Positions 1-43,592 of a stretch of DNA of 43,592 nucleotides are shown in pieces (the stretch's first letter is position 1; every line of letters starts with the position of its first letter). This DNA is from Akkermansia muciniphila (GTDB lineage Bacteria; Verrucomicrobiota; Kiritimatiellia; RFP12; UBA1067): the NCBI GenBank assembly GCA_945870145.1, contig CAMBQV010000005.1, positions 1-43,592 on the forward strand. Reading direction: 5' to 3'. Below the pieces are notes generated by a model. The model searched no databases and had not been told where the DNA came from. It worked only from the letters and a program-made list of their open reading frames with translations. The position numbers were made by a program, and so were the translations under genes.

Positions 1-1
1 C

Positions 2-3000
2 GCTCGCATCATTTTTGTCTCCGGCCGTGACCTGCCTGGTGGCGCAGCCTCTGTCATCTTCCAAACCAAAAAGGAGGAAGGTGATGATACGGATGACGAG
101 CCCATTGTTCATATTGAAAAGAAGAATCTGCTCCCGATTCCTGATCCGACGAGCTCGAAGCCTGACTCTTCCGTCTCGCCCAGCGAACTCGCGGAAGAAA
201 ATGACAGCGATCTTCTCAGTCATAACTGGCTGGCCGCGCAAGCTAGCGTCTTTGGAGGGTTAGCCACAGCGACGGTTTTGGCCTTTACAGCCCCCTTCTG
301 GCTCGTCTCCACGCGCCTCTATCCGCAGGCTTTCCACTTAATGCTTGTCTTGTTGATTTTCAACCTGTTGCTCACTTACTTGCACACGGGCAGCAGTTTT
401 GCACTCTTTCCGGCAATCCTCTTACTGACCGCCACCTGTCTAGAGAGCCCACTTTTTCTGCTTTTGCTCCCTGCGGGAGGCTTCTTCCTGCTGAAGACCA
501 TGGAGGATAATGAGCAACTGGCCATGCACCGAATGTTAGGGGTCATCATGGTCGCGATTGCGGGGCTTCTGATGGCCGTGACCTGTCTCTACAAGGTTGC
601 TCCTTATTGCGTGGAGATTACCAGTGCTTCCAATCGGCTCCTGCTCGCCACGTATGGGTCAACGCTCTTGACAAATATTTTAGACTGGATGCCAGGGTAC
701 GACTGGAGTTATATGGTCGCCCTCTTTCTCCTGCCTGCAGCCATCGCGCTCTACGTCTTTACAAAAGCTTTTCATGGACACCGTACTTTTCTGCTGTTGG
801 CAGTGGAGCTCGGACTAGCACTCGCCTGTATTCCATCTCTTTTAAATCTGAAACGCTCGCTCTGGGGGATTGCTCGTGCCTCCTCAGAGGTTCCCCTGCT
901 CCCTTATGTGATGATTGCCCTCTTTGTGGGTCTTCTCTTTGCCGTCTTCTATTTAATGCGTGACGTCTTTGTCACACACGGCGATGAAGACCTTGAGTAT
1001 TACGAATATAGAGACAATCCCATTCTCTGCAAAATCGGTTCGCTTCTCTGCTGGCCCTTAGCTGTATTGGTCTGCGTGACCCCCTTTCGAAACCAACCTG
1101 ATATCTCCCCTAAAGTGGGCATCTTTGTTGATACGCTTGCCAAAGACCTTTACTGGAATCTGGGAACGCGAGACTGGCTGATCAACAACTCACTCTTCCA
1201 ATATCAACTGATGATGCGTGCCTTTGATGATAAACGAAGCCTGCACTTTATTTCGACCGACCCAGTCTCAAGCACCTATAGCTCCTCCACGCTCACAGAG
1301 AACGTTATTAATGATCCCTCCTTTGAAAAGATTCGAAATCGTATGCTCAATGCGATTGATATCTCGCCTAAAAACTTTTTAAGCGAGTGGCTATTGAAGG
1401 ACACGAATGCCTGTAACCGAATTGCTGTATTTCGAAATCCCGATGTCTGGCGTCTCAATGGCTATCATGCGATACCTAATGGCTTTTTCCTGAAAGGCGT
1501 CCCAAAGACAACAGCTCTTGATTTAGACCTCAACCTTAAAGAGTTTACCGATTTTATTAATACGCTCCAGCCGCAACTCTTTCCCGAAACGCCGGACACC
1601 ATTAAGCTCTTCTCTTCCTACCGACACCAGCTTCGCATGCAACTCTCACGACAACTCAACGAGCTCGCCTTTCTTTTTGTGGAAGCCAACCGCTCCCAGG
1701 AGGCGGATATCCTCTACAAGCAGGCTGACGAACTCGCGCTACACGGGAACCTTTCTGCGTTGCTGAATCGCTATCAACTCATCCTCGACAAAAAGGGGAC
1801 TGTTTCGGAAGAGCTGGAGACCTCCCTACGCACCTTTGTTGAGAATATCCGGCTGACAGACCTGACCGCGCGGACAATCCAAAATGAGTATGGTACACTC
1901 CTCAAGCTCGAAATCGTAGATGTCGTCCGAAAGAACTTTGGGAGGAAGGTCAGTGGCTATAAAAACGTCTTTTTGAAAGATAAGACCTTGCGTGACCCCC
2001 TGCTGGTGAAGCGAGATAAGAAGCGCGAAATGCAACATTCGGCAACAAAAGCAATCCAGGAGTGTCGGTTTGAGGATGCCGAGCATCTGTTGAACATCCT
2101 CTTCGACATTGACGAGAAGGACGCCTTTGTCCTGATCAACAAAGCAAAGATCGCGATTGAAAAGCGTGACGCACCCAATGCAGGGCTATGGATGGACTTG
2201 GCGAAAGAGAATGGGGTCAGCGACGCCGAGCTGATTTGGCATCAAGCCTCTTTGCTCGTCTTTGACGGAAAACTCGATGAGGCCCGTGAACTGCTCAACC
2301 GCGCCATTCCGTCGAACACACTGAACCCCGACATCTGGTCACTTCTTGCCGATATCCTTCTCGAAAAAGGCGAATATTACGAATTAGAGAACCGTGTCAG
2401 TCCAGCGCTGCGCAATGCCACCAGCAAGGACCCCAGCGCATCGTTCTACAAAGTCAGAGGCTATCTTTTGTTGAGAAACAATGATCTGATGAGTGCACGC
2501 ACTGCCTTCCTTGATGCCCTCAAACTCAATCCTTCTCTCACGACGATCCGCGAAGAGCTCCTCAAGATTGACGACCTTCTTGCTGTACCAACTTTTAGTG
2601 AAGCCGATGCAAAGGAGATGTTGCGGCTAATGCCAAACCACGCCTTTGCCAACTACCTGTTAGGACGTGCACGTCTCGATCGTGGAGCTTACGGACAAGC
2701 AGAAGACCTCTTTAAGCGGAGCCTTGAAAGCAAAACCAATGTGTCTGCTGCTGTTGGGCTCGCGGCGCTTTGGATTGAACAGGCGGGCTTACCAACAAAA
2801 CAAGAAGAGGGAAATGATAAGCTCGCTCAGGCAGAGACGCTTCTGCGCACTGCGCTGAAGCAAGAAGAGACAAACATCTTTGCTCGCCAGACGCTCATTA
2901 AACTCTTGGTCGCCAAGGGTGTTTCAGACGAGGCCTTTCAACTCATCCAGCCTCTCCTAAAGGCACGGCCGAATGATTTCGACCTGCGGCTCACCTACGT

Positions 3001-3145
3001 TCGCATTCGCATGCAACAAGGAAAACTTGAAGAGGCGTCTCAACTCATCTCTGATCTTCTCGATAAAGAGTATAAATTACATCCGCCGGCTCAAGCCAAA
3101 CTGCGGCTCTTGGCCAAGCAACTTTCAGAAGTAATCAGTCAATAA
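2..3145 (+). CDS. Membrane protein with C-terminal TPR repeats (5'-truncated)
   Basis: The reading frame is open to the left edge of the window, so the true start lies outside; the TTG at 278 is only an internal codon. The visible product is about 1047 residues. The first ~90 residues are polar and acidic. Next come about nine or ten hydrophobic segments, then a long soluble region whose second half is rich in TPR-like helical repeats, for example the 'A..Y.LGRARLDRGAYGQAEDLFKRSLE' type pattern in short pieces. This arrangement suggests an inner-membrane anchor with a protein-interaction domain. It lies 9 bp upstream of a lipid A-type acyltransferase, and the following genes also concern the envelope, so an envelope assembly role is plausible. 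I do not recognise a named family. The coding call is secure; the function is unknown. Confidence 0.85.
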   Translation, partial: ARIIFVSGRDLPGGAASVIFQTKKEEGDDTDDEPIVHIEKKNLLPIPDPTSSKPDSSVSPSELAEENDSDLLSHNWLAAQASVFGGLATATVLAFTAPFWLVSTRLYPQAFHLMLVLLIFNLLLTYLHTGSSFALFPAILLLTATCLESPLFLLLLPAGGFFLLKTMEDNEQLAMHRMLGVIMVAIAGLLMAVTCLYKVAPYCVEITSASNRLLLATYGSTLLTNILDWMPGYDWSYMVALFLLPAAIALYVFTKAFHGHRTFLLLAVELGLALACIPSLLNLKRSLWGIARASSEVPLLPYVMIALFVGLLFAVFYLMRDVFVTHGDEDLEYYEYRDNPILCKIGSLLCWPLAVLVCVTPFRNQPDISPKVGIFVDTLAKDLYWNLGTRDWLINNSLFQYQLMMRAFDDKRSLHFISTDPVSSTYSSSTLTENVINDPSFEKIRNRMLNAIDISPKNFLSEWLLKDTNACNRIAVFRNPDVWRLNGYHAIPNGFFLKGVPKTTALDLDLNLKEFTDFINTLQPQLFPETPDTIKLFSSYRHQLRMQLSRQLNELAFLFVEANRSQEADILYKQADELALHGNLSALLNRYQLILDKKGTVSEELETSLRTFVENIRLTDLTARTIQNEYGTLLKLEIVDVVRKNFGRKVSGYKNVFLKDKTLRDPLLVKRDKKREMQHSATKAIQECRFEDAEHLLNILFDIDEKDAFVLINKAKIAIEKRDAPNAGLWMDLAKENGVSDAELIWHQASLLVFDGKLDEARELLNRAIPSNTLNPDIWSLLADILLEKGEYYELENRVSPALRNATSKDPSASFYKVRGYLLLRNNDLMSARTAFLDALKLNPSLTTIREELLKIDDLLAVPTFSEADAKEMLRLMPNHAFANYLLGRARLDRGAYGQAEDLFKRSLESKTNVSAAVGLAALWIEQAGLPTKQEEGNDKLAQAETLLRTALKQEETNIFARQTLIKLLVAKGVSDEAFQLIQPLLKARPNDFDLRLTYVRIRMQQGKLEEASQLISDLLDKEYKLHPPAQAKLRLLAKQLSEVISQ

Positions 3146-3154
3146 GGTCTCTCC

Positions 3155-4051
3155 ATGCGACTCCTTTTGCCCCTCATACACATCCTCCAATATGCGCTGA
3201 TCCGTCTGGCGATGGCACTCTATGCGATTGTGCCAGCAAACAAGGCCTATTCCCTCGGCGCCCGTTTAGCTTCCTTAATCTACCCGCTCTTCAAAAAGCG
3301 TCACCTTGTCGCACTCGACAACATCATGAAGGCAGGAATAACAGAAGACAAGCAGGAGGCAGCTCGTATCGCCCAAGCTTCGTTCTGTCACTTTCTCGGG
3401 CACCTGTTTGAGGCCCTGAAGGTGCCAAAGGTTGTCAACGAGCGGAACTGGAAAGAGCATATCGTCTACGACAAGAATGATGCTGAAAATTGGAATACGT
3501 TGATGGTTAACCTCGATACACCCATGATGCTGATCACGGGGCATCTTGGTTCTTGGGAGGCAGGGGTCTCGATCATTCCCTTTACCCGTCCGATGATGCC
3601 CATCGCGCGCGCGCTGGACAATCCGTTGTTGGCTCGCTTCTTGAAAAAGAGCCAATTCAGAGGAAACGTCACGATCATCTCTAAGAAGAATGGCTTTTCT
3701 GGCGATGTCATGCGCGAATGGAAAGCAACCAAGTCCGCCCTCACCATCGTGATGGACCAACATGCTGGCAGAAGCGGTGTGAAAGTTGATTTCCTCGGTC
3801 GCCCCGCCTGGACACACACCTCCCCCGCCCGTATCCATCTCGCCTCAGGAGCCCCCATTGTTGTAGGAGCTTTCTTGCGTGAAGGCCTCTTCAAGTACCG
3901 CATGATCGGGGAGCCCGCGATTCATTTCAAGCCAACAGGAAACAAGGAGCAGGACATCGAAACGTTGACAACTGAGATGAATAGGCTCCTCGGGAATTTG
4001 ATCCGTAAGTGCCCCGAGCAATATCTCTGGATGCATAATCGCTGGCGCTAA
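3155..4051 (+). CDS. Lipid A biosynthesis (LpxL/HtrB-type) lysophospholipid acyltransferase
   Basis: The 298-residue product has the usual length for LpxL/LpxM/HtrB late acyltransferases, which add secondary acyl chains to Kdo-lipid A at the inner membrane. An N-terminal hydrophobic segment (about residues 8-28) fits the membrane anchor. The catalytic HX4E motif is visible as HLGSWE (His130, Glu135). A second conserved block follows as DQHAGRSGVKVDFLGRPA, then a segment resembling the SGAPIV block of the family. The gene starts 9 bp after the TPR membrane protein and is probably co-transcribed with it. The exact acyl donor and target cannot be read from the sequence. Related acyltransferases act on other lipids, but the motif set favours a lipid A-type enzyme. 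Confidence 0.85.
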   Translation: MRLLLPLIHILQYALIRLAMALYAIVPANKAYSLGARLASLIYPLFKKRHLVALDNIMKAGITEDKQEAARIAQASFCHFLGHLFEALKVPKVVNERNWKEHIVYDKNDAENWNTLMVNLDTPMMLITGHLGSWEAGVSIIPFTRPMMPIARALDNPLLARFLKKSQFRGNVTIISKKNGFSGDVMREWKATKSALTIVMDQHAGRSGVKVDFLGRPAWTHTSPARIHLASGAPIVVGAFLREGLFKYRMIGEPAIHFKPTGNKEQDIETLTTEMNRLLGNLIRKCPEQYLWMHNRWR

Positions 4052-4145
4052 CGCGACATCCCGCTTGACTCATTCGTTTTTTTTGCCTACGATACTGACC
4101 CCATTTTATGAACAGAGCCTGCGCAATAAGGAGCAACAATTCCCG

Positions 4146-4886
4146 ATGAAAACAGTCATTGTGATTCCCACATACGACGAACGTGAGAACGTCAAACCCA
4201 TGAGTGAGGCTGTCCTTGCCCAGGTCCCTGAGGCCAACATCTTGTTTGTGGATGACAACTCGCCAGACGGTACAGGCAAGCTCCTTGACCAAATCGCAGC
4301 ACAGGAACCCCGCGTTTCCGTCCTCCACCGTCAGAAAAAAGAGGGCCTCGGTCGCGCGTACATTGCAGGCTTCCATTGGGCTCTTGAACGCGGTTATGAA
4401 TTGATCTGCGAGATGGATTGCGATTTTTCACACGATCCCAAGGCCCTGCCCTCGTTGCTCGCTACTGCAAAAGAATTTGATCTTGTCCTAGGGTCTCGTT
4501 ACATCGGCGGCATCCGTGTCATGAACTGGCCCATGAGCCGTTTGCTACTCTCAACAGGGGCGGCTCAATATGTCCACTTCATTCTGGGGATGCCCGTATG
4601 CGATCCAACCGGCGGCTTCAAATGCTTCCATCGAGAGGTGTTGACAGCCATTGATATGGACAAAATCACATCAAATGGGTACTCCTTCCAGATTGAAATG
4701 ACGCATACAGCTTGGATGCAGGGTTTCTCAGTCAAGGAGATCCCCATTGTCTTTGAGGATCGCAAGGCAGGGTACTCCAAGATGAAGGCCAATATTGCGA
4801 CTGAGGCCTTTCTGATGGTTCTCAAACTCTGGGCGCGGTGCGGTTTCCGCCGCTCCCCACGGGTCAAACGTGGAGTCCGCGCATGA
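4146..4886 (+). CDS. Polyprenol-phosphate glycosyltransferase (DPM1-like, GT2)
   Basis: This 246-residue GT-A glycosyltransferase resembles dolichol/polyprenol-phosphate mannosyl- or glucosyltransferases, which move a sugar from a nucleotide donor to a lipid phosphate carrier on the cytoplasmic face of the membrane. It shows PTYDERENV at the N-terminus, VDDNSPDGTG (about residues 35-44), the metal-site region MDCDFSHDP (90-98) and GSRYIGG further on. It has no C-terminal transmembrane extension, so it is the short DPM1 form. The frame is open back to 4065, but ATG 4146 is preceded by AAGGAG at 4130-4135 and begins the conserved strand MKTVIVIPTY, so that start is used. Its stop overlaps the next gene's start (ATGA), indicating coupled translation with the UbiA-type gene. 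Confidence 0.9.
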   Translation: MKTVIVIPTYDERENVKPMSEAVLAQVPEANILFVDDNSPDGTGKLLDQIAAQEPRVSVLHRQKKEGLGRAYIAGFHWALERGYELICEMDCDFSHDPKALPSLLATAKEFDLVLGSRYIGGIRVMNWPMSRLLLSTGAAQYVHFILGMPVCDPTGGFKCFHREVLTAIDMDKITSNGYSFQIEMTHTAWMQGFSVKEIPIVFEDRKAGYSKMKANIATEAFLMVLKLWARCGFRRSPRVKRGVRA

Positions 4887-5803
4887 GGAAGTCCTCCCTC
4901 CCCGCTTGGTTACGTTCTTTACGCCCAGCTCAATGGCTTAAAAATGGCGTTGTGCCAGCAGCACTTTTCTTTGCTTGGAGGGACGCCAGTCAAGGCATTG
5001 ACCTACACAACCCTGGGATCTTTATCGCTGTCGGACTAGCCGTTGTCTGTTTCTGTTTGGTTTCCAGTGCTATCTATCTGATTAATGATATCAAGGATGT
5101 TGAAGCTGACCGTGCACATCCCATCAAAGCCCTTCGCCCCATTGCTTCGGGAGAGCTCTCCATTCAAAAGGCGCTCATCATGGCGGGGGCCTTGCTCATC
5201 ATCGGAGGGATACTCTCACTCCAGCTACCCCTCCTCTTCACGTGGATCATTGTTGCCTATGCAATCATGCAGTGCGTCTACACCTTTGGACTCAAGCGTA
5301 TTCCTTATGTGGATGTTTTTATCATCGCGATCGGCTTTGTCTTCCGTGCGGTCGCAGGTGCTGTGGCCATCTCTGTGCGCATCTCGCCCTGGCTCCTCCT
5401 GTGTACCTTCCTGTTAGCACTCTTCCTTGCGCTCTGTAAACGCCGCCACGAAAAGGGGCTTTTCGACGAAAAGGATACGCGTCATCGTCAGGCTTTGACT
5501 GGCTATTCGCGCCAACTCCTCGACACCCAGATCGCCATTACCGCAGCCGCCACCATCGTCTGCTACGCCATCTATACGCTCGCGCCTGAGACGGTCCATC
5601 GTTTCGGAACCAGCCACCTCGGGCTGACCATCCCCTTTGTTGTCTTCGGTGTCTTTCGGTATCTGGCCCTCGTGTATACACAGGACGAGGGAGGGCGCCC
5701 AGAAAAGGTCATGTTGACCGACAAAACATTGATCATTACGGTCTTGTGTTATATCGGCACCGCGCTCGTCATCCTACTCACGGCGCAGCCACCCCAGTCC
5801 TAA
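4883..5803 (+). CDS. UbiA-family prenyltransferase, decaprenyl-phosphate phosphoribosyltransferase-like
   Basis: This is an integral membrane protein of 306 residues with eight or nine hydrophobic segments. It carries the UbiA signature NDIKDVEAD (residues 68-76, the NDxxDxxxD Mg-binding motif) followed by HPIKALRPIASG. These blocks, with the opening SLRPAQWLKN, are characteristic of the Rv3806c-like branch, which transfers phosphoribose to a polyprenyl phosphate rather than prenylating a quinone precursor. A second Asp-rich stretch (DEKDTRH) lies in the middle. The ATG overlaps the TGA of the lipid-phosphate glycosyltransferase, so the two probably supply lipid-linked sugars for an envelope polymer. 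Partner epimerases (DprE1/E2) are not in the window, so the final product is uncertain. Confidence 0.82.
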   Translation: MRKSSLPAWLRSLRPAQWLKNGVVPAALFFAWRDASQGIDLHNPGIFIAVGLAVVCFCLVSSAIYLINDIKDVEADRAHPIKALRPIASGELSIQKALIMAGALLIIGGILSLQLPLLFTWIIVAYAIMQCVYTFGLKRIPYVDVFIIAIGFVFRAVAGAVAISVRISPWLLLCTFLLALFLALCKRRHEKGLFDEKDTRHRQALTGYSRQLLDTQIAITAAATIVCYAIYTLAPETVHRFGTSHLGLTIPFVVFGVFRYLALVYTQDEGGRPEKVMLTDKTLIITVLCYIGTALVILLTAQPPQS

Positions 5804-5839
5804 AAACTGCCCCAAATCAGCCTCGAAGAAGAAAACGCA

Positions 5840-5869
5840 TTGACTTTTCTAAGATAGAGGGCACATAAT
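5840..5869 (+). promoter_or_regulatory. Sigma70-type promoter for the RCK protein gene
   Basis: TTGACT at 5840-5845 and CATAAT at 5864-5869 each match the sigma70 consensus at five of six positions, with an 18-bp spacer. The site lies in the intergenic region upstream of ATG 5917 and would give a 5' leader of about 40 nt. This is a prediction from the sequence only. Confidence 0.6.
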
Positions 5870-5916
5870 AGTGACTCTTTTTGACGATTGTGAGTTTTTA
5901 AGCACAGGTATTAACC

Positions 5917-6588
5917 ATGAAAAGAATTGGCATTATTGGCGCAGGACGTTTCGGATATTCACTTGCGGAGAGCTTGGCATCGCATGGTGCAGAAGTGATC
6001 TTGATTGACCAGGATCGCGAGAAAATACAGACCTTGTCTGAATTCGTGACTAAGGCTATCGAAGGGGACGTGACCAATATCCGGACCTTGCAAGATGCTG
6101 GCTTTAACGAGTGCGATGTGGTGGTCATTGCCATTGGCTCCAACCTTGAAGGAAGCATCATGGCTACCGTGCATTGCAAGAAACTGGAAGTTCCCTTGGT
6201 TGTGGCCAAGGCCAACTCGGATGTCCACGGTGAGATTCTCAAGCGCGTGGGAGCTGATAAAGTAATCTATCCGAATCGCGATTGCGCAAAGAATCTCTCT
6301 CGTACCTTGCTCTCCAAGGGTAATGTCGATCTCTTTGCCATTTCAGATGATTTCAATATCGCTGAGATTGACGTTCCCGACTCGATTAAAAACAAGACAC
6401 TGAGCGAGGCGAATGTCCGCAAGCAGTATGGTGTCACCGTGCTCTGTGTTCGCCGTCTTGCGGCTGATCCTGAGGATCCTCGTACCGTCATCGTCCCAAC
6501 AGCAGAAGATATGATTCTGCCTGAGGATAAGCTCTTGGTCTTCGGCCCAGTCAAAAAGATTGACGCCATTGCACAGGATGCACAATGA
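5917..6588 (+). CDS. TrkA/KtrA-type potassium uptake regulatory protein (RCK domain)
   Basis: The 223-residue protein has a Rossmann-type RCK_N (KTN) domain beginning with GIIGAGRFG, with an acidic residue after strand two (LIDQD). A C-terminal TrkA_C-like domain covers roughly residues 140-220. Proteins of this layout form a cytoplasmic nucleotide-gated ring that controls a TrkH/KtrB-type K+ channel. The single RCK unit and the length match KtrA rather than the duplicated E. coli TrkA. No membrane subunit is encoded in the window, which is unusual because the partner is often adjacent. A well-formed promoter lies upstream, and the 3' end overlaps a radical SAM gene by 4 nt. Confidence 0.88.
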   Translation: MKRIGIIGAGRFGYSLAESLASHGAEVILIDQDREKIQTLSEFVTKAIEGDVTNIRTLQDAGFNECDVVVIAIGSNLEGSIMATVHCKKLEVPLVVAKANSDVHGEILKRVGADKVIYPNRDCAKNLSRTLLSKGNVDLFAISDDFNIAEIDVPDSIKNKTLSEANVRKQYGVTVLCVRRLAADPEDPRTVIVPTAEDMILPEDKLLVFGPVKKIDAIAQDAQ

Positions 6589-7373
6589 AGTACCTGTTCG
6601 GACCGGTCCCCTCCCGACGTTACGGTCGCTCCCTTGGCGTAGACCTCTCCCTCTTTAAAACATGCACACTGAACTGTTGCTTCTGTCAACTCGGCGACAC
6701 GCAAGAAACAACGCTCACGCGCACCGCACAACCCCCAATCAACGATGTGTTATCTGAACTTCGTCAATGGCTCTTGCGCGGGGAACCCCTAGACTATATC
6801 ACCGCCAGTGGTTCAGGCGAGCCCACGTTGCACACGCATTTTGGCGACCTCTTCCGGTTTATACGTGCCGAGACGCCCTTCCGTTCGCTCCTGCTCTCAA
6901 ATGGCAGCCTGTTTACGCTACCAGAAGTCAGGCGCGAGGCTGCGCTGGCGGACGTCGTGAAGCTCTCGCTCAACGCTTGGGACCAAGCCTCCTTTGAAAA
7001 GATTGTTCGTCCGCATCCCGCCCTGCGTTTTGATGCGATCCTCGCGAGTTACTGCGCCTTTCGGCACGAGTATCAAGGACGACTCGACTTGGAAGTTTTT
7101 ATTGTGCCAGGCATGAACGATGCGCCGGAGCAGGTGGATCGGATTGCTGAACTCGCCCAGCGTTTCAGACCAGATGATATTTCGCTAAACACAGCGGTAC
7201 GCCCGACAGCAGATGCCTCTTTGCGAGCCTGCCCAAGCGAGCAGATGGCTCAACTTTCCTTGCGCTTCAACACGCCCGCACATGACAGTGGTCCGCAAAA
7301 TACGATGATACCCATAAATATGACTACAGAAGAGAGGGCAGCGCTCGCGTTGCGGCATCCATTCAAATCGTGA
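6585..7373 (+). CDS. Radical SAM protein (COG0731-like)
   Basis: The 262-residue protein starts with GPVPSRRYGRSLGVD and carries the radical SAM iron-sulfur motif CTLNCCFC (Cys27, Cys31, Cys34, CX3CX2C). It then shows SGSGEPTLH, matching the GGE-type SAM-binding motif, and an IVPGMND strand. This layout resembles the COG0731 group, often annotated as wyosine-related Fe-S oxidoreductases although the bacterial members have no established substrate. No additional cluster domain is evident. Its ATG overlaps the TGA of the RCK protein (ATGA), so the two are co-translated. It converges on the DUF4340 gene 6 bp downstream. The radical SAM assignment is firm; the reaction is unknown. Confidence 0.85.
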   Translation: MKYLFGPVPSRRYGRSLGVDLSLFKTCTLNCCFCQLGDTQETTLTRTAQPPINDVLSELRQWLLRGEPLDYITASGSGEPTLHTHFGDLFRFIRAETPFRSLLLSNGSLFTLPEVRREAALADVVKLSLNAWDQASFEKIVRPHPALRFDAILASYCAFRHEYQGRLDLEVFIVPGMNDAPEQVDRIAELAQRFRPDDISLNTAVRPTADASLRACPSEQMAQLSLRFNTPAHDSGPQNTMIPINMTTEERAALALRHPFKS

Positions 7374-7379
7374 TGTCTA

Positions 7380-9236
7380 TCATTTGACAACCAGCGACTT
7401 GCTGAGAAGTCCTACTGTCTTTTTCTCCAGAACAAAGACTAAATCCTGCCCACGAACCATGGCATAGCGAGCACCTCCAGAGGTCTCACTTCCGACAAGC
7501 AGTGTCTTTCGAATCGAATCTCCCGCATTCACACTGACACTGACTTCCATCCAAGGCTCTTTGAGTCCATACGCAACAACATCACTCTCTAAGGCACACG
7601 GCTTCTCAATGCGATCTGCCGTCAATGTTGCCAAGAGGGAGAGCCGCTGGGAAAGCCCTTCGACAGCCAGTACGCCTGAAGCGGGCTCGAGTCGCCATGT
7701 GCCTTCCTTATCGCGAACGACCGTCTCTAAAGAGCCCGAGGGCAGCTTAGAACTGATTCGCTGAATCGAGTCATTCGTAAAAGCGAAGATCGTACGGTCA
7801 TAGAGGGAGCGTGCTGCAGAGGCTTGTAACACCGCCGCAGGCACGGAGTGCGCATCCACACGATAAGTCATGGTCCGGTCTGCAATCGTCACTGAATAAT
7901 AGGCCTTTCCATCGACATACTCTGAGGTAAAGAGGAGCTTCGTGTTTTTACCGTTCATCATCCCCAGCTCTACACTGCTCTTACCCTCTGTTGCCTCTCC
8001 CCCCGAGGGGCCTGTGACAGGAACCGTGTTGGTCGTTGAGAAGAGCTCCAACGCATTCAAGCGAAGCAACTGTTCCAGCATTTCCGTCACGCCCCCTTGA
8101 TCCGCACGACCCGCAATCGGAGAGACCATTTCCCAAACTCCGGTCTGACGCATCAATACAAACAAAGATCCCTCAACCGAAATCTCTAAACGGTTAACCT
8201 TATCTGGCGTCTCAAAAAACAGCCGCATGTCTCGCAGATCCGACGGTGTCAACTGAAAGGCCGAAAGAACGGAATTGGTCACGGTAGCAATCGTTTGCCC
8301 CCCTGGAAGCAACGCAAACCTAAAGCCCTCTACGCCCTCGACAATATTGCCAAGTACAAGGCGCGAAGGTTCTTCAAGAACCGACTCTTGAGCAGAGATC
8401 TGGAGAAACATGTCAGACCCAAGTCCATAGAGTTCCAGACGCGTTTTTAGCGCGGAATCCGAAACAGTCATCTCATCTGGACGCGTAGCAGAGGGCCAAA
8501 CAAAACGGGACACTTTAACCGTGTAGAGCGCATCGAGCATCTTTGCAACCTTTCGTTCATCCGCTGGGACCTCCGTAGGTTGTGTCAGACGCCACGTATC
8601 TAATTCTTTGATCAGGCGAATAAAGGGTTTGCCTGGTGCCTTGATTTCAAGAATACGTACCCGGGAACGATCACAAGCCACAATATCCCTGGAGCGAAGG
8701 TCATCCAGCCCCTTGGGCACGCACTCCAGAAGACTATCAGAAACACTCATTACTTGATCTGGCATCGAGGCCACACGCACATAGACCTCTTTAACTGCAG
8801 GGCTAGACGAGCCTATAAAGAGGGTGTCTGATTTTTCTCCCTCTTGCAACGAGACACAAACAGCTGCAGGCGCAAAACCGAAGTCCCCAAGAGAGAGCTC
8901 TCGACGACGCATCTCCGAGGAGCGGATACGTTCCACAATACGAGCATTTTCAATACCGTCTAAGAGCCGTGCAATCACGGTTTGATCAAGACGCGAGGGA
9001 AAGGGTGAAAACAACTCCCATGTCCCGTCCCCCCTTTGACGGCGAAGGCCTGCATAGAGCGTTCCACGTTCAATCATCATCTGTTTGACTGTGTCCAAAG
9101 GACGAAAGACCAACCGGTCACTTTCCTTCACGCCCCCGGCAGAAGACCACCCCACCACGAGATCCCGCTTGAGCAACAAGACGCTACACAACAAAATTCC
9201 CAAGACAAAAAAGAGTATGATTTGCCGATTACCCAT
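7380..9236 (-). CDS. DUF4340-type membrane-anchored protein of the Gld-like ABC cluster
   Basis: The 618-residue protein has one N-terminal transmembrane segment (about residues 5-23) and a large extracytoplasmic region. That region contains repeated blocks of the pattern W.L..P....AD...V..ML, typical of DUF4340 proteins. Such proteins recur next to GldA/F/G-like ABC genes, as here. The frame is open upstream to 9302, but ATG 9236 lies 1 bp after the stop of the upstream GldG-like gene, has GGTGG just ahead of it and begins the hydrophobic anchor, so it is the better start. It is the last gene of the ABC operon. No catalytic motif was seen; a structural or accessory role is inferred from context only. 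Confidence 0.8.
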   Translation of the reverse strand: MGNRQIILFFVLGILLCSVLLLKRDLVVGWSSAGGVKESDRLVFRPLDTVKQMMIERGTLYAGLRRQRGDGTWELFSPFPSRLDQTVIARLLDGIENARIVERIRSSEMRRRELSLGDFGFAPAAVCVSLQEGEKSDTLFIGSSSPAVKEVYVRVASMPDQVMSVSDSLLECVPKGLDDLRSRDIVACDRSRVRILEIKAPGKPFIRLIKELDTWRLTQPTEVPADERKVAKMLDALYTVKVSRFVWPSATRPDEMTVSDSALKTRLELYGLGSDMFLQISAQESVLEEPSRLVLGNIVEGVEGFRFALLPGGQTIATVTNSVLSAFQLTPSDLRDMRLFFETPDKVNRLEISVEGSLFVLMRQTGVWEMVSPIAGRADQGGVTEMLEQLLRLNALELFSTTNTVPVTGPSGGEATEGKSSVELGMMNGKNTKLLFTSEYVDGKAYYSVTIADRTMTYRVDAHSVPAAVLQASAARSLYDRTIFAFTNDSIQRISSKLPSGSLETVVRDKEGTWRLEPASGVLAVEGLSQRLSLLATLTADRIEKPCALESDVVAYGLKEPWMEVSVSVNAGDSIRKTLLVGSETSGGARYAMVRGQDLVFVLEKKTVGLLSKSLVVK

Positions 9237-9237
9237 A

Positions 9238-10740
9238 TTACCACCGCAACAACTTAAAGAAGAGAAGTCCGACACTGAGGAAGAGTAGCGGAAGCCCTGC
9301 AACCGCCCATCCCATCAGCACATACCAATCACGACGCTCAAACCCAGTCACCATCATCGCGTCGCCCCCAAGGGAAGAGGCTGTGACCGCATCAATACCC
9401 GAGAGCCACGAAAGCACATTTAAGAAAAAGTCCCGATTAGCATTTGCACGATACCCTAATGTCCCGTTCATCACAAAATCCGTTTCACCTATCACACAGA
9501 TGCGCGTGGCGGTATAAGCCACATCCTTAGCCACAAAGGCTCCACGTTCTGACAGCGCAACAACCGTAACAGGCCCCTTCAGCTCTCCGCGCTGAGGATT
9601 AAATTGCCGTGGCAAGAGGTCAGGCTCCAACTCCCCCCAACCTTGTTCATCTGTCAGAGCCAGTGCCAGCACTTGGGGACGATCCCCTTCTTTGGAACTT
9701 GGATTCAGAACCAACTCTAAACAAGAAGGTCCACCAAAAACCACCGAGGCATTCCGAAATTCCAAAGTCGTCGGATGAGACGCAAACGTATTAATTAAAA
9801 CATCTTGGCCTGTCAATGTACGGGGACTTGACGCCACAAACGAGGTCACACGAATGCCCCACTCTTCCAAAAGCTGCTCTAAACCACTCTTCTGACGTGG
9901 TGAGGCCATGTAGAGCATTCGGCCACCACGCTGGAGATAGGCTGCAATCAACGAACGTTCTTCAGGCGCAAGCATACGCGAAGCACCCGCAATGACGAGA
10001 ACACGACAGTCATCTGGCAGGCTTGTCCTTCCTGCGAGCATCAGAGGCCTGACTTCATAACCATCACGTGTCATGAGTCGTGAAATATCGGAGAACCCAC
10101 GGATGGCGTCATAGTCATCATTGCGTCCCTCTCCATGTCCCTGTAACCAATAGATCAAGGGGCGCTCTTGGGGTTTGGCGAGCTTCGAGATAGTGGCCAC
10201 ACAAACCATCTCTCCCTGGAAGACACCCTCGGCACCTTGACGAGTCTCACGCGAGGGCGTCGGACTCTGCTTTTGAGCTTTGGTCAATGCCATCATCTCA
10301 TCGAGTGTCACCACCACACGCCGACGCTGGCGTTCAAACAAGAGTGCATTGACCGGAACACCATACGATGCGAGTTGCCCTGCTCGGACCAAATCCCAGC
10401 GTGGATCAACATATTCGATTTGGATGTTCACACCAGCAACATTCACGGAGGCCTGTTGAAGTCCCTTGAGCAACCGCGAGACCGGACGAAACATCTTGTG
10501 CTGGCGCTCCATGAAACAGGAGATCTTGACACTGCCTTGGCTCTCCATCAAAACTCTGCGCGTCCGCTCCGAGACCTTTCGCACGCCACTAATCGGGAGC
10601 TCCGTCGTAACATCCAGTTGCGCGAATAACACCAAGACTAAGATTGAAAAGACGACACTGAGCACGAGTGCTAGGAGCGAGGTCAGAATCAACTGACTCC
10701 GCGAGGCTTTTGCTAAACTCTTTTTTTTCTTTTCAGCCAT
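9238..10740 (-). CDS. GldG-like ABC transporter auxiliary protein
   Basis: About 500 residues with a lysine-rich cytoplasmic tip, a transmembrane segment near residues 16-40, a long extracytoplasmic domain and a second transmembrane segment at the C-terminus. The domain contains LIYWLQGHGE, the stretch LVIAGASRMLAPEE and DFVMNGTLGYRANANRDFFLN, which match the DUF4350/GldG-like (ABC_transp_aux) family. In gliding Bacteroidetes GldG works with GldA and GldF; homologues are widespread in non-gliding bacteria, where the substrate is unknown. ATG 10740 is preferred to GTG 10746 because AGGTG lies at a suitable distance. It sits between the permease gene and the DUF4340 gene, and the three appear co-transcribed. 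Confidence 0.83.
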   Translation of the reverse strand: MAEKKKKSLAKASRSQLILTSLLALVLSVVFSILVLVLFAQLDVTTELPISGVRKVSERTRRVLMESQGSVKISCFMERQHKMFRPVSRLLKGLQQASVNVAGVNIQIEYVDPRWDLVRAGQLASYGVPVNALLFERQRRRVVVTLDEMMALTKAQKQSPTPSRETRQGAEGVFQGEMVCVATISKLAKPQERPLIYWLQGHGEGRNDDYDAIRGFSDISRLMTRDGYEVRPLMLAGRTSLPDDCRVLVIAGASRMLAPEERSLIAAYLQRGGRMLYMASPRQKSGLEQLLEEWGIRVTSFVASSPRTLTGQDVLINTFASHPTTLEFRNASVVFGGPSCLELVLNPSSKEGDRPQVLALALTDEQGWGELEPDLLPRQFNPQRGELKGPVTVVALSERGAFVAKDVAYTATRICVIGETDFVMNGTLGYRANANRDFFLNVLSWLSGIDAVTASSLGGDAMMVTGFERRDWYVLMGWAVAGLPLLFLSVGLLFFKLLRW

Positions 10741-10767
10741 ATACACGCTTCACCTGAACACCCAGAT

Positions 10768-11511
10768 TTAAGAACGGAGCCTCAACAAGGCCAATGTTTT
10801 CGAACAAATAAATAGCGAAAGTCCTGTCATTACCAGATAAAAAGCGATTGCATAGGTCGAGACAAGCCCTGTTGAAAAGTCATATACATTCGTGATCAGG
10901 GGCATCCACGTTGCATTGAGTCGTAACTCGGGCAACCAGACCAAGATCACCGCATAGAAAGCAAGGGGTATCCCGCCACAAAGCAAGATCGAGACAACCG
11001 CCGCCATCGTCTGATTTCGAAAGAAGACAGAGACCATCGTGCCCACGGCGCACCACAACGAGCTCTGTAACAACAAGATGATTCCTGTCATGGCAAAGGC
11101 TGTAGGATGAAGCGCACTCTTCAACGATGGAGAGAGCCAAGGAACAATCACAAGGGGGAGGAGACTGCTAAGGCTGACCGCGAACACAGTCATTGTCAGC
11201 GCGGAAAGAAATTTTCCGAACACCAGTGTCCGCTCACGCATCGGAATCACGAGAAGCAGATCAATCATGCCTGTGGCACGCTCCTCGGCAAAAAGACGCA
11301 TCGTCAAAACTGAACAGAGAACAGGAATCCAGGGGGAGACAGAGACCCCCCATATCGTCTGAAGTTGCAACACCCCTCCATCGCTTTTCCGGAGGGACAT
11401 CACAAAGGTCCACCCGACCACGGCGAGAAACAAGGCAATCGGTAAGGTGCCAGTAAAGGAGCGCCGGAAGGTCCGGACTTCACGCAACCAGGTCACTTGG
11501 AGTGCACTCAT
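10768..11511 (-). CDS. ABC-2 type permease (GldF-like)
   Basis: The 247-residue integral membrane protein has about six hydrophobic segments and the ABC-2 permease block LRLFAEERATGMIDLLLVIPMRE split over two helices, in which EER.TG..LLL is the characteristic coupling segment. It fits GldF and other single-protein ABC exporters' permeases. The start codon overlaps the stop of the ATPase gene by 4 nt, so subunits are made in a coupled way. The following GldG-like and DUF4340 genes complete an ATPase-permease-auxiliary set. The transported substrate is unknown. Confidence 0.87.
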   Translation of the reverse strand: MSALQVTWLREVRTFRRSFTGTLPIALFLAVVGWTFVMSLRKSDGGVLQLQTIWGVSVSPWIPVLCSVLTMRLFAEERATGMIDLLLVIPMRERTLVFGKFLSALTMTVFAVSLSSLLPLVIVPWLSPSLKSALHPTAFAMTGIILLLQSSLWCAVGTMVSVFFRNQTMAAVVSILLCGGIPLAFYAVILVWLPELRLNATWMPLITNVYDFSTGLVSTYAIAFYLVMTGLSLFICSKTLALLRLRS

Positions 11512-12233
11512 AGTTGATGCCCCTCCTCTCGTCCATGTATCATCTGTTGCTCAATCTTGTGCTGTAGCAGATCCTTTTCATAGTCATTCACGCGATAGCT
11601 TCCCACAAGGCGTCCACGATGCAGTACGAGAAAACGGGTACACCATTCTAAAAGAAAAGAAATCTCATGACCTGCCAAGATAATGGCCGATCGCCCGGAG
11701 ACAGAGGTCAGCACCTCAGCTGTCTGTTTCCGCTGCGGCAGATCGAGGCCAGCCAAGGGATCATCCAATAACAAAACCGGTGGATGCGCGGTCAACGCCT
11801 CTGCCATGCCTACGCGCTTGCGAAAACCAAAGGACAAGAGACGGATCATTGTTTTGCGATGGTCATCCAGCCTACACTGGGTGATCACCTCATCCAGTCG
11901 GCGACGAACTCGAAATTGGCGTTCCCCCTTCAGCCTCAACCGATAGGTCAAATACTCTTCAACCGTCATCTCATCATACAGAGGACACCGCTCAGAGAGA
12001 TAGCCAATCTTTGCCCGATACGCGATCGGCCGTGTCAATGAATCAACGCCATCAATCAAGGTGTTTCCAGAATCTTGCATCAGCAGACAAGCCAAGAGAC
12101 GCAGAAGAGTTGTTTTTCCTGCGCCATTCGCTCCGACAACGGCAAGAATCTCCCCTGGGGCTGCATCAAAGGTGATGTTTCCAAGCGTCTCCTGCGTATT
12201 GTAGGAGAAGGTTATGTTTTTGACTTCAAGCAT
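11508..12233 (-). CDS. ABC transporter ATP-binding protein (GldA-like)
   Basis: A 241-residue ABC ATPase with Walker A GANGAGKTT (residues 34-42), a Q-loop replaced by the stretch KIGYLSERCPLY, a signature written LSFGFRKRV instead of LSGGQ, and Walker B VLLLDDPLAGLD. The residue normally used as catalytic glutamate (LLLDE) is aspartate here, and the canonical Q-loop glutamine is not obvious. These departures may mean slow hydrolysis but are not proof of inactivity. The H-loop is visible as AGHEI. It overlaps the phosphohexomutase gene upstream by 8 nt and the permease gene downstream by 4 nt, so all belong to one transcription unit. Confidence 0.9.
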   Translation of the reverse strand: MLEVKNITFSYNTQETLGNITFDAAPGEILAVVGANGAGKTTLLRLLACLLMQDSGNTLIDGVDSLTRPIAYRAKIGYLSERCPLYDEMTVEEYLTYRLRLKGERQFRVRRRLDEVITQCRLDDHRKTMIRLLSFGFRKRVGMAEALTAHPPVLLLDDPLAGLDLPQRKQTAEVLTSVSGRSAIILAGHEISFLLEWCTRFLVLHRGRLVGSYRVNDYEKDLLQHKIEQQMIHGREEGHQL

Positions 12234-13584
12234 GGTGCGTCACAAAAAAAGGTTCTAACGTCTGTCGTAAAAGTGTCAGTCGCGCCTGCAGCATCTCTTG
12301 ATCACGTGCCTCAACAATCAAACGCAAATACGGTTCGGTATTCGACTTTCGCACATTGACCCACCACTCTGGATACTCGATGCGAATTCCATCGAAATCG
12401 TAGCGGGCCGAGGGGGCCCCAAAAACCGAAAGCGCATGGGAAACCGCCTCGATCGCCTGCTCCTTCCGCTCGATCGTAAAGTTAATCTCGCCCGAGTTTG
12501 CATAGCACTGAAGCGGGGCAACCAGCTGGCTAAACGTCATACCGTGCCTCTTGGCCTCCGCGACCGCACCCAAGATCAACAGGGCAGCAAACTCCCCAGA
12601 GTCACAACAGAAGAAATCCCTAAAATAATAGTGGCCTGCCAGCTCGCCTGCCAGAACCGCCCCCGTCTCTCTTAGGCGCTTCTTTGCAAAGGCATGTCCT
12701 ACTTTGCCCATTTCGGTCTTTGCTCCATACCTCCAGAGGGCTTCGATTACCCCGCGCGAGGTCCGAATATCATGAATGACCAGCGAGCCCTTCGGTTCCT
12801 TCGGCAAGAGTTGCTGCGCCAAAACGCCAATCAGATAGTCCGGCTGGATAAAGGCACCCTTCTCATCAACGAACATGACGCGATCCGCATCGCCATCAAA
12901 GATGACGCCCACGTCCAACTGCTCTTCTCGTACCACTTGCATGAGTTGTGCACAGTTCTCGACCTCTAAAGGGTTTGGGGCATGGTGCGGAAACCGTCCA
13001 TCAGGCACCTCATTTAAGTAGATCGGCCCCTCCCCCAGGATATCTCGGATAATCAGACCCGCCACGCCATCTGAGCAATCCACCGCAAACCGAATCGTCG
13101 AGAGGTCTGGCTTACGCGCGCGAAGCCAAGCCACAAACTCCTCCCGGTAGTTGACCGTACTGCAAGAGCCCCAAGGCTGGACAGGAGGCAATGCGCCACT
13201 CCTCACCTGCGCCTCCAACTCGGCAAGGCCTGATTCATAACCGACCGGTACGGCCTTCGCCCGCGAGACCTTCATCCCGTTATGGGAGGCTGGATTATGA
13301 GAGGCCGTGATTTGAACCGAGGCTTCATAACCCTTCTGGGCAGTGAAAAAATAGACCATCGGCGTTGTCGCCAGCCCCATATCCTCCACAGAGCATCCTG
13401 ACTCAACAAGGCCACGACACAAAGCATCCCGAAATGCCTCAGACGTCAAGCGCGCATCGCGTCCGACAAGGATACGTCGAGCTTTCAGAACCACTGGCAA
13501 CCAGCGACCAATGCGATACACAAGGTCGAGGTCGAAATCAACCCCGAACTCTCCTCGCATATCATAGGCCTTGAAAAATGACAT
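12226..13584 (-). CDS. Phosphomannomutase/phosphoglucomutase
   Basis: This 452-residue alpha-D-phosphohexomutase interconverts hexose-6-phosphate and hexose-1-phosphate, feeding nucleotide-sugar synthesis. All four family landmarks are present: the phosphoserine loop TASHNP (Ser95), the Mg-binding loop DGDADR (residues 230-235), the sugar-specificity loop GELAGH (313-318) and the phosphate-binding RKSNTEP near the C-terminus. The E-x-A/S variant of the specificity loop and the DFFCCDSGE block resemble the ManB/AlgC group. The gene is complete. It overlaps the GldA-like ATPase gene by 8 nt and lies 5 bp after a coiled-coil membrane protein. It could supply mannose-1-P or glucose-1-P to the envelope genes; the substrate cannot be settled by eye. 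Confidence 0.92.
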   Translation of the reverse strand: MSFFKAYDMRGEFGVDFDLDLVYRIGRWLPVVLKARRILVGRDARLTSEAFRDALCRGLVESGCSVEDMGLATTPMVYFFTAQKGYEASVQITASHNPASHNGMKVSRAKAVPVGYESGLAELEAQVRSGALPPVQPWGSCSTVNYREEFVAWLRARKPDLSTIRFAVDCSDGVAGLIIRDILGEGPIYLNEVPDGRFPHHAPNPLEVENCAQLMQVVREEQLDVGVIFDGDADRVMFVDEKGAFIQPDYLIGVLAQQLLPKEPKGSLVIHDIRTSRGVIEALWRYGAKTEMGKVGHAFAKKRLRETGAVLAGELAGHYYFRDFFCCDSGEFAALLILGAVAEAKRHGMTFSQLVAPLQCYANSGEINFTIERKEQAIEAVSHALSVFGAPSARYDFDGIRIEYPEWWVNVRKSNTEPYLRLIVEARDQEMLQARLTLLRQTLEPFFVTHHA

Positions 13585-13589
13585 ATCGC

Positions 13590-14066
13590 TTATTGCACCA
13601 CAATCAATGAAACACCTGCGTCGCCCTTGCCCCTGATCGTCCGGACACGCATCGGGCGCGACTGGAACACGGAGGGAAACTCTATTGCAGCAGCCACCGC
13701 ATTGGTTGTGGCTGGTTTGACGGGAGACTCCACCACCTGTTCTGTTTCGACAACATTCAAAGCTTGAAGAGCCTCCTTCAGTCGGGCTGCCCCGCGCCGG
13801 TCATGCTGAAGAGACATTGAAACCGCACCAAGAATGCCACCGACCAGCAGACAGATAATCGAAGAGAGCGCCACCGTCGACAAACGGACTGAGACCTGTC
13901 CATCACGGGTCACCTGAACTTTGGTAGCATCATTCATGCGCTCACGCGCCGCCTCGAGTCGTTCGCGTTCGAGTGCGAGGCGTTCCTGCTCAAGCTTCAA
14001 CTTCTCCTGCGTCAGTTTAAGCTCAATCTGCGAAAAATTCGATTCCATCTGTTGATCATTCATCAT
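13590..14066 (-). CDS. Small coiled-coil protein with one transmembrane segment
   Basis: I do not recognise a family for this 158-residue protein. Residues 12-48 form a highly charged heptad-like stretch rich in Glu, Leu, Arg and Gln (KLKLEQERLALERERLEAA), which predicts a coiled coil. Residues about 64-86 are a single transmembrane segment containing GGILGA. The tail is polar with Ala/Thr/Val-rich low complexity and ends in LIVVQ. The start ATGATG has AAGG about 9 nt upstream. It follows rdgB by 15 bp and precedes the phosphohexomutase by 5 bp, so it is probably in the same operon. A scaffold or oligomerisation role is possible but not supported further. Confidence 0.7.
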   Translation of the reverse strand: MMNDQQMESNFSQIELKLTQEKLKLEQERLALERERLEAARERMNDATKVQVTRDGQVSVRLSTVALSSIICLLVGGILGAVSMSLQHDRRGAARLKEALQALNVVETEQVVESPVKPATTNAVAAAIEFPSVFQSRPMRVRTIRGKGDAGVSLIVVQ

Positions 14067-14081
14067 AACACATTGCCTTAT

Positions 14082-14687
14082 TTAAATTGGACTTTCAGTA
14101 ATAAAAAGCGATCTCCATTCGACAGCTGCTCTCCGCAAGGCGTTACCCCGGTGCGAGAGGCTGTTTTTGGTAGTAGCGTCCAATTCGGCAAAAGTCTGCG
14201 AGAAACCATTGGGCACAAAGAGCGGATCATACCCGAAACCATTGCTCCCACGTGCCAACTCTGTAATGGTTCCTTCGCACCGGCCGTCCACGATCCACTC
14301 GCGTCCGTCTGGTGCCCACAGGGCGATTACACAGCGAAACCGCGCCCGGCGATCCGTCACGCCTTGAAGCTCCCGCAACAACTTGGCGTTATTCGCGGGA
14401 TAACTGCATGGCTCTCCGGCATACCTTGCCGAGTAAACGCCCGGCGCATTATTTAGCGCTTCCACTTCCAGCCCGGAATCATCTGCCAGCGTCCAAAGTC
14501 CTGAAGCGCACCCCAATTCACGCGCCTTTTTCAAAGCATTGCCTTCAAAGGTCTCTGCGTCCTCGACCACATCCGCTGGAAGGCCTTCAATCTCATCTGC
14601 CGACAACAGCGTCAAACCAGGCAGAGAAAAGATCTGCCGGATCTCATCGAGCTTATGTCGGTTTCGTGTTGCTACCAATAAATTCAT
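14082..14687 (-). CDS. rdgB: XTP/dITP diphosphatase (RdgB/HAM1)
   Basis: The 201-residue protein has the full HAM1 pattern: ATRNRHKLDEI at the N-terminus (substrate binding), ETFEGNALKKA, the metal and catalytic block LADDSGLEVEAL (about residues 67-78), GVYSARYAG, GSNGFGYDPLF and the closing SHRGNALR. The enzyme hydrolyses non-canonical purine triphosphates (XTP, dITP, ITP) to monophosphates and so keeps them out of nucleic acids. The length is typical and all key residues look intact. It is the first gene of the minus-strand run that continues through the coiled-coil protein and the phosphohexomutase into the Gld-like genes. Confidence 0.95.
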   Translation of the reverse strand: MNLLVATRNRHKLDEIRQIFSLPGLTLLSADEIEGLPADVVEDAETFEGNALKKARELGCASGLWTLADDSGLEVEALNNAPGVYSARYAGEPCSYPANNAKLLRELQGVTDRRARFRCVIALWAPDGREWIVDGRCEGTITELARGSNGFGYDPLFVPNGFSQTFAELDATTKNSLSHRGNALRRAAVEWRSLFITESPI

Positions 14688-14740
14688 GCTGACTCAGTCC
14701 ACACGTTCATGCCTCTCGCACTTGCAAGAGGTGTACTAAA

Positions 14741-14765
14741 ATTGTGGCTTAAATAATACCACAAT
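14741..14765 (-). terminator. Possible weak intrinsic terminator after the DUF2271-type gene
   Basis: Read on the minus strand, ATTGTGG and CCACAAT form a 7-bp stem around an 11-nt loop, followed by a short TTTTAG tract. The stem is weak and the T run short. It could end the DUF2271 transcript before rdgB, or be a chance structure. Confidence 0.3.
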
Positions 14766-14928
14766 CCCCTGCCTGCTTCCATCCCCAATTTTGCTTTTTG
14801 GCTTTCTCCGATACCAGAGCCTAAAATATGTGTAGACTTTTTCTTTCCCTAAAAAAATAACGCAAAAACTAGGTTTTGCTTAAACATACAGCATTGAATA
14901 TCGAATGGGCAACAGCGACCACATTGGA

Positions 14929-14944
14929 CGTTGAATGTTCAACG
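14929..14944. repeat. Short palindrome within TTGGA/TTGAA-type repeat sequence
   Basis: CGTTGAA and TTCAACG flank a two-base TG spacer, giving a 16-bp inverted repeat. The surrounding text (TTGGACGTTGAATGTTC, and TTGAATATCGAATG at 14894-14907) has the look of dispersed low-complexity intergenic repeats. A related string, CCATTGGATATTGGATATTC, occurs at 16313-16332. Copy number in the genome is not visible from here. Confidence 0.35.
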
Positions 14945-15001
14945 CTAGATGGTTTCCTCAACCTCATCGATTGGCTTATACGTCTTTAGTAACTGAAAAG
15001 A

Positions 15002-15541
15002 TTAGGGTGTTTTTTTGACTGGCACCTCTTTTTTCAAGGGCACATAGTCGAGTGACATATTTTTGAAACAGGTGAGATCCTTCGGCTTAAGAGAGGCTGC
15101 CTTGGATCCCACGGTGAACTCAATATGATCCTTCGGGGTCGCGGGTCCAGGACCGTTGGCCTCTGTGAATTCAACCCTGATACGATATTTTCCATCAGCG
15201 ACAGCCTTGCCTTGAGCATCTTTACAATCCCAAAAAACTTTGACCGCCTGATGCGTCTTCAACGTCGCGCTTGTGACTGCATCAACCTTGCTATCAGCAG
15301 AGGCCGAGATCCACTGGACAAGATGTTTTTTTCGTTTATTTCCATCCATCCGCAAGGTTTTTACCAAGGCGTCTTTCTCGTCCGTAACCCAAATAGCGAG
15401 CACATGACTAGGGCTGTATTTCCCCTTCGAAGGCGCTGTCGTCACTGAGAACGTCACACCAGGGGCATTGGTAACGACACTGCCAGTGGCTCCCCACGTA
15501 AAAAGAAGAACCTGTGCGACGACGAGTAGCAAATTTTTCAT
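15002..15541 (-). CDS. Periplasmic DUF2271-type protein
   Basis: The 179-residue protein has an N-terminal signal peptide (hydrophobic residues 3-17, then Ala/Gly/Ser). The mature part contains KYSPSHVLAIWVTD, DAVTSATLKTH (residues 87-97) and WDCKDAQGKAVADGKYRIRVE, matching the DUF2271 family of small exported proteins with a FlgD-like beta-sandwich. Published gene-neighbourhood work links DUF2271 to flavin-based extracytoplasmic redox systems; no ApbE or PepSY partner is in this window. DAVTSAT resembles, but does not match, the flavinylation motif D-x-x-S/T-G-A-T because serine replaces glycine. The start has AAGGAAA upstream at good spacing. It follows the nitroreductase gene by 82 bp. Confidence 0.75.
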   Translation of the reverse strand: MKNLLLVVAQVLLFTWGATGSVVTNAPGVTFSVTTAPSKGKYSPSHVLAIWVTDEKDALVKTLRMDGNKRKKHLVQWISASADSKVDAVTSATLKTHQAVKVFWDCKDAQGKAVADGKYRIRVEFTEANGPGPATPKDHIEFTVGSKAASLKPKDLTCFKNMSLDYVPLKKEVPVKKTP

Positions 15542-15566
15542 TTTAGCGATTTCCTTTTCTTATTAA

Positions 15567-15598
15567 CCACCCCTCTGCGTCCACGGGGTGGGCGCAGA
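15567..15598 (-). terminator. GC-rich hairpin between nitroreductase and DUF2271-type genes
   Basis: CCACCCC (15567-15573) pairs with GGGGTGG (15585-15591). An alternative stem pairs TCTGCG (15574-15579) with CGCAGA (15593-15598). The two stems are mutually exclusive. On the minus strand the hairpin follows the nitroreductase stop, but the bases after it (TTAATAAG) are not a T run. It could be a rho-independent pause, an mRNA end stabiliser or an attenuation-like switch. Confidence 0.35.
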
Positions 15599-15623
15599 AA
15601 GGTTATCTTCCTCAACTCTACCA

Positions 15624-16226
15624 TCAGAACCGATCGGTGAGCACGACTTCGCGCATCGGGAGCTGACCAGGACGCGGCCATGCTACCTGCGTAGGTTTAC
15701 CGACCACCACGAACATGGCCACCGCATGATCTACCGGCAGATTAATTATCTTGCCGACGGCATCATAGTCAAAGCCGTCCATCGGGCAGGACTCATACCC
15801 CATCTCCTGGGCGGCCAGCATCAGCGTCTGGGCGGCAATTCCGCAGGAACGCATGCCTTCATCGCGCTGTACCTGCTCGCGTCCCCGGTAATACTTATCA
15901 ATTGCTGGGACCAGATAGTCCTTCACCGGCTGAGGCGCGTCGGCCCAGTAGCGTGCGGGATTTTTCTCCCAGGCTTTCAGGTCTGCACAGAGAACGATCA
16001 AGAGTGATGCGTCAGTCACCTGCGCCTGATCCCATGCCACTGCACGTATCTGTTTCCGCACTGCAGGGTCACGAACAACTACGAAGCGCCAGTTCTGGAT
16101 ATTAAAAGCCGTCGGAGCCAGAAGCGCCAAGCTCATCAACTTTTCGATCTCAGCCTCGGTCATACGATGATTCGGATCATAATGTTTTACTGCCCGCCGC
16201 GTCTCAATAGCTTTTGTCACGTTCAT
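15624..16226 (-). CDS. Nitroreductase-family flavoprotein
   Basis: The 200-residue product has the nitroreductase fold signatures. These are RRAVKHYDP near the N-terminus (FMN phosphate contacts), LAPTAFNIQNWRFVVVRD (about residues 36-53) and, later, GIAAQTLMLAAQEMGYESCP, the helix that carries the second FMN contact region. Such enzymes bind FMN as dimers and reduce nitro compounds, quinones or similar acceptors with NAD(P)H; the physiological substrate is unknown. The frame extends to 16316, but ATG 16226 has AAGGAG six bases upstream and gives a normal family start. A strong predicted promoter lies at 16256-16284. The gene is divergent from nifS. Confidence 0.9.
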   Translation of the reverse strand: MNVTKAIETRRAVKHYDPNHRMTEAEIEKLMSLALLAPTAFNIQNWRFVVVRDPAVRKQIRAVAWDQAQVTDASLLIVLCADLKAWEKNPARYWADAPQPVKDYLVPAIDKYYRGREQVQRDEGMRSCGIAAQTLMLAAQEMGYESCPMDGFDYDAVGKIINLPVDHAVAMFVVVGKPTQVAWPRPGQLPMREVVLTDRF

Positions 16227-16255
16227 AGTCATCTCCTTACCTAATAGTTGCCTTA

Positions 16256-16284
16256 ATAATACCCTTTGGACAGAAACTGGACAA
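16256..16284 (-). promoter_or_regulatory. Sigma70-type promoter for the nitroreductase gene
   Basis: On the minus strand TTGTCC (16284-16279) and TATTAT (16261-16256) are separated by exactly 17 bp. The leader to ATG 16226 is about 22 nt and contains AAGGAG. This is a sequence prediction. Confidence 0.55.
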
Positions 16285-16371
16285 GGGTAATTTTGTTGAC
16301 TGGCTGCCACTCCCATTGGATATTGGATATTCGCAATCCCTTTTTCCGTGCTTCCTTCCCGCCCCTTCTTA

Positions 16372-16380
16372 TGCTATATT
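16372..16380 (+). promoter_or_regulatory. Extended -10 promoter element upstream of nifS-like gene
   Basis: TGCTATATT contains the TGn extension and a -10 hexamer matching five of six positions. No good -35 box lies 17 bp upstream (TTCCTT). The implied transcript would begin about 15 nt before ATG 16402. Confidence 0.35.
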
Positions 16381-16401
16381 TTTAACAATTTAGGAAACGG
16401 T

Positions 16402-17559
16402 ATGAAGACTATTTATTTTGACAACAATGCGACGACCTGCGTGGCTCCGGAAGTCCGGGAAGCCATGATGCCCTTCTTCGGGGAACTCTATGGCAACCCC
16501 TCCAGTATGCACGCCTTTGGCGGACAGGTGGCCAAGTATATTCAAGCGGCCCGCGAACGTATCGCAGCCTTTATCCATGCCGAACCCTCTGAAATTGTCT
16601 TTACCAGTTGCGGGACGGAGAGCAACAACATGGCCATTCGGGGGGGCGCCGAGGTGCTCGGTTCCCATGCCAAGGTGATCACCTCGCGTGTCGAACATCC
16701 CGCAGTGCTCGGTCCCTGCCGCCGCCTCCGTGACAAAGGGTATCGTGAAATTGAAATCCCTGTCGACGGTGTCGGGCAACTCGACCTCGCCGCCCTCCGG
16801 GAGGCGCTTAAGGAGAGCGGACCCACCATCGTCAGCATCATGTGGGCGAACAACGAGACCGGTGTGGTCTTCCCGATGGATGAGATCGCCCAGCTTGTCA
16901 AGGCTGCAGGCGGCATCCTCCACACGGACGCTGTCCAGGTCGCGGGCAAGATTCCAATCGACATGCGCAAGACGCCTGTGGACATGCTCTCCTTCTCCGG
17001 ACATAAACTTCACGCCCCCAAGGGCATTGGCATCTTCTATCTCCGTCGCGGAACCCGCATCAAGACCTTCATGCTGGGCGGACATCAGGAGAATGGGCGC
17101 CGAGGCGGCACAGAGAATGTCCCCTACATCGCTGGGCTTGCAAAGGCAGTCGAACTGGCGGAGGCCAACATGACCACCGAGACCCAACTGCTCTCACGCT
17201 TGCGTGACAAGCTGGAGAATGGGCTCCTGTCAACCTGCCCAGATGCTCGCGTCAACGGAGATCGCAAGAACCGCCTGCCCAACACCTCCAACATCAGTTT
17301 TGAATACATCGAAGGTGAATCCATTCTCATGCATCTCAGCGACCTCGGGATCTGCGCCTCGACCGGCTCAGCCTGCGCAGCTGGCTCGCTTGAACCCTCA
17401 CATGTCATCCGCGCGATGGGTGTACCCTTCACCGCTGTGCATGGGTCCATACGTTTCTCACTCAGCCGTTACAATACCGAGGCGGAGGTGGACACCGTAC
17501 TCGCCGAGACCCCCAAGATTATCAACAAGCTCAGAGCGCTCTCGCCCTTCTGCAAATGA
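16402..17559 (+). CDS. Cysteine desulfurase (NifS/IscS family)
   Basis: This 385-residue PLP enzyme removes sulfur from cysteine as an enzyme-bound persulfide for Fe-S cluster or thio-modification pathways. It begins YFDNNATT, has the PLP lysine in SFSGHKLHAPKG (Lys202), GGHQENGRRGGTENV, and the catalytic cysteine in CASTGSACAAGSLEPSHV (Cys325). The lysine and cysteine fall at the positions numbered 202 and 325 in Azotobacter NifS, so it is nearer NifS than SufS-type enzymes. The frame is open from 16348, but ATG 16402 follows AGGAAACGG and gives the family N-terminus. No nif or isc scaffold gene is adjacent. It overlaps the next gene by 4 nt. Confidence 0.93.
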   Translation: MKTIYFDNNATTCVAPEVREAMMPFFGELYGNPSSMHAFGGQVAKYIQAARERIAAFIHAEPSEIVFTSCGTESNNMAIRGGAEVLGSHAKVITSRVEHPAVLGPCRRLRDKGYREIEIPVDGVGQLDLAALREALKESGPTIVSIMWANNETGVVFPMDEIAQLVKAAGGILHTDAVQVAGKIPIDMRKTPVDMLSFSGHKLHAPKGIGIFYLRRGTRIKTFMLGGHQENGRRGGTENVPYIAGLAKAVELAEANMTTETQLLSRLRDKLENGLLSTCPDARVNGDRKNRLPNTSNISFEYIEGESILMHLSDLGICASTGSACAAGSLEPSHVIRAMGVPFTAVHGSIRFSLSRYNTEAEVDTVLAETPKIINKLRALSPFCK

Positions 17560-18521
17560 AACAGCTCACCATCGGACTCTATCTTGAGCAACCGATCCAC
17601 TATTTCAGGATGAAGCGCCATCTGGTGGAGCGGTTGCGGAATATGTTCCCTGAGGTCACGTTTATCTGGTGCCGCAGCGAAGCCTCCTTTAAAAGAACCC
17701 TTCCGCGGTTTGATGTCGTTCTGTCCAACAGGTTCAAAGATGAGTGGTTTCCTCTGGCTAAACGGTTGCGTCACATGTTCTCGCCCGCTGCCGGACGCGA
17801 CGTGATGGGCGCCAACCCCCCGCCCCACATCCAAACGTACTATTGCACCTTCCATGGTGAGTTCATCGCAGAGACGATACTGGGACTCATGCTTGGCATC
17901 AACCGGGGCATTCTTCAGTCCTATAAACACCAATTGGCCAATGAGTTATGGCCCTGGCGCCCCCTCTGCGAGCCAGGGGCGATACGCCTGTTGCGCGGTT
18001 CCCATGCAGTCATCATCGGCTTCGGCCATATTGGCGAATGGATTGCACGTTTACTCAAACCCTTTGACATCCGTATCACAGGTGTTCGGCGGAATCCGCC
18101 AGCCAAGCGACCCTCCTATTTTACAGAGGGAGATTCGATCGTCCCTGTCACGCAATTGGACAAGGTCCTGCCGACAGCCGATCATGTCATTCTTGCGCTT
18201 CCCAACGACACAGGCACCGACAATCTTCTTGGCGCGCGTCAATTTAAGAAGATGGCCCGCCATACGGTCATTTACAACATTGGTCGGGGCAACTGTATTG
18301 ACGAGGCTACTTTGGCCAAAGCCTTGAGAACCAGAGCCATCGCAGGTGCCTGTCTTGATGTCTTTATACAGGAACCGCTTCGGAAAGGCCATCCCCTCGC
18401 CCAGAATCTGCCCGGCCTGATCCGGTTGCCTCATGCTTCCGCCTTTGCAGATGAGTACATGGAACGCTTCACCGACGAAATAGTTCCCCTTATTGCCGCA
18501 TTTTCGAAGACTCAAACCTGA
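17556..18521 (+). CDS. D-isomer specific 2-hydroxyacid dehydrogenase
   Basis: The 321-residue NAD(P)-dependent dehydrogenase carries the Rossmann motif GFGHIG (residues 155-160). The catalytic triad of the family is intact: Arg244 in NIGRGN, Glu273 in IQEP and His293 in LPHAS. GAxxD-type and DVF blocks are also present. Members oxidise or reduce 2-hydroxy/2-oxo acids such as glycerate, phosphoglycerate or lactate. The lack of an ACT domain and the short N-terminal half argue against SerA, so the substrate remains open. Its start overlaps the cysteine desulfurase stop (ATGA), suggesting one operon, and tsaE follows after 24 bp. Confidence 0.9.
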   Translation: MKQLTIGLYLEQPIHYFRMKRHLVERLRNMFPEVTFIWCRSEASFKRTLPRFDVVLSNRFKDEWFPLAKRLRHMFSPAAGRDVMGANPPPHIQTYYCTFHGEFIAETILGLMLGINRGILQSYKHQLANELWPWRPLCEPGAIRLLRGSHAVIIGFGHIGEWIARLLKPFDIRITGVRRNPPAKRPSYFTEGDSIVPVTQLDKVLPTADHVILALPNDTGTDNLLGARQFKKMARHTVIYNIGRGNCIDEATLAKALRTRAIAGACLDVFIQEPLRKGHPLAQNLPGLIRLPHASAFADEYMERFTDEIVPLIAAFSKTQT

Positions 18522-18545
18522 ACCCCGAACCCTGACCCCTATTCT

Positions 18546-18974
18546 ATGAGCCTCTACACAGTCCATTCGATTGAAGAGACCTGGAAAGTCGCGGCTGACA
18601 TTGCTGAACGACTGACGCCCGGCATGGTCCTTGCGCTCACAGGCGACCTGGGCGCAGGCAAGACGACCTTTATGCAAGGACTCGCCTTTGCTTTAGGCGT
18701 CAAGCGTCCCATCACGAGTCCGACCTTCACACTCTGCCAGGAGTACGAGACCCCACGCTTCAAACTCGTCCACATGGATCTCTATCGCCTGAACGGCCCG
18801 GATGACCTCCTCACCATTGGGTTCCCCGAACATCTGGAATCCGGCGCCGTCGTCGCCGTCGAATGGCCCGAGCGCGGTGGCGACCTCATCCCCCCCAACG
18901 CCCTCCATATCAGCCTCAAGCTCTCCACCGACGCCGACACCCGCACCATCGAGATCACGCAAAACGCAAACTAA
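18546..18974 (+). CDS. tsaE: tRNA t6A biosynthesis ATPase TsaE
   Basis: The 142-residue protein has the TsaE pattern: P-loop GDLGAGKTT (residues 33-41), SPTFTL, HMDLYRL and VEWPER. TsaE is the ATPase that works with TsaB and TsaD to place threonylcarbamoyl-adenosine at position 37 of ANN-decoding tRNAs. All motifs and the small size are typical. TsaB, TsaC and TsaD are not in the window. The 24 bp ahead of the start are C/A-rich repeats of the AACCCTGACC type with no clear Shine-Dalgarno sequence, so translation may depend on the upstream gene. Confidence 0.93.
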   Translation: MSLYTVHSIEETWKVAADIAERLTPGMVLALTGDLGAGKTTFMQGLAFALGVKRPITSPTFTLCQEYETPRFKLVHMDLYRLNGPDDLLTIGFPEHLESGAVVAVEWPERGGDLIPPNALHISLKLSTDADTRTIEITQNAN

Positions 18975-19012
18975 TCGCAAGACTGATTGAATTGCTCGTT
19001 CACCCCAGTCTC

Positions 19013-19135
19013 ATCGCGATAAGGGGACAGACATACTATTCGTCAGAGACGCCTATCGCGATAAGGGGACCGCGATAAGAATAAGGGATAAGGGGACAGA
19101 CAGTCTGTAGGGATAAGGGGACAGACAGTCTGTAG
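19013..19135 (+). repeat. Cluster of GATAAGGGGACAGAC repeats, including a 2 x 25-bp tandem
   Basis: ATAAGGGGACAGAC occurs at about 19019-19032, a shortened copy ATCGCGATAAGGGGAC ends at 19070, and a precise 25-bp unit is repeated in tandem at 19086-19110 and 19111-19135. Each tandem unit contains ACAGAC-A-GTCTGT, a small palindrome. Inverted versions (GTCTGTCCC) lie on the other side of the RAYT gene. These are probably repeats mobilised by, or left by, the RAYT transposase. Confidence 0.75.
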
Positions 19136-19162
19136 CTAAACTGAAAACGAGATAACGTACCG

Positions 19163-19489
19163 ATGCTTGAAGCATGCCATTTTTGGTTTAATGTCATTGA
19201 AGCAGGGATCTGGATTGCCATGGCAGGATGGTTCCTGTTTCTCGCATTACGAAGGCGGTCATCTTTAAAGAAGACGTTCCTCGTCTTCTCAGTGACACTC
19301 TTATTTTTCGGAATCTCGGACCTCATCGAAACCCAGACCGGAACGTGGTATAAACCTTTCAGCCTCTTTATGCTTAAGGCGGTGTGTGTTCTGTTCATCG
19401 CCGCTTGCCTGTTTGTATTCTTCCGAAACCGCGCAGAGTGCGAGCGCGTCATGAACGGAAAAGAAGATAATAAACCGAAAGCGAAATAG
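19163..19489 (+). CDS. Small membrane protein, unrecognised
   Basis: The 108-residue protein has three predicted transmembrane segments at about residues 10-30, 37-55 and 66-88, a conserved-looking loop SDLIETQTGTWYKP between the second and third, and a charged Lys-rich tail. I do not recognise a family. It starts at ATG 19163, directly downstream of the repeat cluster, and its stop is immediately followed by the ATG of a second small membrane protein, so they are likely translated together. The function is unknown; the pair may be accessory genes carried with the RAYT region. Confidence 0.6.
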   Translation: MLEACHFWFNVIEAGIWIAMAGWFLFLALRRRSSLKKTFLVFSVTLLFFGISDLIETQTGTWYKPFSLFMLKAVCVLFIAACLFVFFRNRAECERVMNGKEDNKPKAK

Positions 19490-19777
19490 ATGAAACTGCG
19501 TATCGCTGGATATATACTCGTGCTTGTCGGCTTTGCCTGGGCCATGTCCATCATTTGGCCAAGTCTATACGGCCAATATCCCTTCATTCCGCCTAGGGAG
19601 TACAGGATACCAAAGGACACAGGGGAAATGGTTTCCAAGGCAGCGCTCTTCAGGCATGGCCAGACAGTCCGCGAGCTCAGCCTGGATGAAGAAGCTAAAA
19701 TGCTCTCCCCGATCCTGCTAATGCTTGTCGGTGCCCTGTCTCTCGATCTTGCAGGAAGAAGACAACCCAGGGTATAG
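19490..19777 (+). CDS. Small membrane protein, unrecognised (second of pair)
   Basis: The 95-residue product has two hydrophobic segments, residues about 5-23 and 70-88, separated by a polar loop with PFIPPREYRIPKDTGE and RELSLDEEAK. The ATG directly abuts the stop of the preceding membrane protein gene. No family is recognised. It ends 32 bp before the convergent RAYT gene; that gap contains two ACAGACAACCT strings that may be decayed repeat copies. Confidence 0.55.
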   Translation: MKLRIAGYILVLVGFAWAMSIIWPSLYGQYPFIPPREYRIPKDTGEMVSKAALFRHGQTVRELSLDEEAKMLSPILLMLVGALSLDLAGRRQPRV

Positions 19778-19808
19778 AGGAACAGACAACCTACACAGAC
19801 AACCTGCA

Positions 19809-20825
19809 CTAAACTCGAAGCGGAAGGCTGACTGGCTCGACCCGCAGGTCTCGCGCGGTACAGAATCCACCATCCTGGCAGAAACGCATCCTGCGAGCTC
19901 CTGTCTTTCGTTTTACACCGAAATGGGCGCGGTTTCGCTCGAAGACGGACTCCACGAAGGCCCTGCTACCGAAGGCCAGTCCATCTTTAAAATAGCGAAC
20001 GCGGCACCTCAGAAGTGCGGGCAGCGGCATCTTTCCATTACGTTCGATCACCTCGCTCACAACCTCGGGCGAGAATCCGATACGCTGCAGACATCCCACT
20101 TCATCACGATGCTCTTCGCCATGCGTGTAGAGGGATTTACGATAGGCGGCCAGCGCGTCTGACCAGGTCAACTCCTGCGAGCAACGGGAGAAGATTGACA
20201 GGATTCCCTGCCGTGCTACAGGAGACCCGCCACACGCTTCACCATAGCCACTCCAGCGATAGTCCGCAGGATCCTTGACGATCCCGGCACGCACGGGATT
20301 AAGGTCAATATAGGCCGCTATAACAGAAAGCGCCCGGCTTTCCCCCTCCACCAGTATACTGGCGTAGCGCCCTTCCCAGAGGGTTCCCACGCGCGAGTGG
20401 CGCCGATTGTACGAGATGGAGTAACATTGCTTGAGAAGCTTCATAAAAGGGCTGATGTCCCCCATACGCCGACGGAACCCCTCCTGCTCGCGTTCAGCGA
20501 GCAAGGTGAGGCCGTTCTTGCGCCACTCCGCCCAACGTTCCTTGCAACGGCTGGCTTCGAGCGTTCCATAAAACGCACGGATCCGCCTAATGAGTTCGGC
20601 CTCATCCAGCAAGGGCTGGACCGGCACGTCAAGCAGAAGATGAAAGTGATTCGAGAGAATCGCATACGTGAGAACCTTCACCCCAGAGAATTCCGCAGCC
20701 TTGCGCAGGATATGCCTGAAGATCTCCCGCTCGTCATCATCCATCTTAAAACTCCTGTCAACGATCCTGCTCGTGACATGGTAACACCCGACTCCCCCAT
20801 CCGCCTTAATTCTAGACTTTCTCAT
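19809..20825 (-). mobile_element. REP-associated tyrosine transposase (RAYT, Y1_Tnp family)
   Basis: The 338-residue protein is a HUH-type single-strand transposase of the TnpA_REP/RAYT group. It has GVGCYHVTSR at the N-terminus, the metal-binding SNHFHLLLDVP (His60, His62), and the tyrosine region CYSISYNRRHSRVGTLWEGRY, in which Tyr135 is the likely nucleophile. AAYIDLNPVRAGIV follows. The gene looks complete and possibly active. RAYTs usually do not move themselves but act on short palindromic repeats. Here such repeats are present on both sides: GGGGACAGAC to the left, and GTCTGTCCC copies plus a 21-bp palindrome to the right. The C-terminal extension beyond residue 200 is helical and basic, perhaps for DNA binding. 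Confidence 0.92.
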
Positions 20826-20845
20826 CTGTCGCTCCTTTCAGAACA

Positions 20846-20966
20846 GCTAGTGTGTCCCTTTATTGTTCGGACTGCTAGTCTGTCCCCTTGTTGTTAAAAG
20901 AAGATTATCAAATTCATCCGGACAAGATGTCGCTTTGAAAGCGACATTTACAAATAGTCTGTCCCC
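20846..20966 (-). repeat. GCTAGTCTGTCCCC repeats upstream of the RAYT gene
   Basis: GCTAGTGTGTCCCTTTATTGTT at 20846 and GCTAGTCTGTCCCCTTGTTGTT at 20874 are imperfect direct repeats with a 28-bp period. TAGTCTGTCCCC recurs at 20955-20966, and a decayed AATATGTCCTG lies near 20981. They are reverse complements of the repeats at 19013-19135, so the RAYT gene sits between inverted copies. Confidence 0.7.
20927..20947. repeat. 21-bp perfect palindrome, candidate REP hairpin
   Basis: ATGTCGCTTT pairs with AAAGCGACAT around a single central G. It is followed by TTACAAATAG rather than a T run, so it is unlikely to be a terminator. Its position next to the RAYT gene and its repeats makes it a candidate for the hairpin the transposase recognises. 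Confidence 0.6.
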
Positions 20967-21071
20967 ATATAAAAGGCACTAATATGTCCTGTTTAATTTT
21001 GCCTTGCTTTGCAGGTCAAAAAGCGCAAAAATGACGACATTGTTGGATCAATACCCAGCACATATCAGCAT

Positions 21072-21086
21072 AATATGTCTGTCCCT
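21072..21086 (-). repeat. ATATGTCTGTCCC repeat copy
   Basis: AATATGTCTGTCCCTC at about 21072-21086 is a further copy of the GTCTGTCCC repeat. It lies 24 bp before the start of the secreted protein gene, in its leader. Confidence 0.5.
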
Positions 21087-21109
21087 CTGTCGTATTATGG
21101 AGAACCTAT

Positions 21110-21727
21110 ATGAAACGAGCTGCGTGCCTTATTGTTGGAGTCTTTCTCACGTTCATATGTCTTGCGGATCCATCAAGACCCTTCGGAACAAATCTTCTGT
21201 CTAATGTTGACAACCTAGACATCAAAGCCGATCAATGGAGCATTACAAATGGTGTTCTTACCAAGAATTCCTTGCTCTACCAAGGCGACAAGCTATTAGT
21301 CGTGAAGGCCTCAGTAGTGGAAGTTCCGATTTGGTATGTACTGACCTGTAGCCTGACGAATGTTCAGAAGCGAAGTGGTCCCCTTCCAGAGGCTGGACTG
21401 ATCTTTGGATACGTTGACGACAAGAACTATTGGAGTGTTACAATAGGTGGAGAACAAACAGCCCCAATTCTGAAGCTTACTCAAGTTGCAGGCGGAAGGG
21501 TTGTCACCGAAAAACGTGTTCCATTCGTAATGAAGGCTGATCAAGAGGAAGTTCAACTACGGGTTGAGGTTCATCACCAGATCTGGGTGAAGGCCCACGT
21601 AAACAACTCAAAAGAACTCATTCATAATGTCTCAGGAGGAATTACACAAGGCAGAATTGGACTTGCTTTGACATCAGGTGCTTGTGATTTCTCAAGGGGT
21701 AAAATCTCAGGAATTGGAAAGCATTGA
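21110..21727 (+). CDS. Secreted beta-sandwich-like protein, unrecognised
   Basis: The 205-residue protein starts with a signal peptide (Arg/Lys then hydrophobic residues 6-19, cleavage likely after CLA). The mature part is all-beta in appearance, with DQWSITNGVLTKN, LIFGYVDDKNYWSVTIGGE and GRIGLALTSGACDFSRGKI. This pattern resembles concanavalin A-like/DUF1080-type sandwich domains, which in PVC bacteria often bind or cleave sugars. No catalytic acidic pair is recognised, so it may only bind ligand. The start has GGAG 8 bases upstream. The gene is somewhat richer in A+T than the flanking housekeeping genes and is bracketed by GTCTGTCCC repeats at 21072 and 21734, which hints at later acquisition. 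Confidence 0.65.
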   Translation: MKRAACLIVGVFLTFICLADPSRPFGTNLLSNVDNLDIKADQWSITNGVLTKNSLLYQGDKLLVVKASVVEVPIWYVLTCSLTNVQKRSGPLPEAGLIFGYVDDKNYWSVTIGGEQTAPILKLTQVAGGRVVTEKRVPFVMKADQEEVQLRVEVHHQIWVKAHVNNSKELIHNVSGGITQGRIGLALTSGACDFSRGKISGIGKH

Positions 21728-21733
21728 GGAAGG

Positions 21734-21746
21734 AATGTCTGTCCCT
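21734..21746 (-). repeat. AATGTCTGTCCCT repeat copy
   Basis: AATGTCTGTCCCTATATG begins at 21734, seven bases after the stop of the secreted protein gene. It matches the copies at 20955 and 21072 and, with the latter, brackets that gene in direct orientation. Confidence 0.5.
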
Positions 21747-21769
21747 ATATGTCAAACAAAGAAATAATT

Positions 21770-21798
21770 TTGAACTTCCCAGCCTCTGGGAGGTTCAA
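21770..21798 (+). promoter_or_regulatory. Hairpin sequestering the ribosome-binding site of the ACP-like gene
   Basis: TTGAAC-T-TCCCAG (21770-21782) can pair along its whole length with CTGGGA-G-GTTCAA (21786-21798) around a CCT loop. This gives 13 pairs, one of them U-G. The right arm contains the Shine-Dalgarno GGGAGG (21788-21793) and ends on the A of the start codon. Such a structure would hide the ribosome-binding site when folded. It could be a translational switch, or an unrelated palindromic element that landed at the start site. Confidence 0.6.
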
Positions 21799-22121
21799 TG
21801 AAATTGTCTGATATTTTCAAGCCGGATCCAAAACATCAGAAAGTGTTTGAGCATTTGGCACGCCAGTATTTTCCGAAGTACAGTTGCGAAATGACTTGGA
21901 GGGTCCTGGCAATAGTGAGCGAGCAGTTGGGCGTCAAGCCAGAACAACTCCGTCCGGAGACACTGTTCGTCCGAGACCTTAACGCCAACGACCTCGACCC
22001 TGTGGAGCTTATTATGGCGATTGAGCAGGAGTTCAACTTCAAGATTCCTAGACAAGAGGCCGAGAATCTTTTGACAGTGTCGCATCTTATTGATTACGTA
22101 GAGCGGAAAAATGTCCACTGA
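21798..22121 (+). CDS. Acyl-carrier-protein-like protein lacking the phosphopantetheine serine
   Basis: Residues 30-107 of this 107-residue protein match an acyl carrier protein: a first helix, then the loop LRPETLFVRDLNANDLDPVELIMAIEQEFNFKIP split across helix II, and TVSHLIDYV at the end. In true ACPs the loop reads D-S-L and the serine carries 4'-phosphopantetheine. Here the codons give N-D-L, with Asp65 at the serine position. It therefore cannot be a conventional carrier. There is an N-terminal extension of about 25 residues. Known non-carrier ACP paralogues act as binding or regulatory subunits, so that is a possible role. The start is preceded by GGGAGG inside a strong hairpin. No fatty-acid or polyketide genes are near. 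Confidence 0.8.
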   Translation: MKLSDIFKPDPKHQKVFEHLARQYFPKYSCEMTWRVLAIVSEQLGVKPEQLRPETLFVRDLNANDLDPVELIMAIEQEFNFKIPRQEAENLLTVSHLIDYVERKNVH

Positions 22122-22203
22122 TCCGATGAGTCAAACGGAATTCCGCCCCGCCAGCTATTTTGAACCCGTAAAACAAAGTGCTGGAGAATTGAAAGAAAAG
22201 TGA
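22111..22203 (+). CDS. Possible 30-residue small ORF linking ACP-like and membrane protein genes
   Basis: An ORF of 30 codons runs from ATG 22111 (or 25 codons from ATG 22126) to TGA 22203. It overlaps the end of the ACP-like gene by 11 nt, and its stop overlaps the GTG start of the next gene (GTGA at 22200-22203). The product is polar (MSQTEFRPASYFEPVK...). The nested overlaps suggest coupled translation, but there is no strong ribosome-binding site. It could be chance. Confidence 0.25.
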   Translation: MSTDPMSQTEFRPASYFEPVKQSAGELKEK

Positions 22204-22475
22204 TCTCATTCAACTTGCCGAATAAACCCGTCACGGCCATTTTCTTTGCGATTGCTTATTACGCAATGGCCGCCGGCTGCATCTTTGGATTCTTCGCGCT
22301 CCCGAAATGCGATCATTTTACACTCAACTCTGTCCTCTATCGACCAGGTGATCCAGGATATGATGAGGCGTTGCTAGTGATGAGAGTTCTCTGTGGAGTC
22401 CTTGCCCTGGCAACAACAGGAGTTGGCGTATGGCTCACGCGTATCGCCCGAAAATTAGCCACCGACCGCGTTTAG
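22200..22475 (+). CDS. Small two-helix membrane protein, unrecognised
   Basis: The 91-residue protein has transmembrane segments at about residues 11-33 and 58-80 with a loop containing LPKCDHFTLNSVLYRPGDPGYDEA. The start is GTG at 22200 with AAAGAAAA upstream, not a strong Shine-Dalgarno sequence. It is the last + strand gene before the convergent cobalamin operon, whose last gene ends 26 bp away. The family and function are unknown; context groups it with the ACP-like gene. Confidence 0.5.
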   Translation: MISFNLPNKPVTAIFFAIAYYAMAAGCIFGFFALPKCDHFTLNSVLYRPGDPGYDEALLVMRVLCGVLALATTGVGVWLTRIARKLATDRV

Positions 22476-22501
22476 TTTTTCGCGCTCGCTTCGGTTATTG
22501 A

Positions 22502-23242
22502 CTACCTCGGCCCGAGCGCATGCACCAGTGAATCCACGGACGCGTAACCGGATGCCGGACGTTTCGGTCGTTCGATGACCACGACCTCGCACCCGCTCTG
22601 GCGAGCAGCTTTAATCTTGGTGTCCACACCCCCTGCCTCACCGCTGTCCTTGGTCACAAGCACACCAAAGCCTTTCATATGGCTCCTGTTTTCTTCAACT
22701 GTGAAGGGGCCGTCAGCGCAGAGGATTTCGCGCTCGCTCAATCCCGCATCATGGCAGGCAGCCACAGAGTCAGGGTGATTCAATACACGCGCCTTCAGCG
22801 CAATGCCATAGCTACGCGCCTCAGTAATATAGGGTGCAAGATTGCGCACGCCAATGGTCAGGAAGACGGGCATGCCAAAGGAGAATGCCTGCTTCGCGGC
22901 AGACTGATGATCCGGGACGCGGTATACCGCCTCGACACTTGCACAGGGTCGCTCATAGGCCAGATAGCGGACGCCAGTCGCCTGACACGCCTTGTAAGCA
23001 TTCTGACTGACAGCCTCGGCGTAGGGATGCGTCGCATCCACGACAGCAGTTATCTTTTCATCGCGGATAAGATGCTCAATCCCCTGCTCATCCAGCATCC
23101 CGCACCGCACACGCACATGAGCGGGCATCTGTCCACGGGAAGCCATCGTGGTGGCCGCTGAGAGCAAGACCTCCCAGCCCTGTTTCACCAGCGCCTGGGC
23201 GATCTGTACTGTCTCGCTTGTTCCACCGAGCAACAAAATCAT
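22502..23242 (-). CDS. cbiJ: Cobalt-precorrin-6A reductase (CbiJ/CobK)
   Basis: The 246-residue protein starts with LLLGGTSETVQIA and has VVDATHPYAEAVSQNA and YERP, the landmarks of precorrin-6x reductases. It reduces the macrocycle of (cobalt-)precorrin-6A with a pyridine nucleotide during corrin ring synthesis. The genes around it are of the anaerobic (cobalt-early) type, so CbiJ is the appropriate name. It is the last gene of the operon, and its start overlaps the cbiH stop by 4 nt. Length and motifs are typical. Confidence 0.92.
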   Translation of the reverse strand: MILLLGGTSETVQIAQALVKQGWEVLLSAATTMASRGQMPAHVRVRCGMLDEQGIEHLIRDEKITAVVDATHPYAEAVSQNAYKACQATGVRYLAYERPCASVEAVYRVPDHQSAAKQAFSFGMPVFLTIGVRNLAPYITEARSYGIALKARVLNHPDSVAACHDAGLSEREILCADGPFTVEENRSHMKGFGVLVTKDSGEAGGVDTKIKAARQSGCEVVVIERPKRPASGYASVDSLVHALGPR

Positions 23243-23970
23243 AACTGATATCCGCGAGGGGTGACGAAATAGCTGTCAATCACTTTAGACTGGGTATTGC
23301 CGATAATAACAATGCTCCGCATGTTCACCTCTTGCGCGAGCAGGGAACCGAGATCCGTCATGACCAGGCGTTGATCCGGCGAGGAGATGGCCGTTCCGAT
23401 GCCGACAGGTGTTGTTGCAGGACGATGTTTCAGGAAGATGGCAACCGCCTCTTCCAGTTGGGTCACACGCTTGGTGGAGCGCGGATTATAGAGCACCACA
23501 ACCATGTCGGCAGCCGCGACCGCCTCCAAGCGAGTGCGGATCTGCTCCCAGGAGACCAGCAGGTCGCTGAGGCTGATGACCGCATAATCCAACATCAGCG
23601 GCGCCCCGAATGCAGCCGCAGCTGAGTTGGCGGCGGAGATGCCGGGTATGATCTCGATCGCAAGTCCAGGCGCTAACTGATGCGCCATCTCGATTGCGAG
23701 TCCGGCCATGCCATACACGCCAGCATCCCCGGAGGAGATGATGGCCACGGTCTCACCCTTCTGAGCATGTTCGATGGCGGCCTTGACACGTTCCTCCTCG
23801 CGGGTCATCCCTGTGGAGATGCAGACCTTGCCCGCGGTCAAATCAGCGATGGACTCTAAATAGGGCGCATAGCCTGCGATAACGCGGCTCGCCTGTATGG
23901 CCTGCTCGGCACGCGGGGTGCGGTCCAAGCGATGACCAGGACCGATCCCGACTACAAAGAGCTTTCCCAC
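23239..23970 (-). CDS. cbiH: Cobalt-precorrin-3B C17-methyltransferase (CbiH/CobJ)
   Basis: The 243-residue tetrapyrrole methylase opens with VVGIGPGHRLDRTPRAEQAI and has SSGDAGVYGMAGLAIE, EIIPGISAANSAAAAFGAPLMLDYAVISLSD (in pieces) and VVLYNPRS, which single out the CbiH/CobJ branch. In the anaerobic route it adds the C17 methyl and contracts the ring with extrusion of the C20 carbon. There is no extra Fe-S or CbiG domain fused. It overlaps cbiG by 19 nt and cbiJ by 4 nt. The assignment is secure. Confidence 0.93.
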   Translation of the reverse strand: MGKLFVVGIGPGHRLDRTPRAEQAIQASRVIAGYAPYLESIADLTAGKVCISTGMTREEERVKAAIEHAQKGETVAIISSGDAGVYGMAGLAIEMAHQLAPGLAIEIIPGISAANSAAAAFGAPLMLDYAVISLSDLLVSWEQIRTRLEAVAAADMVVVLYNPRSTKRVTQLEEAVAIFLKHRPATTPVGIGTAISSPDQRLVMTDLGSLLAQEVNMRSIVIIGNTQSKVIDSYFVTPRGYQL

Positions 23971-24722
23971 GCAATGGCCACGGTCACACCGTTCCGGTTG
24001 ATTCGCTTCTGAATTAATACTGTCCTCCTCCCCGCCAAGAGCGCAACAGGCTCTGCAACTGCGGGCAAATTTACCTTCTCCTGAGCCAGCGGCGTGGGCG
24101 CAAACTCGCGCGTGCAGGCCCTGATTTCATCCGATGCGATCACACGCAAGGGGATGCCAAGCTGTTGCGAAGCAACCAGGAGTCCTGGCTCTTCAGCCTT
24201 GATATCCGCAGTGGCCAGCAGACGCACATCTTTGAGACTGACCTGTGCGCTCTCCACGGCGAAGTGGATGGCCTCGACAATCGCCTCAACAGGGGCATCC
24301 TTGCGGCAGCCCACACCGATAATCAGATTTTTTTCAGCATCACTGGTGGTCGTAATCACTGGCTCGGCGCCAATCACATTCGCAACCCGCAACGTCAAGT
24401 CATTCGCGCCGCCTTCGTGTCCGCTCAAGAGGCTCACGGCATAACGCCCCATGACATCCACCACCACGACTGGCGGATCCGAGAGTTTACTTTTGATCAG
24501 TGGCGCAAGGGCTCGAACCGCAATGCCGCACGGACCAATAAAGACAATGCCCTTGGTCTTTGGAAACAACTCCGCAACAAGATCACTGGTACGTGAAAAG
24601 GGTTGTGTATCGCCACCCGATGCCACATCCACATGCAAATGGATCGCGGCCTCCCCGAGCGAGGCTTTCAAGCGCTTGGCCACGACCAGCCCTAAAGAAG
24701 ATAATGTCACAAGATCAAACAT
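23952..24722 (-). CDS. cbiG: Cobalt-precorrin-5A hydrolase (CbiG), short form
   Basis: CbiG opens the delta-lactone of cobalt-precorrin-5A and releases acetaldehyde, a step specific to the anaerobic pathway. Visible motifs are GPCGIAVRALAP (residues 63-74), LLSGHEGGAN (98-107), IIGVGCRKDAP and the C-terminal domain segment TADIKAEEPGL. The protein has 256 residues, clearly shorter than the roughly 320-370 usual for three-segment CbiG. The N and C domains are recognisable, so the reduction appears to be in the variable middle region. There is no sign of a frameshift. It overlaps orf76 by 8 nt and cbiH by 19 nt. Confidence 0.87.
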   Translation of the reverse strand: MFDLVTLSSLGLVVAKRLKASLGEAAIHLHVDVASGGDTQPFSRTSDLVAELFPKTKGIVFIGPCGIAVRALAPLIKSKLSDPPVVVVDVMGRYAVSLLSGHEGGANDLTLRVANVIGAEPVITTTSDAEKNLIIGVGCRKDAPVEAIVEAIHFAVESAQVSLKDVRLLATADIKAEEPGLLVASQQLGIPLRVIASDEIRACTREFAPTPLAQEKVNLPAVAEPVALLAGRRTVLIQKRINRNGVTVAIAWESSL

Positions 24723-24945
24723 CCTTCATTGCTCCATCTGTACCCTTCATTGCCATGCGCTTTGCATAATCAGAACGACGCCTCAACGCCTCATCAACAG
24801 AGAGATAGATCACCTTCTTTTGACTCCAATCATAAATTGGAACCTGAAGACCTGTAACACGATACGCTTCTGTTGCCTTCCATGTCGCCTCGTCCATGGC
24901 CTCGATGACATTTTTCGTTTCTTCGGATAATTCAACTTTTTTCAT
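24715..24945 (-). CDS. 76-residue ORF, possible partner of the zeta-like kinase domain
   Basis: A small charged protein: N-terminal MKKVELSEETKNVIEAMDEATWKATEAYR (helical, in pieces), then LQVPIYDWSQKKVIYLSVDEALRR, a beta-like segment followed by a helix. This layout, helix then 'VP.Y.W..KKV..L..DE', resembles small ORFs I have seen adjacent to zeta-type P-loop kinase genes and presumed to be antitoxins. That identification is from memory and unverified. Its ATG overlaps the stop of the CbiF-kinase fusion by 4 nt, and it overlaps cbiG by 8 nt, so it is fully embedded in the cobalamin operon. It is not a known corrin enzyme. Confidence 0.7.
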   Translation of the reverse strand: MKKVELSEETKNVIEAMDEATWKATEAYRVTGLQVPIYDWSQKKVIYLSVDEALRRRSDYAKRMAMKGTDGAMKDV

Positions 24946-26309
24946 AGGCCTATATCCTTTCGGATAATCGCGAACCGATCTTCATCGGGAATCGACTCAT
25001 TCCCGTTTCGTTCATATACTAAACACGTCTGTGACTCCGAATTATCAAACACCCTTAACGTATCAACGAATGACAAATAACAGGAGAGGTTTTCTCGTGA
25101 CCGCGCATATCGCCTCCGAACATCCTCATCCGGGACATGGTGTCCGCCCGCTTGGACACGCTGAAGGATACGGGAAACCAACAGATCGCTAGCAGGCGCC
25201 CAAAGATAGTACAGGTTAATCCGATACCCTTGCTCCTTCATACGGCGGATATGATTTATATATCCCATGCCGGACAACGTCGTCTCAAAGGCAAAATCAA
25301 CGCGCTGTTTAGAGAGCTCACCAATCCGCTCCAACACCAGTTTGCCGGCCTTTAAGGCGACATGCTGAGGGTTGAAAGGAGAGAGGCCCAAGGCGATCAA
25401 GTCCGGATTGACAAATTCGCAGCAGCCAGCATAACGTGGCAGATACTGAATCGCAAAAGTCGATTTTCCCGAACCATTCGGGCCAGCAACGATATGGCAC
25501 GTCGGGGCGCCTTCATACAACACGGGTGCCTCTTTAATTGTTGTCTCTTGCTCTTGCACCCCGTCTTTCACCTGCCTGTACCCATGTGCGAATTCGGGGG
25601 CATACAGACGCGACTGGGCGCCGGTGGAAGCGCGACGGACAATGAAGAGCGCGGTCTTCTCAATACCCTCTGCGCGAATTTTCTCTGCGATGTCGGCAAG
25701 CGTCCCCTGGACAATCTTCTGATCGGACCAAGAGGCGTGGAAGACCACGGCGGCTGGGCACTCCTTGCCATAATACTTCGCGAGGAGCGGCGCATGTTCA
25801 GCAATCGCATGAGCGGAGAGGAAGACGCAGAGCGTGGCACCGGTCTTTGCGAAATTTTCGAGCGCCTCAGCTTCTGGCATCGGTGTCCGGCCGGGCGTGC
25901 GGGTCAGGACGATACTCTGGGCGACCTCGGGGACAGTGAGTTCCCAGCCTAGCGCAGCTGCAGAGGCCTGAAAGGCACTGACCCCGGGAACCACTTCATA
26001 TTCAATGCCCAGCTTTTCAAGGTCGCTGATCTGCTCGCCAATGGCTCCGTAAATTGAGGGGTCGCCAGTATGCAGGCGCACCACATCGATTCCACGCTTC
26101 TGAGCATCTTGGAAAAGGGCGATCACTTCGGGATGCGACAACGACGCGGAGTCGTACTTCTCAGCCTCAGGGGCGATCTTTGCAAGAACAGCAGGACTGA
26201 CAAGCGAGCCTGCATAGATACAGACTTTGCACGTTACAACTAAGCGCAACGCCTTGACGGTCAGCAACTCCGGATCTCCAGGTCCGGCCCCTACAAAATA
26301 GATTTTCAT
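24942..26309 (-). CDS. cbiF: CbiF cobalt-precorrin-4 C11-methyltransferase fused to a zeta-toxin-like kinase
   Basis: The 455-residue frame encodes two complete domains. Residues 1 to about 245 are CbiF/CobM: VGAGPGDPELLTVKA, IYAGSLV, HTGDPSIYGAI, PGVSAFQASAAALG and the usual end LYAPEFAHGYR. Residues about 246-267 are a polar linker. Residues 268-455 are a zeta-toxin/ZTL-type P-loop kinase: Walker A GPNGSGKST (276-284), NPDLIALGLSPF (301-312), FETTLSG (341-347), GGHHVPDEDVRRRY (388-401) and VFDNS. The CbiF part methylates C11 of cobalt-precorrin-4. Zeta kinases typically phosphorylate UDP-N-acetyl sugars, but this substrate is unknown. No stop or frameshift separates the halves. A GTG at 25523 with AAAGAGG ahead could start the kinase alone. 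It overlaps cbiL and orf76 by 4 nt each. Confidence 0.92.
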   Translation of the reverse strand: MKIYFVGAGPGDPELLTVKALRLVVTCKVCIYAGSLVSPAVLAKIAPEAEKYDSASLSHPEVIALFQDAQKRGIDVVRLHTGDPSIYGAIGEQISDLEKLGIEYEVVPGVSAFQASAAALGWELTVPEVAQSIVLTRTPGRTPMPEAEALENFAKTGATLCVFLSAHAIAEHAPLLAKYYGKECPAAVVFHASWSDQKIVQGTLADIAEKIRAEGIEKTALFIVRRASTGAQSRLYAPEFAHGYRQVKDGVQEQETTIKEAPVLYEGAPTCHIVAGPNGSGKSTFAIQYLPRYAGCCEFVNPDLIALGLSPFNPQHVALKAGKLVLERIGELSKQRVDFAFETTLSGMGYINHIRRMKEQGYRINLYYLWAPASDLLVSRILQRVQAGGHHVPDEDVRRRYARSRENLSCYLSFVDTLRVFDNSESQTCLVYERNGNESIPDEDRFAIIRKDIGL

Positions 26310-27037
26310 TTCATCCCGTCCCTACTGGTATCCACAAGGATGATGGAGAGATAACCTGTCTTGTCTCCAGTCCCTCGCAGTCTCCTCAAGTCCGTTTCCA
26401 GATGTTCATCCGCCATGCCGACATGGGCGGCAAAGACACTTTTCTCCAGCACGTTGTGCTCTTCGAGCTTATCCAGAATTGCATCGAGCCGTTTGCCAAC
26501 CTTCATGATGACGACCGTTCCATTCGTCTTCAATGCCGTATCTAATGTCGCAAAATCATCTGCGGACGGCACGATGGCGACAGGATGCTTGCCTTTACCC
26601 ACTGGAAAGCACATCCTGGCAGCCACGGCACTGAAGGCTGTCACACCCGGGACTGTCTCAATGCGTGTGTCAGGGGCGATGGCAAGCAGTGCCTGCACAA
26701 GATAGATGTAGGTCGAATAGAGAAACGCGTCGCCCAGAGTCGGGAAGCAGACATCTTCGCCCTTGTTCAACAACGCCGCGACATAAGAAGCCGACTCGTT
26801 CCACTTGGCCATGAGCTCAGCGGGGTTGACGACCATGGGGAATACCAGCTCATGGATCTGCGTCGCCGGCTTCAAATGGGGCTGGATAATGCGTAACGCG
26901 ACGCTCTCAGAAGCTTCCGCCGCCTTGGGCACGACAACATGGCGACAGGAGCCGAGAAGCCGCGCGCCTTTGACAGTCACCAGCTCTGGATCGCCCGGAC
27001 CAATTCCAATTCCAAACAATGTCCCTTGTTTATCCAT
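26306..27037 (-). CDS. cbiL: Cobalt-precorrin-2 C20-methyltransferase (CbiL/CobI)
   Basis: The 243-residue tetrapyrrole methylase starts GIGIGPGDPELVTVKGARLL and contains FPTLGDAFLYSTYIYL, VPGVTAFSAVAARM and the middle VVPKAAEASESVALRI, the hallmarks of C20 precorrin-2 methyltransferases. It catalyses the first committed methylation of the corrin branch. The ATG overlaps the cbiE stop by one base (TAATG), and its stop overlaps the cbiF start by 4 nt. No unusual features. Confidence 0.93.
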   Translation of the reverse strand: MDKQGTLFGIGIGPGDPELVTVKGARLLGSCRHVVVPKAAEASESVALRIIQPHLKPATQIHELVFPMVVNPAELMAKWNESASYVAALLNKGEDVCFPTLGDAFLYSTYIYLVQALLAIAPDTRIETVPGVTAFSAVAARMCFPVGKGKHPVAIVPSADDFATLDTALKTNGTVVIMKVGKRLDAILDKLEEHNVLEKSVFAAHVGMADEHLETDLRRLRGTGDKTGYLSIILVDTSRDGMK

Positions 27038-27678
27038 TAAACCTCTTTTCGTGATGATGATTTTATCACCACGATCGTCCGCGAGGAAAGCTCCATTTTA
27101 CTAAACATCTCACCATCCACTTCGTCAATCCGTTCTGTCGGGAGGGAGAGATCCTGGCAGACAATCAGTTTGTCGGCCTTACCCCATGACAAATAGAGCT
27201 CGATCACCCATTGCTGTGAGACATGATGACCGCACAGAATGACCAGCGTTTTAACGTTCTCCAGCTCCGTTGCGCTCAGGGATGGCAGGGATTTATGGGC
27301 GGATATGATTCGAGCCTCCATCCAGTCCAATCCGAGCCGGGCAAAGAGGAGCTGGACCGAACTGATTCCGGGGATCACGTCACAGGCCGGCAGTCCAAAG
27401 CGTTGAATCACAGGAGTTGCCAAACTGCAAAGCCCCGGGTCGCCACTGACCAGCACAGCTACACGCTTCCCCTCTGCGACACAAGCGGCGATTGCTTGGA
27501 GAGCCTCTTCGATATCCGAGGCAAGCGGGATCTGGGGCTTGCCTTCAGACGCATACCGTTTCAACAGTTGAGTTACGCCAGCATAAGCATCAGCACTGGC
27601 AATGGCTTTCAGGCCTGCCTCAGTCATGTAGTCGGGAGCACCTGGGCCGCACCCGACTATTGTAATTTTTTTTGTCAT
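27037..27678 (-). CDS. cbiE: Cobalt-precorrin-7 C5-methyltransferase (CbiE)
   Basis: The 213-residue methylase has ITIVGCGPGAPDYMTEAGLKAI, VLVSGDPGLCSLATP and VIPGISSVQLLFARLGLDW, which match CbiE, the N-terminal half of the aerobic CobL. The CbiT decarboxylase/C15-methyltransferase half is not fused and no separate cbiT is in the window. It overlaps cbiD by 4 nt. The assignment is good, because CbiE is distinguished from the other methylases by its short length and the GCGPG start. Confidence 0.9.
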   Translation of the reverse strand: MTKKITIVGCGPGAPDYMTEAGLKAIASADAYAGVTQLLKRYASEGKPQIPLASDIEEALQAIAACVAEGKRVAVLVSGDPGLCSLATPVIQRFGLPACDVIPGISSVQLLFARLGLDWMEARIISAHKSLPSLSATELENVKTLVILCGHHVSQQWVIELYLSWGKADKLIVCQDLSLPTERIDEVDGEMFSKMELSSRTIVVIKSSSRKEV

Positions 27679-28754
27679 TTAAAGTCCTTTAAGTCTGAAT
27701 CACTCCCTAACATCTCGCCTGCCATATTCACAAGCCCGACAGAAATCTGACAACAATCACCGCATTTACGCGCGGCGGCACGGGCAATGGCCTCACCCAG
27801 TTCAGTGGCGAGCTTTCTCCGTTCCTCCAGCTTCAACATCTCAAAGAGGCCTTCCATGGTCACAGGCTCCTCATCAAGGCTGGGCATCAGCCCCAACTTT
27901 CTGACAATCTCAAGTGCGGAGTCCGACCGATAGGAATGGGTATCCCACGCCTCGCCAGCCAGCTTGGCCAACTTTCCGGGGTGGCCCCAGAGCAACACAT
28001 GCTTGAAGGAGTATTTACTCAGCCCCTCCAGCACGAACCCCCACTCATTACCGACCTCAATCAGTTGGTCTTCGGACAATTTTAACTGGCGCCTCGCAGA
28101 ACGTTCGCCGATATGTCCAGGCACCAGTACGGGATGGGTCACCCCTGCGGCCTGAGCCACATCCAGCTCGCAGGCCACGGAACAACGGATCGCCTGACAG
28201 CTGAAAGGGCGGACCCTGCCAGTTGTCCCAAGGATGGAAATTCCGCCGACAATACCGAGGCGCGGATTAAAGGTCTTTTTCGCCAACTCCTCGCCCCCGG
28301 GAATTGAAAGTGTCACACGGACGCCCCGCTCTGTCACCTCCCGGATCGCTGCGCAAATCATCTTTCGGGGCCCCGGATTAATTGCTGGCTCGCCTGGAGG
28401 GATTGAGAGTCCGGGCTTTGTCACCCGGCCGACCCCCTCGCCTGCCTCGAACGCAATATCCGCTTTCTCCTGCCAACAAACCTTCGCAACCACCAGAACG
28501 CCATGGGTGACATCTGGGTCGTCCCCTGCATCCTTGCGAATAGCCGATTCGACTGAACCGTCCAAGCACCGCACCCACTCGACCTTAAAAGCAATAGCAT
28601 CACCGGAGGGGAAAGGCACAGTGACCTCAGAGAGACAAGGCCTGCCCCCCAACAATCCCACTACCGCAGCTTTTGCGGCAGCAGCGGCGCAGGCGCCCGT
28701 GGTAAACCCCTCCCTTAACTGGGCAGACTGGGAAGAGTTCTGTCCGGGAGCCAT
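27675..28754 (-). CDS. cbiD: Cobalt-precorrin-5B C1-methyltransferase (CbiD)
   Basis: CbiD performs C1 methylation specific to the anaerobic pathway. The hallmark LREGFTTGACAAAAAKAA lies near the N-terminus, followed by NPGPRKMI, GVRVTLSIPGGEELAKKTFNPRLGIVGGISILGTTG (in pieces) and a HVLLWGHPGKLAKLA block. The frame is open back to 28994, but that part overlaps the divergent SHD1 gene and looks non-coding. Two starts are credible: ATG 28754 (GAGG about 11 nt upstream, 12 residues before LREGFTTG) and ATG 28778. I use 28754. This is the first gene of the operon. No cobalamin riboswitch was recognised in the 145-bp divergent region. Confidence 0.9.
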   Translation of the reverse strand: MAPGQNSSQSAQLREGFTTGACAAAAAKAAVVGLLGGRPCLSEVTVPFPSGDAIAFKVEWVRCLDGSVESAIRKDAGDDPDVTHGVLVVAKVCWQEKADIAFEAGEGVGRVTKPGLSIPPGEPAINPGPRKMICAAIREVTERGVRVTLSIPGGEELAKKTFNPRLGIVGGISILGTTGRVRPFSCQAIRCSVACELDVAQAAGVTHPVLVPGHIGERSARRQLKLSEDQLIEVGNEWGFVLEGLSKYSFKHVLLWGHPGKLAKLAGEAWDTHSYRSDSALEIVRKLGLMPSLDEEPVTMEGLFEMLKLEERRKLATELGEAIARAAARKCGDCCQISVGLVNMAGEMLGSDSDLKDFK

Positions 28755-28831
28755 AAACTGTTCATCCTCATGTCCCATACGTTTTGGATATATTAGCAGG
28801 ATATTCCGTCCAAAAAAACAAGAAAAACGTA

Positions 28832-28861
28832 GTGACAAGGAATGGTTTAGCATGGTAATAT
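28832..28861 (+). promoter_or_regulatory. Possible promoter for the SHD1-domain gene
   Basis: GTGACA (28832-28837, five of six to the -35 consensus) and TAATAT (28856-28861, four of six to the -10 consensus) are 18 bp apart in the divergent region and would start transcription about 30 nt before ATG 28900. This is a moderate match only. Confidence 0.35.
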
Positions 28862-28899
28862 CAAAAAGTATTAAACAAATTTTATTTTGGAAGACCATC

Positions 28900-30300
28900 A
28901 TGAAAATTTTATTTTTATCTTTTACCCTTTTATGGTCAACGTTTCTCATCGCAGAAGAGCCCTCCCGCACTTGGACCTCCAAGCATGGACTCACGGTTCA
29001 GGGGGCTTTTCAGAGCGTAGACGATGGAACAGTGACAATCAAGAAGCCGAGTGGCGATATTTTTAAAGCCAAACTGGATTCGCTCTCCAGTGCTGATATC
29101 GAGTATGTTACAAAAGTTTCCTTTGCAACACCCGTAACTGCACCTGCGCCAGGACCATTGCCTGCTAATCCTGTACCCTCCACCAAAACGGTCAAGGTCA
29201 CGTTTGTTCTGGATCCTAATCCAGCGGAACCCTCTTTGAAGGAGGTCGGTGTATCGCCTCGCGTCAAGATGAACGACAGTATTGAACTGAATCTTTCAAT
29301 GGAACGCCACAAAGAAAACGAAGTTATCCTAGACTCAGCCTGGATGATGGATTCACTTGATGTTGTCAGCGGGACACTCAAAGCGACGACAGACGGCCTC
29401 CCATCCATAAGTACCGACGGACTCTTTTATTTTCTCTCCTACACTGTCGAAAACAAGGGTCATGGAGGTTCGATCGTGCCAGCTCCTGTTCTCCAGGATT
29501 CCCGCAACCGCAAATATTATGCTCTTTCCGCAATCGAAAGAAACATAGACTCTTATATTCCCTCCGGGATGTCTTCCGCCGAGAAGGAGTATCTTCGCCC
29601 TGAGTTCAAAAATAAGTTCTGTTCCGTTTATGAACTCCCTAAAGGAACGACCATCAGCCGGATTGAAATTTTTCCAATTCGTATAACCAGGAATCCCATG
29701 CTCATCTCATGGATCCATAGCGGGAAACTTTCTGGAAAGGCCATTGATCTCACTCCCGATGGAGCCCCCGGCGCGACGACCCCCACTGCGAATACGACAA
29801 AGACGGATCCAGCTGCAGAGAAGGCAAAAGTTTTTATGTCCTGCAAACAGAAAACCAGCAAGGGAACAGAGTTGACTCAGCGCGTCCAAACACGCGTATT
29901 GGCCTACACAGTTGACCTCCGCCTGACAAAACCTCAACAGAAGGAGATGGCCATTAAGGCTTACTTTATCGCTACCGATCCAGAAGGCGATGGCATTGTC
30001 GACATCGTAGATCAGCAAGTCTCTTTACAGCAAGGAAAGTCCTTTTCAACAGCAGTGGAATCAAAGCCAGTAAAAGAACGTTCTTCAAGAAATGAGAATA
30101 CTGTTTTCACAAAACTCAAAGGTGCCATTATCCAGCTTTGGGCAGACGGGGAAATTGTTGACACCTGGACCTCTAATTCCCAATGGGACAAATTAGCGAA
30201 ACTCCCTGATCTTCAAGTAAAGATGCGCAAGGCGAAGATTCACGACTTCCTTGACGATGATCAGCTGGATAGGGATCGGCGCCCCAAAAAGAGATTCTAG
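28900..30300 (+). CDS. Secreted SHD1-domain protein
   Basis: The 466-residue protein has a signal peptide (residues 1-18, MKILFLSFTLLWSTFLIA). An SHD1-like domain follows at about residues 21-72, with RTWTSKHGLTVQGAF, VTIKKPSGDIF and LSSADIEYV. SHD1 modules of this kind are abundant in exported proteins of Planctomycetes and relatives. The remainder is a Pro/Ala linker, a beta-rich region with conserved aromatic spacing, a second Thr/Pro linker near residue 300 and a C-terminal beta region. No catalytic motif was found. ATG 28900 is preferred over the longer open frame because it begins the signal peptide. It is divergent from cbiD and convergent with cbiO; the function is unknown. Confidence 0.8.
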   Translation: MKILFLSFTLLWSTFLIAEEPSRTWTSKHGLTVQGAFQSVDDGTVTIKKPSGDIFKAKLDSLSSADIEYVTKVSFATPVTAPAPGPLPANPVPSTKTVKVTFVLDPNPAEPSLKEVGVSPRVKMNDSIELNLSMERHKENEVILDSAWMMDSLDVVSGTLKATTDGLPSISTDGLFYFLSYTVENKGHGGSIVPAPVLQDSRNRKYYALSAIERNIDSYIPSGMSSAEKEYLRPEFKNKFCSVYELPKGTTISRIEIFPIRITRNPMLISWIHSGKLSGKAIDLTPDGAPGATTPTANTTKTDPAAEKAKVFMSCKQKTSKGTELTQRVQTRVLAYTVDLRLTKPQQKEMAIKAYFIATDPEGDGIVDIVDQQVSLQQGKSFSTAVESKPVKERSSRNENTVFTKLKGAIIQLWADGEIVDTWTSNSQWDKLAKLPDLQVKMRKAKIHDFLDDDQLDRDRRPKKRF

Positions 30301-30309
30301 TTTATACAC

Positions 30310-31179
30310 CTACGTGCTTTTCCAAAAATCTTCTGGCAACCACGCGAGAATTTCCTCCCGTGCAGCCTGCACCGTTAAAGGAAGATCCCGAATAGGCACT
30401 CCGTCATGTGCACGTAGAGCGTGAAAGAGGCTGGAAATATAGGGCAGTCTTAAGCCAACCTGTTTCAACTTTTCCTGATCGTCAAACAGTTGCTCAGGTG
30501 TCTCACATGTGATGATGCTCCCCTTGTTCAAAACATAGATACGATCTGCGATCAACGGCAAGAGGTCAACCGAGTGTGTTGCAAAGACAATTGTCATCTG
30601 CTGTTCATGGCTTAGGTGCTTCAATATCTGTACAATATGCGTCTCTCCGACTGGGTCAAGTCCTGCGGTCACCTCATCCAACAAGAGGATGGAAGGTTTC
30701 ATCGCCAGCAAACCTGCCAAGGCGACGCGCTTCTGCTCACCAAAACTCAGGTGGTGAATCGCACGCTCAACAAACGCGGAGGCGCCAACAAGCTCCAATG
30801 AATCTCGGACACGCTCACGGACCTCTGAATCTGAGAGCCCTTGGTTTCGAGGCCCAAATGCAACGTCTTCAAAAACAGTAGCGCCAAAGAGTTGATCCTT
30901 GGGATTTTGCAACAGGATGCCGACACGACTGTAGAGTTGCAAACTCTTCATCTTCCGGATGTCCTGTCCATCAACAGAAACGCTTCCCTGTTGAACAGGT
31001 AATAGGCCCGCAAGCACTTTTAAGAGCGTGGTTTTTCCTGAACCGTTCGAGGCCAACAGGGCTATAAATTCGCCTTTGTTGGCATAGAAGTCAATTTTTG
31101 ACAAGGCATGGAAACCATCCTCGTAGGAATAGGTCACCCCTTGACAGTTCAACAACGGACACTCTTGGCCGTTCACCAT
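30310..31179 (-). CDS. cbiO: ECF-type cobalt transporter ATPase (CbiO)
   Basis: The 289-residue ABC ATPase has the ECF/CbiO pattern: YSYEDGFHALSKIDF, Walker A ASNGSGKTT (residues 43-51, with Ala in place of the first Gly), Q-loop GILLQNPKDQLFGATVFEDVAFGP, signature LSFGEQKRVALAG, Walker B ILLLDEVTAGLDP and the H-loop ATHSVD. NPKDQLF-x-TV-x-DVAFGP is diagnostic for CbiO/EcfA. It overlaps cbiQ by 7 nt, and AAGGAAG precedes the ATG. It would energise uptake of cobalt (or nickel) for the nearby corrin operon. Confidence 0.92.
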   Translation of the reverse strand: MVNGQECPLLNCQGVTYSYEDGFHALSKIDFYANKGEFIALLASNGSGKTTLLKVLAGLLPVQQGSVSVDGQDIRKMKSLQLYSRVGILLQNPKDQLFGATVFEDVAFGPRNQGLSDSEVRERVRDSLELVGASAFVERAIHHLSFGEQKRVALAGLLAMKPSILLLDEVTAGLDPVGETHIVQILKHLSHEQQMTIVFATHSVDLLPLIADRIYVLNKGSIITCETPEQLFDDQEKLKQVGLRLPYISSLFHALRAHDGVPIRDLPLTVQAAREEILAWLPEDFWKST

Positions 31180-31964
31180 AAAATCACTTCCTTTTCAATA
31201 CCGAAATAGAGACAGAGGATCAAAACCAACGCCAAAATAAAGACCCCATAGTCACGCTTTGCCATCCTTTTAAGTTGGCCGAAGGGATAGTCCCCTGTAT
31301 AACCGCGGGCAAGCATGGCTTCATGTGTTCGCGTGCTCTGTTCAATCGAACGAACCATAACCGCACCCAAGAGGCTCCCTGCGGAGGCAACCGCCGTTCG
31401 GGCGCGGCCGTAGCCAAGACGTATGCGCTGAGCATCCAATAACTCTGAAGCCTCATCCAGAAAGACAAAAAGATACCGGTACATCAGCAAAGCGATCTCA
31501 ACCCATACCTTTGGGAACCGACACCAGCGCAACCCCAAGAACAACTCATGCGCCGGAGCGACAGACCCTAGGAGCAAAAGGACCCCAACAGCGCCCAGAA
31601 TACGGCTGGCCTGAAGGAGTCCTAGCTCAAGCCCTTCCTGTTTTATTGCCAGCGTCCAATGACCGACTTCCCACGTATAAGCGACTGTTTGCCCCGTGAC
31701 AAATGCCTGCAATACCAAAAGCACGAAGGCCACAACCCAGGAGGGCAAAAAGCGCGCAATGGCAATACGAAACGGAATGCGCAAACAGCATAACCCTAGA
31801 AAGGCGACCGAACAAAGCATGAGCGGCAAAAAGCAATGGGTTGAACCGAGGACGACCGCGAAAAGCACAACGGCGATACCCATTTTGACACGCACATCCA
31901 GCCTTCGCGCCCAATGATCCTGACGGGAGAAAAAATCAAAAAATAAATTGACGGTATGCTTCAT
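31173..31964 (-). CDS. cbiQ: ECF transporter transmembrane protein (CbiQ)
   Basis: The 263-residue membrane protein has five or six hydrophobic segments and the CbiQ/EcfT coupling motifs, seen as LDAQRIRLGYGRAR and HEAMLARGYTGDYP, in which the second gives the Ala-Arg-Gly triplet. The opening LDVRVKMGIAVVLF is also typical. It pairs with CbiO, encoded next with a 7-nt overlap. No CbiM/CbiN substrate-capture gene lies in the window, so the cargo is inferred from the neighbouring corrin genes. An in-frame TGA lies just upstream, so ATG 31964 is the first possible start, though its ribosome-binding site is weak. Confidence 0.9.
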   Translation of the reverse strand: MKHTVNLFFDFFSRQDHWARRLDVRVKMGIAVVLFAVVLGSTHCFLPLMLCSVAFLGLCCLRIPFRIAIARFLPSWVVAFVLLVLQAFVTGQTVAYTWEVGHWTLAIKQEGLELGLLQASRILGAVGVLLLLGSVAPAHELFLGLRWCRFPKVWVEIALLMYRYLFVFLDEASELLDAQRIRLGYGRARTAVASAGSLLGAVMVRSIEQSTRTHEAMLARGYTGDYPFGQLKRMAKRDYGVFILALVLILCLYFGIEKEVILW

Positions 31965-32021
31965 GACAAGAGTCCAAAGTGTACCATGCTCCTCTCATGC
32001 CTGTCTATGGTATTTTATAGG

Positions 32022-32051
32022 TTGTCTTCCAGAGGGGGGAACAGATATACT
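32022..32051 (+). promoter_or_regulatory. Possible promoter for the radical SAM-folC-Gfo/Idh genes
   Basis: TTGTCT (32022-32027) and TATACT (32046-32051) are 18 bp apart, with the -10 box matching five of six positions. Transcription would begin near 32058, close to the ATG at 32069, which would favour the second methionine (32084) or a very short leader. Confidence 0.4.
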
Positions 32052-32068
32052 ACTGCCCAACACTCTCC

Positions 32069-33286
32069 ATGGATAAGACCCTTATGAAAAGAAGCAACTT
32101 GCTGCCAATACGCCTCCTGCGCGAGATCAAGCCTCGTGTATTGTGGTCTTTTATCCGTGGAGCAGGCATCAACAACATGATCGCCTTTCGAAAATTCAAG
32201 CAGCGCCTGGAGCAGGAGCTTCGTTTCCCGCCGATTGTCTTTATCAGTGTGACGCAGCGTTGTAACCTCAGTTGCAAGGGTTGCTGGGCCACAGGCGTTG
32301 CGAAACCGCAGGACATGGACCCCTCCCTCTTGGACAAGATTATCCGGGAGTGTGCCACGCAGGATGTCCGCTTCTTTGGGTTACTCGGCGGCGAACCCCT
32401 GCTCCTCCCCTGGCTACCGGATTTTATGAAAGGACATCCCAATGCCTATTTCCAGCTCTTTACCAATGGACGATTCCTTGATGCGGCCATGGCGCAGAAA
32501 CTCGCTGAGGCGGGAAATGTCACGCCGCTGATCAGCATCGAGGGCGTAGGAGCCTCATATCAGGCGCGTCGCGGAGAGAACGACATGTACACCAGCGCTC
32601 TCGAGGCCCTAGACCATTGTTCAAAGGCCGGCCTCGTCACAGGCGTGGCCACCAGTGTCTCTGCCTCTAATTTCAAAGATACGGTCACCCCTGACTTCAT
32701 CTCCGCAATGATTGCACACGGCGCGCATTATATCTGGTACTACATCTACCGGCCTTCCGGACCCAATCCGGGGTTCGAGGAGGTTTTGACAGACCATCAG
32801 GTACGCGACCTTCATGCATTTATCCTTGAGCAGCGGAAATGCGTCAAGTCCGCAGTCATTATTGATGCTTACTGGGATGAGGAGGGGCGTGCCCGATGCC
32901 CTGCAGCCGCAGGGATCAATCTGCATATCAATGCGATGGGCGATGTTGAACCCTGCCCTCCTGTACAATGCTCTGACTGCCACATCGGTTTGAACGATGA
33001 CTTGGTCGAGAATGTTGAACAGTCCCTGTTGCTGACGGTCTTTCAGTCCAAGGTTCCTACACTCACCAGCGGATGTGTACTCATGGATCATCCGTATGAA
33101 CTTGCATCCATGTCCAATCTCTGTGATGCCATTGACAGTTCAGGGCGTGGTACCTTTTTCGCCGAGCTCGCCTCCCGTCCAGTCTGCGGGTGTCATAACC
33201 ATTCAGGAGAACTCTTGCCTGAGACCACATGGTTCTACCGCATGATGAAAAAAACACTCTTCCTCGGCTTCGGTAGCTACGGATAA
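32069..33286 (+). CDS. Radical SAM protein with C-terminal extra cysteine cluster region
   Basis: The 405-residue protein has the radical SAM motif CNLSCKGC (Cys65, Cys69, Cys72) after a membrane-associated-looking N-terminus rich in Arg/Leu, then LLGGEPLLLPWL (SAM-binding GGE) and FTNGRFLD. The C-terminal third has many cysteines (ARCPAAAG, VEPCPPVQCSDCHIG, SGCVL, PVCGCHN), consistent with a SPASM/Twitch-like auxiliary Fe-S cluster. Such enzymes modify peptides, lipids or cofactors; no precursor peptide gene was seen nearby. It lies 4 bp before folC and seems co-transcribed with it. ATG 32084 is a possible alternative start. The substrate is unknown. Confidence 0.85.
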   Translation: MDKTLMKRSNLLPIRLLREIKPRVLWSFIRGAGINNMIAFRKFKQRLEQELRFPPIVFISVTQRCNLSCKGCWATGVAKPQDMDPSLLDKIIRECATQDVRFFGLLGGEPLLLPWLPDFMKGHPNAYFQLFTNGRFLDAAMAQKLAEAGNVTPLISIEGVGASYQARRGENDMYTSALEALDHCSKAGLVTGVATSVSASNFKDTVTPDFISAMIAHGAHYIWYYIYRPSGPNPGFEEVLTDHQVRDLHAFILEQRKCVKSAVIIDAYWDEEGRARCPAAAGINLHINAMGDVEPCPPVQCSDCHIGLNDDLVENVEQSLLLTVFQSKVPTLTSGCVLMDHPYELASMSNLCDAIDSSGRGTFFAELASRPVCGCHNHSGELLPETTWFYRMMKKTLFLGFGSYG

Positions 33287-33290
33287 TTTA

Positions 33291-34625
33291 ATGAAATTCT
33301 TGGAACAACTTGCAGCACGTCGGCGGTTCGGGATGAAACCCGGACTCGACACCATGAAGGCCCTCGTGGAAGCCCTTGGCCATCCGGAAGAGGGTCTGGC
33401 CTCTATCCATATCGCCGGCACTAATGGCAAGGGATCGGTCGCAGCCTTGTGCGAATCCGTCCTCCGTGCGGCTGGGTATGCAGTCGGGCGATATACCTCC
33501 CCCCATCTCGTCTGTATCAATGAACGTTTTCTGGTCCGGGGCGTCCCAGCGACCGATGACATGCTGGAGCGCGCAGCCTCTGAAGTGGATACTGCTATCG
33601 CCCGCTTAGGTGCTGCTCCTGAGATCACCTTCTTCGAGTATTTGACTGCGATGATGTTTGTACTCTTTCGGAATGAAAGCGTCCGCTTAGCTGTTATTGA
33701 AACCGGACTGGGCGGACGCCTCGATGCCACCAACGTCATCACTCCGCTGGTCTCGGTGATTACACGCATCGGCCTCGACCATTGCGACTGGCTGGGTGAT
33801 ACGGTTGAAAAGATCGCCTCCGAAAAAGCAGGCATCATCAAACCTAATCGCCCAGTTGTCTGCGGTGCAATGCCGGATGAAGCGCGAACAATGATCCAAG
33901 AAGTCGCCGCAAAGAACCATTCCTTATTCATTGATACATGCGAGTCTGTCTCGGTTGTCTCAACGAAGAAAAAATTGAATGGCCAGAACATCAAGATTGA
34001 GACCCCTGAATTGACTCTCCCCCTTATTCATTTACCCTTAGCTGGTGAATTTCAACTTGAGAATGTTTCAACAGCCGTTGCCACACTTCAGGTACTTTCG
34101 CAAGCGCTAACGATTCCTGAAACAGCCTACAAGACCGGCTTTGAATCCGTCTCCTGGCCTGGCCGCTTTCAGCTTGTCCAGGAGTATCCGCCCATCATTG
34201 TGGATGGCGCCCATAATCCAGACGGTGCAGACGCCTTGGTCTCCACATTGAAGAGCCTGGTTAAAAAGCAACCCATCGCCTTCATCGCCGGCTTTTGTGG
34301 CGACAAGGACGTTGCCGCCTACTTGCATCGCATCGCCACGCAGGCCGCCTGCGCGTTTGCCGTCCCGGTCCGCAATCCACGCACCCTCACCCCCGGCCAG
34401 ACGTTGGGTCAAATGCACATTGCAAGTCTGAGGGAGGCGATTGATTGCTCATCCCTTGACGAAGCGCTCGCTCGGGCAACCATCTGGGCGAAGGCGAACA
34501 ACGGTGTTATCGTCATCTGCGGCTCTCTTTTCCTGGCTGGTGAAGCCCTCCAACACTTTAAGGCGTTGCCTGATCAAACAAAGAACCGGCTTGACCTTGC
34601 AGAACAACTGAAGCCTAGTAACTAA
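33291..34625 (+). CDS. folC: Bifunctional dihydrofolate/folylpolyglutamate synthase (FolC)
   Basis: The 444-residue Mur-ligase-like enzyme has the P-loop IAGTNGKGSV (residues 41-50), YTSPHLVCINERF, FFEYLTAMMF, ETGLGGRLDATNV (substrate and metal region), GLDHCDWLG and, in the C-terminal domain, VDGAHNPDGADAL. It attaches glutamate to dihydropteroate and/or extends folate polyglutamate tails. All signatures are intact and the length is typical. It follows the radical SAM gene by 4 bp and precedes the Gfo/Idh gene by 1 bp. accD, a frequent neighbour in other genomes, is absent here. Confidence 0.95.
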   Translation: MKFLEQLAARRRFGMKPGLDTMKALVEALGHPEEGLASIHIAGTNGKGSVAALCESVLRAAGYAVGRYTSPHLVCINERFLVRGVPATDDMLERAASEVDTAIARLGAAPEITFFEYLTAMMFVLFRNESVRLAVIETGLGGRLDATNVITPLVSVITRIGLDHCDWLGDTVEKIASEKAGIIKPNRPVVCGAMPDEARTMIQEVAAKNHSLFIDTCESVSVVSTKKKLNGQNIKIETPELTLPLIHLPLAGEFQLENVSTAVATLQVLSQALTIPETAYKTGFESVSWPGRFQLVQEYPPIIVDGAHNPDGADALVSTLKSLVKKQPIAFIAGFCGDKDVAAYLHRIATQAACAFAVPVRNPRTLTPGQTLGQMHIASLREAIDCSSLDEALARATIWAKANNGVIVICGSLFLAGEALQHFKALPDQTKNRLDLAEQLKPSN

Positions 34626-34626
34626 G

Positions 34627-35646
34627 ATGAAAACAGAAAAATACCGCTTTATCATTCAAGGCACGGGGCTCATTGCCGCGTTTCATGCGCGCGCCATACA
34701 GGAGATTCTCAATGCGCAACTCGTCGGCTTCTGTGGACGCACCCTTGAAAAAGCGCAAAAGCTCGCTCATGAGTTTAACTGTTCTGCTTATACGTCGCTC
34801 GACAGCGCACTGGACAACGCGGACATCCTCTGTATCGCGACAGCCTCGGGTCTCCACCTCGAGGGCGCCCTAGCAGCAGCCCAGCGAGGGAAGCATGCCC
34901 TTGTCGAAAAACCTCTCGAAATCACCACTGCACGCATCGACCAGATGATTGCCGCACACCGGGCAGCAGGTACGCGCCTCGGCTGCATCTTCCAGCTCCG
35001 GCATATCCCTGCGTTGCAACCAATCCGGAAGGCCTTGCAGGAGGGGCGTTTCGGTACAGTCACCCACGTCGGTGTTCATGTCCCTTGGTGGCGAGAGCAG
35101 TCCTATTACGACGAGTCCTCCTGGCACGGCAAATGGGATCTGGATGGCGGAGGCGCACTCATGAACCAGGCGATCCACATGATCGATCTCCTGCTTGACC
35201 TCTTCCCCATGCCTGACACGGTTAAAGCGGTCACCGCTTCTGTCGGACATGGAATTGAGACAGAGGACGCTGCCGTCGTGGCCCTCCAATGGAAGAACGG
35301 CATGCTGGGTGTCATTCACGGGACGACCTCGGCCTGGCCTGGAAATCCGCGGCGGCTCGAAATCTTCGGGACAGAGGGTTCTGTTGTCCTCACAGATAAC
35401 GCACTGACGCAATATACCTTTAAACGGACGAACCCTGAAGACACCGAAATGCTACGCACCTTCGGTCAACAAACGGGGACCGGAGCCGGCGCATCAACTC
35501 CAGGGGCAATGACGCACGGTTACCATTCTGAGTGTTTTAAAACCTTTTTACGATCCTTGGAAAGCGGCGACTTTTCGGATGCCAATGCCCTATCAGCACG
35601 ACGTTCCGTAGCCCTTATCGAGCAGATTTACGAGAGATTATCGTGA
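34627..35646 (+). CDS. Gfo/Idh/MocA-family oxidoreductase
   Basis: The 339-residue protein has a Rossmann start (IIQGTGLIAAFHARAI), the conserved EKPLEIT (Lys95, the usual catalytic lysine), GCIFQLRH and GGALMNQAIHMIDLLLDLF, which contains the helix with the active-site histidine. Members are NAD(P)-dependent sugar or inositol dehydrogenases or related enzymes. PVC genomes usually carry many copies, so the individual substrate cannot be deduced. The ATG lies 1 bp after the folC stop (TAAG-ATG), implying shared translation. The family assignment is firm. Confidence 0.92.
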   Translation: MKTEKYRFIIQGTGLIAAFHARAIQEILNAQLVGFCGRTLEKAQKLAHEFNCSAYTSLDSALDNADILCIATASGLHLEGALAAAQRGKHALVEKPLEITTARIDQMIAAHRAAGTRLGCIFQLRHIPALQPIRKALQEGRFGTVTHVGVHVPWWREQSYYDESSWHGKWDLDGGGALMNQAIHMIDLLLDLFPMPDTVKAVTASVGHGIETEDAAVVALQWKNGMLGVIHGTTSAWPGNPRRLEIFGTEGSVVLTDNALTQYTFKRTNPEDTEMLRTFGQQTGTGAGASTPGAMTHGYHSECFKTFLRSLESGDFSDANALSARRSVALIEQIYERLS

Positions 35647-35713
35647 TTATTTCACTGTTCTGTGCGAGAATAGAAAGCAACCCACAACATACAGGGCCAA
35701 TAAGGAGCTGAAC

Positions 35714-36097
35714 ATGGCGATGGAGATGAACACATTACGGGTCATGGTGATAGAAGATGAAGCTCACACGCGAGTCATACTCCGCGAGCTCGTCAAATGT
35801 ATACCAGGAACGGTTGTCTGCGAGTTAGAAAACGGACTCGACATACTTAATCAATATGAAACCGTACGGCCAGATCTTATCCTTCTGGACATCCATATGC
35901 CCTTCAAGTCCGGAGAGGACATCGTCACTGAGCTGAAGCAAAACTATCCGGATGCCCGTATTATCATCACGACCGGATCCTTCGACGGTGAAACAATTGA
36001 ACAGTGTATTGGCGCAGGCGCCTGCGGTTACATCAAAAAAGATCTCACCTTTTCCGAGATGCGCGAAAGATTATTGAGTCTTCTAGAGAACGAGTGA
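35714..36097 (+). CDS. Stand-alone response regulator receiver domain protein
   Basis: This 127-residue CheY-like single-domain receiver has all phosphorylation residues: the acidic pair Glu14-Asp15 (IEDE), phospho-acceptor Asp59 (LLLDIHMP), the switch Thr87 (IITTGS) and Lys108 (YIKKD). There is no DNA-binding or enzymatic output domain, and no histidine kinase is nearby. AAGGAG lies 6 bases before ATG 35714, which confirms the start. It could relay phosphate or modulate motility or another complex. It converges on trmB. Confidence 0.9.
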   Translation: MAMEMNTLRVMVIEDEAHTRVILRELVKCIPGTVVCELENGLDILNQYETVRPDLILLDIHMPFKSGEDIVTELKQNYPDARIIITTGSFDGETIEQCIGAGACGYIKKDLTFSEMRERLLSLLENE

Positions 36098-36133
36098 TCT
36101 CCACGCTTTTTTCTCAAAAACACGCACCTAACA

Positions 36134-36808
36134 TCACCCTAAGGACGAGACAGGTTCCTCTTCACGAGGCAGCATTTCAGGATCGAGTTCAAGGGGTAGC
36201 AAGGGAATCGGATCGCCTGGCAACGCTTGATAAGCGCAAGCACCGATCGGCAACCCTTGCTTAAGGAAGAGTTGTTCAAAATCTGTATGCTCCTCCTCAG
36301 AACGGGTCATAGCCGGCACCTCTTTAAAGCGGGGTGATGCTTCAAAGGTCTTCTTGATCTCCTGATAATAGTCCTGATGATCGGTGGCGATTTGGATCAC
36401 ACCCCCTATTTCAAGCCGCATCCAGAGCGCGTCAAGAAAGAGTGGTGAGAAGAGGCGATTACCATGGTGCCGTCGCTTGGGCCAAGGATCCGGGAAAAAG
36501 ACATAAACCGTGCGCAACCGGTGTTCAGGCATCAAATAGTAGAAGGTATAAAAGGCCTCTAACCTCAATGCATACAAATTGCGCGTCGGGAGACGTTCAG
36601 CCTTGCGATTCAGCTTGCGTACGCGCCCCAACATGCGCTCGATACCGATATACGTGACATCGGGATTCTTCTTTGCCTGAGCAGCAAGAAACCGGCCGTT
36701 TCCACAGCCGATTTCCAGCTCCAGCGGAGCTTCCCCGCAATAGGTTTCCAATGGCAGAGGCTGCGTTGGATCCGTCACAGGGATTTCACATGTCAAAAAA
36801 GGTTTCAT
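36134..36808 (-). CDS. trmB: tRNA (guanine-N7-)-methyltransferase (TrmB)
   Basis: The 224-residue SAM-dependent enzyme makes m7G46 in tRNA variable loops. It shows motif I LELEIGCGNGRFL, IGIERM (motif II region), the TrmB-specific block VFFPDPWPKRRHHGNRL, in which the Arg/His-rich stretch contacts tRNA, and IATDHQDYY. The open frame begins with TTG at 36814, but ATG 36808 is the natural start. It lies just 9 bp downstream of the rpoC terminator stem, so it may need its own promoter or receive read-through. The leader has no clear Shine-Dalgarno sequence. Confidence 0.92.
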   Translation of the reverse strand: MKPFLTCEIPVTDPTQPLPLETYCGEAPLELEIGCGNGRFLAAQAKKNPDVTYIGIERMLGRVRKLNRKAERLPTRNLYALRLEAFYTFYYLMPEHRLRTVYVFFPDPWPKRRHHGNRLFSPLFLDALWMRLEIGGVIQIATDHQDYYQEIKKTFEASPRFKEVPAMTRSEEEHTDFEQLFLKQGLPIGACAYQALPGDPIPLLPLELDPEMLPREEEPVSSLG

Positions 36809-36817
36809 GTACAAATG

Positions 36818-36847
36818 AAAAAACGGCAGGCGAACCTGCCGTTTTTT
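36818..36847 (-). terminator. Intrinsic terminator after rpoC (symmetrical)
   Basis: CGGCAGG and CCTGCCG form a 7-bp GC-rich stem around a CGAA tetraloop, flanked by AAAAAA on one side and TTTTTT on the other. On the minus strand it lies 12 bp after the rpoC stop and ends in a U tract. The symmetric A/T tracts mean it could also act on the opposite strand. Confidence 0.88.
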
Positions 36848-36859
36848 GAGTATTCTGAC

Positions 36860-39800
36860 TTATGTGAAGATTTCGTCAACTTGTGCAGCTTGCGCCTCAC
36901 CGAAGACGGCCTTCATTTCCTCTTCGCTGATCGGTTCCTTCATCGGAATCAGCTTGATGTGACGGTGCAGCGGGAAGCCGGTGCCGCCAGGGATCAAGTG
37001 ACCGAGGATGACGTTCTCCTTGAAGCCACGCAGTTCGTCGACGCGTCCAATCGTCGCAGCATCAGTCAGCACACGCGTGGTGTCCTGGAACGATGCAGCG
37101 GAGATGAAGCTGTCGGTTTCGAGCGAGGCCTTGGTGATACCCAGCAAAGCGGGTTGCGCTTCAGCCGGACGCTTACCTTCGGCAACGATCTCTTCGTTGA
37201 TCTCTAAGAATTTCTGACGGGTCACCTGTTCGCCCCAGAGGAAGTCCGTATCGCCCGGGTTGGTGATGCGTACTTTACGCAACATCTGGCGGACGATGAT
37301 CTCGATGTGCTTGTCATTGATTTCCACGCCTTGTAGACGGTAAACCTGCTGCACTTCGTTGACCAGGTACTTCTGGAGTTCCTGAGGACCGCAGACGTCG
37401 AGGATTTCTTGAGGAACCACAGGACCTTCTGTGAGCGGTTGGCCCTTCTTGACTCGGTCACCCTTAAACACAACGACCTGCTTACCCATCTGGATGAGAT
37501 GCTCTTCATCGTGGCCGGTGATTTCGTCACGGACGATGAGGCAACGCTTGCCACGTTGATGTTCGCCGAAGTCCACCACACCTTCGATACGTGAAATTTC
37601 AGCGGCATCCTTGGGCTGACGAGCTTCAAAGAGTTCTGCCACGCGAGGCAGACCACCCGTAATATCACGGGTCTTAGCCTCTTTACGCGGCGTCTTTGCG
37701 ATCATCATACCAGGGGTGACCTTCGCACCTTCCTTCACCATCACGATAGCGCCGGCAGGGATGTGATAGAAGCCGAGTGTCTCGCCAGAAGCTTGATCCT
37801 TAACGATGATCTGGGGATGCAACTCTTCCTTGGTTTCGAGAACCAGCAAGGTCGAAGTACCTGTGACAGCATCATGGTCCGTGCGAACTGATACGTCATC
37901 GACGAAGTCATGGAACGACACCACACCAGGCTTTTCAGCCAAAATCGGCACCGAATGCGGATCCCAGATAGCGACCTTTTGTCCGACCTTCACCTGTGCA
38001 CCATCCTCAACAAGGAGCGTGGTACCAATGTGCAGATTGTAGGTGTCAATTTCCGTGCCATCCTTGTCAACAATTTCGACAGTACCGTTTTTGTTCAACA
38101 CAACGATATTGCCTTCTTTATTACGAACGGTACGCAGATCAACATACTTAAGGAAGCCTGGGTTCTTCACAACGATTTCAGGAATCTTTGCCACGGTCGA
38201 AGCGGTACCACCGATATGGAACGTACGCATCATCAACTGTGTACCCGGTTCACCGATGGACTGTGCGGCAATGATACCGACCGCCACACCGATTTCAACA
38301 GGCTTGCCTGTCGAAAGGTCGCGACCGTAGCACTTAGCACACATTCCATGAGGTGCATCACAGGTCAAGCCGGAACGAATCCAGACACGCTCAACACCTG
38401 CGTCATCAATAATCTTGCAGTAAGCCTCATCGATTTCCGCATTTGCCGGAACGACGATCTCGCCTGTCACTGGATGACGAATTTCATAGAGCGCAGTACG
38501 ACCGAGGATACGAGCCTTCAACGGAATGAGGGTTTCATCGCCTTCCTCAACCGACTCGACCTCAATGCCGTTCACGGTGTTACAGTCTTGAATGGTAATG
38601 ATCACATCCTGCGAGACGTCCACCAGCTTACGGGTCAGATATCCTGCGTCAGCCGTCTTAAGAGCGGTATCGGCCAAGCCTTTACGCGCACCATGCGTGG
38701 AGATGAAGTATTCCAACACGCTCAGTCCTTCGCGGAAGGAGGCTGTAATCGGGCGTTCAATAATTTCACCGGAAGGGTTCGCCATCAGACCACGCATACC
38801 TGCGAGCTGACGAATCTGAAGTTTCGAACCACGGGCCTTGGAGTCCACCATCATATAGACGGGGTTGGTCTCTGTCGGGTGATCATCGTCAGACTTCTTG
38901 TTACGGTCAATGGTCTTATACAGTTCGTCAGAAATTTTTTCGGTGGCAGCCGTCCAAATATCAACGATCTTGTTATGACGTTCGCCGTCGGTGATGACAC
39001 CGGTCTGGAACTGCGAGTCAACCTTTTCGACTTCCGTATAGGCCTTGGCGATAATCTCGTCCTTGATTTTCGGGCGGATCATGTCCTTGAGTCCCATCGA
39101 GACGCCGGCGAGGCAGGCGTGCTTGAAACCGAGGGTCTTGAGTTCATCCAACGCCTTCACGGTACGGGCATGGCCCGACACCTGATGACAGTTGAGGATG
39201 AGATCCCCGAGTTTGCCTTTATCCACCTTGTCATTGACGAAGCCCAGTTCTTCGGGCCACAGTTCATTAAAGATCACGCGTCCAGCCGTCGTTTCAAGAA
39301 CACGGGCATCTGGACTGCCAAAACGGCGCCCCTGGATGCTGTAGTCAGGATTACGGAAACGGATACGGGTGTGATAGGTGATCGCACCTTCAGCAATAGC
39401 GAAATCGACGTCGCCCGCGGTGTTAAAGAGCGGGAGATGTTCATGCCCTGCAGGCTTCTTACCTGCGATCTTGTCTGCCAGCTTATCCTGCTGACTGGGG
39501 ATCGTGAGGTAGTAGATGCCCAGCGCAATATCCTGCGTCGGTGTCATGATCGACTTACCGGAAGCCGGCGAGAAGATCGAGTTCGAAGCCAACATCAAGA
39601 GGCGGCTTTCGAGCTGTGCTTCAACCGACAACGGAACGTGCACAGCCATCTGGTCACCGTCAAAGTCGGCGTTGAAGGCGGTACACACCATCGGATGAAT
39701 GCGGATAGCTTCACCTTCGATCAGCACGGGTTCGAAGCTCTGGATCGAGAGACGATGCAAGGTCGGCGCGCGATTCAACATCACGGTCTTACCCTTGGTC

Positions 39801-41053
39801 ACTTCTTCCAGAATATCCCAAACCTCTGGCGCATGACGTTCGATCATCTTGCGAGCGGTACGAACCGTATGGCAGATGCTCTTCTCTTTCAGGCGACGGA
39901 TGATGAAAGGCTCGAAAAGTGTCAACGCCATCTTCTTAGGCAGACCACACTGAGTCAGTTTCAACTCAGGACCGACCACGATGACTGAACGACCGGAGTA
40001 GTCGACGCGCTTACCGAGCAGATTCTGACGGAAACGGCCTGTCTTGCCCTTGAGCATGTCGCTCAAAGACTTCAACGGACGGTTGCCAGCGCCTGCAACG
40101 GCACGGCCATGACGACCATTATCAAACACAGCATCAACAGCCTCCTGCAACATGCGCTTCTCATTACGGATGATGACATCCGGCGTCTTGAGTGCCAGCA
40201 GGTTTTTGAGACGATTGTTACGATTGATGACCCGACGATAGAGGTCGTTCAGATCCGAGGTCGCGAAGCGTCCGCCTTCCAGCGGAACCAAGGGACGCAA
40301 CTCTGGCGGGATGACGGGGAGGGCATCCAGGATCATCCACTCGGGCTTAGCCTTGCTCACGCGAAAACCATCAACGATCTTCATGCGCTTGGTGATTTTC
40401 TTGCGTGTCTGTTTGCTGCGGGTGTTCTCGATCTGCTCTTCCAGATCGTGCATGAGTTGTTCAAGATCCACCTTGTTCAGGCATTTACGAACAGCCTCTG
40501 CGCCCATCTGAGCCTCAAAGTTCTCACCGAACTGCTCGATCGCTGCATGATACTCCTCTTCAGAGAGAAGCTGCATGTACTTCAGCGTCGTTTCGCCTGG
40601 CTCGGTCACCATATAATCTTCGTAATAGAGTACGCGTTCCAGTTCGGTCGCGGTCTTATCCAAGACCAGACCGATACGACTCGGGCTGCACTTGAAAAAC
40701 CAGATATGCGACACAGGAACGGCCAGTTCAACATGGCCCATCCGTTGACGACGTACGCGCGAGACGGTCACTTCCACACCGCAACGATCGCAAACAACAC
40801 CCTTGTGTTTAATGCGCTTGTACTTGCCGCAGGAACACTCCCAGTCACGCGTTGGACCGAAGATCTTCTCACAGAAGAGGCCATCACGTTCAGGGCGGTA
40901 GGTACGGTAGTTGATCGTTTCAGGATTGCGGACTTCGCCGTGGCTCCAAGAACGAATCGTTTCGGGCGAGGCCAGCGTGATGCTCACCGCATCATAATGG
41001 GCACTGGCATCGAACATCCCGCCAAACATTTCTTTTACTGCATAAGGATTCAT
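36860..41053 (-). CDS. rpoC: DNA-directed RNA polymerase subunit beta' (RpoC)
   Basis: The complete 1397-residue beta' subunit starts [11 protein letters not shown] and has the N-terminal zinc ribbon C-x-C-x12-C-x2-C (Cys73, 75, 88, 91), the catalytic Mg loop NADFDGDQM (residues 461-469), [18 protein letters not shown] (350s), the bridge/trigger region [25 protein letters not shown] split over two helices, and the second cysteine site [11 protein letters not shown]. It ends normally. ATG 41053 is preceded by GGAGG, 18 bp after rpoB. No intein, split or insertion was seen. It is one of the best phylogenetic markers in the window. Confidence 0.98.
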
Positions 41054-41071
41054 TGTAAGGTCCTCCGTAAC

Positions 41072-43591
<2,520 letters not shown>

Positions 43592-43592
43592 T

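Follow-up and report, generated by a model that had tools for sequence, protein, structure and literature searches.

A thirteen-pair hairpin occluding the ribosome-binding site of an ACP-like gene, with possible opening by upstream ribosomes

Overview

The hairpin at 21770-21798 is predicted to be a cis-acting RNA structure that occludes the ribosome-binding site of an ACP-like gene in the window, the whole 43,592-nucleotide stretch of Akkermansia muciniphila DNA analyzed here. The best explanation, which we put forward tentatively, is that the hairpin is opened by upstream ribosomes. It is supported by a rare perfect stem lying exactly on the ribosome-binding site, an exceptional opening cost, a lineage that uses Shine-Dalgarno sequences and the likely start at 21798.

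Structure of the hairpin

The hairpin consists of three parts.

21770..21782, + strand, left arm, UUGAACUUCCCAG (from the sequence and the leader fold)
21783..21785, + strand, loop, CCU (from the sequence and the leader fold)
21786..21798, + strand, right arm, CUGGGAGGUUCAA, with GGGAGG at 21788-21793 and the A of AUG as its last base (from the sequence and folding)

The DNA of the element is TTGAACTTCCCAG-CCT-CTGGGAGGTTCAA. The arms form 13 consecutive pairs with a single U-G (21776-21792), and the coordinates of the original prediction, which described pairing along the whole length with one U-G, are exact. The RNA folding that it proposed as a check was run on the 131-nt leader and on the isolated hairpin. 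The minimum-energy fold of the leader contains the full stem of 13 pairs, and the leader region is more stable than its shuffled versions (z -2.2). The isolated hairpin has an energy of -18.6 kcal/mol at 37 C and is drawn with 12 pairs because the terminal U-A frays. The presence of GGGAGG in the right arm and the end of this arm on the A of AUG are read directly in the sequence; base 21798 is both the 3' end of the arm and the first base of the ATG of ORF 21798-22121. The hairpin had also been said to cover the Shine-Dalgarno sequence and the start codon. The first lies wholly inside the helix, while only one of the three bases of the second (A) is inside, with U and G outside.

Sequestration of the ribosome-binding site

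In dinucleotide shuffles of the window, 0.4 stems of at least 13 pairs are expected per strand, and only 0.025 per strand when no more than one G-U pair is allowed and the loop spans 3-8. Base rates for the genome were taken from a 331-kb sample, which contains about 12 comparable hairpins, some with terminator-like A/U tracts and some intragenic. Other strong hairpins with neither a U-tail nor an apparent tie to starts are present in the genome, and none of the other hairpins listed from the sample overlaps a predicted ORF start. Opening the region from -15 to +3 of the ACP-like gene start costs 20.4 kcal/mol, whereas 91 other starts in this genome, all belonging to long ORFs with a Shine-Dalgarno sequence, average 6.1 ± 2.8 kcal/mol (maximum 13.6); none of the 91 reaches 20.4. 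The cost stays at 19-22 kcal/mol whatever context is folded. The rarity in shuffles, the lack of any other listed hairpin on an ORF start and an opening cost above those of all 91 starts make both the position and the strength of the hairpin exceptional. Shine-Dalgarno sequences accompany 107 of the 109 ACP starts in relatives, indicating that this lineage uses them.

When transcription begins upstream of about 21771, the ACP-like gene's Shine-Dalgarno sequence is predicted to be paired nearly always, and independent 30S binding should therefore be strongly inhibited. The strong sequestration claimed originally is thus borne out by folding and by the opening cost relative to other starts of the genome, and on computation alone the hairpin should strongly reduce independent initiation.

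The ACP-like gene and its start

21798..22121, + strand, ACP-like gene, 107 aa; PP-binding domain at residues 35-101, Asp65 at the position of the phosphopantetheine serine, 30-residue N-terminal extension with a predicted helix at 11-24

The protein scores above the NCBIfam acyl carrier protein and Pfam PP-binding cut-offs (TIGR00517, 80.3 bits against 70.45; PF00550, 35 against 20.8), so the name ACP-like holds, with the qualification that the attachment serine is missing. The serine of the DSL motif is replaced by Asp65, giving DLNAND65LD where relatives have DLGADSLD; the other relatives listed read DSL at the attachment site. An AlphaFold model from the single sequence, without alignment, has a mean pLDDT of 84.8 and an ACP-like helix order. 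It places a confident helix at residues 11-24 ahead of the ACP-like helices, and the N-terminal extension therefore looks like real protein. Upstream, a stop at 21771 closes the reading frame, which from there to 21798 contains no ATG, GTG or TTG. Together with the folding of the extension as a helix, this makes 21798 the likely real start of the gene. By eye, no Shine-Dalgarno sequence precedes the next in-frame ATG (codon 32, 21891), and a start there would truncate the first ACP helix. A canonical ACP gene elsewhere in the genome (G000:C23) is 47% identical and starts without such a stem.

Proposed opening by upstream ribosomes

Two reading frames lie in front of the hairpin.

21110..21727, + strand, upstream ORF of 205 aa without a match to any family, ending 42 nt ahead of the hairpin and 70 nt ahead of the AUG
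21735..21767, + strand, candidate leader ORF, 10 codons (MSVPICQTKK, then TAA), preceded by GAGGAAGGA

In the proposed mechanism, the structure would block independent initiation at the ACP-like gene, which would be translated only while pairing of the left arm is prevented. The left arm would most likely be kept open by a ribosome coming from upstream, through translational coupling or attenuation. The stop of the upstream ORF, at 42 nt, is too distant for its terminating ribosome to reach the left arm. The nearest candidate is the leader ORF, which ends 2 nt short of the left arm and is preceded by the Shine-Dalgarno-like GAGGAAGGA; a ribosome terminating there would cover about 8 nt of the arm. 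When such a ribosome is simulated by forcing the covered bases to be unpaired, the opening cost falls from 18.6 to 11.0 kcal/mol (ribosome edge at 21777) or to 8.9 kcal/mol (edge at 21779). A cost of about 9-11 kcal/mol is inside the range of other genes. Opening of the hairpin by upstream ribosomes, as suggested, is possible, though a comparable ORF occurs in about 6% of shuffled leaders. The ATG of the leader ORF also falls within the dispersed TGTCTGTCCC motif. The leader-ORF step is the weakest link of the mechanism; the same logic would apply to another upstream ribosome or to a transcript starting inside the left arm.

Distribution and the lineage-specific segment

Among the genomes searched, the hairpin and the ACP-like gene are found in one only. 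No orthologue of either was found in 115 genomes of the family or, by pattern, in 334-346 genomes of the class and 387 of the phylum. Collections of genomes, viruses and plasmids likewise gave no orthologous leader. The best matches in the 115 family genomes are, in all the sequences that were read, canonical DSL ACPs and not orthologues. Compared with 20 relatives, the DNA of the locus has no homology except short ACP-like stretches. The leaders of 109 paralogous or canonical ACP genes, which are not orthologues, contain no stem longer than 10 pairs. Several candidates were discarded. Pattern matches in three genomes (G016, G017 and G203) are unrelated proteins, and a partial match in the congener (G003:C378) is a canonical ACP cut by the contig end. 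In G465, another genome of the phylum, a different serine-less ACP-like protein is encoded; its start resembles a signal peptide, and it is apparently exported.

A 1.56-kb segment (20973-22532) carries the hairpin together with the ACP-like gene and two small ORFs; it is absent from congener G003 at both flank sites. The flank at 15026-20972 matches G003:C118 (87.6 and 85.5%), and that at 22533-25400 matches G003:C157 (87%; 90% over cobK). In G003 the two flanks sit on different contigs, and the ORF at window 19163-19489 is represented there by a shorter copy directly adjoining cobK. Window 24942-26309 holds a frame that, judged by eye from the translation, apparently fuses a precorrin methyltransferase (CobM-like) with a zeta-toxin-like P-loop kinase domain.

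The main and serious rival starts from this distribution. It takes the hairpin as a neutral, one-off palindrome on the border of a young segment, specific to the lineage and rich in repeats, beside a REP-type transposase, with the ACP-like gene weakly expressed or decaying, so that the hairpin lowers expression without being regulatory. The missing segment between flanks that are about 85-90% identical in the congener and the lack of an orthologue in the genomes searched are consistent with it, as are the change of the attachment serine to aspartate, the dispersed TGTCTGTCCC motif in the leader and the further non-terminator hairpins of the genome. Against it, the ACP-like frame is intact, scores above the ACP cut-offs and has a confident single-sequence fold. 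The stem is free of mismatches, which a decaying palindrome would soon gain, and it is placed exactly on the ribosome-binding site. We regard this rival as rather unlikely.

Repeats and palindromes around the locus

The dispersed motif (A)TGTCTGTCCC(C) occurs at 32 sites in the genome, namely window 19024, 19093, 19118, 21076 and 21736 and 27 others. It is often followed by YTTRT or TATATG, and it clusters around the RAYT-type transposase gene at 19809-20825 and near other palindromes of the genome. A hairpin at window 20925-20949, AGATGTCGCTTTGAAAGCGACATTT, upstream of the RAYT gene, is identical in the congener, which suggests that it is part of the transposase unit. Recurring REP-like hairpins, such as TTTCCAGTCCGTGRTTCAACGGGTTGGAAA and AGAACAGGCATCCTGCCTGTTTT, are seen near the TGTCTGTCCC motif in the genome sample (G000, L121-L140). 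A perfect 15-pair palindrome without a U-tract, TCAAATTCTCTTCCCGGCGGGAAGAGAATTTGA, overlaps the end of a reading frame at L147:17707-17739 (G000:C27). The hairpin at 21770-21798 does not belong to a repeat family, because it is single-copy in the genome with up to 3 mismatches allowed; the TGTCTGTCCC motif recurs without this hairpin beside it.

Operator, terminator and RNA-structure alternatives

The same symmetry could serve at the DNA level, as a 29-bp palindromic operator for a dimeric regulator of ACP-like gene transcription, with a transcript starting in or beyond the left arm and the mRNA then lacking an intact hairpin. The two halves are almost perfectly symmetric about a 3-bp spacer, the A/T-rich stretch AATAAT (21763-21768) comes immediately before them, and in a transcript from 21779 or later the opening cost would be in the normal range, at about 7 kcal/mol or less. 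Set against these features, the palindrome occurs only once in the genome even with up to 3 mismatches allowed, no regulator gene stands beside it, and a promoter scan finds no site at it. The asymmetric position is a mismatch in the DNA symmetry and pairs (U-G) only as RNA, so the RNA reading is slightly favored. An operator is improbable.

The hairpin begins 42 nt past the stop codon of the upstream ORF (21110-21727) and its stem is strong, as expected for a terminator or a 3'-end stabilizer of that ORF whose overlap with the next start is accidental. It is not a canonical terminator because it has no U-tract: the tail is TGAAATTG, T fills 3 of the first 8 positions past the stem, and a terminator scan does not call it. 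The same genome uses canonical terminators composed of A-tract, stem and U-tract, for example at 36818-36847, and termination at this stem would cut off the very gene whose ribosome-binding site it holds. This explanation is highly improbable.

The loop and the Shine-Dalgarno sequence also have a distant partner.

21382..21396, + strand, CCUUCCAGAGGCUGG, inside the upstream ORF; 15 consecutive pairs (one G-U) with 21779-21793, the loop and Shine-Dalgarno sequence; alternative sequestering partner

In 150 shuffles of the upstream region, no complementarity as long as 15 nt arises, a result whose significance is tentative because the match was noticed after the fact. The long helix competes with the local hairpin, and its probability ranges from 0 to 1 depending on the stretch folded. 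Whichever stretch is folded, the Shine-Dalgarno sequence remains paired and the opening cost is 19-22 kcal/mol. The long helix gives no switch alone; the ribosome-binding site is hidden either way. A speculative extension, to which we give only a slim chance, is a double lock in which the Shine-Dalgarno sequence would be held by the 13-pair hairpin or the 15-pair helix and freed only by ribosomes traversing the upstream ORF and then the leader ORF. If true, the output of the serine-less ACP-like protein would be strictly tied to translation of its neighbor.

An RNA thermometer, in which heating would open the hairpin and free the Shine-Dalgarno sequence, is hardly credible: the layout, with this sequence and part of the AUG in one helix, is right, but the Shine-Dalgarno bases are predicted to stay over 98% paired throughout the range of 10 to 75 C, the helix has no mismatch or bulge, unlike ROSE-type thermometers (PMC11342760), no Rfam thermometer matches and the ACP-like gene is not a heat-shock gene. 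Given the predicted closure up to 75 C, the hairpin is not a simple thermometer, and opening by temperature, one of the routes originally suggested, is not supported. Opening by a ligand finds no support either, as no Rfam family reaches its threshold; a riboswitch or other known RNA family was rejected with none near threshold.

Comparison with known systems

Structures that occlude a ribosome-binding site and are opened by upstream ribosomes are well documented, as in phage f1 VII/IX and MS2 coat/lysis (reviewed in PMC12548453). As in translational coupling by RNA unfolding (PMC12548453), the Shine-Dalgarno sequence here is in a stable stem with its 5' arm toward the upstream frame. In contrast to f1 VII/IX and MS2 coat/lysis, the upstream gene ends 42 nt before the stem, and only the candidate 10-codon ORF reaches it. 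Leader-peptide translation attenuation of the erm/tlrB type is also similar, with a short leader ORF (9 residues in B. subtilis tlrB, 10 codons here) just before a hairpin that sequesters the Shine-Dalgarno sequence (PMC6851288). However, the macrolide arrest motif of that type is R/K-X-R/K (PMC6851288), whereas the candidate peptide has the C-terminus QTKK and lacks both this and other known stalling motifs; moreover, the gene behind the hairpin is no resistance gene, and no conserved counterpart was found among the genomes searched.

ROSE-like and other thermometers with a Shine-Dalgarno helix share the position of the helix adjoining the start. ROSE-type elements have imperfect pairing with a bulged G (PMC11342760), whereas here the helix is perfect, is predicted not to melt and shows neither a ROSE motif nor a bulged G, and it has no match in Rfam. 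REP elements of RAYT transposases share a palindrome of 20-40 bp, and a RAYT gene (19809-20825) lies 1 kb away. They are multi-copy by definition (PMC3733652), unlike this hairpin, which is present once and has no tag motif in common with other hairpins of the genome.

The hairpin is a good single instance of a known and ordinary kind, the RBS-occluding structure. It opens no general question, because it is restricted to one genome among those searched. If it works as proposed, it would be a further example of translation that depends on ribosomes arriving from upstream, here in an uncultured bacterium represented by a draft assembly, and would place an ACP-like protein unable to carry phosphopantetheine under tight control.

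What the first reader, a model, noticed from the sequence alone, without database searches (positions are those of the whole stretch)
24942..26309. Cobalt-precorrin-4 methyltransferase fused in frame to a zeta-toxin-like kinase
One uninterrupted 455-codon frame carries a full CbiF domain, including its normal C-terminal LYAPEFAHGYR, then a 22-residue polar linker and a full ZTL-type P-loop kinase with Walker A, NPDLI, FETTLSG and GGHHVP blocks. I know of no described link between corrin synthesis and zeta-type kinases. Possible explanations are addiction of the operon to a toxin, a new kinase acting on a corrin or nucleotide-loop intermediate, or a recent accidental fusion.
Basis: partly seen in the sequence, partly recalled or inferred. 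Interest (0 to 1): 0.85.

Follow-up and report, generated by a model that had tools for sequence, protein, structure and literature searches.

The report
Vitamin B12 enzyme fused to toxin-like kinase
A gene for making vitamin B12 has been joined in one reading frame to a zeta-toxin-like kinase whose probable antidote gene sits right behind it, in two related bacterial species, which suggests that a selfish toxin-antitoxin cassette hooked itself onto a vitamin operon.

Summary
On the minus strand, 24942-26309 is one open 455-codon frame: a complete CbiF (TIGR01465, above cut-off), a 22-residue linker and a zeta-toxin-fold kinase (PF06414, above cut-off). It is no assembly slip: a second species of the genus has the same 455-aa protein. 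It is the only CbiF in either genome.
Similar small ORFs sit in this place behind the kinase at 36 of 39 loci I read. Kinase plus small protein is therefore a widespread bicistronic cassette that looks like a toxin-antitoxin (TA) module, inserted between cbiF and cbiG. Same-class operons have cbiF-cbiG without it. Elsewhere the kinase carries HTH domains. The best structural matches are AvrRxo1:Arc1, epsilon/zeta and PezAT.
Between the two species the kinase C-lobe and half of the small ORF diverge as one 456-nt block (66% against 92% identity), which ties the two proteins together. All 34 family-conserved kinase residues are intact. CobU is present in both genomes, so a replacement corrin kinase is unlikely.
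Verdict: a new variant of a known kind. Toxicity, substrate and any benefit of the fusion are untested.

The parts
25575..26309 (-). CbiF (cobalt-precorrin-4 C11-methyltransferase) domain of the fusion, residues 1-245
   Evidence: TIGR01465 304.8 bits, above cut-off; 96% aa identity and dN/dS 0.06 against G001; 55-58% to the closest CbiF domains of the same class
25509..25574 (-). 22-residue linker, residues 246-267; contains a possible internal GTG start at residue 263 (window 25521-25523) behind an AAAGAGG stretch
   Evidence: sequence similarity to the N-terminal extension of stand-alone kinases was not significant
24942..25508 (-). zeta-toxin-like P-loop kinase domain, residues 268-455, with stop codon
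   Evidence: PF06414 above cut-off; all 34 columns conserved in at least 93% of 31 family members intact; AF2 model pLDDT 88; top 12 PDB matches are zeta-type TA toxins
24715..24945 (-). 76-aa small partner (candidate antitoxin); its ATG overlaps the fusion's TGA (ATGA), its end overlaps the start of cbiG by 8 nt
   Evidence: 78% identical in G001; small ORF in this place behind 36 of 39 kinases read; no Pfam, NCBIfam, PADLOC or PHROGs family; predicted helix-hairpin-helix
24819..25274 (-). mosaic block: kinase C-lobe (from residue 346) plus about the first half of the small partner, diverged as one unit between the two species
   Evidence: 66% nt identity inside, 92% outside, LR 147 against a maximum of 14.6 in 30 shuffles; dS about 1.55 against 0.33 in the CbiF part
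22502..24722 (-). downstream corrin genes cbiG (23952-24722), cbiH (23239-23970), cbiJ (22502-23242)
   Evidence: Pfam/NCBIfam
26306..28994 (-). upstream corrin genes cbiL (26306-27037), cbiE (27037-27678), cbiD (27675-28994)
   Evidence: Pfam/NCBIfam

Best explanation
A bicistronic toxin-antitoxin-like cassette (zeta-fold small-molecule kinase, then a small partner started from an overlapping ATGA) inserted between cbiF and cbiG in an ordinary anaerobic cobalamin operon, in an ancestor of this genus. The kinase frame became continuous with cbiF, so one 455-aa protein carries both activities. CbiF is inferred still to do its methylation, because it is the only CbiF in the genome. The small partner, translated by coupling from the same mRNA, is inferred to bind the kinase C-lobe through its N-terminal helix and hold it inactive. 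If expression stops or the partner is lost, a longer-lived kinase would phosphorylate a nucleotide-type substrate (UDP-GlcNAc or NAD in known relatives; unknown here) and arrest growth, which would tie the cell to this operon. Shown: frame, architecture, conservation, constant partner, empty-site operons, block divergence, intact conserved residues. Inferred: toxicity, neutralisation, substrate, addiction.
For: Small ORF behind the kinase at 36 of 39 loci, start mostly at -4, with a profile linking distant partners (7 of 15 score better than all 300 shuffles). Relatives of the kinase are on 595 PLSDB plasmid records and in many class genomes, at unrelated chromosomal sites. Other members have N-terminal Xre- or MarR-like HTH domains, as often seen in TA modules. 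The best PDB matches are all zeta-type TA toxins, led by AvrRxo1:Arc1, in which the antitoxin gene also lies downstream (PMC4938570). The kinase C-lobe and first half of the partner diverge as one block, as expected for two proteins that must match. Same-class operon L089 has cbiD-E-L-F-G-H-J in the same order without the cassette, and in L086 cbiF overlaps cbiG. CobU and CobS are present.
Against: No toxicity or neutralisation has been shown for this kinase subfamily in anything I could find. The small partner has no recognised antitoxin fold or DNA-binding domain, so it could be a chaperone or regulator. Sequence similarity to solved zeta toxins is not detectable by a single-sequence search; only fold and Pfam link them. 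The dN/dS values of the block are for diverged versions and say little about recent selection. The library holds only two genomes of the genus.
Confidence: 0.65

Rival explanations
1. The kinase is a metabolic kinase recruited to cobalamin synthesis, acting on a corrin, lower-ligand or nucleotide-loop intermediate, with the small protein as its subunit.
For: In-frame fusion with a corrin enzyme in the middle of the operon; retained in both species.
Against: CobU and CobS are present in both genomes; none of the other class cbi operons read has the kinase behind cbiF; the nearest stand-alone kinases sit in genomes with no strong CbiF match; the kinase C-lobe and partner diverge far more between the two species than the cbi genes do.
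Confidence: 0.08
2. The join is functionally silent: a free kinase of about 193 aa is made from an internal GTG at residue 263, and the fused form is a by-product. The biology is that of an ordinary embedded TA cassette.
For: GTG263 is preserved in both species; the window has AAAGAGG five bases before it; the product would match the length of the roughly 190-aa stand-alone kinases.
Against: The SD-like stretch is weaker in G001 (AAAGAGA); the linker has no ATG; no ribosome data; in-frame GTGs are frequent by chance.
Confidence: 0.15
3. Neutral accident: the cassette landed behind cbiF, the stop was lost, and the fusion is tolerated. The kinase is not toxic, or has another housekeeping role, and gives no addiction.
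For: Corrin enzymes tolerate fusions well, as seen in CbiE-CbiL-CbiF and CbiE-CbiF proteins of the class; the cassette also lies just behind other genes such as leuS or a class I/II aminotransferase gene.
Against: All 34 conserved kinase residues and both reading frames are intact in two species whose CbiF parts differ by dS about 0.33; both versions of the diverged block stayed intact.
Confidence: 0.12

Closest known systems
AvrRxo1:Arc1 and its environmental homologues (zeta:epsilon superfamily; PDB 4z8q-4z8v)
   Same: Best structural match (E 8e-10, 20% identity); toxin gene first, small antitoxin gene directly downstream (PMC4938570).
   Different: No injected-effector context here; small partner shows no significant fold match to any PDB entry; the kinase domain is much shorter and fused to CbiF; substrate unknown.
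epsilon/zeta and PezAT type II TA systems (PDB 1gvn, 3q8x, 2p5t)
   Same: Kinase fold and PF06414 membership; intact Walker A.
   Different: The partner gene lies downstream rather than upstream and is not an epsilon/PezA homologue by Pfam; UDP-GlcNAc pocket cannot be shown to be conserved.
EzeT of Escherichia coli
   Same: A zeta-type kinase with an N-terminal fused domain in one polypeptide (PMC4826407).
   Different: EzeT's N-terminal domain is a cis antitoxin; here it is a complete corrin methyltransferase and a separate small partner remains.
CbiF/CobM (TIGR01465) and natural corrin-enzyme fusions
   Same: Complete CbiF at the N terminus; multi-domain corrin enzymes occur naturally (L087, L088).
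   Different: The partner domain here is not a corrin enzyme.

Membership tests
CbiF/CobM | Full-length match to the equivalog model above cut-off | tested here: met
   TIGR01465, residues 3-245, model 1-247, 304.8 against 259.65 bits
CbiF/CobM | C11 methyltransferase activity | not testable with these tools
   Only CbiF found in the genome; activity inferred
Zeta_toxin family (PF06414) | Match above the Pfam gathering score | tested here: met
   39.7 against 22.3 bits
Zeta_toxin family (PF06414) | Zeta-toxin fold with intact Walker A and family-conserved motifs | tested here: met
   AF2 model pLDDT 88; top 12 PDB matches are zeta-type toxins; K282, D303, E342, R380, R384, R399, R400 conserved
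Zeta_toxin family (PF06414) | UDP-GlcNAc phosphorylation | not testable with these tools
   No enzymology; pocket residues not aligned with confidence
epsilon/zeta, PezAT type II TA system | Antitoxin homologous to epsilon or PezA, encoded upstream | tested here: not met
   Small partner is downstream and matches no Pfam, NCBIfam or PADLOC model and no PDB fold
AvrRxo1:Arc1-type TA | Kinase gene followed directly by a small gene | tested here: met
   ATGA overlap in the window; small ORF at 36 of 39 loci
AvrRxo1:Arc1-type TA | Small protein homologous to Arc1 | tested here: inconclusive
   AF2 model of the small protein is weak (pLDDT 74) and finds no significant PDB match
Type II TA system (general) | Toxin arrests growth and small protein neutralises it | not testable with these tools
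   Needs expression in a laboratory strain
Type II TA system (general) | Constant two-gene linkage, dispersed sites, presence on plasmids | tested here: met

The most novel reading that the evidence does not exclude
The fusion couples the two activities: CbiF acts as a cis regulator or sensor of the kinase, for example by binding its corrin substrate or S-adenosylmethionine, or the kinase is aimed at the corrin pathway. Toxin activation, or dormancy, would then follow the state of vitamin B12 synthesis.
Probability: 0.1. Interest if true: 0.85.

Novelty: new variant of a known kind. Interest (0 to 1): 0.55.

Why it matters
If the kinase is a toxin, this is a TA module welded to a biosynthetic enzyme, so losing the toxin gene from its 5' end also costs the cell CbiF. 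That is a simple way to make an addiction module hard to lose, and a testable case of operon addiction. The small partner of this dispersed cassette has no family model in the libraries searched and is a candidate new antitoxin family. The joint divergence of toxin C-lobe and antitoxin N-terminal half points to where the two proteins may recognise each other.

Tried and rejected
Assembly error or frameshift: rejected, same protein in a second species. Kinase replacing CobU: rejected, CobU present in both genomes. Linker as a remnant of the roughly 65-aa N-terminal extension of the nearest stand-alone kinases: looked suggestive by eye, but not significant against shuffles (p about 0.14). B12 riboswitch control of the operon: none found (whole window at gathering scores, operon upstream region at E up to 1). 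Phage origin: only 4 phage records with weak kinase hits and none in viral contigs. Other CbiF-zeta fusions: none besides the two in about 590 distinct genomes, nor in the GTDB contig scan, which is a seed search of limited sensitivity. Long stop-to-stop frames in front of other kinases: in L110 and L112 apparently spurious low-complexity frames, in L111, L115, L116 and L117 real HTH domains. Sequence search of PDB: no significant hit. A defence-system label: PADLOC gave only weak P-loop hits. Synechocystis pSYSG homologue: the toxin tested in that paper from this plasmid is a PIN protein, not this kinase.

Full report
Observation. The minus strand of 24942-26309 holds a single 455-codon frame. 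Its first 245 residues match the CbiF/CobM equivalog over its full length (304.8 bits, cut-off 259.65), and its C-terminal part matches Zeta_toxin PF06414 (39.7 bits, cut-off 22.3). It lies in a corrin operon read on the minus strand: cbiD, cbiE, cbiL, cbiF-kinase, cbiG, cbiH, cbiJ, with cbiQ and cbiO-type transporter genes further upstream.

Reality of the fusion. The window is contig C5 of a 2.43 Mb, 79%-complete genome. A second species of the same genus (G001; contig CAIZQW010000157.1) has the same 455-aa protein at 87% identity, in the same operon. No second CbiF was found in either genome. The two fused kinases form one clade (99/98), so the fusion most simply happened once, before the two species split. 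Across 162 genomes of the order, strong CbiF matches occur only in these two. Five other genomes of the class have CbiF at 46-58% identity; none shows a kinase behind it where the sequence could be read. Two of those operons serve as empty sites: L089 has cbiD-E-L-F-G-H-J in the same order, and in L086 cbiG overlaps the end of cbiF.

The missed gene. The other gene joints of the operon overlap, but about 220 nt separate the fusion from cbiG. That gap is filled by a 76-aa ORF (24715-24945) that starts with an ATGA overlap on the fusion's stop. It is 78% identical in G001, and a homologue stands directly behind the close stand-alone kinases of the family (41-67% identity). Over 39 kinase loci read, 36 have such a small ORF, mostly at -4, also in cyanobacterial plasmids, Gastranaerophilales and Rhodocyclales. 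Two more are cut by contig ends, and an E. coli plasmid has a small ORF upstream instead. A profile of 20 close partners scores 7 of 15 distant partners above all 300 shuffled controls. No Pfam (gathering score), NCBIfam, PADLOC or PHROGs model covers it. AlphaFold2 gives helix, hairpin, helix at moderate confidence (pLDDT 74), without a significant PDB match.

What the cassette is. Among 346 class genomes, 66 match the fusion protein at E up to 1e-35, nearly all through the kinase. Relatives are on 595 plasmid records, where the listed ones are mostly annotated 'zeta toxin family protein', and at most weakly in phages. Stand-alone copies lie at unrelated chromosomal sites, often just behind a same-strand gene such as leuS or a class I/II aminotransferase gene. 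Some members carry Xre-type or MarR-like HTH domains in front of the kinase and still keep a small partner. The AlphaFold2 model (pLDDT 88) matches AvrRxo1:Arc1, epsilon/zeta and PezAT ahead of every other fold. In AvrRxo1:Arc1 the antitoxin gene is also downstream of the toxin gene (PMC4938570). EzeT is a precedent for a zeta kinase with an N-terminal fused domain (PMC4826407). By fold, gene order, distribution and constant partner this works like a TA module; that it is one is inferred.

Mosaic. Between window and G001 the CbiF part and kinase N-lobe are close (dS 0.33 and 0.37; 96% and 99% amino-acid identity). From residue 346 to about the middle of the small ORF identity falls to 66% (dS about 1.3-1.55), then returns to over 90%. 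A two-breakpoint fit puts the block at 24819-25274 with a likelihood ratio of 147, against at most 14.6 in 30 shuffles. Among 31 kinases, other pairs with equally similar N-lobes have C-lobes at least 82% identical; this pair has 60%. Both versions keep their frames and all 34 conserved kinase residues. The simplest reading (inference) is recombination that replaced the toxin C-lobe and the antitoxin's N-terminal half together, which is what a matched binding pair would require. Local assembly chimerism is not excluded, but would have to keep both frames.

Corrin function of the kinase. CobU and CobS are present in both genomes, close together on another contig, so the kinase does not fill the known kinase step of the pathway. 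The nearest stand-alone relatives live in genomes without a strong CbiF match. No riboswitch was found. A role in corrin chemistry is therefore unlikely, though not excluded.

Internal start. GTG at residue 263 is kept in both species, behind AAAGAGG in the window and AAAGAGA in G001. A free 193-aa kinase might therefore be made as well. Its similarity in length to stand-alone kinases makes this a serious rival to a purely fused product.

Substrate. In zeta toxin UDP-GlcNAc is the substrate; AvrRxo1 phosphorylates NAD (PMC5491322, title and abstract) and shares little of the zeta substrate pocket (PMC4938570). I could not align the pocket with confidence, so the substrate is open.

Verdict. 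A real, conserved, apparently single-origin fusion between a corrin methyltransferase and a TA-like kinase that retains its small partner. Each half is a known kind; the combination, the constant unnamed partner and the block divergence are new as far as the searched papers and genomes show. Interest is moderate: the surprise is in the attachment of the cassette, and its meaning depends on untested toxicity.

Noticed in passing
window 19809-20825 (-): IS200-like (Y1) transposase gene about 1.7 kb beyond the end of the corrin operon.
   Followed up: no
window 28234-30300 (+); L032 2006-3409 (-): Unannotated protein (467 aa in L032, apparently secreted) encoded on the opposite strand between cbiD and the cbiO-type gene; no Pfam match; conserved in G001.
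   Followed up: no
L111 1102-2166, L115 1363-2301, L116 1027-1887, L117 962-1894: Zeta-like kinases fused at the N terminus to Xre-like or MarR-like DNA-binding domains, still followed by a small partner ORF.
   Followed up: partly
L061, L057, L042: Kinase plus small-partner cassettes placed immediately behind other genes (a class I/II aminotransferase gene, leuS), suggesting a habit of settling at gene ends.
   Followed up: partly
L087 2598-4853; L088 4936-6531: Natural CbiE-CbiL-CbiF and CbiE-CbiF fusions in other families of the class.
   Followed up: no
L096 2182-4917 (Synechocystis plasmid pSYSG): Homologous kinase plus 59-aa ORF beside an annotated nucleotidyltransferase gene and DUF4433/macro-domain genes; not tested in the published TA survey of that strain.
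   Followed up: partly
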